Shown piece after piece: positions 1 to 64,000 of a stretch of DNA of 64,000 nt. The DNA lies in the NCBI RefSeq assembly GCF_023195885.1, contig NZ_JALPKO010000004.1, positions 62,001-126,000 of the forward strand. Reading direction: 5' to 3'. The translations under genes and the position numbers were made by a program. The notes under the pieces are model-generated. The model searched no databases. It worked only from the letters and a program-made list of their open reading frames with translations, and was not told where the DNA came from. Source of the stretch: Methylonatrum kenyense (lineage in GTDB: Bacteria; Pseudomonadota; Gammaproteobacteria; Nitrococcales; Aquisalimonadaceae). The stretch's first letter is position 1, and the number at the start of each line of letters is the position of its first letter.

Positions 1-1061
1 CGGCGGCCGCCCGAGCCCATGATAATCAGTGCATAGGCGCGCGGCGCCTCGCCGAGATCCTCGTCCCGCAGTTCCTGCAGGGTCAGTTCCGCGCAACGCC
101 GCTGGATCGCCAGGTGGAAATCACTGAGCAGCAGTACCGCCCGGTTGGCATCGCGGTTCCGCAGCCAGGCGTCGCGTGCGAACGTGGCCACGTCGTCGTA
201 GATTCGACGCAGTGCCGCCGGCGAATCACAGGCCGTGATGTCCTCAAGCAGGGCGTTCTGCTGCGCCAGCAGGGCCTGCAGGATGTTGGTCTGCGACAGC
301 ATGCCCACCGGGCGCTGCTCGTCGACCACCACCAGGTACTTGACGCGACGCCGCTTCTGCACGGCCTCCGCCCGCCAGAGCGGTGTTTCCGGCGTGACCG
401 TCTCGGCCTCCTGGCAGGCGACCGCGACGCTGGCATCGGTGGAGGCGCCGTCGACCAGCGTCGCACGGGCCAGACTGGCTAGGGTAACGACACCTTGCAG
501 ATGTCCGTCCTCGTCCAGCACCCCGAGGCTGCCGATCTTGCGCTCGTGCATGGCCTGGAAGGCTTCGATAAGGGTCCACTCGGCAGTGCAGCTTGCCAGC
601 GGCGCGTTCATCACGCGGGCCACCGTCTGCGCCAGCGCTCCGCGTGGTCCGCTGTCGTTCTGCAGGCTGTGCGCGCGAATCCGCCCGCTGATAATGCGAT
701 TGAGCGTGCCGGCGATTTCGGGGTGATCGGATTCCAGCGCCCGGATGCGTTCGAAGGGCAGGCGCAGCATTACGCCCGGGCGTAGCGCGATGGCGGCCCC
801 GTAGTAGCCTGAATCCTGTTCCAGATAGCGGTCCAGGCCCAGCACCAGCCCGGGACCGGAGCGTGTGCGTCCGCCGTCGGCGGCGTATAGCTCCACGGCC
901 CCGCGCCAGAGAATCAGCAGCTCGTCATTTGCCGGGTCCTGCTCGATGCGTTCGCCGGGTTCCAGCTCGGTTCTCGACGCGGCTGCCAGCAGCGCATTCA
1001 ACGAGTCCTCCGGCAGATGCTGGAAATCCGCTGGTGCGGTTTCTGCTTCGGCGGAATACAT
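1..1061 (-). CDS. DUF294 / CBS-domain putative nucleotidyltransferase (3' part outside window)
   Basis: The reading frame is open from an ATG at 1061 to the window edge, giving about 353 residues. An AAGGAG ribosome site lies 12 bases upstream on the minus strand (1074-1079). The N-terminal ~150 residues look like a cyclic-nucleotide-binding-type sensor domain, followed by two CBS motifs (for example around ERKIGSLGVLDEDG and RPVGMLSQTNIL). The visible part ends in IIMGSGGR, the start of the GSxxR nucleotidyltransferase motif of DUF294, so the catalytic and C-terminal domains lie beyond base 1. Such proteins often neighbour sodium:solute symporters and DEDDh exonucleases and are thought to be signalling regulators. 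The gene is divergent from a symporter across 478 bases. A paralogue lies at 59693-61591. The family is well supported; the function is inferred. Confidence 0.85.
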   Translation of the reverse strand, partial: MYSAEAETAPADFQHLPEDSLNALLAAASRTELEPGERIEQDPANDELLILWRGAVELYAADGGRTRSGPGLVLGLDRYLEQDSGYYGAAIALRPGVMLRLPFERIRALESDHPEIAGTLNRIISGRIRAHSLQNDSGPRGALAQTVARVMNAPLASCTAEWTLIEAFQAMHERKIGSLGVLDEDGHLQGVVTLASLARATLVDGASTDASVAVACQEAETVTPETPLWRAEAVQKRRRVKYLVVVDEQRPVGMLSQTNILQALLAQQNALLEDITACDSPAALRRIYDDVATFARDAWLRNRDANRAVLLLSDFHLAIQRRCAELTLQELRDEDLGEAPRAYALIIMGSGGR

Positions 1062-1235
1062 GGCGGAGCGACTCCTTGCCTTATGATTTATTCGCACGCC
1101 GGCGCTGGAACAGATCAGCGTTTCCGTATCCGATTCCTGCAAACGGTTTCCAATCTGGTGCCGAAACTCGGGGAACATCTGGCTTTCGCCTCATTATCGC
1201 GTAAGTGCCGGCCTTTCCAAGCCGAGTACCGCCGG

Positions 1236-1252
1236 TGTTACCAATGGCAACG
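1236..1252. promoter_or_regulatory. Putative CbrB-type activator dyad upstream of the symporter
   Basis: The sequence TGTTACCAATGGCAACG has 6 of 8 base pairs symmetrical about a central A. It shares the 12-mer TGTTACCAATGG with the dyad at 7311-7327 upstream of acs. I recall TGTTAC/GTAACA-type half-sites for CbrB in Pseudomonas, but that is memory rather than evidence from here. It lies about 100 bases upstream of the GG of the sigma-54-like element at 1351. Confidence 0.5.
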
Positions 1253-1350
1253 CTTTTGTCGCTATCGGGTAACGTCTGGGACATTTTGTCTGCCTGTTGC
1301 CAGGCCGCGACGGGCGAAAAACGGCTTGACAATCAGTTTTCGCCGGAACC

Positions 1351-1364
1351 GGCATGATATTCGC
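1351..1364 (+). promoter_or_regulatory. Weak sigma-54-like promoter for the symporter
   Basis: GGCATGATATTCGC has the GG-N10-GC spacing of -24/-12 promoters. The -24 half (CGGCAT) is fair and the -12 half (TCGCC against TTGCW) is poor. It is judged mainly by its place downstream of the dyad at 1236-1252. Other GG-N10-GC pairs occur by chance in this GC-rich region, so confidence is low. Confidence 0.3.
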
Positions 1365-1539
1365 CTTGCCAACGACTAGCCTTTCAGGAAGTGCGGGGTG
1401 ATTGCCGCGTTTTCGTCAGGCGTCCGCACCATGGCAAGGCGCGAACGCGGCAACCATCGGCACTTTGCTGAGAAGTGCGGGTGCCGCGGCGGGTCCCATC
1501 CGCCCGGACGACGATAAGAATGCCGAGGGGGAGAATGTC

Positions 1540-3693
1540 ATGTCAGCTATGGCCTGGTGGCTACTTATATTTGTAGGGCTTTATTGGTCCTACTGTATTT
1601 TCTGGGGCATCAAGGGCGCACTCTGGGCGCGCACCGCGAGTGACTATTTCGTCGCCGGTCGACAGGTCAGCATGTGGGTGTTCATGCTGGCGGCGACGGC
1701 CACGTCATTTTCGGGCTGGACGTTTGTCGGCCATCCCGGCCTGATCTACGTTGACGGGTTGCAGTACGCCTACGCGTCCTTCTACGCCATCACCATCCCG
1801 TTCACGGGCATGGTGTTCCTCAAGCGCCAATGGATGATCGGTAAACGCTGGGGCTATGTCACGCCCGGCGAGATGTTCTCGGATTATTTCCGGTCCGAGT
1901 CCATCCGCATGCTGATCCTGGTGGTCGCGCTGATCTTCGCCGTGCCCTATCTGGGCATTCAGCTCCGAGCCTCGGGCTTCCTGTTCAACGTGCTGACCGA
2001 TGGCGCCCTGGGTGTCGAGGTCGGCATGTGGCTGCTGTCGGCGGTGGTGCTGTTCTACGTGGCCTCGGGCGGTCTGCGTGCGGTGGCCTACGTGGACGCC
2101 ATGCAGTGCGTCCTGTTGATGATCGGTATCTCCGCGATCGGCGTGATCGCACTGTATTACGCCGGCGGCTGGGTCGACTTCACCCGGGGTATCGCGGCGG
2201 TGGCCGAGTGGGATCTGCTCAATCAGGGCGCGGGGCACCGATCCGGGAGCCTGACGCCTGCCGGCCACAGCGGCTATGTTGCGGTGCCGGGGGTCATACA
2301 GTGGGTGCCCGGCGCAGGCGCAGCCGCCGGTGGTGTCTGGACCGGGATGATGAACCTGACCTACATGTTCGCGCTGATGGGTATCATGGCCTCGCCGGCG
2401 TTTACCATGTGGGCATTCTCCAACACCAACCCGCGACCGTTCGCGCCTCAGCAGACCTGGATGTCGTCCTTCGGTATCGGCTTCATCCTGTTCGTGTTCA
2501 CGGCCATCCAGGCCCAGGCCGGGCATATCCTCGGCGCGAACACGGACCTCGCCAAGGACGTGTTCGATCCGCAGTACGAGGAGACCCTGGGGCAGTACCG
2601 GGATCTGTTCGAGACGCGGCAAGACGCGGTGCTCCAGCGGGGGCTGATCGCCACGCAGAATCCGGACCTCAGCTTCGAGGAAGTGGACCGGCGGATCGAA
2701 GCCGGGCTGCAGGCCTTGCGGGACGGCGAGGATCCGGAGGCGGCCGGCTGGGTCGACCTGGTGCGTGATGGTGGTGGCGATGGTGCCCTGGTGCCGCAGC
2801 TGCTCGGCATGCTGCAGGCCACCGCACCGTGGCTGGCGGCACTGCTTGCGGTCTGTGCCCTGGCGGCGATGCAGTCGACCGGCGCGGCCTACATGTCGAC
2901 GACAAGTGGCATGTTCACCCGTGACCTGTTGAAGCGATACCTGATGCCGAATGTGACGCACAAGGTACAGGTGTTTGCCGGGCGGTTGCTGGTGACGGCA
3001 CTGGTGATAGCTGCCCTGATGGTGGCGACATTCACCACTGATGCGCTGGTCCTGCTAGGGGGGCTGGCGGTTGCGGTGGGGACGCAGATGTGGGTGCCGC
3101 TGGCGGCAATCTGCTTCTTCCCGTGGATCACCAGGGCCGGGGCCGTGCTGGGTCTCGCTGTCGGCGTCATCGCGGTGCTGATGACCGAGAATATCGGGAT
3201 CAACGTGGTTTCCGGTTTCGGTATCGAAGTGCCGTGGGGTCGCTGGCCATGGACCATCCATGCTGCCGGTTGGGGCATCATCCTCAACATCGGGGTGGCG
3301 GTGGCCGTCTCGGCCGTAACCCAGAATCGGGAAGAGTATGAACACCGCATGACCTTCCACAATTTCCTGCGGGAGCATGCGGCCTTGCCGGAATCCAAGC
3401 GGCACCTGATCCCGATCGGCTGGATCATCGTGGTCGCCTGGTTCTTCTTCGGCAGCGGTCCCGGCATGGTGATCGGCAACTGGCTGTTCGGCCACCCGAA
3501 CGATCCGACCACCTGGTGGGTCTTCGGCATGCCGTCCATCTGGGTCTGGCAGCTCATCTTCTGGGTCCTTGGCGTAGCCATGATGTGGTTCTGCTGCTAC
3601 AAGCTGGAGATGAGCACGGTGCCCGAGAAGGAGATCGAGATCCTCTTCGACGAGGATGCCGGAGTGGATCGGGGAGCCACGGCCCGCAGCTAG
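1540..3693 (+). CDS. Sodium:solute symporter (SSS family)
   Basis: A 717-residue multi-pass inner membrane protein of the sodium:solute symporter family, expected to couple Na+ entry to uptake of a small organic solute. The ATG at 1540 begins MSAMAWWLLIFVGLYWSYC, directly into the first membrane segment, and is preceded by a GGGGGAG ribosome site. SSS features include the SDYFVAGR segment after helix 1 and AATATSFSGWTFVGHPG in helix 2. A hydrophilic insert of about 100 residues (near IFDPQYEETLGQ to GGDGAL) lies in a non-membrane loop and makes the protein longer than the ~550-residue norm. Acetate or another short organic acid is a plausible substrate because acs and a CbrAB-like system follow and share an upstream dyad, but the sequence does not prove the substrate. 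It ends in a charged cytoplasmic tail. Confidence 0.85.
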   Translation: MSAMAWWLLIFVGLYWSYCIFWGIKGALWARTASDYFVAGRQVSMWVFMLAATATSFSGWTFVGHPGLIYVDGLQYAYASFYAITIPFTGMVFLKRQWMIGKRWGYVTPGEMFSDYFRSESIRMLILVVALIFAVPYLGIQLRASGFLFNVLTDGALGVEVGMWLLSAVVLFYVASGGLRAVAYVDAMQCVLLMIGISAIGVIALYYAGGWVDFTRGIAAVAEWDLLNQGAGHRSGSLTPAGHSGYVAVPGVIQWVPGAGAAAGGVWTGMMNLTYMFALMGIMASPAFTMWAFSNTNPRPFAPQQTWMSSFGIGFILFVFTAIQAQAGHILGANTDLAKDVFDPQYEETLGQYRDLFETRQDAVLQRGLIATQNPDLSFEEVDRRIEAGLQALRDGEDPEAAGWVDLVRDGGGDGALVPQLLGMLQATAPWLAALLAVCALAAMQSTGAAYMSTTSGMFTRDLLKRYLMPNVTHKVQVFAGRLLVTALVIAALMVATFTTDALVLLGGLAVAVGTQMWVPLAAICFFPWITRAGAVLGLAVGVIAVLMTENIGINVVSGFGIEVPWGRWPWTIHAAGWGIILNIGVAVAVSAVTQNREEYEHRMTFHNFLREHAALPESKRHLIPIGWIIVVAWFFFGSGPGMVIGNWLFGHPNDPTTWWVFGMPSIWVWQLIFWVLGVAMMWFCCYKLEMSTVPEKEIEILFDEDAGVDRGATARS

Positions 3694-3727
3694 TATGGCG
3701 GGACGTGTCACTCCTTGATCGGGGACA

Positions 3728-3760
3728 GACGGCGGGTGGGGCTTGCCCCCTCCCGCCGTC
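3728..3760 (+). terminator. Hairpin after the symporter gene
   Basis: GACGGCGGGTGGGG pairs with CCCCCTCCCGCCGTC across a short loop, starting 35 bases after the symporter stop codon. Only a few T follow, so termination may be partial and the two small genes downstream could receive read-through. Confidence 0.6.
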
Positions 3761-3783
3761 TTCATGTCTGACGGTTGCTACAC

Positions 3784-4017
3784 ATGACGCATGGTTTGTT
3801 CGTTTTCTACGTGGTTCTGCTTGCGGCGCTGCTGTTCTACCCGGTGAGCCAGTGGATCTGGGTCTTGAGCGTACGCCGACTGCAGCGCAAGCTGGATCGT
3901 GAGCTGAGTCAACCGGAGATCGCCGGCCAACGGCGCCGCGCCTGGGTTATTGCGACGGTGATCTGCCCGCTGTTCTCGGTCCTGTTCAATCTGTCGACGG
4001 TGGGAATGCCGCAATGA
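3784..4017 (+). CDS. Small two-helix membrane protein, unknown
   Basis: A 77-residue protein with a hydrophobic segment at each end (about residues 4-28 and 52-72) separated by a basic, helix-like stretch (RRLQRKLDRELSQ). The ATG at 3784 is chosen because the in-frame TTG at 3775 adds only three residues. Its stop overlaps the start of the following TPR gene (ATGA at 4014-4017), so the two are probably translationally coupled. I recognise no family. Its position after the symporter suggests a linked but non-essential membrane role. Confidence 0.6.
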   Translation: MTHGLFVFYVVLLAALLFYPVSQWIWVLSVRRLQRKLDRELSQPEIAGQRRRAWVIATVICPLFSVLFNLSTVGMPQ

Positions 4018-4607
4018 TCATCACCGAACGCACGTACCAGGTTCTGAAATACCTTGCCATTGCCGTGGTCATCGCGCCGGTATTCTGGCTGGCCTACGAG
4101 GGCTTCGTGCCCGAGCGCGGGCCGGGGGATACCGCCGCCACGGCCGGTGATCGTGCCTTTGCCGACGGCTACTACGACCGCGCCCTGCGCGAGTACCGCA
4201 CCGCGCTGGAGCGGGATCCGGAAAACCGGCACGCCCTGCTGGGCAAGGCCGGGACCTACGTCCAGATGGAACGGTACGATGAGGCGCTCGCCTCCTACGC
4301 CCAGTTCATCGAGCGCTATCCGGACTTTGCCGGCGCCTACGCCAACCGAGGTATCGCGCTGGATCGGATGGGACGCTACGAGGATGCGTTGGAGGACTAT
4401 GATCGCGCATTGACCCTGGATACCTCGGTGGCCGACGGCCCCGGGTGGCTGACGCGATTCCTGCACATGGGTCCCGAAGGCCAGCCGACCGTGGCGGATC
4501 GTGCCGATTACATCCGCGAACAGCTGGCGCTGCCGGAGGATGAGCGGCAACTGTACGATCCGGAGCAGGATCGCGCCCAGCGCGTGTATACCCAGCGCGC
4601 CGATTAA
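4014..4607 (+). CDS. Membrane-anchored TPR protein
   Basis: A 197-residue protein with one N-terminal membrane anchor (about residues 12-30) followed by three tetratricopeptide-type repeats from about residue 45. The clearest unit is GNRGIALDRMGRYEDALEDYDRAL-like, around residues 105-130. The rest is acidic and soluble, probably periplasmic by analogy with similar anchored TPR proteins. It overlaps the preceding small gene by four bases. No catalytic domain is visible. The fold call is firm; the partner and pathway are unknown. Confidence 0.75.
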   Translation: MIITERTYQVLKYLAIAVVIAPVFWLAYEGFVPERGPGDTAATAGDRAFADGYYDRALREYRTALERDPENRHALLGKAGTYVQMERYDEALASYAQFIERYPDFAGAYANRGIALDRMGRYEDALEDYDRALTLDTSVADGPGWLTRFLHMGPEGQPTVADRADYIREQLALPEDERQLYDPEQDRAQRVYTQRAD

Positions 4608-4729
4608 TCAAGCGGGAACGGAGCCCCTTGCCTGGGGCCCCGTCGGTGTCCGAGCTGGCTCCGAATGTGCGGCGCAGCACGACGCGCAAGGCCGCGGTGC
4701 GGCCGGGCCGTGCAAGCCTGCAGTTGCGC

Positions 4730-4924
4730 TCAGTCCTGGTCCAGCGGCTGGATGCCCCAGACCGGCAGGCCCAGGATGTCCACGAACAGGAAGCGCAGGG
4801 CGAAGGTCAGCGCGATGCAGCCGAACAGCAGATGGCCGGGCGTGTGCTCACCATTGGCATCACGGTGGGTGATGCCATGCCAGGCGATTGTGGCTGTAAC
4901 CAGAAAATAGATCCAGGGCGACAT
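4730..4924 (-). CDS. Small membrane protein, unknown
   Basis: A 64-residue reading frame, MSPWIYFLVTATIAW to WGIQPLDQD, with two hydrophobic segments (about 3-16 and 30-55) joined by a polar histidine-containing loop. It occupies the gap between the TPR gene and acs, and its codon use resembles neighbouring genes. The ribosome site is weak. It is transcribed on the same strand as acs but lies beyond the acs terminator. I consider it probably real but have no family for it. Confidence 0.45.
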   Translation of the reverse strand: MSPWIYFLVTATIAWHGITHRDANGEHTPGHLLFGCIALTFALRFLFVDILGLPVWGIQPLDQD

Positions 4925-4997
4925 ATCCGCAGTTTCCCGCCTGCCGCCGTCGCTGGCAAGTGCTATTCCGAGCCGCAGTGTTCACTGCGGCGGGCAT

Positions 4998-5033
4998 GAA
5001 AAAGGCCGCACCCTGTTGCCAGGGACGCGGCCC
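4998..5033 (-). terminator. Rho-independent terminator of acs
   Basis: On the minus strand GGGCCGCGTCCCTG pairs with CAGGGTGCGGCC around a short loop, followed by TTTTT (plus-strand A run 4999-5003). It begins 15 bases after the acs stop codon. Confidence 0.85.
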
Positions 5034-5047
5034 GTCTCAGCGTTTCC

Positions 5048-6985
5048 TTAACGGTTGGCGCGGTTCTCGATCAGCTCGTCGACCACCGCCGGGTCAGCCA
5101 GGGTACTCGTGTCACCAAGGCTGTCCAGCTCGTTGCAGGCCACCTTGCGCAGGATGCGGCGCATGATCTTGCCCGACCGGGTCTTCGGCAGGCCCGGGGC
5201 CCACTGGATGAAGTCCGGTTTGGCGATGGCGCCGATTTCCTTGCGGATGATGGCGATCAGCTCCTTCTTGAGGTCGTCGGACGGTTCCTCGCCTGCCATC
5301 AGCGTGACATAGGCGTAGATGCCCTGACCCTTGACGTCGTGGGGGAAGCCGACCACCGCTGCCTCGGACACCTTGGCATGCAGCACCAGCGCGCTCTCGA
5401 TCTCGGCGGTGCCCATGCGGTGGCCGGAGACGTTGAGCACGTCGTCGACGCGGCCGGTGATCCAGTAATAACCGTCCTCGTCACGACGGGCGCCGTCACC
5501 GGTGAAGTATTTGCCCTTGTAGGTGGACAGGTAGGTTTCCATGAACCGCTTGTGATCACCGTAGACGGTGCGCATCATCGACGGCCATGCCCGGGTAATG
5601 CACAGATTGCCCTCGGTGGCGCCTTCCAGCACGTTGCCGTCGTTGTCCACCAGTTGCGGTGCCACGCCGAAGAACGGCTTGGTCGTTGACCCCGGCTTGA
5701 GGTCGGTGGCGCCCGGCAGCGGCGAGATCAGGATCGAACCGGTTTCGGTCTGCCACCAGGTATCCACGATCTGGCAGCGTTCCTTGCCCACGACCCGGTA
5801 GTACCATTCCCAGGCCTCCGGGTTGATCGGCTCGCCAACGGTACCAAGCAGGCGCAGGGAATCGAGCTTCGCGCGATTGACGAACTCGTCGCCCTGACCC
5901 ATCAGCGCGCGGATCGCGGTCGGTGCGGTGTAGAAGATCGCCACCTGGTGCTTGTCCACCACATCCCAGAAGCGGCCGGCATCAGGATAGGTCGGCACGC
6001 CCTCGAACATCAGCGTGGTGGCGCCGTTGGCCAGCGGCCCGTAGACAATGTAGCTGTGCCCGGTGACCCAACCCACATCGGCCGTGCACCAGTACACCTC
6101 GCCGTCCTTGTAGTCGAAGATGTAGTGGTGGGTCAGGCTGGCGCCGAGCAGATAGCCGCCGGTGGTGTGTAGCACGCCTTTCGGCTTGCCGGTGGAGCCG
6201 GAGGTGTAGAGGATGAACAACGGATCCTCGGCGTCCATTTCCTCGGCCGGACAGTCGGCGGAGACGCTGGCAACGGCCTCGTGGTACCAGACGTCACGCT
6301 TGTCGTCCCACGCCACGTTGCCGCCGGTGCGTTTCACCACGAACACCGTGTTGACGTTCGGGCATTCCTCAAGCGCCACATCGGCGTTGGCCTTGAGCGG
6401 GAAGGCGCGGCCGCCACGTGCACTCTCGTCGGCCGTGATCAAGACCTGGCAGTCGGCATTCTGCATCCGATCCTGCAGCGCCTGCGGTGAGAAGCCCCCG
6501 AAGACAATGGAATGAATGGCACCGATTCGGGCGCAGGCCAGCATGGCGACAGCGGCTTCCGGAATCATCGGCAGGTAGATGCAGACCCGGTCGCCCTTCT
6601 TGACGCCGCGCTCCTTCATGGCGTTGGCGAAGCGACAGACCCGCTCATGCAGGTCCCGATATGAGATGTGCTGGGCTTCATCCTTGTTCGGATCGTCCGG
6701 TTCCCAGATAATCGCGGTCTGGTCACCACGGGTTTCCAGGTGCCGGTCGAGGCAATTGTCGGCTACGTTCAGCTTGCCGCCCTCGAACCAGCTGATCCGC
6801 CCCTCGGCCAGATCCGAGTTGTCGACCTTGTCCCAGCGCTTCATCCAGCGCAGCTGCTCGGCCTGTTCGGCCCAGAAATTGTCCTTGTCTTCGATGGACC
6901 GGCGATACATCTCCTCGTAGCCGGCCCGATCAACATGAGCCGCCTTGGCAACAGCCTCCGGAACCGGATAGGTCTTCTCTGCCAT
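5048..6985 (-). CDS. acs: Acetyl-CoA synthetase
   Basis: A 645-residue AMP-forming acetate:CoA ligase that converts acetate, ATP and CoA to acetyl-CoA, AMP and pyrophosphate in the cytoplasm. The adenylation loop [11 protein letters not shown] is at 260-270, the DTWWQTETG motif at 408-416, and the C-terminal [11 protein letters not shown] at 600-610. K606 is the catalytic lysine, a known reversible acetylation site in the family. Length matches the family (~650). The ATG at 6985 follows AGGAGG (6995-7000) with nine bases between. A 391-base gap upstream carries a sigma-54 promoter and an activator dyad. The cbrB-like gene lies just beyond on the same strand, pointing to CbrAB-type control of acetate use. 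Confidence 0.97.
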
Positions 6986-7220
6986 GATGTCTTTCCTCCT
7001 CTTTTAGAAAGGTAAGGTCGCCGGATACGAACAGCGGTAGCGCCTCGCCGAAATCGTTATCGTGTTCAGCGCCATTCAGCGCTTGCTGGTAGCCTAGCAG
7101 GCATGCCGGTCGCAAGCCCGCAGGTGGCAACGCTTTCCTCTGCCATTCCTCACCGTTACCCCCGCTTCCTCCGATTTCCGACCATCTTCGGCGACGGCCC
7201 ACGTCGGGGGCACTATAAAG

Positions 7221-7236
7221 AGCAAGCCTCGTGCCG
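7221..7236 (-). promoter_or_regulatory. Sigma-54 (-24/-12) promoter of acs
   Basis: On the minus strand this reads CGGCACGAGGCTTGCT. It matches the consensus GGCACG-N4-TTGCW exactly from the -24 GG to the -12 GC, with ten bases between them. Transcription would start near 7211, about 225 bases before the acs ATG. The adjacent response regulator has the GAFTGA motif needed to activate sigma-54 polymerase. Confidence 0.8.
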
Positions 7237-7310
7237 TAAACGGAAAATCCTTTTCCAGCAGCCGCTTGCATGGCTCCGCCTGCGTCTGGAATGGATCAAA
7301 GACGATACAG

Positions 7311-7327
7311 TGTTACCAATGGTGACA
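7311..7327. promoter_or_regulatory. Putative CbrB-type activator dyad upstream of acs
   Basis: TGTTACCAATGGTGACA is a dyad with 7 of 8 pairs symmetrical about a central A. It lies about 75 bases upstream of the -24 element of the acs promoter, a typical enhancer distance for an NtrC-type activator. The same 12-base core occurs at 1236-1252. Confidence 0.6.
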
Positions 7328-7376
7328 TCAAATCGGTCCATCCGCGCCAGGCTCGACCCGGGTGCCCGCGGACGGG

Positions 7377-8720
7377 TCATGATTGCCGGCGGCGCGCGCG
7401 CGGGATACCGAGCCGTTGCCGTTTCTCCCACAGGGCCTTGCGGCTAATGCCGAGCCTGCGGGCCAGTTCGGTCTCCGTCAGCACGTCCTCATGCTCGCGC
7501 ACGTACTGGCAGAAGTAGTCCTCCAGTGACAGATCCGGTGTGCCGCCGGTGTGCCGGCCGGCCGAGGGGCGGTCGCTCATGCCCAGCAGATCCGGCGTCA
7601 GCACGGTGCTGTCGCTCAGGATCACCGCCCGTTCGATGGCATTCTCCAGCTCGCGGACATTGCCCGGCCAGCTGTAGGTCCGGATTGCATCCAGCGCGTC
7701 ATTCGAGAACCGCATGGGTGGTTGATTGAGCCGCTTGCAACCACGCTCCAGAAGAAACCGCGCCAGATCCACCACGTCCTCGCCGCGCTCACGCAACGGT
7801 GGCAGGCGAATCTCCATGACGTTGATCCGAAAGTAGAGATCTTCCCGGAACTCGCCGCTTTCCGATAACCGGGCCAGGTCCCTGTGCGTTGCCGCCACCA
7901 GGCGCACGTCCACTTGCCGGGAAGCGGCCGAACCGACGCGCCGGATCTCGCCTTCCTGCAGCACCCGCAAAAGCCTCGCCTGCGCTGCTGGCGGCAGTTC
8001 GCCGATCTCGTCCAGAAACAGGGTGCCGCCATTGGCTGCTTCCACCAGTCCCTGCCGCACGCCAACGGCACCGGTGAAGGCACCTTTCTCGTGCCCGAAC
8101 AGTTCGGCCTCGATCAGCGACTCTGGGATGGCGGCGCAGTTGACCGCAATCAGCGGCGCATCGGCACGCCGACTGTTGGCATGCAACGCCCTGGCAACCA
8201 GCTCCTTGCCGGTGCCCGATTCACCCAGGATCAGGACCGTGGTGTCGGTCGGCGCCACCTTGCCGATGCGGTCGAACACCTCCTGCATCGGGCCGCAGCG
8301 GCCGACGATGCCGGCGACCGGATAACTGCGTTCGATATCCGCACGCAGGGCCGCGTTCTGCCGTTCCAGCCGGTTTTCCTTCAGCGCCCGCTCGACGGTG
8401 AGCAGGAGTTCGTCGTTATCGAACGGCTTGGCCACATAGTCCACCGCGCCCTGTTTCATGGCCTCGACGGCGGAGCGCACGCTGGCGTAGCTGGTCATGA
8501 TGATGCTGGGGACGTCGGGCGCCCGTTGCAGCACATCGGTGCCGGGTCGCCCGGGCAGACGCAGGTCCGCGATGATCAGGTCGAAGCCGTCCAGGTTCCA
8601 TTGCGATTCGGCCTCTTCCACCGATGCGGTATCGCTGACCTGGTGCCGTTGGCGTTCCAGCAATCGGCGCAGCGAGCGGCGGATGATTTCCTCGTCCTCG
8701 ATCACCAGAATCCGTGCCAT
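7377..8720 (-). CDS. cbrB: CbrB-like sigma-54-dependent response regulator
   Basis: A 447-residue NtrC-family regulator. The receiver domain (1-120) has the phosphoacceptor D52 in IIADLRLPG and K98. The AAA+ domain (about 138-365) has Walker A GESGTGKE (166-173), an intact GAFTGA loop (213-218) that contacts sigma-54, and Walker B GGTLFLDEIGE. A Fis-type helix-turn-helix (LTETELARRLGISRKALWEKRQRLG) closes the C-terminus. It starts four bases after the kinase gene stop, so the two are one operon. Pseudomonas CbrB controls carbon catabolism. Here the nearest likely targets are acs and the symporter. The family call is firm; orthology to CbrB rests on gene order and the partner kinase. Confidence 0.9.
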   Translation of the reverse strand: MARILVIEDEEIIRRSLRRLLERQRHQVSDTASVEEAESQWNLDGFDLIIADLRLPGRPGTDVLQRAPDVPSIIMTSYASVRSAVEAMKQGAVDYVAKPFDNDELLLTVERALKENRLERQNAALRADIERSYPVAGIVGRCGPMQEVFDRIGKVAPTDTTVLILGESGTGKELVARALHANSRRADAPLIAVNCAAIPESLIEAELFGHEKGAFTGAVGVRQGLVEAANGGTLFLDEIGELPPAAQARLLRVLQEGEIRRVGSAASRQVDVRLVAATHRDLARLSESGEFREDLYFRINVMEIRLPPLRERGEDVVDLARFLLERGCKRLNQPPMRFSNDALDAIRTYSWPGNVRELENAIERAVILSDSTVLTPDLLGMSDRPSAGRHTGGTPDLSLEDYFCQYVREHEDVLTETELARRLGISRKALWEKRQRLGIPRARRRQS

Positions 8721-8724
8721 GTTG

Positions 8725-11667
8725 TCAGGCCTCCTCGATTTGCCGGACGGACGCCGTTTTCAGCGTCAGCGTAACGGCCGTGCCGGCGGTGTCACTGTCG
8801 ATTTCCAGCGCCCCGCCACAATCGCGAATGATGTTGTATACCAAGGGCAGGCCGAGGCCGGTGCCATGGCCCGGCTGCTTGGTGGTGTAAAACGGTTCCA
8901 GCACCCGTGCTATGGACTGTTGCTCGATGCCGCAGCCATTGTCCCGCACCCGGATCCGGACCTGCGCGCCGCGATGTTCTGCGCTGACGCTGACCCGGCC
9001 GTCGGTGCGATCCTGACAGGCATCCGCTGCATTGGTGAACAGGTTGACGAAAACCTGGACCAGCGGCTGTGGCTTGGCCTCGACCTCAAGGTCCACCGGC
9101 ACGCGGTTGTCGAAGCGCAAGTTACGCGCCCGTCGGCTGAGCATCGTTAGCCGGGTCGCCTCGGCCACGGTGTCATGCAGGTTCACCGCTTCCAGCGTGC
9201 CGGCTGACATCGGGCTGCCCCCGTGTGCGTAACGCACAAGGCTTTGCACGATGTTATTGATGCGCTGCGCCTGGTGCAGGATGTCCTCGGCGCATTCCTG
9301 AACCTGGGCCGGATCCGGCTGGTCGCGCAACTCCTGGGCCAGGCAGGTAATTCCGGTCACCGGATTGCCGATTTCATGGGCCACGCCGGCGGCCAGACGG
9401 CCAATCGAGGCGAGTCGTTCGCTGTGGGCCAGCTCCTTCTCCAGCACCTGCAGATCGGTGAAATCCTCGATCAGCAGCACCGTGTCACCGCTGCGGCCGT
9501 GTCCCGGTTCCTCGATGCTTGCCTTGTGCAGGCTGTACCAGCGGCTGCGGCCGGATTCCTCGACCTGTTGGCGGTGCCAGTGTGTCTTGCCGTCGTTCAG
9601 AAACTCGCTGAGCAGTTTGCCCCAGGGTGGTGGCAGTTCTTCCAGTCGGCGACCGATGACATCGGACAGCGCGATCCCGGTCAACCGCGCGATGGCCGGG
9701 TTCCAGCGCACCAGCCGGTTGCCATGGGCCAGCGCGCAGACACCCACCGGCAGGTCCTCGATGATTTGCCGGTGATACCGGCGCAGGCGGTCGAGTTCCG
9801 CGGCCAGGCCTCGCAGCCGCGTGCGTGAGGTCTCAAGCCGGTCCTCGACCAGGCGCACGTTCTGCGCTCGCGTCGTCGGATCCTCCTGCTCCAGTTCCAG
9901 CCGGTGATCGACGATCATCCGTGCCAGTACCGGTCCCATCATGCCCGACAGATTGCGCTGGATGCGGATTCGCAGGTCGTGCAGTGCACCCGGCCGGTTC
10001 TCGTTCCAGTCCATTGCCAGATCGCGCAGCGCGCGTTCAACCTCGGCCGAGGCGGTGTTACGCCCCATCACCGAGGCCAGGCGTTCAACGAACTGGTGTG
10101 GTGATGCGGCCCTCAGGTCGCCGACGGGGAAGGCCGGCGTCAGTTCGCGGCAGGCGGATGCGGCGTCTCGCTCGGCGTTGCTCTGGCGGCTGCACAGGGA
10201 CACCAGAACGAACAGGATCGCATTCACGCTCAACGACCAGAACGTGGCCGACTGGTACATTTCCGGCGAACCCGCTGCCCCCGCCGCGCCCAGGCCGAAC
10301 CAGGCCGGCCCGCTGTCGCCGGTCAACGGCGGCAGCAATGCGGTCAGGCTCCATACCGTGGCGCCTGCCAGCAGGCCGGCAATGAAGCCGCCGGCCGTGG
10401 CGCGGGGCCAGAACAGCAGGCCGAGGATGCCGGGCAGCAGTTGCGCCATGGCAAGGAAGGAGATCAGGCCCCAGCCGACCAGCCCGGTGCCGGCCTCCAT
10501 CAGCAGGTAGAAGATGTAGCCGGCGGTAATGACCGCGACAATCAGTGCGCGCCGGGTCCAGCGCAACGCGCCGTACAGGTCGTTCTGGGGCTGCACGCCG
10601 GCCAGCGGCAGCAGCAGGTGGTTCATGGCCATCGACGAAATGGCCAGGGTCGAGACCACGATCATGGCACTGGCCGCCGAGATGCCGCCCAGGTAGGCAA
10701 TGATCGCCAGTGTCGGCGAGCCGCTGGCCATGCTCAGGCCCAGCACGTGGTAGTCGGGGGAAGTCGCCGGCTGCAGCACCTGGGCCGACCAGAGAATCGG
10801 CGGAATCACCAGCGTCAGTGCCAGCAGGTAGAGGGGGAACGCCCAGCTCGCCGTGTAAAGGTGCCGTGAACGAATGTTCTCGGTGAACAGCATGTGGAAC
10901 TGGCGGGGCAGCAGGAAGCCGGCCGCGAAGGCCAGTACCAGCAGGCTGGGCCAGGCCCCTTGCCGGGCCGGACCGTACAGATCCTCGATCAACTGCGGGT
11001 TCTCGACCAGGTGCTGCTGCAAGCCGGCAGGCCCGCCGAAAGCCTGGTAGACGGCCACGCCGGCAACCAGGAGCAGCGCAAAGAGCTTCATCACCGACTC
11101 GAAGGCGATGGCAACCACCATGCCCTCGTGCTTCTCCCGCGGCGTGACATGGCGGGCGCCGAAGATGATTGCAAACAGACTGACGATGATGACGAACCAG
11201 AGCGCCAGCACCTGCGGCGAGGAATCCTGACTGAGCACCACCGTGGACTCCGTGACCGCGCGGATCTGCAATGCAATGTACGGCAGCACGCCGGCCAGCA
11301 TCAGCAGCGTGACCAGTATGCCCACCGGCTGGCTGTTGAAGCGAAAGGCGAACAGGTCGGCGACCGAAGACAGCTGATAGGTGCGGGTCAGCCGCAGGAT
11401 CGGCATCAGCAGGACCGGAGTCAGGACGAAGGCCAGCGTGACGCCGAGATAGATGGTCAGGAACAGCAGTCCCTGCTGCTCGGCAAAGCCGACGCTGCCA
11501 TAGTAGCTCCAGGAGGTTGCATAGACACCCAGCGACAGCACGTAGACGGCCGGGTGGCGCACCAGCTTGCCCGGTAACCAGCGTTTTTCCGCTGCGTGGG
11601 CAATCAGGAACAGCAGCAGCAGGTAGAGGATCGCGCTGATCGATAGGGTCGTGAGATCAAGCTGCAT
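8725..11667 (-). CDS. cbrA: CbrA-like hybrid transporter-histidine kinase
   Basis: A 980-residue inner membrane sensor. Residues 1 to about 490 form a sodium:solute-symporter-like domain with roughly 12-13 membrane helices. A linker of the STAC type, a PAS domain (about 635-740, from RRYHRQIIEDLPVGVCAL), a HisKA domain with phosphoacceptor H764 (AHEIGNPVTG) and a HATPase domain (NLFTNAADAC, RDNGCGI, GTGLGLP) follow. Size and order match Pseudomonas CbrA (~980 residues). Its start overlaps the end of the small upstream gene by 11 bases. It probably phosphorylates the adjacent sigma-54 activator at D52 in response to carbon status. The input signal is unknown. Confidence 0.92.
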   Translation of the reverse strand: MQLDLTTLSISAILYLLLLFLIAHAAEKRWLPGKLVRHPAVYVLSLGVYATSWSYYGSVGFAEQQGLLFLTIYLGVTLAFVLTPVLLMPILRLTRTYQLSSVADLFAFRFNSQPVGILVTLLMLAGVLPYIALQIRAVTESTVVLSQDSSPQVLALWFVIIVSLFAIIFGARHVTPREKHEGMVVAIAFESVMKLFALLLVAGVAVYQAFGGPAGLQQHLVENPQLIEDLYGPARQGAWPSLLVLAFAAGFLLPRQFHMLFTENIRSRHLYTASWAFPLYLLALTLVIPPILWSAQVLQPATSPDYHVLGLSMASGSPTLAIIAYLGGISAASAMIVVSTLAISSMAMNHLLLPLAGVQPQNDLYGALRWTRRALIVAVITAGYIFYLLMEAGTGLVGWGLISFLAMAQLLPGILGLLFWPRATAGGFIAGLLAGATVWSLTALLPPLTGDSGPAWFGLGAAGAAGSPEMYQSATFWSLSVNAILFVLVSLCSRQSNAERDAASACRELTPAFPVGDLRAASPHQFVERLASVMGRNTASAEVERALRDLAMDWNENRPGALHDLRIRIQRNLSGMMGPVLARMIVDHRLELEQEDPTTRAQNVRLVEDRLETSRTRLRGLAAELDRLRRYHRQIIEDLPVGVCALAHGNRLVRWNPAIARLTGIALSDVIGRRLEELPPPWGKLLSEFLNDGKTHWHRQQVEESGRSRWYSLHKASIEEPGHGRSGDTVLLIEDFTDLQVLEKELAHSERLASIGRLAAGVAHEIGNPVTGITCLAQELRDQPDPAQVQECAEDILHQAQRINNIVQSLVRYAHGGSPMSAGTLEAVNLHDTVAEATRLTMLSRRARNLRFDNRVPVDLEVEAKPQPLVQVFVNLFTNAADACQDRTDGRVSVSAEHRGAQVRIRVRDNGCGIEQQSIARVLEPFYTTKQPGHGTGLGLPLVYNIIRDCGGALEIDSDTAGTAVTLTLKTASVRQIEEA

Positions 11668-11854
11668 GGCGACGTGCCCGCCTGGCGAGCCAGGCGGTCA
11701 GACCGATGATCAGCAGCCACAGCAGGTAGACCACATACCAGGGTGCAGGCAGTTGCATCCACCATCTGGCAAACGGCGACACAAGCAGGAACAGCGAGAA
11801 CAGGAACAGCAGCACGCTGGCAGCTCCCGGCCCTTGCTCTGTGGGCTGAGCCAT
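11657..11854 (-). CDS. cbrX: CbrX-like small membrane protein
   Basis: A 65-residue protein with two hydrophobic segments (about 13-29 and 40-58) and a basic tail (ARRARRHAA). It overlaps the first 11 bases of the kinase gene. Pseudomonas genomes have a small gene, cbrX, in the same position, overlapping cbrA and affecting its translation. I assign the name on position, size and topology, not on clear sequence identity. Confidence 0.65.
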   Translation of the reverse strand: MAQPTEQGPGAASVLLFLFSLFLLVSPFARWWMQLPAPWYVVYLLWLLIIGLTAWLARRARRHAA

Positions 11855-12023
11855 CGGTCTTCGCTCCTTCCAAGGCCGACTTCGAGGTCACGCCGGCCGG
11901 TCCCGCCTGGGATGGCGCTCACCGGTTCGCGTGTCCTCACCGATCCGATGCGTGTTGCCGCATCGTGAGTGTTTGTTACGGAAGGTAGCATCCGTGCCCT
12001 TGCCTGGCCAGGCAATCAGGTTG

Positions 12024-12950
12024 TCATTCCCCGGTCCCCGTCTCGACGATCCGTTCCAGGCCTCGCAGCCGCTCCGGTTGCCAGTGTGACCTGGCCCACT
12101 GCCAGAGCGTAGCGACCGAGGCCCGTCGCAGGGCCGCCGGCGGTGCCTGTCGTAGCCGCTGCAGGGCAAGCCACAGGTTGGCAGCGGGCTTCCGGTCATC
12201 CAGTGGCGCGGCTCCCTGTTGCTTGCTCAGCTTGAAGCCGTGCTGGTCGACCAGTACCGGCAGATGGGCGTAAACCGGCGACGACAGCCCAAGGAGCCGC
12301 TGGATCAGGCGTTGCGGCGGCGTACACCAAAGCAGATCATGGCCGCGGACCACATGCGTGATGTGGCCGCCGCCGTCATCCACGGCTGCGGCCAGGTGGT
12401 AGGCCGGCAGGCCGTCGCTGCGCCGGACGATGAAATCGCCGACGGTCTCTGCCAGACAGGTCCGGATCGGCCCCTGGAGCTGATCGTCGAAACTGTCCCG
12501 TTCCTGGTCCACGCGCAGGCGCAGCGTTCGGGCCTCGCGTCCGGCTGGCAGTCCGTGGCGGCAGGTCCCCGGATACAGGGGGCCATTGGGACCGGGGCGG
12601 CCATGGCGGCGCAGGTCACGTCGGCTGCAACCACAGTCGAACAGGTGTCCGCGGGAGCGGAGTTCGGCAATCGCCGCCAGGTGCCGGTCTCGACAGGCGC
12701 TCTGGAAGCTTACCGCGGCATCCGGCTGCAGGCCGTGGACTTCCAGGCTTCGCCGGATGGCATCGCTTGCCCCTGGCATCTCGCGGGGCGGGTCGATGTC
12801 GTCGATACGCACCAGCCAGCGACCGTTATGGCGCCGTGCATCCAGGTAACTGCAAACGGCACTCAGCAGGGAGCCGGCATGCAAGGGGCCGGTCGGGCTC
12901 GGTGCGAAGCGCCCGCAATAGGTTGCGGCCGGGGTTTCCGTGTCAGTCAT
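12024..12950 (-). CDS. gluQ: Glutamyl-Q tRNA(Asp) synthetase
   Basis: A 308-residue class I synthetase paralogue that attaches glutamate to queuosine in tRNA(Asp). The start at 12950 gives MTDTETPAATYCGRFAPSPTG; earlier in-frame codons do not look coding. FAPSPTGPLHAGSLLSA carries the HIGH-type motif, the zinc ligands CGC...YPGTC are present, and KLSKQ stands for KMSKS. The anticodon-binding domain of full GltX is absent, as expected. In many gammaproteobacteria it follows dksA; here it is divergent from smc. Confidence 0.93.
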   Translation of the reverse strand: MTDTETPAATYCGRFAPSPTGPLHAGSLLSAVCSYLDARRHNGRWLVRIDDIDPPREMPGASDAIRRSLEVHGLQPDAAVSFQSACRDRHLAAIAELRSRGHLFDCGCSRRDLRRHGRPGPNGPLYPGTCRHGLPAGREARTLRLRVDQERDSFDDQLQGPIRTCLAETVGDFIVRRSDGLPAYHLAAAVDDGGGHITHVVRGHDLLWCTPPQRLIQRLLGLSSPVYAHLPVLVDQHGFKLSKQQGAAPLDDRKPAANLWLALQRLRQAPPAALRRASVATLWQWARSHWQPERLRGLERIVETGTGE

Positions 12951-13063
12951 CGACCCAGTATCGCACGTGCCTTTGCATGGGCCGGAGCGGTCAGGATAAT
13001 GGCCGCTTCGGCCGGCACCAAGTTGCGGCCTATTGGCACCCTCCCAGGCACCGGTGACCCAGC

Positions 13064-16000
13064 ATGCGGCTGAAGACAATTCGACTCGCCGGCTTCAAGT
13101 CCTTCGTTGATCCCACTTCCGTGCATCTGCCCGGCCAGCTGGTCGGCATCGTCGGCCCCAACGGCTGTGGCAAATCCAACGTCATCGACGCAGTGCGCTG
13201 GGTCATGGGTGAGAGCTCCGCCCGGCATCTGCGCGGCGAGTCCATGACCGATGTCATTTTCAACGGCTCCGGCAGCCGCAAACCCGTCGGACAGGCCTCC
13301 ATCGAACTGGTGTTCGACAACAGCGAGGGAGCGCTGGGGGGGAAATATGCCAGCTATGCCGAAATCTCCGTCAAGCGGCAGGTCAACCGCGAGGCCCAGT
13401 CCCAGTATTTCCTGAACGGTGCGCGCTGCCGGCGGCGCGACGTCACCGATGTATTCCTCGGCACCGGTCTGGGGCCGCGCAGTTACGCCATTATCGAGCA
13501 GGGCATGATCTCGCGGATCATCGAGGCCAAGCCCGAGGAGCTGCGCGTTTACCTGGAGGAGGCGGCCGGGATCTCGCTGTACAAGGAGCGCCGGCGCGAG
13601 ACCGAGCGCCGGATTCGCGATACCCGCGAGAACATGGACCGACTCAACGATGTCCGCGAGGAGGTCGGCCGCCAACTCGAGAAGCTCAGCCGGCAGGCGA
13701 AAACCGCTGAGCGCTACCGGACCCTGAAGGCGGACGAGCGGCGTCTGCGGGCCGAGCTGCTGGCGTTGCGCCTGCGCGGCATGAGCGAGCTGGTCGCTAA
13801 CGGCGAGCAGGACCTGCTGCAGCGGCAGAACGCGCTGGAGTCCGCCATTGCCGGCCAGCGGGCGGCGGAACGCGATATGACGCTGGCGCGGGAGCAGCAG
13901 GCCGAGCGGGGCGAGGCACTCAATGCCGCGCAGGGCGAGTATTACCAGCTCGGCAGCGAGATTGCCCGCATCGAGCAGCAGATCAGCCATCACCGGGACC
14001 TGCAGCGGCGGCGCAGCGAGGAGCGGGATGCCAACCGCCGTGCACTGGACGAACTGGCGCAGAACCTCGAGCAGGATCTGGAGAAGCAGGCGGCGCTGCA
14101 GCAACGGTTGAAGGTCCTGCAGCCCGACACCGAGGCGGCGGTGGAGCAGGAGCAGCAGGCCGCGGCTTCGGTGCAGGCCTGCCGCAGTGATCTGGATGCC
14201 TGGCAGAAGGCCTGGGAGCAATTCAACGCACGCGTCGCCGAATCGGTGCGCCAGGCGGAGATCGAGCGGACCCGGATCGAGCAGTTGGAGGAGCAGGATG
14301 ATCAACTGCGGCGGCGCCTCGACCGCCTGCTGCAGGAACGGGAGGGCCTCGAAACGTCGCCGTTGCAGGATTTGCTGGCGAAGCTCGAGCGGGTCGAAGC
14401 CGACCATCTGAGGCAGCGCGATGAGCAGGCGGAGGCCGTGACGCTGCACGAAACCCGCCTGGCCGGGTTACGCACCGCCGAGCAGTCTGCCGCGGAAGAG
14501 CTGCAGCGCGCCCAGGGCGCGCTGCAGCAGGCCGAGGCCCGCCGCCAGTCTCTGGAGACCCTGCAGCAGCATGCCCTGGGTGACAGCGACGCCGCCGTGC
14601 GCCAGGTGCTGGACCGGCTGGGACTGGACACGGGAGCCCGGCTGGCACGTGAAATACGCGTTGATGCGGGTTGGGAACACGCCGTCGAGCGTGTGCTCGA
14701 GGATCGGCTGCAGGCGGTTTGCGGCTCCCTGGATGACGCCGCGCCGGAGGTGCTGGCCGGCCTCGAGAGCGGCAGTCTGACCCTGGTCGACACCGACAAA
14801 CAGCCGTTGCCGATCAAGCACCGGCCGGACCTGCCCGATCTCGCCTCGCGGGTCGATGCGAGCTGGCCGGTGGCCGAACTGCTGGCGCACGTGTACTGCG
14901 CCGATTCGCTGGAGCAGGCCATGCGGCTGCGCGGGCAGCTGGCGGCCGGCGAGTCGCTGGTCTGCGCCGATGGTCACTGGATCGGACCACGCTGGATGCG
15001 GTGGACCGCTGCCAGCGCCGGCGGCGATGGGGCCCTGGCCAGGCAGCGGGAGCTGGATGGCCTAAAGCAGACCCTGGCCGAACACGAGGCGCAGGTCGCT
15101 GCGGCCAGGCAGCGCTTGCAGGAGCTGCAGGAGCAACGTGACGCCATCGAACAGGCGCTGGGACAGGCCCGGCAGGCACATGCCGAGGCGGCCGAGTCCC
15201 TGAGCCGGACGCGAAGTCAACGTCAGTCCGAGGCGCAGCGCCTGGCCGATATGCATCAGCGGCTGGAGCGTCTGGACGGCGAGCGGCAGGATATCGCTGA
15301 ACAACGGGACGAGGGCCGGGAGCGGCTTGACGCGGCCCGCGGCCGGCTGCAGGAGGCGCTGGATCAGGGGGAGGGGCTGGACCAGGAGCGCGACCGGCTG
15401 GAAAACGAGCGCGGCCAGGCCAGCGCGGCGCTGGAGGCAGCCACCCTGCGCCACCAGGAATGCCGCGACAGGCACCACGAGCTGGCCCTGAAGCTGCGCG
15501 AGGCCAGGACCGTGACGGCCTCACTGGACGAACAGATCGACCGCCTGCGCAAGCAGCAACAGCGACTGCAGGGGCGCGCCGAGGAACTGGATCAGGCGAT
15601 CAGCGAGGACGGCGATCCGACGGCGGAACTGGAAACCCGGCGGCAGGGGCTGCTGCAGCAGCGCAGCAAGGCGGAAACCGCGCTTGCCAGCCAGCGCCAG
15701 CAGCTCGGTGAGGTGGACGCCCGGCTGCGTGAATTGGATCAACAACGACTTGCCGCGGAAACCCGTGCCGAGGAGCTCCGCTCCGGTCTGGAGGCAGCGC
15801 GCCTGCGGCATCAGGAGCAGCGCACGCGGCGGCAAACGCTGCTGGAACAGTTCGAGGAAACCGAACGCGACCTGGAGGCGGTGCAGGCGGAATTGCCCGG
15901 GGATGCCAGCGAGGAGGCCTGGCTGAAGCACCTGTCGGACATCGAGAACCGGATCAGCCGGCTGGGCAGCATCAACCTGGCGGCAATCGAGGAACATGCC

Positions 16001-16576
16001 GCCCTGGACGAGCGCAACAGCTATCTGCAACAGCAGCATGCGGATCTGGAGGAGGCGCTGGAGACGCTGGAGAGCGCCATGCGGCGGATCGACCGCGAGA
16101 CCCGGGTCCGTTTTCGCGACACCTTCGACCGGGTCAATGCGGGCCTGCGCGACATGTATCCCCGCCTGTTCGGCGGCGGCGAGGCCTATCTGGAACTGAC
16201 CGGCGAGGATCTGCTGGATACCGGTGTCAGTATTCTTGCGCGGCCGCCGGGCAAGCGGATCAGCACGATTCATCTGTTGTCAGGGGGGGAGAAGGCGCTG
16301 ACCGCCGTGGCGATGATCTTCGCCATATTCGCGCTCAATCCGGCGCCGTTCTGCATGCTCGACGAGGTCGACGCACCGTTGGACGAGGCCAATGTCGGGC
16401 GCTTCTGCCAACTGGTGCAGGAGATGTCGAAACGGGTACAGTTCGTGTTCATCACCCACAACAAGGGCACGATGGAGATCGCGTCGCATCTGATGGGCGT
16501 GACCATGTATGAGCCGGGCGTCTCGCGTCTGGTTGCCGTCGATGTGGACGAGGCCGCGGACATGGTCGAGGCCTGA
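13064..16576 (+). CDS. smc: Chromosome segregation protein SMC
   Basis: A 1170-residue condensin ATPase. Walker A GPNGCGKSN is at 31-39, long heptad-rich coiled coils run from about 170 to 500 and 660 to 1000, and a hinge lies at about 510-640 (around AREIRVDAGWEHAVERVLEDR). The C-terminal ATPase half has the signature LSGGEKALTAVA and Walker B FCMLDEVDAPLDE. It works with ScpA and ScpB, whose genes lie at 23.4-25.3 kb. It is followed by zipA and ligA, a common gammaproteobacterial order. No clear ribosome site precedes the ATG, but an N-terminus of MRLKTIRLAGFKSF is family-typical. Confidence 0.97.
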   Translation: MRLKTIRLAGFKSFVDPTSVHLPGQLVGIVGPNGCGKSNVIDAVRWVMGESSARHLRGESMTDVIFNGSGSRKPVGQASIELVFDNSEGALGGKYASYAEISVKRQVNREAQSQYFLNGARCRRRDVTDVFLGTGLGPRSYAIIEQGMISRIIEAKPEELRVYLEEAAGISLYKERRRETERRIRDTRENMDRLNDVREEVGRQLEKLSRQAKTAERYRTLKADERRLRAELLALRLRGMSELVANGEQDLLQRQNALESAIAGQRAAERDMTLAREQQAERGEALNAAQGEYYQLGSEIARIEQQISHHRDLQRRRSEERDANRRALDELAQNLEQDLEKQAALQQRLKVLQPDTEAAVEQEQQAAASVQACRSDLDAWQKAWEQFNARVAESVRQAEIERTRIEQLEEQDDQLRRRLDRLLQEREGLETSPLQDLLAKLERVEADHLRQRDEQAEAVTLHETRLAGLRTAEQSAAEELQRAQGALQQAEARRQSLETLQQHALGDSDAAVRQVLDRLGLDTGARLAREIRVDAGWEHAVERVLEDRLQAVCGSLDDAAPEVLAGLESGSLTLVDTDKQPLPIKHRPDLPDLASRVDASWPVAELLAHVYCADSLEQAMRLRGQLAAGESLVCADGHWIGPRWMRWTAASAGGDGALARQRELDGLKQTLAEHEAQVAAARQRLQELQEQRDAIEQALGQARQAHAEAAESLSRTRSQRQSEAQRLADMHQRLERLDGERQDIAEQRDEGRERLDAARGRLQEALDQGEGLDQERDRLENERGQASAALEAATLRHQECRDRHHELALKLREARTVTASLDEQIDRLRKQQQRLQGRAEELDQAISEDGDPTAELETRRQGLLQQRSKAETALASQRQQLGEVDARLRELDQQRLAAETRAEELRSGLEAARLRHQEQRTRRQTLLEQFEETERDLEAVQAELPGDASEEAWLKHLSDIENRISRLGSINLAAIEEHAALDERNSYLQQQHADLEEALETLESAMRRIDRETRVRFRDTFDRVNAGLRDMYPRLFGGGEAYLELTGEDLLDTGVSILARPPGKRISTIHLLSGGEKALTAVAMIFAIFALNPAPFCMLDEVDAPLDEANVGRFCQLVQEMSKRVQFVFITHNKGTMEIASHLMGVTMYEPGVSRLVAVDVDEAADMVEA

Positions 16577-16663
16577 TTCCGCGGTAACGTGGCCAGACAC
16601 CGGTCCGGCCGGGTGCCGTGGCCGCAGGACAATGATCGGAAACTGGGGGGAACGGCAGGCTAT

Positions 16664-17524
16664 ATGGATGCGCTGCGCTGGATACTGCTGATCGTCGGGC
16701 TGTTGGTGATTGCCGGCCTGTATGCCTATTTCCGCTGGAAGGAGGGGCGGCTGACGCTGCGCATGCCGTCCTGGAAGAAGGCCGGAAGTGGCCGCAAGCC
16801 ATCCCGAAGTCGCCGCTCCGAGCGCGACGTGGACGTGGCCCTGCGCGAGCTGGACGATCTGGTGATCGATGATCCGGATTCCTCGGTGGAGCCGGATCCG
16901 GACCTGGCAATCTCGCCGGACGATGGCCCGTTTCCGGTGGACTGGGACGATCCGGACAACACGGTGTCGGCGCCGCGGGTGAGGCCGGTGGCCGGTCAGC
17001 GGGCGCGTGAGGAGTCGGCTTCGGCGCCGAAGGCCGCCGCCGGAGGCCAATCGCCGGAGCAGGATCCGGCCTGGCAGGATGCCGGGGAAAAACTGATCGT
17101 GCTGTATGTCACCGCAGGCCAGGGCTACGTGTTCACCGGCCCGCCGCTGATGGATGCGCTGGAGCGGGTCGGGCTGCAGCATGGCATGCATGACGTCTTC
17201 CACCACATGATCGATGCGCACAGCGGGCCGACCCCGCTGTTCAGCGCGGCGAACATGCTGGAACCAGGCACCTTTGACTTGCGTACCGTGGATCAGCTGG
17301 AGACCCCCGGCGTGGTCCTGTTCCTGCAGTTGCCGGGTCCGTTCGACGGTCTCACGGCCTTTGAAAAGATGCTGGAGACCGCGCGACGGCTGGAGGATCA
17401 GCTCGGCGGTCAGCTGCTCGACCGGCAGCGCTGCGACCTGACCGGTCAGGCGGTGGAACACCTGCGCGAGGAACTGCGCGAATACCGGCGACGTGCCAGG
17501 CTCGCCGGCAGTCAGCGTCGCTGA
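16664..17524 (+). CDS. zipA: Cell division protein ZipA
   Basis: A 286-residue FtsZ-binding divisome protein. The chosen ATG gives MDALRWILLIVGLLVIAGLYAYF, the expected N-terminal membrane anchor. A basic then acidic, proline-containing linker (about 25-140) follows, then the globular C-terminal FtsZ-binding domain (about 145-275, including KLIVLYVTAGQGYVFTGPPL). It lies between smc and ligA, its usual place. Codons upstream of 16664 are open but look non-coding. Confidence 0.92.
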   Translation: MDALRWILLIVGLLVIAGLYAYFRWKEGRLTLRMPSWKKAGSGRKPSRSRRSERDVDVALRELDDLVIDDPDSSVEPDPDLAISPDDGPFPVDWDDPDNTVSAPRVRPVAGQRAREESASAPKAAAGGQSPEQDPAWQDAGEKLIVLYVTAGQGYVFTGPPLMDALERVGLQHGMHDVFHHMIDAHSGPTPLFSAANMLEPGTFDLRTVDQLETPGVVLFLQLPGPFDGLTAFEKMLETARRLEDQLGGQLLDRQRCDLTGQAVEHLREELREYRRRARLAGSQRR

Positions 17525-19864
<2,340 letters not shown>

Positions 19865-19872
19865 GCGATCGC

Positions 19873-20724
19873 TCAGTCTTCCACCTCGGTGCGATAAAGC
19901 ATCACATCACCCGCATCCCGCAAATCCCGCAGGTAGGCCTTCACCCGCTGGTCCATCAACATGGCCTGCAGGATCCCCCGCACCGCGTCGAACTCGGGCG
20001 GGCGCGCCGTGCGTACGTTCTGCAGCTTGACCACGTACCAGCCATGACTGGTTTCCACCGGATCCGTGCTGTACTCGCCGGGAGACAACTCCATGATGCG
20101 CTCGGCAACGGCGTCTGCCATCTGGTCCGAGGCCATCCAGCCGGGGTCACCGCCATCGCTGGCGCCTGATCCGGCGGAATAGCGCTGCGCCAGTTCCGCG
20201 AAGTCGGCACCGTCGGCCAGCTCCTCGAGTATGGCTTCGGCATCGTCCCGGGATTCCAGCAGGATCTGGCGGATCCGGTACTCCCGATGCGGTCGGTCGG
20301 CGAAGCGTTCGCCATACAGGGACTCCAGCATTTCATCGTCGAACGGCTCACGATGCAGGTGCTCGATGCGCTCATGGGCGAGTACCGCGCGCTGCATGTT
20401 TTCCACCTGGGCCTTGACCCGGCGATGTTCGTCCATGCCGTGATCGCGGGCATCCTGGGCGATCAGTTCCATTTCAACGAGTTCCAGCAGCAGCGTTTCG
20501 CGCTCGTCGTCGGAGAGTCGCGGTGCGCGCGCACCGGCACGTCGCTGGATATGCAGTTCCAGCATATCGGCGGTGATCGGCACGTCGTTTACCGTGGCAA
20601 CCACGTCGTTACCGGGGTCGGACGCCTCGCTGTTGCCGTTGTCGGCGGGTTCGTTGCAGGCCGCAAGCAGTAGACCGCCGGAAAGCACAAGACTGAGAGC
20701 AGGGATCCGCATACGGTCAGGCAT
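19873..20724 (-). CDS. Parvulin-type peptidyl-prolyl isomerase lipoprotein
   Basis: A 283-residue predicted lipoprotein with a signal peptide and a lipobox ending LLLAAC, then a linker. A SurA/PpiC-like chaperone region (about 40-130) precedes a parvulin domain (about 140-235, with YRIRQILLESRDDAEAILEEL and GDPGWMA). It should assist folding of envelope proteins from the periplasmic face of a membrane. Start choice is uncertain: ATG 20724 overlaps the end of bolA, and ATG 20712 is also possible. It is the last gene of the yciI-bolA-PPIase operon. Confidence 0.85.
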   Translation of the reverse strand: MPDRMRIPALSLVLSGGLLLAACNEPADNGNSEASDPGNDVVATVNDVPITADMLELHIQRRAGARAPRLSDDERETLLLELVEMELIAQDARDHGMDEHRRVKAQVENMQRAVLAHERIEHLHREPFDDEMLESLYGERFADRPHREYRIRQILLESRDDAEAILEELADGADFAELAQRYSAGSGASDGGDPGWMASDQMADAVAERIMELSPGEYSTDPVETSHGWYVVKLQNVRTARPPEFDAVRGILQAMLMDQRVKAYLRDLRDAGDVMLYRTEVED

Positions 20725-21010
20725 CCTGCGCACGCTCGGCCCGTTCCGCGTCGGTCTGCGCGCGGATGCTCAGGGCATGAATATCGGTTTCAAACATGTC
20801 ACCAACGGCTTCGTTAACCAGCCGGTGCCGTTGCAACGGGGATTTGCCGGCAAAGGCTTCGCTGACGACCAGCAGGTTGAAATGACCACGACCATCGCGT
20901 GCACCGGCATGGCCGGCATGCAGATGGCTCTCGTCCTCGATGTCGATGTGGCTCACGGGCAACGCCGCCCGTATCCGCTGCTCAATGCGTTGCATACGAT
21001 CGGCAGTCAC
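20717..21010 (-). CDS. bolA: BolA family protein
   Basis: A 97-residue protein of the BolA/IbaG family, which pairs with monothiol glutaredoxins in iron-sulfur handling. The central region [30 protein letters not shown] is characteristic and contains the conserved histidine of RHRLV. The start overlaps the yciI stop by four bases (ATGA). An acidic, alanine-rich tail ends the protein. Confidence 0.92.
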
Positions 21011-21306
21011 GGCAATACCTTTCGAAACGGTTTAACGAACACTGAAGAATAGACACCGGCATCGACATAAGGGTCCGCATCGGCCCATTGTTCGGCCTCG
21101 GCAAGACTGCCGAATTCGGCGACGACCACGCTGCCGAGGAATCCGGCGTTACCCGGATCTTCCGCATCGATTGCCGGCATCGGCCCGGCCAGCAACAGGC
21201 GGCCCTCCGCCTTGAGGTCTTCCAGCCGCTTGAGATGCGCCGGGCGGGCGCCCTTGCGCAGCGGCAGACTGTCGGCAACGTCCTCGGAGATGATCACGTA
21301 GTACAT
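21007..21306 (-). CDS. yciI: YciI family protein
   Basis: A 99-residue YciI-like ferredoxin-fold protein. Family features are the N-terminal [10 protein letters not shown], the conserved RPAHLKRL histidine, [19 protein letters not shown], and an aspartate in [13 protein letters not shown] that is typically part of the active site. The biochemical role is poorly known. It starts the yciI-bolA-PPIase operon; the order yciI-bolA is common in gammaproteobacteria. Confidence 0.93.
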
Positions 21307-21458
21307 GGTGGCTGTCGGTCCTCTTGTGAGACACTTCCGCGTCGTATCGAACTGCGCCGGAGCTTAGCACAGGCCCCGTGGCGGCCTGCCCGGTGTGCGC
21401 CCGATCCATTGCCCGCGCCACGCCATACGGTGTCGGGCGAGACGTCCCTGGAAGCCTC

Positions 21459-22088
21459 ATGACTCAGTTTTTCGAGATTCATCCGGAAACACCCCAACTG
21501 CGCCTGATACGCCAGGCGGTCCGGCTGATTCGCTCGGGGTGTCTGGTGGTCTATCCCACCGATACGACCTATGCCCTCGGCTGTGGTCTCGGCGAGAAGG
21601 ATGCCCTGGACAGGATCCGGCAACTGCGAAACCTGGACGCCCGGCACAACTTCACGCTCGCCTGCCGGGATCTTTCGGATATCGGCACCTATGCCCGGAT
21701 CGAGAAGACTGCTTACCGATTGCTCAAGGCATTCACACCTGGCCCCTATACCTTCGTGTTGCGGGCTACCTCGGAAGTTCCAAGGCGCCTGCAGCATGCG
21801 AAGAAAAAGACCATCGGCATCCGCGTACCGGATCACGCCATCACCCGGGCACTGCTGGAGGAGCTCGGCGAGCCGTTGATGACCGCCAGCCTGCTGTTGC
21901 CGGGTCAGGAGATCCCGATGACCGAGGCCCCCGGTATCGTCGAGGCCATCGGCAAGCAGGTTGACCTGGTAATCGACGGTGGCGCCTGCGGCCTGGAACC
22001 GTCCACGGTGGTGGACCTGACGTCCGGTGTTCCCGAGGTGCTGCGGGAGGGTTGCGGCGACATCAGCGTGTTCGGTGAGCAATCGTAG
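21459..22088 (+). CDS. yciO: YciO family (Sua5/YrdC-like) protein
   Basis: A 209-residue protein of the Sua5/YrdC/YciO fold, which in TsaC binds ATP and threonine for the t6A modification of tRNA. The ATG at 21459 gives MTQFFEIHPETPQLRLIRQAV, close to YciO proteins. The conserved LVVYPTDTTYALGCGL (about 30-45) and KTIGIRVPDH (about 116-125) are present. YciO is a TsaC relative with weak or uncertain t6A activity. It is divergent from yciI and leads toward trpS, 60 bases downstream. Confidence 0.92.
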   Translation: MTQFFEIHPETPQLRLIRQAVRLIRSGCLVVYPTDTTYALGCGLGEKDALDRIRQLRNLDARHNFTLACRDLSDIGTYARIEKTAYRLLKAFTPGPYTFVLRATSEVPRRLQHAKKKTIGIRVPDHAITRALLEELGEPLMTASLLLPGQEIPMTEAPGIVEAIGKQVDLVIDGGACGLEPSTVVDLTSGVPEVLREGCGDISVFGEQS

Positions 22089-22104
22089 CCGCCGATGCAT
22101 CGGG

Positions 22105-22110
22105 TATGAT
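22105..22110 (+). promoter_or_regulatory. Possible -10 element of trpS
   Basis: TATGAT lies 38 bases upstream of the trpS start in the short gap after yciO. No good -35 box is seen at 16-18 bases, so this is only a candidate. Confidence 0.3.
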
Positions 22111-22148
22111 GCGCACAGCAGATCGCAACGAAGCGTAAGGAGTTCGAC

Positions 22149-23366
22149 TTGAGTTCGTTAGGGACATCGCAGAACCGCGTGCTGTCCGGCATGCGTCCGA
22201 CCGGCAAACTTCACCTCGGCCACTACCATGGTGTCCTCAAGAACTGGCTCAAGCTGCAGCAGGAGCACGAGTGCTTTTTCTTCGTCGCCGACTGGCACGC
22301 GCTGACCACGCATTACGACGAGCGCGAGATGATAGCCGATCACGTCTGGGAAATGCTGATCGACTGGCTGGCCTGCGGTATCAACCCCAGCCTGGCGCGC
22401 GTGTTCATCCAGTCGCGGGTGCCGGAGCATGCCGAGTTGCATCTGCTGTTGTCGATGATCACGCCTCTGGGCTGGCTCGAGCGTGTGCCCACCTACAAGG
22501 ATCAGCAGGACAAGCTACGGGAGAAGGATCTCGCCACCTACGGCTTCCTCGGTTATCCGCTGTTGCAGTCGGCGGACATCCTGATCTATCGCGCCGGCGG
22601 CGTGCCGGTGGGGGAGGACCAGGTGGCGCACGTGGAGATAACCCGCGAGGTGGCGCGTCGCTTCAACCATATGTTCGGCCGCGAACCGGGTTTCGAGGAC
22701 AAGGCGATGGAAGCCTCGAAACGCATGGGCAAGAAGAACAACAAGCTCTACCAGCAGCTGCGGCGCAAGTATCAGGAGCAAGGCGACCAGGAGGCACTGG
22801 AGGTGGCCCGTGCACTGGTCCAGGGCCAGCAGAACATCACTCTGGCCGACCGGGAGCGCCTGTATGGCTACCTTGATGGCAGCGGCGTGGTGATTCTGCC
22901 GGAACCCCAGGCCATGCTGACCCCGGCCTCGAAGATGCCGGGGCTGGATGGGCAGAAGATGTCGAAGTCCTACGGCAACACCATAGCCCTTCGCGACGAG
23001 CCGGACGAGGTCGATCGCAAGATTCGCACCATGCCCACGGATCCGGCCCGGGTGCGGCGCAGCGATCCGGGCGAGCCCGAGAAATGCCCCGTCTGGTCGT
23101 TCCATGAGGTTTATTCGGACGATGCGACCAAGGACTGGGTGCAGCAGGGCTGCCGTTCGGCCGGTATCGGTTGTCTGGAATGCAAGAAGCCGGTGATCGA
23201 CGCGGTGCAGGCCGAACTGGCACCGATTCGTGAACGCGCGCGAAAGCTGGAACAGGATCATGATGCGGTGCGCGCGGTGGTGGACAAGGGGGTGGAAGCG
23301 GCGCGGGATGCCGCCCGCGACACCATGGAGGAGGTTCGCCGGGTCATGGGGCTGGACTACCGTTGA
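22149..23366 (+). CDS. trpS: Tryptophanyl-tRNA synthetase
   Basis: A 405-residue class I synthetase charging tRNA(Trp). The HIGH-type motif is HLGH (22-25) within PTGKLHLGHYHG, and the KMSKS motif is in GLDGQKMSKSYG. It is longer than the ~335-residue enteric enzyme because of an insert before KMSKS (KRMGKKNNKLYQQLRRKY to LYGYLDGSG), a form seen in some other proteobacteria. The start is TTG at 22149: AAGGAG (22137-22142) sits six bases upstream and no ATG is available at the right place. The stop overlaps the scpA start. Confidence 0.95.
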   Translation: MSSLGTSQNRVLSGMRPTGKLHLGHYHGVLKNWLKLQQEHECFFFVADWHALTTHYDEREMIADHVWEMLIDWLACGINPSLARVFIQSRVPEHAELHLLLSMITPLGWLERVPTYKDQQDKLREKDLATYGFLGYPLLQSADILIYRAGGVPVGEDQVAHVEITREVARRFNHMFGREPGFEDKAMEASKRMGKKNNKLYQQLRRKYQEQGDQEALEVARALVQGQQNITLADRERLYGYLDGSGVVILPEPQAMLTPASKMPGLDGQKMSKSYGNTIALRDEPDEVDRKIRTMPTDPARVRRSDPGEPEKCPVWSFHEVYSDDATKDWVQQGCRSAGIGCLECKKPVIDAVQAELAPIRERARKLEQDHDAVRAVVDKGVEAARDAARDTMEEVRRVMGLDYR

Positions 23367-24193
23367 CCGTCGAGCACGGTATCGCCGGGCAGGAAGCCGT
23401 GGCGGCGGAGGAATCTCCGTCGGTGGTGCCCGGTGTGCGCGTCGGTAATGAGCCGCTGCGCGAACTGCCCCGGGATCTCTACATTCCGCCCGATGCACTG
23501 GAGGTTTTTCTCGAGACCTTCGAGGGACCACTGGACCTGCTGCTGTATCTGATCCGGCGGCAGAACCTGGACATCCTGGATATTCCGATCGCCGCCATTA
23601 CCCGGCAGTACATGGGTTACGTGGAGGTGATGAAGGAGCTGCGCCTGGAACTGGCGGCGGAGTATCTGGTCATGGCCGCCGTGCTGGCCGAGATCAAGTC
23701 GCGCATGCTGTTGCCGCGGCCGGTCAAGGTCGACGAGGAAGAGGCGGATCCACGGGCCGAACTGGTCCGGCGGCTGCAGGAATACGAACGCTACAAGACG
23801 GCGGCCGAGGACCTGGACAGCCTGCCCCGGGTGGGGCGGGATCTGCAGCCGGCCACGGCGATGGTGCCGGAGATGCCGCGCGAGGCGCCGGCGCCGGAGG
23901 TCAGCCTGGACGACCTGCTGATGGCGCTGGCGGATGTCATGGCGCGGGCCGAGATGTTCAGCCACCATCACGTGCAGCGTGAGGTCCTGTCGGTCCGTGA
24001 ACGCATGAGCTGGACGCTGCAGCAGCTGGACAGCGAGCAGTTCACCGACTTTCGCAGCCTGCTGCGGCCGGAGGAGGGCAAGCGCGGCGTTGTGGTCGGT
24101 TTTCTGGCCATCCTGGAGCTGATCCGCGAGGCGCTGCTGGAACTGGTGCAGGCCGAGCCGTTCGCACCCATCTACGTTCGCGCCCGGGCGTAA
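23363..24193 (+). CDS. scpA: Segregation and condensation protein A
   Basis: A 276-residue kleisin that bridges the SMC heads. The conserved core begins at FLETFEGPLDLLLYLIRRQNLDILDIPIA (about 49-78). The region AAEYLVMAAVLAEIKSRMLLPRP and a C-terminal winged-helix region (FLAILELIREALLELVQ) follow. A TTG start overlaps the trpS stop (TTGA at 23363-23366), implying coupled translation. A 496-base gap with an inverted-repeat element separates it from scpB. Confidence 0.93.
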   Translation: MTVEHGIAGQEAVAAEESPSVVPGVRVGNEPLRELPRDLYIPPDALEVFLETFEGPLDLLLYLIRRQNLDILDIPIAAITRQYMGYVEVMKELRLELAAEYLVMAAVLAEIKSRMLLPRPVKVDEEEADPRAELVRRLQEYERYKTAAEDLDSLPRVGRDLQPATAMVPEMPREAPAPEVSLDDLLMALADVMARAEMFSHHHVQREVLSVRERMSWTLQQLDSEQFTDFRSLLRPEEGKRGVVVGFLAILELIREALLELVQAEPFAPIYVRARA

Positions 24194-24689
24194 AGCTTAG
24201 ATCTTCCATGTCCAGGCGTGGGTGGTCGACGCCGGCACTGCTCCGCCAGGCCCGCCGTGAACCCATCCGTGGGGGCTTAACGAAACACTGATTGATTTTC
24301 GCGTCTGCGTTGGAGTCGCATTTTTTCCGAGGCAAGGCGTGCTGTACCGCGCCGCAGTCATTCTGCGGTCAAGCAGCGCAACAAAGCATTCGGGAAAAAT
24401 GCGACCCAACCCGAAGGGCCCGGCCGGTTTTGGCCCCTGGCTGTGTTGTGTCACCGGCCCGGTAGCTTTGGCTACCGAACCGGCACCGCGCCTTGCCAGA
24501 TGACCAAAACCGGTCTCGGGCGTAGACACGAAAATCAATCAGTGTTTCCTTAACGCTCGCGTCCCTGCGACCGACAGCCTGTCGGAGCAGTGCCGGCGCC
24601 GCCCTGAAGGCTGGTGTCTTGGTGCTGGTTACTGTCTGAGGCCTGACTACGGATCTTGCGCTGGGATAACTGTCGGGAGACGGAAAACG
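24194..24689. other. Intergenic region between scpA and scpB
   Basis: This 496-base stretch is occupied mostly by the inverted-repeat element 24230-24598. Short reading frames inside it are products of the palindromic sequence and match nothing I recognise. The ~90 bases before scpB contain no clear promoter. Confidence 0.6.
24230..24598. mobile_element. MITE-like nested inverted-repeat element
   Basis: Outer inverted repeats of 22 bases (24230-24251 and 24577-24598, 21 of 22 matching) enclose inner repeats of about 25 bases. The inner pair begins GAAACACTGATTG at 24282 and ends CAATCAGTGTTTC at 24548. Inside them GTCGCATTTTTTCC pairs with GGGAAAAATGCGAC, and smaller hairpins such as CGGTAGC/GCTACCG occur. 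CTTAAC directly flanks the inner repeats on both sides (24276-24281 and 24549-24554), so a 267-base element with a 6-base target duplication is an alternative reading. There is no transposase. A shorter diverged relative lies at 35349-35427. Confidence 0.7.
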
Positions 24690-25307
24690 ATGGCCACGCC
24701 ACCGCTGAAACACATCCTCGAGGCCGCAATGCTGGCGGCCGGCGATGCCCTGTCGCTGGAGCACATGCAGGCCCTGTTTCCGGACACCGACCGGCCGGAA
24801 AAGCCACGGCTTCGGGGTGCACTGCTCGAGCTGCAGCAGGATTACGCCGACCGCGGGCTCGATGTGGTGGAGGTGGCCAGCGGCTGGCGGATCCAGGTGG
24901 CCAGTGACATGGTGCCCTGGCTGGCGCGGCTGTGGGAGGAAAAGCCGGTGCGCTATTCCCGTGCCCTGCTGGAGACCCTGGCGGTCATCGCCTACCGGCA
25001 GCCGGTGACCCGGGGTGAGATTGAGGAGGTGCGCGGTGTCAGCATCAGTACCACCATCATGCGTACGTTGCAGGACCGTGGCTGGGTGCGGGTGATCGGG
25101 CATCGGGATGTGCCGGGCCGGCCGGCGATGTTCGGCACCACGCGGGCGTTCCTCGATCATTTCAATCTGAAAAGCCTGGATCAGTTGCCGTCGCTTGGCG
25201 AATTGCGTGATCTCAGCGAGCTGCATCCGGAACTGGATCTGGGCTTTCCGGATACCGCTGATCCTGCGGCGGAGGAAGCGGCGGACCGGGGATCAAGCGA
25301 TGGATGA
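24690..25307 (+). CDS. scpB: Segregation and condensation protein B
   Basis: A 205-residue winged-helix protein that dimerises and binds ScpA in the SMC complex. The core [21 protein letters not shown] (about 5-25) and [33 protein letters not shown] (about 87-120) are typical. An acidic tail ends the protein. The start has a GGGAG-type ribosome site. The stop overlaps the rluB start by eight bases. Confidence 0.95.
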
Positions 25308-26115
25308 GAAGCTGCAAAAGGTGCTGGCCCGGGCCGGCTACGGCTCGCGTCGGGAAATCGAGGCCCTGATTGCCGAGGGCCGGGTGCTGGTCAATGGCGA
25401 GCCGGCGCGGCTTGGCGACCGCGTGACCGGTGAGGAGCGGATCCGCTGCAACGGCCGCCTGGTTCCGCGCGAGAAGCTGCAAGCCGGCGGGCGCAAGGTG
25501 CTGATGTACCACAAACCGGTTGGCGAGGTCTGTACCCGCGACGACCCGGAGGGGCGGCCGACCGTGTTCAGTGCTTTGCCGAAGCTTGGTTCCGGGCGCT
25601 GGATCAGTATCGGTCGGCTGGACCTCAACACCCTCGGCCTGCTGCTGTTTACCAACGACGGCGAGCTGGCCAACCGGCTGATGCATCCATCCCATGCGCA
25701 GGAGCGCGAGTATGCGGTGCGGGTGTTCGGTGAAGTGGACGAGGCCATGCTCCGGCGCCTGCAACAGGGTGTCGAACTCGATGACGGACCGGCCGCCTTC
25801 GAGCAGATTGAGGCCCGGGGCGGCGAAGGCGGCAACCAGTGGTTTCATGTGGTCATTCGCGAGGGCCGCAAGCGGGAGGTGCGCCGGCTCTGGGAGTCCC
25901 AGGGTGTGCAGGTCAGTCGCCTGATGCGGGTGCGTTACGGCCCGATCCGGTTGCCCCGGGATCTGCCCCGTGGCAAGTGGCGTTTCCTGCCGGACGACGC
26001 GGTCAATGCGCTGGCGGCAGGAGTTGGCCTGGCACCGGCTCCGGCGCGGAAGCCGCCGCCCAGGGGCGCGCGGCAAGGCAGGAAGGCGGGTTCGCCACGC
26101 CGTCGCCGGGGTTGA
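25300..26115 (+). CDS. rluB: 23S rRNA pseudouridine synthase B
   Basis: A 271-residue RsuA/RluB-family enzyme that modifies 23S rRNA near position 2605 in E. coli. It begins with an S4 RNA-binding domain ([21 protein letters not shown]). The catalytic domain has the aspartate motif [26 protein letters not shown]. The C-terminus is a basic, arginine-rich tail. The start at 25300 overlaps scpB; scpA-scpB-rluB is a standard order. Confidence 0.95.
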
Positions 26116-26116
26116 C

Positions 26117-26803
26117 GTGGCAGACGTCGGGCAGACAGGCGCAGCGGGTGTTTACTGGCGGCTCAGGGAGTATTTCGGTCATCGCAATTGGTGGCCTGCG
26201 GATGACCCCTTCGAGATCCTGGTTGGCGCAATTCTCACCCAGAATACTGCCTGGACCAATGTCGAGAAGGCCATGGCCCGGTTGCGAGAGCAAGGGAGGC
26301 TGAACCCCGGGGCGCTTCTCGACCTGCCGGAACCGCAATTGGCCGAACTCATCCGCTCCTCCGGATACTACAACATCAAGGCGTCGCGCCTGCGTGCATT
26401 GCTGAGCGTCCTGCGGGAGGATGGCGGGCTGGACGGCTGGCGAGATCACGAGACGGCAGCGCTGCGGGCTCGCCTGCTGGCGGTCAGGGGGGTTGGCGAG
26501 GAGACCGCCGATTCCATCCTGCTGTACGCGCTGGGGCGACCGGTGTTCGTGATCGATGCCTATACCCGGCGTATCTTCAGCCGTCTCGGCCTGGTCTCCG
26601 GTGACGAGTCCTATCGCGAGCTTGCAGAATGGTTCGAGCGGCAGCTGACGGCCGATGTGGATTTGTACCAGGATTTTCACGCGCAGATCGTGACTCTTGG
26701 CAATGGCATTTGCCGACCGGCGCCACGTTGTGAGCAGTGCCCGCTGGCTGCCGGCTGCCCGCAGCGCGGAATCCAGCCCCGTCCTGCTTCGGCAAGGGGG
26801 TGA
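26117..26803 (+). CDS. Endonuclease III-like DNA glycosylase (COG2231)
   Basis: A 228-residue HhH-GPD protein. A GTG start one base after the rluB stop gives VADVGQTGAAGVYWRLREYFG. Motifs are DPFEILVGAILTQNTAW, the hairpin RGVGEETADSILLYAL, the catalytic aspartate in VFVIDAYTRRIFSRLG, and an iron-sulfur loop C-x5-C-x2-C-x5-C near the end. The lysine used by bifunctional Nth enzymes (GVGRKTA in E. coli) is glutamate here, so a monofunctional glycosylase is expected. This matches the COG2231 group, which includes 3-methyladenine glycosylases. Substrate is inferred. Confidence 0.85.
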   Translation: MADVGQTGAAGVYWRLREYFGHRNWWPADDPFEILVGAILTQNTAWTNVEKAMARLREQGRLNPGALLDLPEPQLAELIRSSGYYNIKASRLRALLSVLREDGGLDGWRDHETAALRARLLAVRGVGEETADSILLYALGRPVFVIDAYTRRIFSRLGLVSGDESYRELAEWFERQLTADVDLYQDFHAQIVTLGNGICRPAPRCEQCPLAAGCPQRGIQPRPASARG

Positions 26804-26835
26804 ACGCCAGCGCAGGCGTTGGTGGACTACATCCG

Positions 26836-27288
26836 CTAGCCGGCTGCCGCCGGGGCGGACTTGTCACCCGCCTGGTGGCGGATGCGAACCACCTGGCCGG
26901 CCAGTTTCTCCGGCAGGTGAATCTTCCGGTCCATCATGATCAGCAGCCGGCGGACGCCGTCATCGCGCTGCAGCAGCCGTTCCAGTCCGCGCTGAACGCT
27001 GCTGTTCTGCAGCGCCTGGTCCATGTCCTTGAGCACATAGATGCCGTAATGCCGGCTGGCCGCGATGTAATTGATCGCATCGCCGACACTGCGTGTCTGC
27101 GGGATGAATATCCGTTCCGAACCCAGCCGAAACAGGCCATTGTCCGGCGACCAGCCGTAGATGGCCCTGCCGCTGGTGAGTGTCAGGCGCTTGAACACAT
27201 CCAGTATCCGGTCGGGAGACCCGGTTTCCAGGGCCGCGATGCGGAACTCCGAATCGATAACCCGGCTCAGGTTGAAGTTACCACTCAT
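26836..27288 (-). CDS. Stand-alone protein resembling the N-terminus of Ycf46-type AAA proteins
   Basis: A 150-residue protein that resembles the region preceding the ATPase core in Ycf46-like AAA+ proteins. The segments SPDRILDVFKRLTLTSGRAIYGWSPDNGLFRL, AINYIAASRHYGIYVLKDMDQAL and RRLLIMMDRKIHLPEKL match the pattern of those domains as I remember it. There is no Walker A motif and no AAA core, and no ATPase gene adjoins it. A TATACT (27336-27341 on the plus strand) is a possible -10 box. Function is unknown. Confidence 0.6.
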   Translation of the reverse strand: MSGNFNLSRVIDSEFRIAALETGSPDRILDVFKRLTLTSGRAIYGWSPDNGLFRLGSERIFIPQTRSVGDAINYIAASRHYGIYVLKDMDQALQNSSVQRGLERLLQRDDGVRRLLIMMDRKIHLPEKLAGQVVRIRHQAGDKSAPAAAG

Positions 27289-27408
27289 GGCCCCGATTCT
27301 CCGTGGGTTCTATGTGTTGCGCTAAGACATACTCCAGTATAGGTTCCGGTGGCAAGGTGTCGTTGATTTCATGACACTTTTCCGCTCGGTGTCACCGACT
27401 GGCATGCG

Positions 27409-27428
27409 ACCCGGCCGATATCGACCGG
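27409..27428. terminator. Hairpin between yciK and the Ycf46-like gene
   Basis: CCCGG and CCGGG flank an internal palindrome around CCGATATCGA, in a 160-base gap downstream of yciK on the minus strand. No T run follows. The surrounding gap also carries a direct repeat TCATGACACT on either side. A terminator or operator role is equally possible. Confidence 0.35.
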
Positions 27429-27448
27429 GCCCCTTGTCGGCGTCAAAA

Positions 27449-28222
27449 TCATGACACTGCCGGCGACCACCGCAGGCCCTTGCCGTGGTAGGGCCGTCCC
27501 GAAGCGGAGAGCAGATAGACATAGGCGCGCGCCACGTCCTCCACCGACCGCAGTCCTGTCGTCTGTTCGGCGGGGTAGGCCTGCTGGCGCATCGGCGAAT
27601 CCACCGGTCCCGGATCGAGGCTGCTGACCCGGATTCGACCCTTTCGGGCTACCTCCGCGGCCAGGGTCTGCATCATGCATTCAACACCGGCGTAGGCGAC
27701 CCCGAAGGCGCCCCAGTAGGCCTGGCCCTGCCGGCCGCTGCGGTCTGAGGTGTGGATGATACGACTGTCTTCAGCGCGATCAAGCAGCGGCAGGCAGACC
27801 TGGTTCAGCAGGAACGGTGCATTCAGGTTGACATGCAGCGTCCTGGCCCAGAGCTCCGGATCGTATTGTGACAAGGGCGACAGCTCACCGAGCATGGCGG
27901 CGCAGTGCACCAAGCCGTCGAGGCGCCCGAACTGCTGATCGAGGGCTGTGGCCAGCTCCAGGTAGTCGGCCGGTCCGACACCTTCCAGATTCATGCCGTG
28001 CAGGATTGGCACCGGGGAGTCGGCGCTGTCTATTTCGTCGGCCAGGGCTTCGAGCTTTTTTACCGCCTTGTCCAGCAGGATCAGCTGCGCGCCTGCCGCG
28101 GCACAGTGGCGCGCCACCGCGCTGCCGATGCCGCCCGCGGCACCACTGAGCAGGATCACCCTGTCGCCAAGGGTTTCCGCTGAGGGCCTGAAATCGTCGG
28201 GGATTGTCAGTGTCTCAATCAT
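27449..28222 (-). CDS. yciK: YciK-like short-chain dehydrogenase with degenerate active site
   Basis: A 257-residue Rossmann protein. The nucleotide-binding motif GAAGGIGSAVAR (about 28-39) and the NAA-like region LVHCAAMLGELSPL are clear. By position and similarity it is the YciK family member of the ubiG-mupP-yciK group known in Pseudomonas. The catalytic YxxxK of short-chain dehydrogenases should fall in WGAYxxSK; here it reads WGAFGVAYAG. Tyrosine is replaced by phenylalanine and lysine by tyrosine, while the serine (HTSDRSG) is kept. It may bind a nucleotide without normal oxidoreductase chemistry. It is the last gene of a minus-strand operon. Confidence 0.85.
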   Translation of the reverse strand: MIETLTIPDDFRPSAETLGDRVILLSGAAGGIGSAVARHCAAAGAQLILLDKAVKKLEALADEIDSADSPVPILHGMNLEGVGPADYLELATALDQQFGRLDGLVHCAAMLGELSPLSQYDPELWARTLHVNLNAPFLLNQVCLPLLDRAEDSRIIHTSDRSGRQGQAYWGAFGVAYAGVECMMQTLAAEVARKGRIRVSSLDPGPVDSPMRQQAYPAEQTTGLRSVEDVARAYVYLLSASGRPYHGKGLRWSPAVS

Positions 28223-28238
28223 GCGTGCTCTCTTTATG

Positions 28239-29069
28239 TTATCCAGTGCGCCAGGCCAGCCAGAGGCGGCGCAGCGGCGTGAGGCTGAGTTCTGCCTGCA
28301 GCATCGGGTAATCCGCCCTGCGCATCTCCTGCAGGATCGCAGCGGCGAGTCGGACGCGGATCCTGGTGCAGCGGTAACCGGGTGAGTCGGTCAGATCCAG
28401 GGCCTCGCTGGCCTTGTGCAACAGCGAGGCCGCGTTGTCCACTTGCGCGACAAGCGCCTGACGCGCCGCATCCGACCCGGCGGAGGCCGGCAGTTGCTCG
28501 ACCGACAGGCCAGCGGCGCGCAGGTCCGACTCGGGCAGGTAGCAGCGGCCACGATCCAGTGCCGGCCGCAGACGCCGCAACAGCTCCGTCAGCCGCAAAC
28601 CCATGCCCGCATGATGCGCGGCGCTGTCATTGTCGTCGCGGTACGGGTGGCCAATCTGAAGCTCCAGCGCTGCCAGTGGTATGCCGGTGCGGTGCAGATA
28701 GCTGGCCAGGGCATTGCCGTCCGGATAGCTGCCGTATTCCAGATCCATGCGCGCACCGTCGATCAATTGCCGGAATGGGGTCAACGGCAGTCCATGCCGC
28801 GTGATCGCCGGGCCCAGTGCCGTGGCCAGCGGGTGTCTGCCCTTGCCGCTGGCGATCCGTTCGATCTCCGCCTGCCACCAGTCCAGCTTGACCTGACCCA
28901 CCCCCGGATCGGACACCGTCCAGGGCACCGCCAGGATTTCCTCGGCGAAGCCATGCACGGCGCGCAGAGCGGGCTGATGCTGCCGCGGTGCAAAACGCAG
29001 CGCATAGTAAAGCGCGGATCCGGGCGGGGCCAGGTCCGGCGCCTCGGCTGCCTTGGCGAACTCAGTCAT
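28239..29069 (-). CDS. Squalene/phytoene synthase-like protein (NDUFAF6-like)
   Basis: A 276-residue all-helical protein of the squalene/phytoene synthase superfamily. WWQAEIERI, HHAGMGLRLTELLRRL and DRGRCYLPESDL align with family landmarks. The first aspartate-rich motif is absent (AVHGFAEEI where DxxxD would fall), and the second lacks its acidic pair before DRGR. This resembles NDUFAF6-type members that do not make terpenes. The ATG at 29069 overlaps the rmuC stop by eight bases. It is probably not a prenyl synthase; its true role is unknown. Confidence 0.75.
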   Translation of the reverse strand: MTEFAKAAEAPDLAPPGSALYYALRFAPRQHQPALRAVHGFAEEILAVPWTVSDPGVGQVKLDWWQAEIERIASGKGRHPLATALGPAITRHGLPLTPFRQLIDGARMDLEYGSYPDGNALASYLHRTGIPLAALELQIGHPYRDDNDSAAHHAGMGLRLTELLRRLRPALDRGRCYLPESDLRAAGLSVEQLPASAGSDAARQALVAQVDNAASLLHKASEALDLTDSPGYRCTRIRVRLAAAILQEMRRADYPMLQAELSLTPLRRLWLAWRTG

Positions 29070-30414
29070 CCCTGTCGGCTCGCGGGTCCTGATTGACCTC
29101 GACCGGGGCGGGTTCGTCTGGCGCGGGTGTGGCATCGCGCCCGCCGCTGCTGCGGCGCGCGCTGCGTTCCACCGGTTCAAGCGAGGCCAGTTCCTTGCGT
29201 GGCCGTAATCCGAGATCGGTGAATTTGCGGGCCCCGGGGATGACCTGACGCTCCAGCGAGCCAACCGCCTTGTTGAAGTGATCCACACTGCTGTTCAGGC
29301 TGCGACCCAGCCGGTCCAGGTGGGCGGTGAAGGTGACCACCCGGTTGTACAGTGTCTCGCCAAGCTCGCGGATCTTTTCCGCGCTCTCCGCCACCAGGTC
29401 CTGCTGCCAGCCGAATGCCACCGCACGCAGCAGCGCAACCAGCGTGGTCGGCGTGGCGATTACCACCCGCTTTGCCAGTGCATCCTCCATCAGGCCGCGG
29501 TCCTGGTCCTGGGCAGCGGCCAGGAACTGCTCGCCGGGCAGGAACAGGACCACGAAATCCGGCGAGTTGGCGAACTGTTGCCAATAGGCCTTGCCGGCCA
29601 GTTCTCGGACCCGCTCCCGGACCTTGCGGGCGTGGCGGTCCAGGGCCAGGGCACGGGCGGCATCGTCCACCGCCTCCACGGCCTCGATGTACGCGTCCAG
29701 CGGCGTTTTCGCGTCGATCACCACCTGCCGGCCATTGGGCATGCGGACTACCATGTCCGGGCGTTGCACCCCATCATCACCGCGCAGACTGGCCTGTTCC
29801 TCGAAATCGCAGTACTCCACCATGCCGGCGAGCTCCGCCAGCCGGCGCAGCGTCATCTCGCCCCAGCGGCCGCGGACTTCGGGCCGACGCAGCGCCTTGA
29901 CCAGATTTCGCGTTTCGGTCTGCAGCGTCGCCTGGTGCTGGGCCATGCTGGTCAGGTGCCGGTCCAGGTCGCCATAGGCCTTCTGCCGTTCCTTCTCGAC
30001 CTGCCGGATCTGCTCCTCGGTCCGCTTCAGTGCCTCGCCGATCGGCTTGACCAAGGCCTCGACCGCCTTTTCCCGCTGGCTGAGCTCGGCGCTGGCCTGG
30101 GACTGCTGCTGTTGCAGGCGTTCCCGCGCCAGTTGCAGGAATTGTTCATTGTTCTTGCGCAGGGCCTCGCCGGACAAGGCCGAGAAACGTTCCGCCAACT
30201 GGTCGCGGGCCTCGGCGAAGGCCGCCTGGCGCTCCTCGGCGATACGTTCCTCGGCCAGCAGGCGCCCCTCCAGGCCGGCGATCTCCTGTTCCAGCGCGGC
30301 AATCCGGCGTTGCCGGCGTTGCTGCACGATGGCGCCCCCAAGCAGCGCGCCAAGCCCCGCCGCGCCCAGCAGCAATGCGATGATCAGGCCGATCGGCAGG
30401 CCGGGATCGCTCAT
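29062..30414 (-). CDS. rmuC: DNA recombination protein RmuC
   Basis: A 450-residue protein with one N-terminal membrane segment (about 8-28), a long coiled coil (about 30-170, rich in Q, E and R) and a nuclease-like core. The core motifs are WGEMTLRRLAELAGM, PDMVVRMPNGRQVVIDAKTPLDAY and ATPTTLVALLRAVAFGW; D and K of VIDAKTP belong to a PD-(D/E)XK-type site. RmuC limits inversions and rearrangements at short inverted repeats. The start overlaps the mupP stop (ATGA). Confidence 0.95.
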   Translation of the reverse strand: MSDPGLPIGLIIALLLGAAGLGALLGGAIVQQRRQRRIAALEQEIAGLEGRLLAEERIAEERQAAFAEARDQLAERFSALSGEALRKNNEQFLQLARERLQQQQSQASAELSQREKAVEALVKPIGEALKRTEEQIRQVEKERQKAYGDLDRHLTSMAQHQATLQTETRNLVKALRRPEVRGRWGEMTLRRLAELAGMVEYCDFEEQASLRGDDGVQRPDMVVRMPNGRQVVIDAKTPLDAYIEAVEAVDDAARALALDRHARKVRERVRELAGKAYWQQFANSPDFVVLFLPGEQFLAAAQDQDRGLMEDALAKRVVIATPTTLVALLRAVAFGWQQDLVAESAEKIRELGETLYNRVVTFTAHLDRLGRSLNSSVDHFNKAVGSLERQVIPGARKFTDLGLRPRKELASLEPVERSARRSSGGRDATPAPDEPAPVEVNQDPRADRDD

Positions 30415-31103
30415 GCCGCCTCCCGCCGTTCCACGTGTTCCAGCCAGCGCAGCAGGTCCAGCGGTTCCTGCAGCAGGCCGTCCGCACCCCAGCGGGTGGG
30501 GCGATCCTCGGCGCAGAGGTAACCGAACAGGCAACCCAGCGTCCGCATGCCGGCGGCATGCCCGGCCGTGATGTCGCGCTTCGCGTCACCGACCATGACT
30601 GCCTCCGCCGGCGTGACGCCGAGCATGGCACACAGTTCCAGCAGCATCTCCGGATGCGGCTTCGGTCGCTGCACCTGGTCACCGCAGAGCAGCGCATCGG
30701 CTCGCTCCAGCAGATCGAATGCGGCCAGCACCGGTTCGCTGAGGTCCTTCGGCTTGTTGGTGGCGACGGCCCAGGCAATGCCACGCGCCTCAAGCGTATC
30801 CAGCACCCCGAGCATTCCGGGGAAAGGTCGGGTACGGTCGCTGATCTGTTGCCGGTACAGTCGCAGGAAACGCGCATGCAGCGGCGCCATGTCGGGATGC
30901 CCCGGCGGCAGGTGAAAGGCGCGCTGCAGCAGACCGGCGCTCCCCAGCGAGGGGCTGTGGCCGTAGCTGCCGGGCCGCTTCTCGGCCAGTCCCTGTTCGC
31001 GCAGCAGCTGGTTGGCACAGGCGATCAGGTCCGGCGCCGTGTCCAGCAGCGTGCCGTCCAGGTCCAGCAGCACCGCCCGCACCGGTTTGCCCTCACGGTG
31101 CAT
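30411..31103 (-). CDS. mupP: HAD phosphatase, probably MurNAc-6-phosphate phosphatase
   Basis: A 230-residue haloacid-dehalogenase phosphatase. Motif I is [15 protein letters not shown] (nucleophile aspartate), motif II is WAVATNKP, and motif III/IV is [17 protein letters not shown]. It looks like phosphoglycolate phosphatase Gph, but in Pseudomonas the gene between ubiG and yciK is MupP, which dephosphorylates MurNAc-6-P in cell-wall recycling. I assign mupP by that gene order; gph is the alternative. It overlaps ubiG and rmuC at its ends. Confidence 0.85.
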
Positions 31104-31821
31104 CGGTGCCCCCGGCCCGCTGATAGGCTGCCATGTAATTGACCGAGACATCGCGGTTCGCATGGAATTGCCGGGCCAGCGGGTCGTACTGAATGCCGCG
31201 CAGCGCCGCCAGTTGCAGGTCGGCCTCACGGGCCCAGCGGGACAGTTCTGACGGGCGAATGAACCGGGCGTAGTCGTGGGTGCCCCGCGGCAGCATGCGG
31301 AGCAGGTATTCGGCGGCAACGATGGCCAGCAGATAGGCCTTCGGGTTGCGATTCAGGGTGGAGAAAACCACCGTACCCCCGGGCCTCACCAGTTGCGCAC
31401 AGGCACGAACCACCGAGGCCGGGTCCGGCACGTGCTCCAGCAGTTCCATGCAGGTCACCAGCTCATACTGCCCGGCATGATCGGCGACCAGCGATTCCAC
31501 GCTGCGCAGTTGATAATCGATCTCCAGCCCCGATTCGAGCGCATGCAGACGCGCCACCTCGATGGCGCCGGGGCTCAGGTCGATGGCCGTCGTGCGGGCA
31601 CCCTCCCGCGCCAGGCTCTCGCTTAGAATGCCGCCACCACAGCCCACGTCCAGTACCCGGCAGCCGGCGAGGGCGACCTGTTCCCTGATGAAGGCCAGGC
31701 GCAACGGGTTGATCTGGTGGAGGGGCTTGAACTCGCCCTCCTGGTCCCACCAGCGGCTGGCGACGGCGTCGAACTTGTCGATCTCATCGCGGCTGGCATT
31801 GACGCGCTCTGGCTCGGTCAT
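31093..31821 (-). CDS. ubiG: Ubiquinone biosynthesis O-methyltransferase
   Basis: A 242-residue SAM-dependent methyltransferase that catalyses both O-methylation steps of ubiquinone synthesis. The start gives [26 protein letters not shown]. The SAM motif [22 protein letters not shown] (about 52-73) and [11 protein letters not shown] and [13 protein letters not shown] are typical. It lies 38 bases after the deaminase gene and overlaps mupP. Confidence 0.95.
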
Positions 31822-31859
31822 GATTCCTCGTCTTGTTCCTGGCGTCCTGGCTTGGCGGC

Positions 31860-33179
31860 TCAGGCCTGCGCCTGCAGGCGCTGCTGCCAACCGCGCATGC
31901 GTTGCATGAGTTCATCCGGATTGATCGTGGTCAGGGCGCGTTCGCGCACCAGCTGACGGCCGGCAACCCAGACATCGGATACGCGGTCCCGGTTGACCAC
32001 ATAGACCAGTTGCGACAGCGGGTGATACAGCGGCTCAGTATCGATGCCGGCAAGATCAACGGCAATGACGTCGGCGAATTTGCCGATTTCCAGCGAGCCG
32101 ATGTCGCGCTCCAGGCCCAGCGCCCGCGCCCCATTCAGCGTGGCCATGCGCAGCGCCTGGTGGGCGGGCAGGGCGGCCGCGTCCCCGGCAACCCCCTTGG
32201 CCAGCAAGGCCGCGGTGCGCATTTCGCCGAACATGTCCAGGTCGTTGTTGCTGGCCGCGCCGTCGGTGCCCAAGGCGACATTGATGCCTGCATCCAGCAG
32301 TTTCTGCACCGGGCAGAAGCCGCTGGCCAGCTTGAGGTTCGATTCCGGGCAATGCACGACGTTGCTGTTGGACTCGGCCAGCAGGGCGATCTCTTCATCC
32401 AGCAACTGGGTCATGTGGACCGCCATCAGCGAGGGGCCGAGCAGGCCGTGCTCGGCCAGTCGCGCCAGCGGACGTTTGCCGTGCTGTTGTTCCGCGTCGG
32501 CCACCTCGAATGCGGTTTCGTGCACATGCATGTGTACCGGTGCATCCAGCTCGCCGGCCAGGGTCGCGATCCGTTGCAGCGCCTCGTCACCCACCGTGTA
32601 GGGCGCGTGCGGTGCGAACACCGTGCTGATCAACGGGTCGCTGCGGCGCTCGTCGCGCAGCGCCAGCCCCTTGTCCAGGTACTCGCGGGGGTTGTCGGCG
32701 TAGGCGCTGGGGAAATCGATGACAATCATGCCGACCGAGGCACGCATGCCCACCTGGCTGGCGGTGCGTGCGGTGACCTCGGGGAAGAAGTACATGTCGT
32801 TGAAGCAGGTGACCCCGCCGAGCAGCATCTCGGCGCAGGCCGACAATGTGCCGTCATGCACGAATTCCGGCCCAACATGGGTCTGCTCGGCGGGCCAGAT
32901 GTGCTCCTTTAGCCAGCGCATCAGCGGCAGGTCATCGGCAAGCCCGCGCATCAGGTTCATCGCGGCGTGGGTATGGGCATTGATCAGGCCGGGCAGGATG
33001 GCCTGTTGCCCGCGATCCACCACGGTATCCGCCTGATAGCGCTCGCGGGCCGCTTCGGTGGGCAGGATGTCGAGGATCCGACCGTCGTTCACGGCAACAC
33101 TGTGATCGGTGAGCACCGAGTCGTCCGGATCCACTGGAATGACCCAGCGGCCGTGAATCAGCGTGTCGATGCGCTCCAT
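31860..33179 (-). CDS. mtaD: Methylthioadenosine (or SAH) deaminase, TRZ/ATZ family
   Basis: A 439-residue amidohydrolase. Metal ligands are H69 and H71 (NAHTH), a histidine in [10 protein letters not shown], another in [11 protein letters not shown] and an aspartate in [11 protein letters not shown]. In Pseudomonas the gene beside mtnA encodes a 5'-methylthioadenosine deaminase giving methylthioinosine. Here it is likewise next to, and divergent from, mtnA across 111 bases. The start ATG at 33179 gives [21 protein letters not shown]-adenosylhomocysteine is an alternative substrate. Confidence 0.85.
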
Positions 33180-33290
33180 AGCCCCTCCCGCGATAACTGG
33201 GCGCCGAGTATAACGTGCACGGCGGGGCCTTGTGGCACGGACGGGCTGTGCAACAATACGAGCCCGCCACGAGTGCAGACTGGAGTGTGC

Positions 33291-34355
33291 ATGCCGGAAT
33301 TCGACCAGGTCAGACCCCTGCGCTGGCAGGGCGACAGGCTTGAACTGCTGGACCAACGCCTGTTGCCCGAGCGCGAGCACTGGATCTGCTGTCGGGATCA
33401 CCGGGCGGTGGCTCAGGCCATCCACGACATGGTGGTGCGTGGCGCGCCGGCCATCGGCGTCACCGCGGCCTATGGTGTCGTGCTGGCGGCCATGGAGCAG
33501 CCGGAACCGGAGTCTTTGCGCACCGGGCTGCTGCAGCCGGCGCTGGATCTGCTGGCCGCGGCGCGTCCGACGGCGGTCAACCTGCACTGGGCGGTGACAC
33601 GCATGCGGGACTGCCTGGAAGGCGGCGGCAACTCGGTTGACCGCCTGCTGCAGGAAGCGGATCTGATCCATGACGAGGATCTTGCCGCGAACCGGCGCAT
33701 GGGCGAGTTGGGTGCCGCCCTACTGGAACCAGGGACGCGGGTGCTGACCCATTGCAACACGGGCTCACTGGCCACCTCCGGATTCGGCACCGCCCTGGGC
33801 GTGATCCGGGAAGCCTGGCGTCAGCAGCGCATCAGCGAGATTTACGCGGGCGAGACCCGCCCCTGGTTGCAGGGTGCGCGGCTCACCGCCTGGGAATTGG
33901 GTCGCGATGGTCTGCCGGTGACCCTGGTGGCAGACGGCGCTACAGCATTGCTGATGTCCAGCGGCCTGGTGGACTGGGTCATTGTGGGTGCCGACCGGAT
34001 TGCGGCGAACGGCGACGTGGCCAACAAGGTGGGAACCTACAGCCTGGCGCTGCATGCCCGTTCCCACGGTGCCCGCTTCATGGTGGTGGCGCCGGCCTCG
34101 ACGGTGGACATGACGCTGGCCGATGGTGGAGCGATTCCGATAGAACACCGTGATGGCGATGAACTGCTGAGCATCGGCGGTCAGCGAATCGCCGCCGCCG
34201 GGGCGAGAGCCTGGAACCCGGTGTTCGATGTGACGCCGGCGCGGCTCGTGGATGCGCTGGTCACCGAGCGTGGCGTGTTGGATCAGCCCGATGCGGCGGC
34301 CATGGACACGCTGTTTGGCCAGGTGGTGGCGGGGCGGGACGAGCATGGTGATTGA
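33291..34355 (+). CDS. mtnA: Methylthioribose-1-phosphate isomerase
   Basis: A 354-residue isomerase of the eIF2B-like fold that converts methylthioribose-1-phosphate to methylthioribulose-1-phosphate in methionine salvage. The substrate motif [15 protein letters not shown], the catalytic cysteine in [20 protein letters not shown] and the catalytic aspartate in [19 protein letters not shown] are all present. The start is the ATG at 33291. It overlaps the DUF3301 gene. Confidence 0.96.
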
Positions 34356-34683
34356 TAACTCAATCGTGATAGGCGCCCTGCTGCTTGGGCTGGCGGCGCT
34401 GGTCTGGCGCTCGTCAATGGCGGCGCTTGAACGCGCCCGGGAGGCGGGCAAACGGGCCTGCCGCCAGGCCGGAGTCCAGTTCCTGGACGATACCGTGGTG
34501 CTGCGCGGTATCCGGTTGCAGCGATCACCCGGTGGCGTTCCCGCCTTCGAGCGCCGGTATCGCTTCGAATTCGCGACCCGGGGAGATCGCCGTTACCGGG
34601 GCACCGTGACGGTGTTTCCACGGCGGCCGACCCGGGTTGAAATGGAAGCCTACGAACCCCTGGGTGCGGAACGTGTCGATTGA
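34345..34683 (+). CDS. DUF3301 membrane protein
   Basis: A 112-residue protein with one N-terminal membrane helix (about 8-23), then a soluble domain with the DUF3301 pattern: [25 protein letters not shown] and [19 protein letters not shown]. It overlaps the end of mtnA by 11 bases. Function is unknown across the family. Confidence 0.85.
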
Positions 34684-34752
34684 CAAAATGCTGTCGTCAG
34701 GGCGCGGTTGGCCCTGCGGCGGCGTGGCGGAGACGAGCACAGGGGTGACTTG

Positions 34753-35340
34753 ATGCAGTGGTTAACTGGAACCGGAAGCCGGCTTGCAGCCGTTTTTTTC
34801 ATGCTGACGCTGGCAGCGGGGTCGCTGGCCGGAGAAACGACGGAAGAGGACGTGCCGATGGTGGTATTCGAGACGAATTTCGGCGATATCACGCTGGAGC
34901 TGAAGCCCGACGAGGCGCCGGTGACGGTGGAGAATTTCCTGCAGTACGTGGACGACGGATTCTACGACGGCACGATATTCCATCGCGTTGTCCCGGGGTT
35001 CGTCATCCAGGGTGGTGGCTTCGACCAGGACATGAAGCAGAAGGAGACCCGTGAGCCGATCAGGAACGAAGCGGACAATGGGCTCAAGAATACCCGTGGC
35101 AGCCTGTCCATGGCGCGCACCCAGCAGGTTGACAGCGCCACCTCACAGTTCTTCATCAATCTCAATGACAACGCCTTCCTCGACCATGGCGGCCGCGACT
35201 TCGGTTACGCGGTATTTGCCCATGTGGTCAATGGCATGGACGTGGTCGACCGGATTGCCGAGGTCAGCACCGGCAATCATGGCATGCACCAGGATGTGCC
35301 GCAGGAACCGGTGATCATCGAGCGGGCCAGGCGCCAGTAA
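34753..35340 (+). CDS. Periplasmic cyclophilin-type peptidyl-prolyl isomerase
   Basis: A 195-residue protein with a cleavable-type signal peptide (MQWLTGTGSRLAAVFFML to SLAGE) and a compact cyclophilin domain. Active-site motifs are FHRVVPGFVIQGGGF, TRGSLSMARTQQVDSATSQFFINL and the aspartate-rich end of the family. The start at 34753 is preceded by AGGGGTG. PpiA is the likely counterpart. It catalyses cis-trans isomerisation at proline in exported proteins. Confidence 0.9.
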   Translation: MQWLTGTGSRLAAVFFMLTLAAGSLAGETTEEDVPMVVFETNFGDITLELKPDEAPVTVENFLQYVDDGFYDGTIFHRVVPGFVIQGGGFDQDMKQKETREPIRNEADNGLKNTRGSLSMARTQQVDSATSQFFINLNDNAFLDHGGRDFGYAVFAHVVNGMDVVDRIAEVSTGNHGMHQDVPQEPVIIERARRQ

Positions 35341-35348
35341 TCGAGGCC

Positions 35349-35427
35349 CACGCTGATTGATCGCGCGCCGGCGCCGGAATTCGCATTCGGCCCGGGTGCG
35401 ATCGCGCGTATTGGTCAGTGTTTTTCC
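35349..35427. repeat. Short inverted-repeat element related to the scpA-scpB element
   Basis: CACGCTGATTGAT at the left and GGTCAGTGTTTTT at the right are imperfect inverted repeats, with CGCGCG and GATCGCGCG extending them inward. The left part follows the same order as the element at 24282: a CTGATTGAT string, then CGCG, GCG, GGA and TCGCATT blocks. It is much shorter inside, about 79 bases in all, and looks like a deleted, diverged family member. Confidence 0.5.
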
Positions 35428-35499
35428 TTGCTGTCTCCGTGCCCGCTGGACGGCGCACGGAGGCTACTCAATAGCCGGACCGCCCGGGCCCGGCTGTGC

Positions 35500-35505
35500 T
35501 ATCCT
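35500..35505 (+). promoter_or_regulatory. Possible extended -10 promoter of gyrA
   Basis: TATCCT is preceded by TGC (TGn extension) 83 bases upstream of the gyrA ATG. No good -35 box is seen. The 248-base gap between the cyclophilin gene and gyrA otherwise contains only the repeat at 35349-35427. Confidence 0.3.
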
Positions 35506-35588
35506 CCCGGACTTTTCCAGGCAGCGCCACGTGCAAACCGCGAAGACGGTTCTGCGTGCTGTGATCACTCGCTATTCGGGAACGCTTG

Positions 35589-38159
<2,571 letters not shown>

Positions 38160-38168
38160 GGCCGACCG

Positions 38169-38192
38169 ACCGGGCCTGATCATCGGCCCGGT
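38169..38192 (+). terminator. Hairpin after gyrA
   Basis: ACCGGGCC (38169-38176) pairs with GGCCCGGT (38185-38192) around TGATCATC, nine bases after the gyrA stop. No T run follows, so it may only weaken read-through into serC. Confidence 0.45.
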
Positions 38193-38240
38193 TGGAAGCT
38201 CAAACGCGAACCCTTTCGTTTGATTCCGGGAGTGCAAGGC

Positions 38241-39317
38241 ATGGCACGTGTTTTCAATTTCAGTGCGGGTCCGGCGGCGTTGCCGGAGCCGGTATTGCAG
38301 CGCGCCGCGGAAGAGATGCTCGACTGGCGCGGCTGCGGCATGTCGGTGATGGAGATGAGCCATCGCGGCAAGCAGTTCGTGGAGATCGCGGGGCGCGCCG
38401 AGCAGACCCTGCGTGAGCTGCTGCAGGTGCCGGACAACTATCGGGTGTTGTTCCTGCAGGGTGGCGCCAGCGGCATGTTTGCCGCGGCGCCGATGAACCT
38501 GCTGCGGGGGGCCTCGCGCGCCGACTATGTCAATACCGGTGCCTGGTCCAAGAAGGCGATCGCCGAGGCCAGGAAGTACTGCGAGGTCAACGTGGCGGCG
38601 GCCAGCCGGGACGGTGAACTGCGCATCCCGCCGCAGGCCGATTGGCAGCTGTCGGGTGATGCCGCCTACCTGCATTACACGCCCAACGAGACCATCAGCG
38701 GTGTCGAGTTTCACTGGGTGCCGGAGGCGGACGCACCGCTGGTGGTGGACATGTCCTCGACCATCCTGTCACGCCCGGTCAATGTCGCCGACTACGGCAT
38801 GATCTACGCCGGCGCGCAGAAGAATATCGGCCCGGCAGGCATTACCGTGGTCATCGTGCGTGACGATCTGATCGGCGATGTCCTGCCCGGGACCCCCGCC
38901 GTCTGGGATTTCAAGGCGCAGGCCGAGGCCGATTCCATGCTCAACACCCCACCCACCTACGCGTGGTATGTCGCCGGTCTGGTGTTTGAATGGATCCGCG
39001 ACAATGGCGGATTGCAGGCCATGGGTGAGCGCAACCGGCGCAAGGCGGAGACCCTGTATCAGGCCATTGATGGCTCCGACTTCTACCGCAACCCGGTGGA
39101 TCCGGCCTGCCGGTCGTGGATGAACGTGCCGTTCATCCTGGCCGATTCCGGGCTGGACAAGACCTTCCTTGCCGAGGCGGCGGAGCAGGGCCTGCAGACC
39201 CTTTCCGGCCATCGTTCGGTGGGCGGCATGCGGGCCTCGATCTACAACGCGATGCCGCAGGAAGGCGTCGATGCGCTGGTGGCCTTCATGCAGGAGTTCG
39301 AGCGCCGCCACGGTTGA
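38241..39317 (+). CDS. serC: Phosphoserine aminotransferase
   Basis: A 358-residue PLP enzyme converting 3-phosphohydroxypyruvate to phosphoserine, and also acting in pyridoxine synthesis. The start gives MARVFNFSAGPAALPEPVLQ. The PLP lysine is K194 in YAGAQKNIGPAG, and the C-terminal GHRSVGGMRASIYNAMP is family-typical. It heads the serine-aromatic amino acid operon, 17 bases before serA. Confidence 0.97.
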   Translation: MARVFNFSAGPAALPEPVLQRAAEEMLDWRGCGMSVMEMSHRGKQFVEIAGRAEQTLRELLQVPDNYRVLFLQGGASGMFAAAPMNLLRGASRADYVNTGAWSKKAIAEARKYCEVNVAAASRDGELRIPPQADWQLSGDAAYLHYTPNETISGVEFHWVPEADAPLVVDMSSTILSRPVNVADYGMIYAGAQKNIGPAGITVVIVRDDLIGDVLPGTPAVWDFKAQAEADSMLNTPPTYAWYVAGLVFEWIRDNGGLQAMGERNRRKAETLYQAIDGSDFYRNPVDPACRSWMNVPFILADSGLDKTFLAEAAEQGLQTLSGHRSVGGMRASIYNAMPQEGVDALVAFMQEFERRHG

Positions 39318-39334
39318 TTGTCATGGAGACCCCG

Positions 39335-40504
39335 ATGTTCAAGATACTGACCCTGAACAACATTTCGGCCAAGGGCCTGGACCGTTTGCCGCGCGATCAA
39401 TACGAGGTGGCATCCGAGATCGGGCATCCCGACGCGATCATGCTGCGCTCCCACAAGATGCACGGCATGAGCCTGCCGGAGACGGTGTTGGCAATCGGCC
39501 GGGCCGGCGCGGGGGTCAACAATATCCCGGTCGAGGCCTGCAGCGGGCAGGGAATCGTCGTGTTCAATGCACCGGGTGCCAATGCCAATGCGGTCAAGGA
39601 GCTGGTGCTCGCGGGCCTGTTGCTGGGTATGCGCAACCTCGCCCAGGGCTGGGATTTCGCGCGCAAGCTGGACGGCGACGATGCCGAAATCAATCGTCAG
39701 GTCGAGGCCGGGAAGAAGCACTTCGTCGGCGGCGAACTGCCGGGCCGGACGCTCGGAGTGATCGGCCTCGGCGCGATCGGCGTCAAGGTCGCGAACGCGG
39801 CCCGCGCGCTGGGCATGAACGTGGTCGGTTTCGATCCCGGCATCACGGTCAATCGGGCCTGGGAGCTGGAATCCGGTGTCCGCCAGGCACACAGCATCGA
39901 GGAAGTGGTCAGCCGCTCCGACGCGATCAGCCTACATGTGCCGTTTACCGACAGCACCGCCAACACGATCAACGCGGCACGCCTCAAGCTGATGCGCCCC
40001 GGCGGCGTGCTGCTGAATTTCTCCCGCGCCGGTATTGTGGATGATGCGGCCGTGATCGAGGCGCTGGATGCCGGGCACCTCAGCGCCTATATCAACGACT
40101 TTCCGACCAATCTTACCCGCCGGCACCCGCGCTGCGTGACCCTGCCGCACCTCGGCGCCTCCACCGTCGAGGCCGAGGAGAACTGTGCCGTCATGGTGGC
40201 TGACCAGCTGCGGGACTATCTGGAAAACGGCAATATCCGCAACTCGGTGAACTTTCCGGAAATCTCCATGCCGCGCGGCGACAAGGGTGATCGGATTTCG
40301 GTGATCAATGCCAATGTGCCGAACATGCTCGGCCAGATTTCCACCACCCTCGCCAACGCCGGTCTGAATATCGACGACATGTATAACAAGTCGCGGGGTG
40401 ATGTGGCCTACACCCTGGTGGACGTCGAGGGCACGATTGGTGACGCGGTGGTCGCCCGGCTAGCGGCGATGGAGGGCGTGCTGCGGGTCCGCGTGATTCG
40501 TTGA
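39335..40504 (+). CDS. serA: D-3-phosphoglycerate dehydrogenase
   Basis: A 389-residue NAD-dependent dehydrogenase, the first step of serine synthesis. The NAD motif is GVIGLGAIGVKVANAARALG, and the catalytic histidine is in LPHLGASTVEAEENCA. A C-terminal ACT domain (about 315-388) should bind serine. The ATG at 39335 has GGAG seven bases upstream; an in-frame ATG at 39323 would add four residues. It is placed between serC and pheA, making the operon complete for two serine steps. Confidence 0.95.
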   Translation: MFKILTLNNISAKGLDRLPRDQYEVASEIGHPDAIMLRSHKMHGMSLPETVLAIGRAGAGVNNIPVEACSGQGIVVFNAPGANANAVKELVLAGLLLGMRNLAQGWDFARKLDGDDAEINRQVEAGKKHFVGGELPGRTLGVIGLGAIGVKVANAARALGMNVVGFDPGITVNRAWELESGVRQAHSIEEVVSRSDAISLHVPFTDSTANTINAARLKLMRPGGVLLNFSRAGIVDDAAVIEALDAGHLSAYINDFPTNLTRRHPRCVTLPHLGASTVEAEENCAVMVADQLRDYLENGNIRNSVNFPEISMPRGDKGDRISVINANVPNMLGQISTTLANAGLNIDDMYNKSRGDVAYTLVDVEGTIGDAVVARLAAMEGVLRVRVIR

Positions 40505-40560
40505 TGGGTCAGGTCGGTCGCGGCATGATGCCGGGCACGTTGGGGCCGGAGAGCATTAGC

Positions 40561-41646
40561 ATGGTGGACGAGGACAAGCTCAAGCAGGTGCGTGCACGGA
40601 TCGATGCGCTGGACGGCGAGATCCTGCGGCTGGTCAGCGAACGCGGCAGGCTTGCCGGCGAAGTGGCCCGGATCAAGCGCGAAGCCGGCGAGACCTGCGA
40701 TTTCTACCGCCCTGAGCGTGAGCAGCAGATCCTGCGACGCATGCTGAAAGAGAATCCCGGGCCGCTGCCCGACGCCGCCATCAGCCGGCTGTATCGCGAA
40801 ATCATGTCGGCTTGCCTGGCCCTGCAGATGCCGCTGACCGTGGCCTATCTGGGCCCGGAGGGCACCTTTACCCAGGCCGCCGCGCTGACCCAGTTTGGCC
40901 ATGATGCCCGGCTGCGCCCGGCCAGCTCCATTGATGCCATTTTTCGGGCCGTGGAATCCGGTGAGATGCACTACGGCGTGGTGCCGGTGGAAAACTCCAC
41001 CGAGGGCGTGGTCAACCACACGCTGGATTGTTTCATGAGCTCGCCGTTGCAGATTGTCGGCGAGGTCGAACTGCGTATTCAGCACAACCTGGTCAGCCGC
41101 GAGAGCGAAATCGGCGATGTTCGCTGTGTCTACTCGCATCAGCAGGGGCTGGCCCAGTGCCGCGGCTGGCTGGACAGCCACCTGCCCGGGGTCGAGCGGA
41201 TCACGGTCAGCAGCACGGCCGAGGCGGCCCGGCTGGCCACCGCCGAGCCCGGCTCGGCGGCGATAGCAAGCAGCGCTGCGGCAGAGATGTACGGGCTCGG
41301 CCCGCTGGCCGAGGGCATCGAGGATATCTCGGGCAACACCACCCGGTTTCTGGTCATTGGCCAGCAGTCGCCGCCGCCGACCGGGGATGACAAGACGTCC
41401 TTGCTGATATCGCGCAACGACCAGCCCGGTGGCCTGTGCCGGCTACTGGAGCCGCTGGGCCGTCACGGCATCAACATGACCCGGCTGGACGCCAGGCCCT
41501 CGCGGCAGGGCGTCTGGGAATACGCCTTTTTTATCGATTTTCTCGGCCATGCTGAGGAATCCCCGGCCCGGGAAGCGCTGCAGGAGATGCGGGAAGAGTC
41601 CTCGCTGCTGCGCGTGCTGGGCTCATACCCTCGTGTCGCGCGCTAG
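40561..41646 (+). CDS. pheA: Bifunctional chorismate mutase / prephenate dehydratase
   Basis: A 361-residue P-protein. The N-terminal AroQ chorismate mutase (1-90) has VRARIDALDGEILRLVSERGRLAGEV. The dehydratase follows from AYLGPEGTFTQAAALTQFG, with VPVENSTEGVVNHTLD and the catalytic region GNTTRFLVIG. A C-terminal ACT domain for phenylalanine feedback starts near KTSLLISRNDQPGGLCRLL. It makes phenylpyruvate from chorismate. GGAG precedes the ATG at 40561. Confidence 0.97.
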   Translation: MVDEDKLKQVRARIDALDGEILRLVSERGRLAGEVARIKREAGETCDFYRPEREQQILRRMLKENPGPLPDAAISRLYREIMSACLALQMPLTVAYLGPEGTFTQAAALTQFGHDARLRPASSIDAIFRAVESGEMHYGVVPVENSTEGVVNHTLDCFMSSPLQIVGEVELRIQHNLVSRESEIGDVRCVYSHQQGLAQCRGWLDSHLPGVERITVSSTAEAARLATAEPGSAAIASSAAAEMYGLGPLAEGIEDISGNTTRFLVIGQQSPPPTGDDKTSLLISRNDQPGGLCRLLEPLGRHGINMTRLDARPSRQGVWEYAFFIDFLGHAEESPAREALQEMREESSLLRVLGSYPRVAR

Positions 41647-41660
41647 GGAGCACCACAAGC

Positions 41661-42791
41661 ATGCTGCACAAGACCATTGATTTTTCGAGCCTTGCGGTGT
41701 CCGGAGTCCGCGCCCTGCAGCCCTATCAGCCGGGCAAGCCGGAATCGGCATTGAAGCGGGAATACGGCCTCGACGACGTCATCAAGCTGGCCTCCAACGA
41801 GAATCCGATGGGGCCCGGCACCAGGGCCATCGAGGCGGCCGGCGCGGAGTTGCAGGGCGCTCATCGCTACCCGGATGGTGCGGGCTTTGCGTTGCGGCAT
41901 GCCCTGGCCGAGCGGCACGCGGTCGACCCCATGCAGGTGACGCTGGGCAATGGCTCCAACGACGTGCTGGCGCTGGTCGCCAACGCATTTCTCGAGCCCG
42001 GCCGTGAGGCCGTTTTCTCGGCCCATGCCTTCGCCGTATATCCCATTGTCACGCAGGCGGCCGGTGCCAGTGCCGTGGTGGTGCCGGCCAACGCCCCCGA
42101 TCACGCAATGCCGTTCGGCCACGACCTGGAGGCAATGGCGGCGGCGGTCAGCGAGCGTACCCGGGTGGTCTTCGTTGCCAACCCGAACAATCCCACCGGG
42201 ACCTGGTTGCAGGCCGATCCGCTGCGCGCCTTTCTGCAGGGCCTGCCGGCCGAGGTGATCGCGGTGGTCGACGAGGCGTATTTCGAGTATGCCGATGACC
42301 CGGATTATCCGGATGCGTCGCTCTGGCTACAGGAGTTTCCCAACCTGGTCGTCACCCGGACCTTCTCCAAGGCCCACGGCCTGGCTGCGTTGCGGGTCGG
42401 TTACGGGCTGTCACATCCAGCGGTGGCGGACCTGCTCAACCGTGTGCGCCAGCCGTTCAATGTCAGCAGCGTGGCGCAGGCGGCGGCGCTGGCATCGCTG
42501 GCGGACCAGGACTATATCGCCCAGTCCGTGGCGCTGAACCGCGAGCAGCGGGACTGGTTGCGGCAGGCCCTGCAATCCATGGGTCTGCAGGTGTTGCCCT
42601 CGGCCGGAAACTTCCTGTGTTTCCGGGTCGGTGAGCGGGCCGATGCGATTTACGAAGGACTGCTGCGGCGCGGCGTGATCCTGCGCCCGGTCGCCAACTA
42701 TGCGCTGCCCGGGTTCCTGCGGGTTACCGTGGGCCTGCCTGCCGAGAACGCCCGCTTTGTCGAGGCCCTGCAGGCGGAGTTGCGGGCTTGA
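41661..42791 (+). CDS. hisC: Histidinol-phosphate / aromatic aminotransferase
   Basis: A 376-residue class I/II PLP aminotransferase. The PLP lysine is K237 in TRTFSKAHGLAALRVG; IKLASNENPMGPG and NPNNPTGTW are typical of HisC. Placement between pheA and tyrA matches hisC2 of Pseudomonas, so it may also transaminate phenylpyruvate or prephenate. The stop overlaps the tyrA start. Confidence 0.93.
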   Translation: MLHKTIDFSSLAVSGVRALQPYQPGKPESALKREYGLDDVIKLASNENPMGPGTRAIEAAGAELQGAHRYPDGAGFALRHALAERHAVDPMQVTLGNGSNDVLALVANAFLEPGREAVFSAHAFAVYPIVTQAAGASAVVVPANAPDHAMPFGHDLEAMAAAVSERTRVVFVANPNNPTGTWLQADPLRAFLQGLPAEVIAVVDEAYFEYADDPDYPDASLWLQEFPNLVVTRTFSKAHGLAALRVGYGLSHPAVADLLNRVRQPFNVSSVAQAAALASLADQDYIAQSVALNREQRDWLRQALQSMGLQVLPSAGNFLCFRVGERADAIYEGLLRRGVILRPVANYALPGFLRVTVGLPAENARFVEALQAELRA

Positions 42792-43675
42792 GCAGCGCTG
42801 CAGTACCAGTTCGTCGCCTTTGCGTCATCGGTGTTGGCCTGATTGGCGGTTCCCTGGCCCGGGCCCTGCGTCTGGCCGGCCAGGCCGAGGAGGTTGTCGG
42901 CTGTGGACGTGGCCTGGCGAACCTGGAACGGGCCCGGGAGCTGGGCGTCATCGATCGTTTCGAGACCGATCCGGGTCGCGCGGTGGTCGGCGCCGACATG
43001 GTGCTGCTGGCCGTGCCACTCAGCGCCATGGATCCGGTCATGACCGCCATTGCGCCGACGCTGGAGCCGGATTGCGTGGTCACCGATGGCGGCAGTGCCA
43101 AGGCCAGCGTGGTGGAGGCCGCGCGGGCAACGCTCGGGCCGGCCCTGCCGCGTTTCGTCCCCGGTCACCCGATTGCCGGCACCGAGAACAGCGGGGTTGA
43201 GGCCTCCTTCCCGGAGCTCTACCGGGGCCGCAAGGTCATTCTCACGCCACTGGAGGAGACGGCGGTCGAGGCGGTGGCCACCGTGAAGAACATGTGGGAG
43301 GCCTGTGGCGCCCGCGTCTCCTGCATGAGTGTCGCGCACCACGACGAGGTGCTGGCCGCCACCTCGCACATGCCTCATGTGCTGGCCTTTGCCCTGGTGG
43401 ATGCGCTGTCGCGCTGGGGTGATCGCGACGAGATTTTCGCCTATGCCGCCGGCGGGTTTCGGGACTTCACGCGGATTGCCTCCAGTGACCCGTTGATGTG
43501 GCGTGATATCTGCCTCGCCAACCACGAAGCGGTGGTGGCGGCGCTGGAGCGCTACACCGGGGATCTGACGCGAATGACCGAGGCCGTTCGCCGGCAGGAC
43601 GGCGAGGCGCTGGAGCGGGCCTTCCGCAATGCGCGGGATGCCCGCGAGCGGTTTCTGGCCATGCTGGAAAGCTGA
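42788..43675 (+). CDS. tyrA: Prephenate/arogenate dehydrogenase
   Basis: A 295-residue NAD(P)-dependent dehydrogenase for tyrosine synthesis. The nucleotide motif IGVGLIGGSLARALRLAG starts near residue 15, and the catalytic histidines lie in GHPIAGTENSG and SVAHHDEVLAATSHMPH. The TTG start overlaps the hisC stop (TTGA) and has GGAG eight bases upstream. In Pseudomonas this domain is fused to AroA; here the genes are separate, 24 bases apart. Confidence 0.95.
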   Translation: MSSAAVPVRRLCVIGVGLIGGSLARALRLAGQAEEVVGCGRGLANLERARELGVIDRFETDPGRAVVGADMVLLAVPLSAMDPVMTAIAPTLEPDCVVTDGGSAKASVVEAARATLGPALPRFVPGHPIAGTENSGVEASFPELYRGRKVILTPLEETAVEAVATVKNMWEACGARVSCMSVAHHDEVLAATSHMPHVLAFALVDALSRWGDRDEIFAYAAGGFRDFTRIASSDPLMWRDICLANHEAVVAALERYTGDLTRMTEAVRRQDGEALERAFRNARDARERFLAMLES

Positions 43676-43699
43676 ACCGATGACATCAAAGGAAACGCT

Positions 43700-45028
43700 G
43701 TGACGCAGGCAGTCATGGAAGAACGGAATTTTGTGGTCGATCCTGGCGGTGCGCTGCACGGGCGTTTCCGCGTGCCGGGTGATAAATCCATTTCCCATCG
43801 CTCGATTATGCTGGGTTCACTGGCCGAGGGTGAGACCCGGGTCAGTGGTTTCCTGGAGGGTGCGGATGCGCTGGCCACGCTGGCCACGTTTCGTGCCATG
43901 GGCGTTGTCATCTCGGGGCCCGATCACGGTCGCCTGCGAATCAGCGGGGTTGGCCTGCATGGCCTGCAGCCACCGGCCGAACCGCTGTACCTGGGCAATT
44001 CCGGTACATCGATGCGCCTGTTGTGCGGCCTGCTGGCGGGACAGTCCTTCGATTCCGTGCTGCAAGGTGACGAGTCGCTGTCGCGGCGACCGATGAAGCG
44101 CGTGACCGAGCCGCTGGCCGCCATGGGCGCCCGGATCGAAGCCGCCGAGGGCGGCACCGCGCCGTTGACCATCCGCGGCGGCCATCCGCTGACCGGGTTC
44201 CGCTACGACATGCCGGTGGCAAGTGCCCAGGTCAAGTCCTGCCTGTTGCTGGCCGGCCTGTTTGCCGAGGGCGAGACCTGGGTGAGGGAGCCGGCGCCGA
44301 CCCGCGACCACACCGAACGCATGCTTGAGGGCTTCGGTTATCCGGTGCTTCGGGACCAGGGCTGGGTCGGCGTTGCCGGCGGCGGCCGCCTGCGTGCCGG
44401 CGATATCGATGTGCCGGCCGATATCTCCTCGGCGGCGTTCTTCATTCTGGGGGCCTGTATCGCCCCGGGTTCCGAAGTGGTGCTGGAGCACGTCGGCATC
44501 AATCCGACGCGCACCGGCGTCATCGATATTCTCAACCTGATGGGGGCGGATATCGAACTGCGCCATCGGCGCGAGGTGGGTGGCGAGCCGGTGGCGGACG
44601 TCCACGTCCGCTCGGCGCAGTTGCACGGGATCAGGATCCCGGAGCATCTGGTGCCATTGGCGATCGATGAATTCCCGGCAATTTTCGTGGCGGCAGCCTG
44701 TGCCAGGGGCACCACGGTGCTGACCGGTGCGGAGGAACTGCGGGTCAAGGAAAGCGACCGGATCGCAGTCATGGCGGAGGGCCTGCGGGCCCTGGGGATC
44801 GATGCGCGGCCGACGCCGGATGGCATGGAAATTACCGGCGGCGAGTTGGCCGGCGGCCGGGTGGACAGCCATGGCGATCACCGCATTGCCATGTGCTTCG
44901 CGATGGCCGGTTTGCGCTCCGGCGGCCCCATTGAAATTGCCCGCTGTGCCAATGTCGAGACCTCGTTTCCCGGCTTTGCCGACCTGGCCTCGGCGCATGG
45001 TCTGGCGATCCGTGCAGAGCCCGTCTGA
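43700..45028 (+). CDS. aroA: 3-phosphoshikimate 1-carboxyvinyltransferase (EPSP synthase)
   Basis: A 442-residue enzyme joining shikimate-3-phosphate and PEP. The motifs [41 protein letters not shown] and [19 protein letters not shown] are complete. The GTG start at 43700 follows AAGGAA. The class II-like sequence (GNSGTSMR rather than the enteric GNAGTAMR) resembles the glutamate-tolerant bacterial group; I cannot judge inhibitor sensitivity from sequence alone. It overlaps cmk. Confidence 0.97.
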
Positions 45029-45732
45029 TGATGGACGCCAGTGTTCCGGTTGTTGCCGTTGACGGGCCCGGGGGCTCGGGCAAGGGTACGGTCTGCCGCC
45101 TGCTTGCCCGGGAACTGGGGTGGCATCTGCTTGATAGCGGCGCCATCTATCGTGCGACGGCCATTGCCGCAGCCCGACGTGGTATCGATGCCGGTGATGG
45201 TGCTGCGCTGGCTCCGCTGGCCGCTGCACTGGACCTGGTGTTCGAGGCGCCACTGGATCCGGCCGACGAATCGCTCGTGCGCCTGGATGGCGTTGATGTC
45301 ACCGGTGAACTGAGGCAGGAGACCACCGGTGAGCAGGCGTCCAGGCTGGCAGCGATTGCCGAAGTCCGCGAGGCGCTGTTGCAGCGGCAGCGGGATTTCC
45401 GACAGCCTCCCGGGTTGGTGGCGGACGGTCGCGACATGGGCACCGTCGTGTTTCCGGATGCGGCAGTCAAGGTGTTCCTGACGGCGAGCGCCGAGGAGCG
45501 GGCTCGAAGGCGTCATAAACAGTTGAAGGAACAGGGGGTCAGTGGTAGCCTCACTGCCCTTTTAGAGGAGATCACCGCGCGCGATGCCCGCGATCAGGGG
45601 CGTGCGGTGGCTCCGTTGGTTCCGGCCCGGGATGCAGTGGTGATCGATACCACCGGCCTGTCCGTGAACCAGGTTGCGGACAGACTCCGGGAGTTGCTCG
45701 AGCGCTCCACAGTCTACGCTGATAAGGATTGA
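45028..45732 (+). CDS. cmk: Cytidylate kinase
   Basis: A 234-residue kinase phosphorylating CMP and dCMP. The P-loop is [29 protein letters not shown] and [22 protein letters not shown] are family hallmarks. ATG at 45028 or 45031 are both possible. It ends 129 bases before rpsA. Confidence 0.96.
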
Positions 45733-45771
45733 TCGGTACCCGGGATTGCCGGTGACCGATTCTCGTGGCGT

Positions 45772-45808
45772 ACCGGCCTGCCGTAGCAGGGCGGTATTGT
45801 TGTTTTTT
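45772..45808 (+). terminator. Terminator-like hairpin between cmk and rpsA
   Basis: ACCGGCCTGC pairs with GCAGGGCGGT around CGTA with one mismatch, followed by ATTGTTGTTTTTT. It may end cmk transcription or act as an attenuator in the rpsA leader. Confidence 0.6.
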
Positions 45809-45861
45809 AACCGTCAACCACCGATAGCGGCATCCCGCTGCTGTCCAGGAACTACTGACCC

Positions 45862-47541
45862 ATGAGCGAAAGCTTTGCAGAACTGTTTGAACAGAGCCTG
45901 GCCCAGACCGATATGCGTCCCGGCTCCATCGTCATCGGCCATGTCGTCGCCATCCAGGGCGACCACGTGGTGGTCAATGCCGGCCTGAAATCCGAGGCCG
46001 TCATCCCCGTCAACGAATTCTACGGGGATTCCGGCGAGCTGGAAGTGGCCGTCGGTGATGACGTTGAAGTGTCTCTCGACGCGGTCGAGGATGGCTTCGG
46101 GGAAACCCGGTTGTCCCGCGAAAAGGCCAAGCGTGCGCATGCCTGGAAGTTCCTGGAGAAGGCCTACGAGGCCAGCGAGACTGTCACCGGGATCATCAGT
46201 GGCAAGGTCAAGGGCGGTTTCACCGTCGATCTCAAGCACATTCGCGCATTCCTGCCCGGGTCGCTGGTGGATATCCGGCCGGTTCGTGACACCACCTACC
46301 TGGAAGGTCGGGATCTCGAGTTCAAGGTCATCAAGCTGGACGAGCGGCGCAACAACGTGGTCGTGTCCCGCCGTGCGGTGGTTGAAGAAGAGTACAGCGC
46401 AGAGCGTGAAGCCCTGCTGGAACGCCTGCAGGAAGGTCAGCAGCTCAAGGGCATCGTCAAGAACCTCACCGATTACGGTGCGTTCGTCGACCTGGGCGGT
46501 ATCGATGGTCTGCTGCACATCACCGACATGGCCTGGCGCCGGGTCAAGCACCCGTCGGAAGTGGTGGAAGTCGGTCAGGAAATCGAAGTCAAGGTTCTCA
46601 AGTTCGACCGCGAGCGCAACCGCGTGTCACTCGGCCTGAAGCAGCTGGGCGAGGATCCGTGGGAAAACATTGCCCGCCGTTATCCGGAGAACACCCGCGT
46701 CTTCGGCAAGGTCACCAACATCACCGACTACGGCTGCTTCGTGGAGATCGAGGAAGGCGTGGAAGGCTTGGTGCACGTGTCCGAAATGGACTGGACCAAC
46801 AAGAACGTGAATCCGGCCAAGGTGGTCGCCATCGGCGACGAGGTCGAGGTCATGGTGCTCGATATCGACGAGGAGCGCCGTCGTATCTCGCTGGGCATCA
46901 AGCAGTGCCAGTCCAACCCGTGGGAAGAGTTTGGTACCCAGTACAACAAGGGTGACCGGGTCTCCGGTGCGATCAAGTCGATCACCGACTTCGGTATCTT
47001 CGTCGGTCTGGACGGCGGTATCGACGGGCTGGTGCATCTCTCCGACCTGTCCTGGGACGATGTCGGTGAAGAGGCCGTGCGCGACTTCAAGAAGGGTGAT
47101 GAAGTTGAAGCAGTCGTGCTGTCCGTGGATCCGGAGCGTGAGCGTATCTCCCTCGGCATCAAGCAGCTGGAGCAGGATCCGTTCTCCTCGTGGATGGCCG
47201 AGCATCCGAAGGGTTCTCTGGTCACCGGCACGGTCAAGGAAGTGGACGCCAAGCTCGCGGTCATCGACCTGGGCGATGGCATCGAAGGCCACATCCGCGC
47301 CGCCGACGTGGCCCGGGAGCGGGTCGACGATGTCCGCAGTCACCTGAAGGAAGGTGATTCGGTCGAGGCCAAGTTTGTTGCTGTCGATCGCAAGAACCGC
47401 GCGATCAGCCTGTCCATCAAGGCCAAGGACTTCCAGGAGGAGGCCAAGGCCGTGCAGGATTACAGCCGCAGTGGGGCCACCGGCACCACGACGCTCGGCG
47501 ATCTGCTCAAGGAGCAGATGGACGGCAATCAGAAGGACTGA
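45862..47541 (+). CDS. rpsA: 30S ribosomal protein S1
   Basis: A 559-residue protein with six S1 RNA-binding domains. Clear repeats begin near [83 protein letters not shown] and [21 protein letters not shown]. It recruits mRNA to the ribosome. Order cmk-rpsA-ihfB is conserved in gammaproteobacteria. Confidence 0.98.
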
Positions 47542-47560
47542 TCTGCCTGACCGTTGCGGT

Positions 47561-47595
47561 CCGGGCGGCGATGACGACCGCCCGGGCCCGTTTTC
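47561..47595 (+). terminator. Terminator after rpsA
   Basis: CCGGGCGG pairs with CCGCCCGG around a nine-base loop (47561-47585), followed by GCCCGTTTTC. It lies 19 bases after the rpsA stop. Confidence 0.7.
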
Positions 47596-47661
47596 ATGCC
47601 TCGCTCCGGGCCGCGTAAGGGACCGGAGACCCATCGGACATTCTTCGGGACGTTCAGGACG

Positions 47662-47943
47662 ATGACCAAATCCGAGCTGATCGAATTGATCGCGGTGAAG
47701 CAGCAGCACCTTGTCTATCGGGACGTCGAACTGGCGGTCAAGACCATTCTCGAGCACATGAGTGAGGCCCTGTCCTCGGGTGAGCGCATCGAGATTCGTG
47801 GTTTCGGCAGTTTTTCCCTTCACCACCGACCGCCGCGCATCGGTCGTAATCCGAAGACCGGTGAGCCGGTCGCGCTTCCCGGCAAGCATGTGCCACACTT
47901 CAAGCCTGGAAAGCAGCTTCGGCATCGGGTGAACGGGGACTAG
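47662..47943 (+). CDS. ihfB: Integration host factor beta subunit
   Basis: A 93-residue DNA-bending protein. [17 protein letters not shown] starts the helical body and [24 protein letters not shown] is the DNA-binding arm with the conserved intercalating proline. IHF often assists sigma-54 promoters by bending DNA between activator and polymerase, which may be relevant to acs here. Its usual place after rpsA supports the call. Confidence 0.97.
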
Positions 47944-48052
47944 GGCAAGCCCCCGATCCCATGTCCCGGCCGCCCGGCAGGCGCCGGGGTCGCCGTCCGA
48001 TCTCTCGTTGCTGGCTGCACTTCTGCCTCATGTCTGATTCGGGAGTGAACGG

Positions 48053-48346
48053 ATGCGCCGTATTCTCGGTTTGATTGCATTGCTGGTGGTCATTCTGTTT
48101 GGCCTGAGTTTCGCCTTGCTCAATGCGCACACCGTCAGCGTTGATTACTACTTCGGCGAACTGTCACTGCCGCTGTCGTTGCTGCTGGTGTTCATGCTGA
48201 TTATCGGCGCCGCCGTTGGCATTCTTGCCAGTCTGTCGATGGTCCTGTCCCGTGCCAACCAGGCGCGGAAACTCCGGAAACAACTCTTCAATACCGAACG
48301 CGAGGTCAACCAGCTGCGCCGTCTGCCGCTGAAAGACAAGCTCTGA
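48053..48346 (+). CDS. lapA: Lipopolysaccharide assembly protein LapA
   Basis: A 97-residue DUF1049 inner membrane protein with two membrane helices (about 4-24 and 40-66) and a short coiled tail. NAHTVSVDYYFGELSLPLSLLLVF is typical. It adjoins lapB with one base between, as in enterics, and helps regulate LpxC turnover. Confidence 0.93.
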   Translation: MRRILGLIALLVVILFGLSFALLNAHTVSVDYYFGELSLPLSLLLVFMLIIGAAVGILASLSMVLSRANQARKLRKQLFNTEREVNQLRRLPLKDKL

Positions 48347-48347
48347 C

Positions 48348-49511
48348 ATGGTTGAACTCTTCTGGCTGCTATTGCCCGTTGCAGCCTTGTCCGGCTGGTG
48401 GATAGGTCGCCGCGGCACGGGGCGACACCGGGCCAACGGCGGGCCGCTGCGGCAGGATTATTTCCAGGGCCTGAACTACCTGTTAAACGAACAGCCCGAC
48501 AAGGCCATCGAGGTGTTCACCCGCATGGTGCAGGTGGACTCCGACACGGTGGAGACTCACCTCGCGCTGGGCAATCTTTTCCGCCGCCGCGGCGAAGTGG
48601 ACCGCGCGATCCGCATTCATCAGAACCTGATCGCTCGCCCGACCCTCAGCCGCGACCAGCGAACCTATGCGCTACTGGCCCTGGGTGAGGATTATCTGCG
48701 GGCCGGACTGCTGGACCGGGCGGAGAGCCTGTTCCAGGAAGTGGTGGACCTGAACGCCCATGTCGAGGCTGCATTGCGCAGCCTGCTGGAGATCTACCAG
48801 CAGGAGAAGGAGTGGGACCGGGCTATCGATGTGGCCGAGCGGCTGGAGGCGCGCACCGGCCAGCTGATGCGCCGGCAGGTCGCCCAGTTTCATTGTGAGT
48901 TGGCGGAGCGGGAACGTGATCGCGGCGAAATCAACAACGCACGGCAATGCCTGCGCCGGGCGTTGAAGGCGGACCCGAACTGCGTCCGTGCCAGTGTCCT
49001 GGTCGGCGAACTGGAACGCAGCCTGGGGAATCATGAGGGCGCGGTGGAGGCCCTGACCCGCATCGTCCAGCAGGACGCGGAGTTCCTGCCGGTGGTGCTT
49101 GATGATCTGGGCGAGAGCTACGCGGTGCTGGATGCGGAAGACCGTTTCCAGCGATTTCTCGCGGCGGTTCCGGAACAGGCCCGTGGTGCCTCGGTCATCC
49201 TGCGACAGACCGAGCTGGTAAGGAAACGCGAGGGTGATGAGGCCGCGCAGCGGTTCCTTGTCGAGACCCTGCGTCGGCACCCGTCGGTGCGCGGCCTGGA
49301 CCAGTTGATCCAGTTCAACCTCAACGCCGATGGTGACGCGGACTCGACAGAACTATCGGTGCTGCACGACCTGTTTTCCCGTTTGCTGCAGGACAAGCCC
49401 ATGTATGCCTGTCACCAGTGCGGTTTTTCCGCGCGGGCCTTGCACTGGCAGTGCCCCGGTTGCCGTTCCTGGGCGAGCATCCGGCCGATCCGGGGCGTGG
49501 AAGGAGAATGA
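48348..49511 (+). CDS. lapB: Lipopolysaccharide assembly protein LapB
   Basis: A 387-residue membrane-anchored TPR protein. One N-terminal helix (about 3-20) is followed by about nine TPR units ([23 protein letters not shown] is the first). It ends in a rubredoxin-like zinc domain with cysteines at YACHQCGF and WQCPGCRSW. It acts with FtsH to control LpxC and LPS synthesis. The stop overlaps the pyrF start region. Confidence 0.95.
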
Positions 49512-50215
49512 TGCACAGGGACGAGACGCGATCGGTGATTATTGTTGCGCTGGATTACGCCACCGCCGACGAGGCCCTGGCGCTGGCCGGCCAGTTGCGG
49601 CCCGCGCAATGCCGGTTGAAGGTTGGCAAGGAACTGTTCTGTCGAGGCGGTCCGGACCTCGTCAGGGAGCTGGTCGACCAGGGTTTCGACGTCTTTCTTG
49701 ACCTGAAATTTCACGATATCCCCAATACCGTCGCCGCAGCCTGTCGGGCCGCTGCCGAGCTGGGCGTCTGGATGCTGAACGTGCATGCCCTGGGTGGACG
49801 CCGGATGATGGAGGCCGCCCGAGAGGCACTGGCGGCACGGCCGACACCGCCGCTGCTGACAGCCGTGACGGTGTTGACCAGTCATACGGCGGAGACCCTG
49901 GCCGAAGTCGGGCTTGTTGCCGATCCGCGGCTGCAGGTGCAGCGGCTGAGTGACCTGGCCCGGGATTGCGGCATGGACGGCGTCGTCTGTTCGGCGCAGG
50001 AGGCCCGGATGTTGCGGGCCGGCTGGGGGACCGATGGCGTGCTGGTGACGCCGGGGATTCGGCCGGCGGAGAGCAGTGCCGACGATCAGAAACGGGTTCT
50101 GACGCCGCAGCAGGCGGTGGCCGCTGGCAGCGACTATCTGGTCATCGGTAGGCCGATCACCCGCGCCGCCGATCCGGCGGCGGCACTGGAGGCGATTCGG
50201 CAGCAACTCGCTTGA
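49511..50215 (+). CDS. pyrF: Orotidine 5'-phosphate decarboxylase
   Basis: A 234-residue barrel enzyme making UMP. Catalytic residues lie in [21 protein letters not shown] and [16 protein letters not shown] (the D-x-K-x-x-D set), and [10 protein letters not shown] is near the phosphate site. The second of two adjacent ATGs is chosen because AAGGAG (49501-49506) lies four bases before it; the first is only one base away. lapB-pyrF is a common order. Confidence 0.95.
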
Positions 50216-50250
50216 TCCATCCGGATGCTGCCTGAAAAGGTCCCGGCCCC

Positions 50251-50335
50251 GTGCCGTGTGAGGACAAGAATTTTCTCCGGACTGACGTACCTTCGGTCCA
50301 ACAGGTCCGGAGAAAATCTTGTCCTCCCCCGGCAC
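50251..50335. repeat. Long imperfect hairpin A
   Basis: Arms 50251-50282 and 50305-50335 pair almost completely, with one bulged base and two or three mismatches. The core is GAGGACAAGA to TCTCCGGAC against GTCCGGAGA to TCTTGTCCTC. The loop is 22 bases (50283-50304) and contains GACGTACCTT and GGTCCAAC. Confidence 0.9.
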
Positions 50336-50420
50336 TACGTGGAGGCCGGCACCCATTGCCAGGACCTTCGATCCGCGGCGTCTCTGCCCCGTTGAAGCAA
50401 CCGCACTGTCAGCCTGGCAG

Positions 50421-50492
50421 GGCCGGTGGACGTTATCGTCTGGCGTCGTTGGACCAAAGGTACGTCGCGCCAGACGATAACGTCCACCGGCC
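50421..50492. repeat. Perfect 25-bp hairpin B
   Basis: Arms 50421-50445 and 50468-50492 are perfect inverted repeats of 25 bases, beginning GGCCGGTGGACG. The arms are unrelated in sequence to those of hairpin A. The loop is again 22 bases (50446-50467), and its reverse complement matches the loop of hairpin A at 18 of 22 positions. Confidence 0.92.
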
Positions 50493-50591
50493 TATATGTT
50501 ACCGGTAAGGCTCTCGCTCGACGTTGTCGGAAACGCAAGGATGACAAGCTGCTGCCGCTCAGGAATTCGGATCGGTCCGAGGGCCGGATCT

Positions 50592-50620
50592 TTGACAGGG
50601 GTGTGAAGGCGATCTAACTT
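50592..50620 (+). promoter_or_regulatory. Sigma-70 promoter of the comEA-like gene
   Basis: TTGACA (50592-50597), a 17-base spacer and TAACTT (50615-50620) form a good housekeeping promoter about 87 bases before the ATG. Confidence 0.65.
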
Positions 50621-50706
50621 TTCATTGGTGCCGCCGGGAACGGATGGCACGGGGCCGCGAAGGAATCGTGGTCTTTTCATGGATGAAATGACAAGGAGTG
50701 TTGCGC

Positions 50707-50973
50707 ATGAACGCGTTTCTGAAGGGGGCCGCACTGGCCTTGGGGATTGTATTTTCAGCCGTCGCCTCGGCCGAGGTGGAAGTCAATATCAATGAAGCAG
50801 ACGCCGACACCCTGGCCTCGCAGCTCACCGGTGTCGGCCAGAGCCGGGCGATGGCGATCATCGAGCATCGCGAGACGCACGGTCCGTTCCAGGCGGTGGA
50901 TGAGCTGACCGCGGTAAGCGGTATCGGCAATTCCACGCTGGATGCAAACAGGGATCGCCTGGCGGTGGATTGA
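50707..50973 (+). CDS. ComEA-like helix-hairpin-helix protein
   Basis: An 88-residue exported protein. A signal peptide (MNAFLKGAALALGIVFSAVASAE) precedes one ComEA-type HhH domain (VNINEADADTLASQLTGVGQSRAMAIIEHRETHGPF and AVSGIGNSTLDANRDRL). Such proteins bind DNA in the periplasm, for example during natural uptake. AAGGAG at 50693-50698 supports the ATG at 50707 over the GTG at 50698. It has its own promoter and a strong hairpin after it. Confidence 0.9.
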   Translation: MNAFLKGAALALGIVFSAVASAEVEVNINEADADTLASQLTGVGQSRAMAIIEHRETHGPFQAVDELTAVSGIGNSTLDANRDRLAVD

Positions 50974-50981
50974 GCCGTGCG

Positions 50982-51009
50982 CTGGCGGGGACCGCAGGGT
51001 CCCCGCCAG
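50982..51009 (+). terminator. Strong hairpin after the comEA-like gene
   Basis: CTGGCGGGGACC pairs with GGTCCCCGCCAG around a four-base loop, nine bases after the stop codon. No T run follows. Confidence 0.6.
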
Positions 51010-51229
51010 TGAGTTGATATGGCGCATGTGTCATATTGACACCATCTTTGTCGTTGTTTTCCTTCTCCTGCTGCACCGGTTGGCCCGCTCCGGAGCTTAC
51101 CGGACAAAGCTTTGCACTTCTTTACATCACACCACGAACACCATGACATGCATCCGGTCTACCCTGTGCCAACACAGGAAGGGTGGATTGGGTTGCCTGA
51201 AAGGGATTTCCGAACAACCGGGTTAGTGG

Positions 51230-51235
51230 TAATAT
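51230..51235 (+). promoter_or_regulatory. Candidate extended -10 element for the first cytochrome
   Basis: TAATAT is preceded by TGG (TGn), about 113 bases before the ATG. The -35 region is poor (TTTCCG-like at 17 bases). Confidence 0.4.
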
Positions 51236-51348
51236 CACCGCTTTGTCTTTCGGCGGGCAGACCCTAAGTCAATGATTTTTAATGGAAAGGGTCGGTCTGT
51301 GTCGATTTTTAAATAGCCGACAGGCGACTATAAAAGAGGAGAAGGAGA

Positions 51349-51726
51349 ATGCTCTCGATGCGTAGCGTGTTTGGTGTGATCGGCGGTGCGATGCTGGCCA
51401 TGGGCGCCGCCCAGGCCGAGTACGACATCCCCAAGGTCACCGAGATCGACGAAGTGACGCGTGGTGAAGGTCAGTCCATCGTGGAAAGCGCCTGCGTGCG
51501 CTGTCATGGTGCCGGCGTCATGGGTGCCCAGGGTCCTGGCGCACCGGGCTGGCAGCATCTCGTCGATGCCCGGGGTTTTGAAGCCCTAACCCGGAACGTG
51601 ATCCGCGGTCGTGGTGCGATGCCGGCCCGTGGTGGCGCGAGCGATGCCAGCGATGCCCAGATCGCTGCCGCGGTGCGTTATTTCCTGGAGTCCTCCGACG
51701 TCGATCTGGAGGCCGTGGAACACTAA
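51349..51726 (+). CDS. Small periplasmic c-type cytochrome (c5-like)
   Basis: A 125-residue protein with a signal peptide (to AAQAE) and one class I haem c domain. The haem motif CVRCH is at 49-53, and the methionine ligand is most likely in RGAMPARGG. GGAGAAGGAG precedes the ATG; the ATG three codons later is also possible. It should shuttle electrons in the periplasm. Strong similarity to the gene 162 bases downstream shows a tandem duplication. Confidence 0.9.
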   Translation: MLSMRSVFGVIGGAMLAMGAAQAEYDIPKVTEIDEVTRGEGQSIVESACVRCHGAGVMGAQGPGAPGWQHLVDARGFEALTRNVIRGRGAMPARGGASDASDAQIAAAVRYFLESSDVDLEAVEH

Positions 51727-51747
51727 GTTCCTCGTCATCAGGACCTG

Positions 51748-51784
51748 AAAAGCCTGCCCGGCATCGCCGGGCAGGCTTTTTTTT
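51748..51784 (+). terminator. Rho-independent terminator after the first cytochrome
   Basis: AAAGCCTGCCCGGC pairs with GCCGGGCAGGCTTT around ATC, followed by a run of eight T. Confidence 0.95.
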
Positions 51785-51797
51785 GGCATACCGCTTG

Positions 51798-51827
51798 CTA
51801 CTAAACGTTTTGAACTACGCTTAGTAG
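51798..51827. promoter_or_regulatory. Candidate operator upstream of the second cytochrome
   Basis: CTACTAAACG (51798-51807) and CGCTTAGTAG (51818-51827) form a dyad with 9 of 10 matches and a 10-base spacer. It lies 62-91 bases before the second cytochrome gene. It has no counterpart that I see before the first. A regulator binding site is a reasonable guess. Confidence 0.45.
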
Positions 51828-51888
51828 GTGGTTTGGCTCTGTCTGAGCCAGAACGAGAACGGTTATCCAAAGTAGTGAGGAGGAGTGC

Positions 51889-52266
51889 ATGCGAAGCCTC
51901 AAGGTTCTTAGTGGAACGATCGCCGGGATGGCCCTTGGTTTGAGTGCGGCCCATGCGGATGCGCCGGACCCGGACGGTATCTTTGACGAGGTCAGCCGGG
52001 GTGATGCGGGCAGCATTGTCGAGAGCAACTGCATGCAATGTCACGGTGCTGGGGTCATGGGTGCTGCAGGTGTGGGCGAGGATTACAAGGAAACCTGGCA
52101 GGGGCTGGTTGAGGCGCGTGGCTATGATGGACTGTATGACAGCGTGCTTAACGGTCGTGGTGCCATGCCGGCACGCGGTGGTCAGGATATCAGCGACGAG
52201 GAAGTCGCGGCGGCCCTCGTCTACATGCTGACTGAGTCGGGTGTCGGAAAGGATGACATCAAATAG
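51889..52266 (+). CDS. Small periplasmic c-type cytochrome (c5-like), paralogue
   Basis: A 125-residue protein with a signal peptide (to AAHADA) and one haem motif, CMQCH, at 48-52. The methionine ligand is likely in RGAMPARGG, which is identical to that in the neighbour at 51349. Blocks such as HGAGVMGA and VEARGYDGL also match. GAGGAGG precedes the ATG. Separate terminators and upstream sequences suggest it is expressed independently of the first copy. Confidence 0.92.
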   Translation: MRSLKVLSGTIAGMALGLSAAHADAPDPDGIFDEVSRGDAGSIVESNCMQCHGAGVMGAAGVGEDYKETWQGLVEARGYDGLYDSVLNGRGAMPARGGQDISDEEVAAALVYMLTESGVGKDDIK

Positions 52267-52286
52267 CGCGCGATTCCGAGATCCAG

Positions 52287-52318
52287 CTAAAAAGCCCGCT
52301 TCGTTGCGGGCTTTTTAG
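52287..52318 (+). terminator. Rho-independent terminator after the second cytochrome
   Basis: AAAAAGCCCGC pairs with GCGGGCTTTTT around TTCGTT, 20-odd bases after the stop codon. The flanking A and T runs make it work in both directions. Confidence 0.93.
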
Positions 52319-52376
52319 TGGCGGGGCGTTTCATTTTTGCATCATTGTTGTGTTATCTGTCCTAATAAAGCCATAA

Positions 52377-52394
52377 AAAACAACTGGTTGTTTT
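52377..52394. promoter_or_regulatory. Palindrome upstream of the glutathione transferase pair
   Basis: AAAACAACTGGTTGTTTT is a perfect 18-base palindrome, extended by CCAT/ATGG on the outside. It lies 66-83 bases before the first GST gene and is a candidate operator. Confidence 0.4.
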
Positions 52395-52459
52395 CATGGG
52401 GCAGATCTTGCCTCCCCCTTACGCGCCGGGCGCTTCGCATTGGTCGCGGGAGAAATCCA

Positions 52460-53197
52460 ATGAAGCTTTTCTATTCTCCGTTTCACACCTTTATTCACAA
52501 GGTTCTTGTAACCCTGCATGAGACGGGCAACTGGGATGCGGTCACGTTCGTTCCCACCTTTCCGTTCAAGGATAACGACGGCGAGGATGTGGCCGGGCAA
52601 TACAGCATTGCCGCTCTGAATCCGCTGGATAAGGTTCCAACGCTGGCCCTGGAATCGGGGCAGATGATCTATGGCAGCCAGGCCATTTGCGAATACCTCG
52701 ACAGCATCAGCATTGCCAATCGCCTCTACCCGGAGCCCGGCCCCGAGCGCTGGGACGCGATCACCCGATTGGCATTGTGTGACACGATGTTTGAATTGAC
52801 CGTGCAGATGGTGATGGAGGGTTGGCACCCCGAGGTGAACCGGCGGCGCGGGCTCTATGAATGGATCTGGCCCAAGCTTGAGCGCGGCCTCGTTACTCTG
52901 GAAAACAGTGTCACGGCGGGCGGGGATCGTTTCGATATAGGCCACGCCGCAGCATTACACATGCTCAGCTACACGGAGTTCCGCTTTAATTTCTACGGTG
53001 ACAAGGATCCCGTTCGACCCAATTTTGACTGGCGGGAGGATCATCCTAATCTGCAGGCCTGGTACGAAAAGTCGGTTCAACGGCCGTCAGTCACGGCCCA
53101 CTACAATGTTGATTTTGCCGGTGAAAAAAGCGCCGCCTTTCATCAGGCGATGGTGGCAGAGGTGCTCGAAGCACAAAAGAGGAATGGCACCAGATGA
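52460..53197 (+). CDS. Glutathione S-transferase family protein
   Basis: A 245-residue protein with an N-terminal thioredoxin-like domain (MKLFYSPFHTFIHKVLVTLHETG; NPLDKVPTLALESGQMIYGSQAICEYLD) and an all-helical C-terminal domain. The VPTL proline and the acidic GSQAICEYLD motif bind the glutathione gamma-glutamyl part. GGGAG precedes the ATG. The stop overlaps the next GST gene (ATGA), so they form an operon. The DNA is visibly more AT-rich than most of the window, hinting at later acquisition. Confidence 0.88.
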   Translation: MKLFYSPFHTFIHKVLVTLHETGNWDAVTFVPTFPFKDNDGEDVAGQYSIAALNPLDKVPTLALESGQMIYGSQAICEYLDSISIANRLYPEPGPERWDAITRLALCDTMFELTVQMVMEGWHPEVNRRRGLYEWIWPKLERGLVTLENSVTAGGDRFDIGHAAALHMLSYTEFRFNFYGDKDPVRPNFDWREDHPNLQAWYEKSVQRPSVTAHYNVDFAGEKSAAFHQAMVAEVLEAQKRNGTR

Positions 53198-53895
53198 TCG
53201 ATCTTTACTACTGGCCCACGCCCAATGGCCACAAAGCTTCCATAATGCTGGAGGAAAGCGGACTCGATTACCGGGTACATCCGATCAACATACTCAAAGG
53301 CGATCAGTTTTCCCCGGAGTTCCTCGAGATAAGTCCGAACAACCGGATTCCGGCCATCGTCGATCAAACTGGTCCGAACGGCGACGCCTTTCCGATCTTT
53401 GAATCAGGTGCGATTCTGATGTATCTGGCCGAGAAAAGTGGATGCTTGCTGCCGGAAACCCCGGCAGAACGCTTTCAGGTTCTGCAGTGGCTGTTTTTTC
53501 AGGTTGGCAACGTTGGTCCGATGTTCGGACAGTGCGGCCATTTTCTCGGCTACGCACCGGAACCGGTGCCCTATGCGATGAAACGCTACCAGGACGAGAC
53601 CCGCAGGCTTTACGGAGTAATGGATGGGGTACTGGGCGAGCGCCCTTATCTCGCCGGTGACAGTTATTCGATCGCTGACGTTGCGACCTATCCTTGGTTA
53701 ATGCCCAGGGTGCGGCAACTCCATGAAATGACGATTGAAGACTTTCCGCGCTTGCACGACTGGGTCACGCGTATTGCGGCCCGGCCGGCAGTTCAGCGAG
53801 GCTCTGCTGTGCTGGCGGACGTGATGAAGATCGGTGATCCGACTGACGAAGCGCGGGAGGCGCTTTTCGGCCAACGGCAGATGGATCGTCGCTGA
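53194..53895 (+). CDS. Glutathione S-transferase (YghU/Nu-type-like)
   Basis: A 233-residue GST. MIDLYYWPTPNGHKASIMLEESG matches the N-terminus of the YghU/YfcG group, which has disulfide-bond reductase activity with glutathione. SPNNRIPAIVDQTG and FESGAILMYLAEKSG form the glutathione site, and QWLFFQVGNVGPMFGQCGHF is typical of this group. It overlaps the upstream GST by four bases. Substrate is unknown. Confidence 0.9.
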   Translation: MIDLYYWPTPNGHKASIMLEESGLDYRVHPINILKGDQFSPEFLEISPNNRIPAIVDQTGPNGDAFPIFESGAILMYLAEKSGCLLPETPAERFQVLQWLFFQVGNVGPMFGQCGHFLGYAPEPVPYAMKRYQDETRRLYGVMDGVLGERPYLAGDSYSIADVATYPWLMPRVRQLHEMTIEDFPRLHDWVTRIAARPAVQRGSAVLADVMKIGDPTDEAREALFGQRQMDRR

Positions 53896-53917
53896 CACGG
53901 AGCAGAACCTGAAACGT

Positions 53918-53952
53918 CGAAGGCCTGATCACTTGGCGCGATCAGGCCTTCG
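53918..53952. terminator. Bidirectional hairpin between GST and tRNA-Asn
   Basis: CGAAGGCCTGATC pairs with GATCAGGCCTTCG around a nine-base loop. It lies between the convergent GST operon and tRNA-Asn and could serve both. T runs are short. Confidence 0.65.
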
Positions 53953-53958
53953 ATAAAC

Positions 53959-54034
<76 letters not shown>

Positions 54035-54045
54035 AGTAGGCCGGT

Positions 54046-54073
54046 ATTCTACAGTTTCGCCGGAGACCGTCAA
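54046..54073 (-). promoter_or_regulatory. Sigma-70 promoter of tRNA-Asn
   Basis: On the minus strand TTGACG (54068-54073), a 16-base spacer and TAGAAT (54046-54051) lie 12 bases before the tRNA 5' end, giving a start only a few bases upstream of the mature tRNA. Confidence 0.7.
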
Positions 54074-54096
54074 CCGACCTCCGGCGTCGGCTGTGG

Positions 54097-55281
54097 CTAT
54101 CCGTTAACCACCTTCGCAAGGCGCTCCATGGCCCGCCGCAGGTTCTCCATGCTTGTTGCATAGGAGATGCGTGCGCAGCCGGGAAGGCCGAACGCGGAGC
54201 CCGGAACAAGCGCGACTCCCGCCTCATTGATCAGGTGCTCGGCGAATGCCATGTCATCGCTCATGCCCAGTTTGCGCATGGCGCCAGCCACAGACGGGAA
54301 TGCGTAGAACGTGCCGTCGCCCCGCAGGCATTCGATGCCGTCCATTGCGTTCAACGCCTCGACCACATAGTCGTGCCGTTCCCGGAAAGCCTTCAGCATC
54401 GGGGTCATGCAACCCTGGTCGCCGGTCAGCGCGGCCACCGAGGCAGCCTGGGCGATGGAGGTCGGGTTGGACGTGCTCTGCGACTGGATCTTCTTCATTG
54501 CGCCGATCAGCGGGGCAGGGCCCGCGGCATAGCCAATGCGCCAGCCGGTCATTGCGTAGGCCTTCGAGACACCGTTGATGACTACGGTGCGGTCCTGCAG
54601 GTCCGGGCAGGCATTGACGATGTTGCAGAATCCCTCATCGGTCCAGAGGATGTGCTCGTAAATGTCGTCGGTGAACACAACCACATCCGGGTACTTGCGG
54701 ATCACTTCACCCAGGGCCTGGAGCTCCGCCTTGCTGTAGGCGACGCCGGTGGGGTTGGAGGGGCTGTTCAGCACCACCAGGCGCGTCTTGTCGGTGATCG
54801 CCGCATCGAGCTGGTCGGGTGTCATCTTGAAGCGCTGGTCCTTGCCTGCTTCGACGATGACCGGTACCGCCTCGCAGAGCAGGGCCATGTCCGGGTAGGA
54901 CACCCAGTAAGGGGCCGGGACGACGACCTCGTCGCCGGCATTCAACAGGGCACACATCAGGTTGTAGATGCTGTGCTTGGCACCCGAGGACACCAGGATC
55001 TGGTTCAGCTCGTAGTCCAGCCCGTTCTCGCTGGAAAACTTGCGCTGGATGGCCTGCTTCAGTTCGGGCGTGCCGTCCACCGGCGTGTACTTGGTCTTGC
55101 CGGCGCGGATCGCCTCGATGGCCGCTTCCTTGATATGCTCCGGTGTGTCGAAATCGGGTTCCCCCGCTCCGAGGCCGATGATGTCCTTGCCCGCGGCCCG
55201 CAGCTCCGCCGCACGCGCGGTGACGGCCAGTGTGGGGGAGGGCTTGACGCGTTGAACCCGGTTCGCAAGTCGAATGTCCAA
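54097..55281 (-). CDS. aspC: Aspartate/aromatic aminotransferase
   Basis: A 394-residue class I PLP aminotransferase. The PLP lysine is K240 in VVINGVSKAYAMTGWRIGYAAGP; LGAGEPDFDTPEHI and NSPSNPTGVAYS are typical. A TTG start at 55281 sits five bases after GGAGG and gives MDIRLANRVQRVKPSPTLAV; upstream codons look non-coding. Gene order aspC, tRNA-Asn and divergent uvrB matches Pseudomonas. Confidence 0.93.
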   Translation of the reverse strand: MDIRLANRVQRVKPSPTLAVTARAAELRAAGKDIIGLGAGEPDFDTPEHIKEAAIEAIRAGKTKYTPVDGTPELKQAIQRKFSSENGLDYELNQILVSSGAKHSIYNLMCALLNAGDEVVVPAPYWVSYPDMALLCEAVPVIVEAGKDQRFKMTPDQLDAAITDKTRLVVLNSPSNPTGVAYSKAELQALGEVIRKYPDVVVFTDDIYEHILWTDEGFCNIVNACPDLQDRTVVINGVSKAYAMTGWRIGYAAGPAPLIGAMKKIQSQSTSNPTSIAQAASVAALTGDQGCMTPMLKAFRERHDYVVEALNAMDGIECLRGDGTFYAFPSVAGAMRKLGMSDDMAFAEHLINEAGVALVPGSAFGLPGCARISYATSMENLRRAMERLAKVVNG

Positions 55282-55399
55282 AATGACCTCCAGTCGGCAG
55301 TTTCCTGGTTGGCACCGCTCCAGTCTGGCGCGCCTCGCGCCCGGCGGTCCGATGAAAAATAAGCCGCACATCATAGAGTAATTTCAGGCAGGTATAAAC

Positions 55400-57430
<2,031 letters not shown>

Positions 57431-57449
57431 GCGCCAGCGAACGCCTGTT

Positions 57450-57791
57450 TCAGCCTACTGCCCGGTTGCCATCGCCACCACCTGTCGGTGGCGGTTCCCA
57501 GCCGTTGCGCAGGCGCTGATGCAGTCGTTCCGGAATGCGGTCGGAGAAGCGCAGTGCCGGTCCGCCTTCTGTGTCAACGCAGCGGATCCATCCCTGGTCC
57601 AGTCCGGTGACGCGCTGGATATCCTCGCAGGCGCCGACGAAGCTGCTCGGCGGCTTGCCCTTGGTCACGACCGTACGCCGCGGCCGGAACCGGATTTCGA
57701 AGCGAATCCGGTGGCGCAGCAGCAGCACGACAATCGCGATAGCTGCCAGGGCGACCAGCAGGAGCACAATCAGGGCCGGGTTCTGGCTCAT
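57450..57791 (-). CDS. Single-pass membrane protein, unknown
   Basis: A 113-residue protein with one N-terminal membrane helix (about 6-27) followed by a basic stretch (RHRIRFEIRFRPRR) and a small soluble domain with two cysteines (FVGACEDIQRVTGLDQGWIRCVDTEGG). It overlaps the upstream haem protein by four bases (ATGA), so it is the last gene of a three-gene operon. I recognise no family. Confidence 0.65.
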   Translation of the reverse strand: MSQNPALIVLLLVALAAIAIVVLLLRHRIRFEIRFRPRRTVVTKGKPPSSFVGACEDIQRVTGLDQGWIRCVDTEGGPALRFSDRIPERLHQRLRNGWEPPPTGGGDGNRAVG

Positions 57792-58420
57792 TCCAGTGCC
57801 CGGGAGATCGAAAAGGCGCCGCGCAGATCTCCTGCCCTGTAATCGACCGCCTGGTCGTGGGGATACAATTCACCCAGTACCTTGAAGGTGTCGGCGTGCC
57901 GGTCTTGCCGTTCGCCATGACAGGCCAGACAAGCGTCCTGCGTGCCGATGCCGCGCATGAAACGGAAGACCTCGCCGTCCGGTTCGGCAACGCGTTCGGC
58001 ATGCCGCAGCTCGGTCATGGCCCGACCCTCGTCAAGCTGTTGCTGGAAATCGGACAGCACGGTCTGCTCCCAGGCATCAGGCCGTCCGAGCAGCGGATTG
58101 CGCACCCGGGTGCCGACGCGGGTCACGCGCCAGCCGGTGCTGCGTGACAGCTCGGCCTTGAGTTGCGGTGCCAGGTCGCGACAGACGCTGATGGCCTCTG
58201 GCGGCCCGCCGCGTTGCATGGCCTCCTGCAGCGCGTCGGTCAATTGTTCCGCCAGCTGGCCACTGATCGTCATGGCTTCGGCTTCCAGTTCGTCCATCGC
58301 CGTGTCGGCGAGGACGAGATTGGCGGCGAATGGCAGCAGGGCAAGTGCCAGCAGGCCGTGTGCCAGCGGTCGACCGCGCGTCCGTCGTGACGTTGTCCGG
58401 TGTTCCCCAACGTGGCGCAT
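57788..58420 (-). CDS. Periplasmic haem protein with Tll0287-like (DUF3365) domain
   Basis: A 210-residue exported protein. The ATG at 58420 has GGGGAG upstream and gives a signal peptide (hydrophobic 19-37, cut near VLA-DT). The body matches the Tll0287-like/DUF3365 pattern: AISVCRDLAPQLKAELSRSTGWRVTRVGTRVRNPLLGRPDAWEQ. A haem c motif CLACH (164-168) lies in RGIGTQDACLACHGE. Related domains act as redox or small-molecule sensors or haem proteins. Its operon partners are unknown. Confidence 0.8.
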   Translation of the reverse strand: MRHVGEHRTTSRRTRGRPLAHGLLALALLPFAANLVLADTAMDELEAEAMTISGQLAEQLTDALQEAMQRGGPPEAISVCRDLAPQLKAELSRSTGWRVTRVGTRVRNPLLGRPDAWEQTVLSDFQQQLDEGRAMTELRHAERVAEPDGEVFRFMRGIGTQDACLACHGERQDRHADTFKVLGELYPHDQAVDYRAGDLRGAFSISRALE

Positions 58421-58923
58421 CAGCTCCCCCTCCCGACCTGCTGCATCAGCTGCTCCATTTCGTCCAGTGACTGCTCGCGCGCGCTGTCGATCAGTGGCTG
58501 CAGGCCTTCGCTTTCCGCCAGCTCGCGAACGACGGCACGGCAATCGTTCAGCACGGTATCGAGGGTTTCGTAGACGTTGTCGCCGCGCTCGTTCGAGGCA
58601 CTTGCGATCGGGCTGGCCAGCTCGACCAGTTCCATCAGTTCCCCGTCGTCCCCGCCACCGAAGCGTTGCAGGGCAACGGCGATGTAGGCGTAGCGGTTCT
58701 GCAGGTTCATCGCCGCAAAGGCCGCATCCGCCGCCTGTTGCTGCACCGCATAGTCACTGAAGGCCATGGTAAAGCGTGCGGCTACTGCATAGCGCGCGGC
58801 ACAGGCCTGGACGTTCGAGTACGGATCGCCCGGATGGACATCCAGGCGTGATTCGGCATGCGCTGCGGCAAATGCCTGTAGAAGGAGCAGGGCAGGGAGG
58901 TATCGTGTGATGGACCTGAGCAT
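58420..58923 (-). CDS. Exported helical protein, unknown
   Basis: A 167-residue protein. The ATG at 58923 gives a signal peptide (MLRSITRYLPALLLLQAFAAAHAE). The rest is helix-rich with two cysteines (VQACAARYAVAA and VLNDCRAVVREL) that might form a disulfide. The stop overlaps the haem protein start (TGATG), and it heads the three-gene operon. No family recognised. Confidence 0.7.
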   Translation of the reverse strand: MLRSITRYLPALLLLQAFAAAHAESRLDVHPGDPYSNVQACAARYAVAARFTMAFSDYAVQQQAADAAFAAMNLQNRYAYIAVALQRFGGGDDGELMELVELASPIASASNERGDNVYETLDTVLNDCRAVVRELAESEGLQPLIDSAREQSLDEMEQLMQQVGRGS

Positions 58924-59029
58924 GGTCTGGGTGCGTCCGGTAACCGAGTACCTGCTGATTTCATCCCCTGTCCCGCACCGCGTCAACCATCCTCTTGCCC
59001 GATCGTTGCCGGGTGGGGATCATCAGCGA

Positions 59030-59509
59030 ATGAAGTCGCGCTGTTCACGCCTGAATGGATTCCTGCTGCCGCCCCTGGACTGGCTGGTGCCGAACTGGTC
59101 CCAGGCGGTCATGCTGGATCATTTCCAGTCCGACAGTGGGGAGTATCGCGGGCCGGTCTTTCTCGCGCTGACCGGGCATGATGCTGTCGGGCTGATCCGT
59201 AACGGCCCGGTGGATGAGCCGGGAGCCGTCGCTATCGTGACCCGGTTTCCACTTGCTGCCGGTATCCGGGTGGCCAGCGGGAAAGGCGAGGTGCGGCCGG
59301 CGACCGCGGCGGAACAGGCCGCTGCGATGCGCGCCTGCTCCAGCGGCTCGGTGTCACGACTGGACCCGACCTGGCTGTTCGGCCAGTTGGGTTTCTGCCT
59401 GCACGGGGAGCCCTGGCTGATCAGCGTTTTCCAGTTTCGGGATGGGGATTGCGTTGCCAGTTGTTCATCGACAGTAGATCAGCGGATCGTGCCCTTGGCC
59501 GAGGAGTAG
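59030..59509 (+). CDS. Conserved-looking hypothetical protein
   Basis: A 159-residue soluble protein beginning MKSRCSRLNGFLLPPLDWLVPNWSQAVMLDHFQ. No signal peptide or membrane segment is evident. It is divergent from the haem-protein operon and 183 bases before the second DUF294 gene. I recognise no family. The start is the ATG at 59030; further upstream the frame lies over the opposite gene's start. Confidence 0.55.
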   Translation: MKSRCSRLNGFLLPPLDWLVPNWSQAVMLDHFQSDSGEYRGPVFLALTGHDAVGLIRNGPVDEPGAVAIVTRFPLAAGIRVASGKGEVRPATAAEQAAAMRACSSGSVSRLDPTWLFGQLGFCLHGEPWLISVFQFRDGDCVASCSSTVDQRIVPLAEE

Positions 59510-59692
59510 TCGACCGGCTCAATATTCCTCGCACAACGCTTACCTTGGGGGTGATCTCAAGCACTGGTTCGGCCTGGAAGCACCTGATTCGCGGACTATC
59601 GCAAGGTATCCGCTCGATCCGCTTTACACAGTGGGGCCCGGAAATCAGACTCGATGACGGTTGTCGCCATCTGCACGCCATGGAGCCAGTTT

Positions 59693-61591
59693 ATGCGGGG
59701 CAGCGCAGAAGTCCGGGAGATTCGACAGCATCTCGGCAACTACCCGCCGTTTGACGGCTTGTCGGACGAGTTGCTGGATGCCGTGGCCGATTCGGTCGAT
59801 GTCGCCTATTTCAAGAGCGGCAGCAGCATCCTTGACCGAAACGACGGCATCGACAGCCTGTACTACGTCCGCAGCGGCGCGGTCGATATCTACCGGCGCA
59901 ACGGCGCACTCTACAATCGTCTCGGCGAGGGCGATATTTTTGGCCATTTCAGCCTGTTGCGGCATCGCAAGGTGCACTTTCCGGCCAAGGCGATAGAGGA
60001 CACGTTGATCTATCTGGTTCCGGTCGCCGTGTTCAGCGATCTCTGCGAGCAGGACGAGCAGTTCGCGGACTTTGTCGAGCTGGAACGCCCCCGCCTGAAG
60101 TCATCGGTGGAGAAGCAGTTCAACGAAAGCAGCATGCTGACCACCCGGGTGCGGCGGCTGATTTCCCGCCCGCCGCTGATCCTCGATGCCGCAACCACCG
60201 CCCGCGAGGCGGCCGCGCGCATTGGTGCCGAGAACATCTCCGGTGTCCTGGTCACCGGGCCGGCCGGCGAGCGACCGGACCGTACCTACCAGGATGCCGA
60301 TGGCGAAGCCCGTGAACTGCTCGGGATTCTCACCGACAGCGATTTCCGCGAGCGGGTGATCGCACAGGGGCGCTCTGTCGATACGCCGTTGTCGGAGCTG
60401 GTCGAGCCAAACCTGATCAGTGTGCAATCGGATTCCACCGCCTATGATGCGATGCTGACCATGCTGCGCAGCAATGTGCAGCACCTGCCGGTCTTGCATC
60501 GACGCGAGCCGGTGGCCTTGCTGCACCTGACCGACCTGATTCGTTTCCAGACCAACAGCAGCCTGTACCTGGTCAGCACGATCTTCAATCAGGGCAGCGT
60601 GGCTGGGCTGGAGCGCCTGAAGCCGGATGTCGAGGCCGCCTTCCTGCGCATGGTGGAGGAAGGCAACAGTTCGCAGATGATCGGCAGCGCGCTGGCCACC
60701 ATCGGCAGGGCCTTCAGCCGCCGCCTGCTGGAACTGGCCGAGCAGGAGCTTGGCCCGCCGCCTGTGCCGTACTGCTTTATCGCCCTGGGCTCGATGGCAC
60801 GCAATGAGCAGACCATCGTCACCGATCAGGACAATGCCCTGGTGCTGGATGACAGCTTCGATCCGGCGCAGCACGACGCCTACTTCAAGCAGTTGGCGAA
60901 GCGGGTCAGCGACGGACTTGCGGCCTGTGGCTACAGCTATTGCACCGGGGGCATCATGGCGACCACCGACGCCTGGCGTCAGCCGCTGTGCGTCTGGAAA
61001 TCCTACTTCGGTGACTGGATCGACAAGCCGGATCCGAAGCGGCTGTTGCACAGTTCCATTTTCTTCGACCTGGACAGCGTCTACGGCGAGGAGTCCTTCG
61101 CCCTGGCGTTGCAGGACCTGGTTGCGGATAAGGCCGCGCAAAGCCCGCTGTTCCTGGCAGCCATGGCGCGTAACGCCCTGAACCGTACCCCGCCCATCGG
61201 TTTTTTCCGTAACTTCGTCATGGAAAAGGACGGTCGGCAGAACAATACGATTGATGCCAAGCGTCGCGGAACTGCGCCGATGACGGACCTCATTCGGGTG
61301 CATGCCCTGGCCTGTGGCTCGCGCGCACAGAACTCCTTCGAACGCCTCAATGCGATTGGCCGGACCCAGCTGCTGCCGTCCGGGGTCGGTGAACGGTTGC
61401 GCTATGCGTTCGAGTTCATCGCCATGCTGCGCATCCGGCAGCAGGCTTTGGATCTGCGCCACGAGCAGCCACCCGACAACAAGGTCGATCCCGAAACCAT
61501 ATCCTCCAGCGAGCGGCACCATCTGAAGGATGCTTTCCAGGTGTTGAGCGACGCACAGAAATTCCTTCGCTTCCGGTATCCCATGCCATGA
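59693..61591 (+). CDS. DUF294 / CBS / cyclic-nucleotide-type sensor nucleotidyltransferase
   Basis: A 632-residue cytoplasmic protein. An N-terminal cNMP-binding fold (about 15-130, LYYVRSGAVDIYRRNG and GEGDIFGHFSLL) is followed by two CBS domains (about 160-290). The DUF294 nucleotidyltransferase has GSMARNEQTIVTDQDNALV, with the expected GS and aspartate pair, and a helical DUF294_C domain ends it. GGAG at 59681-59684 favours the ATG at 59693 over that at 59654. The stop overlaps the exonuclease start, a classic pairing. It is a paralogue of the gene at 1-1061, but no symporter adjoins it. Confidence 0.92.
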   Translation: MRGSAEVREIRQHLGNYPPFDGLSDELLDAVADSVDVAYFKSGSSILDRNDGIDSLYYVRSGAVDIYRRNGALYNRLGEGDIFGHFSLLRHRKVHFPAKAIEDTLIYLVPVAVFSDLCEQDEQFADFVELERPRLKSSVEKQFNESSMLTTRVRRLISRPPLILDAATTAREAAARIGAENISGVLVTGPAGERPDRTYQDADGEARELLGILTDSDFRERVIAQGRSVDTPLSELVEPNLISVQSDSTAYDAMLTMLRSNVQHLPVLHRREPVALLHLTDLIRFQTNSSLYLVSTIFNQGSVAGLERLKPDVEAAFLRMVEEGNSSQMIGSALATIGRAFSRRLLELAEQELGPPPVPYCFIALGSMARNEQTIVTDQDNALVLDDSFDPAQHDAYFKQLAKRVSDGLAACGYSYCTGGIMATTDAWRQPLCVWKSYFGDWIDKPDPKRLLHSSIFFDLDSVYGEESFALALQDLVADKAAQSPLFLAAMARNALNRTPPIGFFRNFVMEKDGRQNNTIDAKRRGTAPMTDLIRVHALACGSRAQNSFERLNAIGRTQLLPSGVGERLRYAFEFIAMLRIRQQALDLRHEQPPDNKVDPETISSSERHHLKDAFQVLSDAQKFLRFRYPMP

Positions 61592-62313
61592 GGCTGGTGT
61601 CTCGCCGCGCAGACCCCAATACCTCCTGGCCAGCGTATCTGGCAGATCGTGCCGCACGCACCCGCCACCCGGAGCTCGCGGCGCTGTACGCCAGCTGGTC
61701 CGGCCTGCAAGCTGACATGCCGATTGCCGACGTGCCCCTGCTGGCGATGGATCTGGAAACCACAGGGCTCGACGAACAGCGCCACGCCATCATCAGCATC
61801 GGGTTGGTGCCGTTTGATTTGCGCCGCATCCTGTTCTCGGCGCACAGCCACTGGCTGGTCCGGCCGCCGCGGCCGCTGGAGGCGAAGTCGGTGACGCTGC
61901 ATGGCCTGACCCATGATGCCCTGGCCAGGGCTCCCGACCTGTCTGACATCCTGCCCGAGGTCTTCCGAGCCATGCAGGGTCGGCTGCCGGTGGTGCATTT
62001 TCGTCAGATCGAGCGCCCATTCCTTGACGCGGCCGTCCAGGCTCGTCTGGGGGAAAATCTGCTTTTCCCGGTCATTGACACCATGACCATCGAGGGCCGT
62101 TGGCACCGCCAGACCGTGTGGGCGCGACTCCGGGCTGCTTTCGGTGCGCCGGAGGTGTCGCTGCGCCTGCATGAGAGCAGGCTGCGCTATGGCCTGCCCG
62201 CCTACCAGCCACACCATGCCGCGGTGGATGCCCTGGCAACCGCCGAACTGTTTCAGGCTCAGGTTGCCCGGCGCCTGGCGCCGGATACGCCCGTTGGCCG
62301 ACTCTGGACATAA
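61588..62313 (+). CDS. DnaQ-like DEDDh 3'-5' exonuclease
   Basis: A 241-residue exonuclease of the DNA polymerase III epsilon fold. ExoI is LLAMDLETTGLD, the ExoII-like segment is VVHFRQIERPFLDAAV, and ExoIII is HHAAVDALATAEL with the catalytic histidine and aspartate. In ExoII the usual aspartate appears as glutamate (IER), as I recall from this DUF294-linked subgroup. It overlaps the DUF294 gene by four bases. Its substrate is unknown. Confidence 0.9.
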   Translation: MRLVSRRADPNTSWPAYLADRAARTRHPELAALYASWSGLQADMPIADVPLLAMDLETTGLDEQRHAIISIGLVPFDLRRILFSAHSHWLVRPPRPLEAKSVTLHGLTHDALARAPDLSDILPEVFRAMQGRLPVVHFRQIERPFLDAAVQARLGENLLFPVIDTMTIEGRWHRQTVWARLRAAFGAPEVSLRLHESRLRYGLPAYQPHHAAVDALATAELFQAQVARRLAPDTPVGRLWT

Positions 62314-62323
62314 ACTGGACATA

Positions 62324-62352
62324 AAAAAGGGCGCCCGCGGGCGCCCTTGTCG
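62324..62352. terminator. Bidirectional terminator between exonuclease and BCCT genes
   Basis: AAGGGCGCCCGC and GGGCGCCCTT form a perfect 22-base palindrome (62327-62348), preceded by a run of A on the plus strand. It serves two convergent genes and is strongest on the minus strand. Confidence 0.9.
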
Positions 62353-62369
62353 TTTCTTGCGGATTTTCC

Positions 62370-64000
62370 TCAGCCGCGCGGCTCGCTCATCAGTCCCTTG
62401 ATGATTGCGTAGCAGCCCACCAGTAGCACCAGGGTAAACGGCAAGCCGGTGGAAACGGCCATTGCCTGCAAGGCAACCAGGCCGCCGCCAAGCAGCAGCG
62501 CTGCCGCAATCACGCCCTCGATGATGGCCCAGAACACGCGCTGCGGTTTGGGGGCATCGACCTTGCCGCCGGCGGTGATGGTGTCGATCACCAACGAGCC
62601 GGAGTCCGAGGAGGTGATGAAGAACACCACCACAAGGACGATGCCGACGAACGAGGTGATCTCGGTCAGCGGCAATTCGCCGAGCATCACGAACAGCTGC
62701 AGCTCCAGATCGGCGTCACGGGCACCTTCGAAGCCGGCGGACACGAGCTGGTCGATCGCGGTGCCGCCGAAGGCGGTCATCCACAGCACCGAGACGGTCG
62801 ACGGCACCAGCAGCACGGCAATCAGGAATTCGCGCACGCTGCGGCCCCGACTCACCCTGGCAATGAACATGCCGACGAACGGTGACCAGGAAATCCACCA
62901 GGCCCAGTAGAACGCGGTCCAGCCCTGGCTGAAGTTTGCGTCCTCGCGGCCGAACGGATTGGACAGCGCCGGCAAGTGGGTGACATAGGCGAACAGGTTC
63001 TGGAAGAAGCCGGTGGCAATCAGCAGTGTCGGTCCGACGATGATGACGAACAGCATCAACAGGAAAGCCAGCACCATGTTGATCTCGGACAGCCGCCGTA
63101 CACCCTTGTCCACGCCTGCCAGGATCGAGACGATCGCGATCGCGGTGATGCCGAAGATCAGCAGCACCATGGTCACGTTGCCTTCAGGTGCTCCGAACAG
63201 GTGACTGAGGCCGGCCGCGGCCTGCGAGGCGCCGATCCCGAGTGACGTCGCCAGCCCGAACAGCGTCGCGAACACCGCAAGCATGTCGATGATGTGCCCG
63301 GGCCATCCCCAGACGCGCTCTCCGAGCAGGGGATAGAAGATCGAGCGGACCGTCAGTGGCAAGCCCTTGTTGAACGAGAAAAGTGCCAGCGCCAGCGCGA
63401 CAACCGCGTAGATTGCCCAGGGATGCAGTCCCCAGTGGAAGATCGTGGCCGCCATGCCCAGCGTCGATGCTGCGGCTTCGTCGCCGGCCGCGCCACCAAG
63501 CGGCGCCCAGTCCGTTCGCGCACCGTTCTCGGTCTCGGTGCCGCCGAGCGCCGCGCTGAAGTGCGACATCGGTTCGGAAACGCCGTAGAACATCAGCCCG
63601 ATGCCCATGCCCGCGGCGAACAGCATCGCGAACCAGCCCAGGTAGCTGAAATCCGGGGTTGCCTCGGTGCCGCCGATCCGGACCTTGCCGAGCGGCGAGA
63701 CGATCAGGGCGAGGCACAGCAACACAAAGATGTTGCCAGCGAGCAGGAAGAACCAGGCCATGTTGCCGGTCAGCCAGTCACGCAGACCGTTGAACAGCGG
63801 CTCCACTTCACTCTGCAGTGCCAGGGTGAGCACCACGAAGAAGATGGTGACCGCCGAGGAGATCAGGAATACGGCTCCGTGGATATCCAGATTGATACCC
63901 AGCGGCCTCGCCGTGTAGTTGTCCTGTCCAACGACGTAATCGGTGTCGATCGGATTGGCGGCACCTTCCGGTGCCGGAACGCCCTCGCCCTCTGGAATGT
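62370..64000 (-). CDS. BCCT family betaine/choline/carnitine transporter (5' end outside window)
   Basis: At least 543 residues of a 12-helix transporter; the start lies beyond base 64000. The family signature is GWTAFYWAWWISWSPFVGMFIARVSRG, in helix 8. GMGIGLMFYGVSEPMSHF carries the glycine motif (GMGIG) typical of Na+-coupled betaine carriers. Compatible-solute uptake fits a salt-stressed lifestyle. The visible N-terminal part (NPIDTDYVVGQDNYTARPLG) is hydrophilic. It has short tails, so osmosensing through a long C-terminus is not evident. Confidence 0.95.
   Translation of the reverse strand, partial: IPEGEGVPAPEGAANPIDTDYVVGQDNYTARPLGINLDIHGAVFLISSAVTIFFVVLTLALQSEVEPLFNGLRDWLTGNMAWFFLLAGNIFVLLCLALIVSPLGKVRIGGTEATPDFSYLGWFAMLFAAGMGIGLMFYGVSEPMSHFSAALGGTETENGARTDWAPLGGAAGDEAAASTLGMAATIFHWGLHPWAIYAVVALALALFSFNKGLPLTVRSIFYPLLGERVWGWPGHIIDMLAVFATLFGLATSLGIGASQAAAGLSHLFGAPEGNVTMVLLIFGITAIAIVSILAGVDKGVRRLSEINMVLAFLLMLFVIIVGPTLLIATGFFQNLFAYVTHLPALSNPFGREDANFSQGWTAFYWAWWISWSPFVGMFIARVSRGRSVREFLIAVLLVPSTVSVLWMTAFGGTAIDQLVSAGFEGARDADLELQLFVMLGELPLTEITSFVGIVLVVVFFITSSDSGSLVIDTITAGGKVDAPKPQRVFWAIIEGVIAAALLLGGGLVALQAMAVSTGLPFTLVLLVGCYAIIKGLMSEPRG

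Follow-up and report, generated by a model that had tools for sequence, protein, structure and literature searches.

REP-like repeats shape bacterial intergenic DNA, and how they spread is unsettled. In the working model for REP and BIME elements, single-strand hairpins with conserved irregularities and a foot tetranucleotide are acted on by an HUH transposase in trans (PMC8266576). Published REP stems are 5 to 13 bp long, and most of the repeats are reported to lie where neighboring genes are unidirectional or convergent (PMC3733652). In TIRtrons, inverted repeats with the end motif GGGGWSAS flank Y1 "TIRYT" genes (PMC3733652). We compared these systems with two long hairpins in the genome of Methylonatrum kenyense. 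The two form one pair of a scattered family that we found in two closely related species only.

Results

Two hairpins with a shared core downstream of pyrF

The window, meaning the whole stretch of 64,000 nucleotides analyzed here, carries the hairpins between pyrF (orotidine 5′-phosphate decarboxylase; 49418 to 50215, + strand; Pfam PF00215, E 9.7e-65) and a gene for a small helix-hairpin-helix (ComEA-like) protein (50698 to 50973, + strand; Pfam PF12836, E 1.1e-17). A tRNA-Asn gene is also present in the window (53959 to 54034, − strand). A first-pass annotation of this DNA had described hairpin A, with arms of about 31 bp, and hairpin B, with perfect 25-bp arms, and both proved to be real and correctly placed. 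Hairpin A spans 50251 to 50335; its arms form about 28 pairs and are asymmetric by one base. On the + strand, its 5′ arm (50251 to 50282) is followed by the 22-nt core TGACGTACCTTCGGTCCAACAG (50283 to 50304), which divides into TGAC-GTACC-TTC-GGTCC-AACAG and holds an inner mini-hairpin, and then by the 3′ arm (50305 to 50335), where CTTGTCCT stands in place of the CTTCTCCT of most copies and the C.C mismatch of the family is lost. Just outside the 5′ arm, positions 50240 to 50250 (+ strand) carry a CCNGGCCCC-like motif common to A copies, for which the profile of 23 A copies reads CCaGGCCCC before the A foot; this flank is probably the end of the element.

The 85-bp spacer between the hairpins (50336 to 50420, + strand) is partly conserved among copies, with ..GCAGCCTGG[TC]A immediately 5′ of B, and its last four positions (50417 to 50420, + strand) are GCAG, which fits the GYAG motif found next to the B foot. 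Hairpin B spans 50421 to 50492 and is assigned to the − strand, on which its core reads CGACG..CAACGA. It consists of a first arm (50421 to 50445, first on the + strand), the 22-nt core (50446 to 50467; CGACGTACCTTTGGTCCAACGA on the − strand), and a second arm (50468 to 50492) that is a perfect complement of the first (25/25). Its core belongs to a B subtype in which GGCG/CGCC borders surround the CGACG..CAACGA sequence. By direct count, both loops are 22 nt long and loop B, when reverse-complemented, agrees with loop A at 18 of the 22 positions, as had been claimed; alignment gave a 19-nt inverted match at 95%. When the window was dinucleotide-shuffled 40 times, no perfect inverted repeat of at least 14 bp within 60 nt ever appeared, compared with the 25 bp found in the real sequence, which is thus far above chance. 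Hairpin A had a DNA folding z of −8.1.

A family in two sister species

A BLAST search with a 261-bp stretch of the window found many further places in the M. kenyense genome (G000), and its 19-nt core occurs there 23 times when up to 3 mismatches are allowed. A pattern combining the core with its borders gave 26 matches in this genome and 44 in that of a sister species, the metagenome-assembled Ectothiorhodospiraceae bacterium CSBr16_16 (G002); a few of the 2-mismatch matches among these look like chance, and the reversed control pattern matched neither genome. With a covariance model trained on 44 B copies, and with each place counted once, we detected 31 distinct hairpins in M. kenyense and about 60 in the sister species. 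The model found none in the remaining two species of the genus, G001 and G003, and G001 retains half of one B hairpin, interrupted by an insertion. Under stricter filters, which may lose weak matches, a search of 54 genomes of the order gave none beyond M. kenyense and its sister, and a sample of 369 genomes of the class gave only the window's own genome. A viral origin was also considered and rejected, since the four IMG/VR sequences that match the core lack hairpin flanks (8 to 9 of 26 positions paired) and represent chance. A literature search on palindromic repeats in Ectothiorhodospiraceae returned no title or abstract on such a family.

The first-pass annotation had named the absence of other copies and of stem conservation in close relatives as grounds for refuting it. 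The core does recur beyond the window, its flanks there form inverted repeats, and the stems covary, as described below; this is therefore a genuine family and no one-off.

Paired changes and fixed mismatches in the stems

We compared about 70 distinct copies. Each module is an imperfect inverted repeat of 74 to 90 nt, with arms of 26 to 31 bp around a conserved 22-nt core, and nearly all copies have the core TG[AG]CG-NNNN-TNC-NNNN-CAACAG or a close variant of it. The copies fall into two subfamilies with homologous but different stems, A (GTGCCGnGTGAGGACAAGCTTTTTTCCG..) and B (GGGCCAGTGCAAGCTTTCGTCTGGCC..). The two window stems had been called unrelated, which did not hold across the family: A stems (..GGACAAGCTTTTTTCCGGAC) and B stems (..AGTGCAAGCTTTCGTCTGGCC) are diverged versions of one design, and they seem unrelated in the window because its B copy is heavily altered. 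Two further hairpins, at L086 (1453-1526) and L103 (1447-1520), have the family core with largely different outer stems and may represent additional stem subfamilies.

The partly palindromic character that had been noted for the conserved core reflects an inner mini-hairpin seen across copies, with a stem of 4 to 5 bp, covarying pairs (C-G/G-C, A-T/G-C/C-G), and a three-base loop. On the CTGTT..CGTCA strand, the commonest loops are GAA, GGA, and GCA. Loops of this GNA type are known to form very stable DNA mini-hairpins. The DNA folding energy of the core alone did not clearly favor either strand.

The covariation test gave compensatory changes in both subfamilies. In the B stems together with the inner stem, 83% of cells were paired and double changes occurred at 20 pairs; over these 20 pairs (97 cells), the score for compensatory change in the B stem was 0.198, compared to 0.077 for shuffled and at most 0.075 for slid alignments. 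The A stems had 86% of cells paired and double changes at 13 pairs (53 cells), with a score of 0.177 compared to 0.071 after shuffling. Certain irregularities nonetheless stay at fixed positions among the copies and in both species: a C.C mismatch near an AAG/CTT step was kept in 38 of 44 B copies and 20 of 23 A copies, and a second mismatch, C.T or C.C, lies near the B foot in 36 of 44 B copies. In the CTGTT..CGTCA orientation, GYAG immediately precedes the B foot in 30 of 46 copies (GCAG in 18, GTAG in 12), and the B stem begins with GGGACAG in 25 of 46. The foot profile of the 23 A copies contained no GYAG-type motif.

A hairpin with conserved mismatches is also what an attC-like site of the integron type would offer, with single-stranded hairpins serving a tyrosine recombinase. 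The attC motif is GTTRRRY, and the GTTGGAC/GTCCAAC of the core fits it. We give this explanation hardly any credence: the motif lies in the apex and not at the stem base, the modules are inverted rather than direct, and no gene cassettes lie between them.

Inverted pairs between genes

Of the 18 adjacent A/B pairs listed, 17 have their two modules inverted relative to each other, the exception being L041. The distance between cores is mostly about 170 nt (137 to 172) for facing modules and 107 to 108 nt for those lying back to back, and some loci (L005, L088, and L043) contain three modules. By simple gene calls, which are unsure at a few loci, the copies are intergenic. At the 39 loci where both flanking genes were called, the gene pairs were tandem in 19, convergent in 15, and divergent in 5.

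The excess of convergent over divergent contexts (15 versus 5) would suit a structured RNA under selection as such, whether a bidirectional terminator, a stabilizer of mRNA 3′ ends, or a two-hairpin sRNA, and so would the strong covariation and the RNA folding z of −11.5 for the window pair A+B. Several observations speak the other way. In the roughly 70 copies examined, the stems are not followed by a T-run, and G-U pairs are rare in the B stems. The only match in the window at the Rfam gathering score was a tRNA, with none for the hairpins, and sub-threshold matches were mostly to microRNA models. Kissing between the two loops, which the first-pass annotation had raised, found no support, as A and B loops of the same element match no better than chance (distance 5.4, compared to 4.9 for shuffled loops). 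We regard an RNA-level role as quite improbable.

Shared ancestry and the altered window copies

Among 19 M. kenyense loci compared, 14 have a hairpin-bearing counterpart in the sister species, with flanks 76 to 92% identical; because the sister loci were picked for carrying hairpins, empty counterparts are left out of this count. Orthologous B copies differ from each other less than random cross-species pairs do (11.1 versus 14.8 differences, p = 0.005), and much of the family was therefore inherited from the common ancestor. Judged by these sequence comparisons, the family is older than the split of the two species. The A copies also differ species-wide, most reading CCGTCC-TGGCG..GGCCGG in the sister species and CCGGAC-TGACG..GTCCGG in M. 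kenyense, and partial homogenization or a later burst thus appears to have followed.

At one locus (L007), the hairpin is present in M. kenyense and absent from the sister counterpart. Neither a target-site duplication nor a clean empty site was seen at this one locus examined, where the intergenic sequence of the sister species is too diverged to reveal ends or a duplication. Another possibility is that the family consists of MITEs of a classical DDE transposon, with the single hairpin or the A-spacer-B unit cut and pasted via its arm ends. Long inverted arms, units of about 74 to 250 bp, intergenic spread, and conserved end sequences (GGGACAG / GGGCCAG; CCAGGCCCC) all fit such elements. Nevertheless, L007 gave no constant target-site duplication, albeit with diverged flanks in the sister species; the center is conserved in all copies whereas the A and B ends differ; and many modules stand in alternating arrays typical of BIMEs. 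Mobility of the DDE type is in our estimation unlikely.

The window locus itself has no hairpin in G001. In the sister species the locus lacks an A hairpin and carries a B-type one, which shares the loop subtype and shows the usual mismatches. Relative to the family form, window hairpin B has lost its mismatches and gained three matched double changes (A-T to G-C, A-T to C-G, and T-A to A-T), and its core is uninverted. Arm-templated correction by template switching is the simplest account of this pattern. The proposal that the window hairpins are a relic of template switching is thus plausible for these copies, in which the fixed mismatches of the family are lost.

We also considered whether the covariation as a whole could be mutational, with quasi-palindromes rematched by replication template switching and neither function nor selection on the stem. 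Template switching is known to homogenize the arms of inverted repeats (PMC8604942, PMC8794818), window B departs from both the family and its sister orthologue by lost mismatches and matched double changes, and one A copy, at L004, likewise has arms paired at 30 of 30 positions. Unlimited rematching should, however, erase fixed mismatches, and the C.C and other mismatches remain in nearly all copies. The inner mini-stem covaries too, and inversion of the core, the expected companion event, is absent: the orientation of the core relative to the B stem is identical in all aligned copies. We consider a purely mutational origin of the pairing unlikely.

Transposase genes and insertions into the cores

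The sole Y1-type gene of M. kenyense is a RAYT (C29:126334-126666, at L085; NF047646, 188 bits). This gene adjoins an RHS-type coding sequence. Within 1.5 kb of it we found no recognizable REP hairpins and no copies of the family. No Y1 gene was detected in the sister species, which is the richest in copies, and in neither genome is a RAYT or other Y1 gene flanked by family hairpins. A RAYT-linked REPtron within M. kenyense was ruled out, the lone RAYT having no surrounding hairpins. G003 has a Y1 gene similar to REP-associated tyrosine transposases (L084, 1394-2215), with GGGACAGATCTATTT repeats on its flanks that have GGGACAG ends; an adjoining hairpin has 15-bp arms and a 23-nt loop holding a small palindrome of its own. 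The match between the B foot and this transposon end is only 7 nt long (GGGACAG).

A second repeat, a MITE-like element of 270 bp, has the inverted ends GGAAACACTGA..ATTCCC and GGGAAT..TCAGTGTTTCC. Copies lie at L006 (1722-1992; the same as L172), L173, L069/L176, L065/L180, L101, L098, L020, L104, and L047, and in G001 at L033. Ordinary copies have TTAA or CTAG on both sides. The cores of both A and B hairpins are the insertion sites of the most similar subfamily (GAGCAATTCCC). This suggests a target preference for the hairpin apex, or a composite unit that spreads.

Discussion

Taken together, these data lead us to favor, with moderate confidence, the reading that the window pair is a copy of a dispersed, noncoding, nonautonomous palindromic repeat family that works like REP/BIME elements. 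The arrangement, the intergenic placement, and the GYAG on most B copies are the grounds for this likeness. Since no RAYT or Y1 gene is linked to the hairpins and the stems are longer than those of published REPs, we describe the family as working like REPs without classing it among them. Under this REP-like reading, the hairpins would have spread in the common ancestor of both species as single-stranded DNA hairpins, recognized by an HUH transposase (Y1 type, RAYT- or TIRYT-like) acting in trans. This enzyme would have recognized the core and the conserved mismatches together with the B foot (GYAG/GGGACAG), and it would since have become unlinked from the hairpins. Vertical inheritance, partial homogenization within each genome, and erosion by the inserted MITE would then have followed, and replication template switching between the arms most likely erased the mismatches of the window pair, leaving unusually perfect stems.

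A bolder alternative is a new class of mobile single-stranded DNA hairpins that are recognized at the apex (CTGTT-minihairpin-CGTCA) and not at the foot, and moved by a non-RAYT enzyme. We hold this to be quite doubtful. If it were true, the change from GGAC-TGACG to GTCC-TGGCG in most A copies of one species could represent coevolution with the enzyme. Its small size, its restriction to two sister species, its frequent synteny, and its rich covariation make the family a compact natural experiment, one that could distinguish selection on hairpin shape from rematching of arms by template switching and could test the spread of an apex-recognized hairpin without a linked transposase.

The hairpins had been presented as unlike any familiar terminator, REP, or ordinary MITE design. 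As regards REPs that view is too strong, because the inverted pairs, the apical mini-hairpin, and the GYAG foot on B are REP/BIME-like; the stems, though, are more than twice as long as those of REPs. With the REP/BIME elements of the RAYT-associated GTAG superfamily (PMC3733652, PMC8266576) the family shares intergenic palindromes, alternating inverted pairs, and regular spacing. As in some REPs, a self-complementary inner loop lies beyond an internal loop. Conserved stem irregularities are shared as well, as is a location chiefly between genes in tandem or convergent orientation. GYAG at most B feet recalls the GTAG REPs, but GCAG is commoner here than GTAG. Unlike REPs, the family has arms of 26 to 31 bp compared to 5 to 13 bp, A hairpins lacking the tag, no RAYT gene that it flanks, a range of two species only, and a low copy number (30 to 60).

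The TIR repeats of TIRtrons (PMC3733652) are similar in being longer, partly self-complementary inverted repeats of moderate copy number that occur as dimers or clusters, and the GGGACAG start of the B arm resembles the ends beside the Y1 gene of G003. The family departs from TIRtrons in that neither M. kenyense nor its sister has a cognate TIRYT gene and that the motif match is partial (AGGGACAG versus GGGGWSAS). By their description, the MITE-like repeats of enterobacteria (the 127-bp RU-1 and 168-bp RU-2; PMC2759123) are likewise small, mobile, intergenic, and multicopy, but the unit here is a pair of distinct hairpins whose common core is inverted in one relative to the other. CGTC REPs (PMC3733652) are also orphan palindromic repeats with no dedicated transposase, and CGTC is found in the core here; it lies inside the apex and not at the foot, however, and the stems of CGTC REPs are 8 to 9 bp long. 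The literature that we searched contains no such description, and present evidence does not make this a categorically new system; the repeat family is long-stemmed, limited to one lineage, and akin to REP/BIME elements or to TIR repeats.
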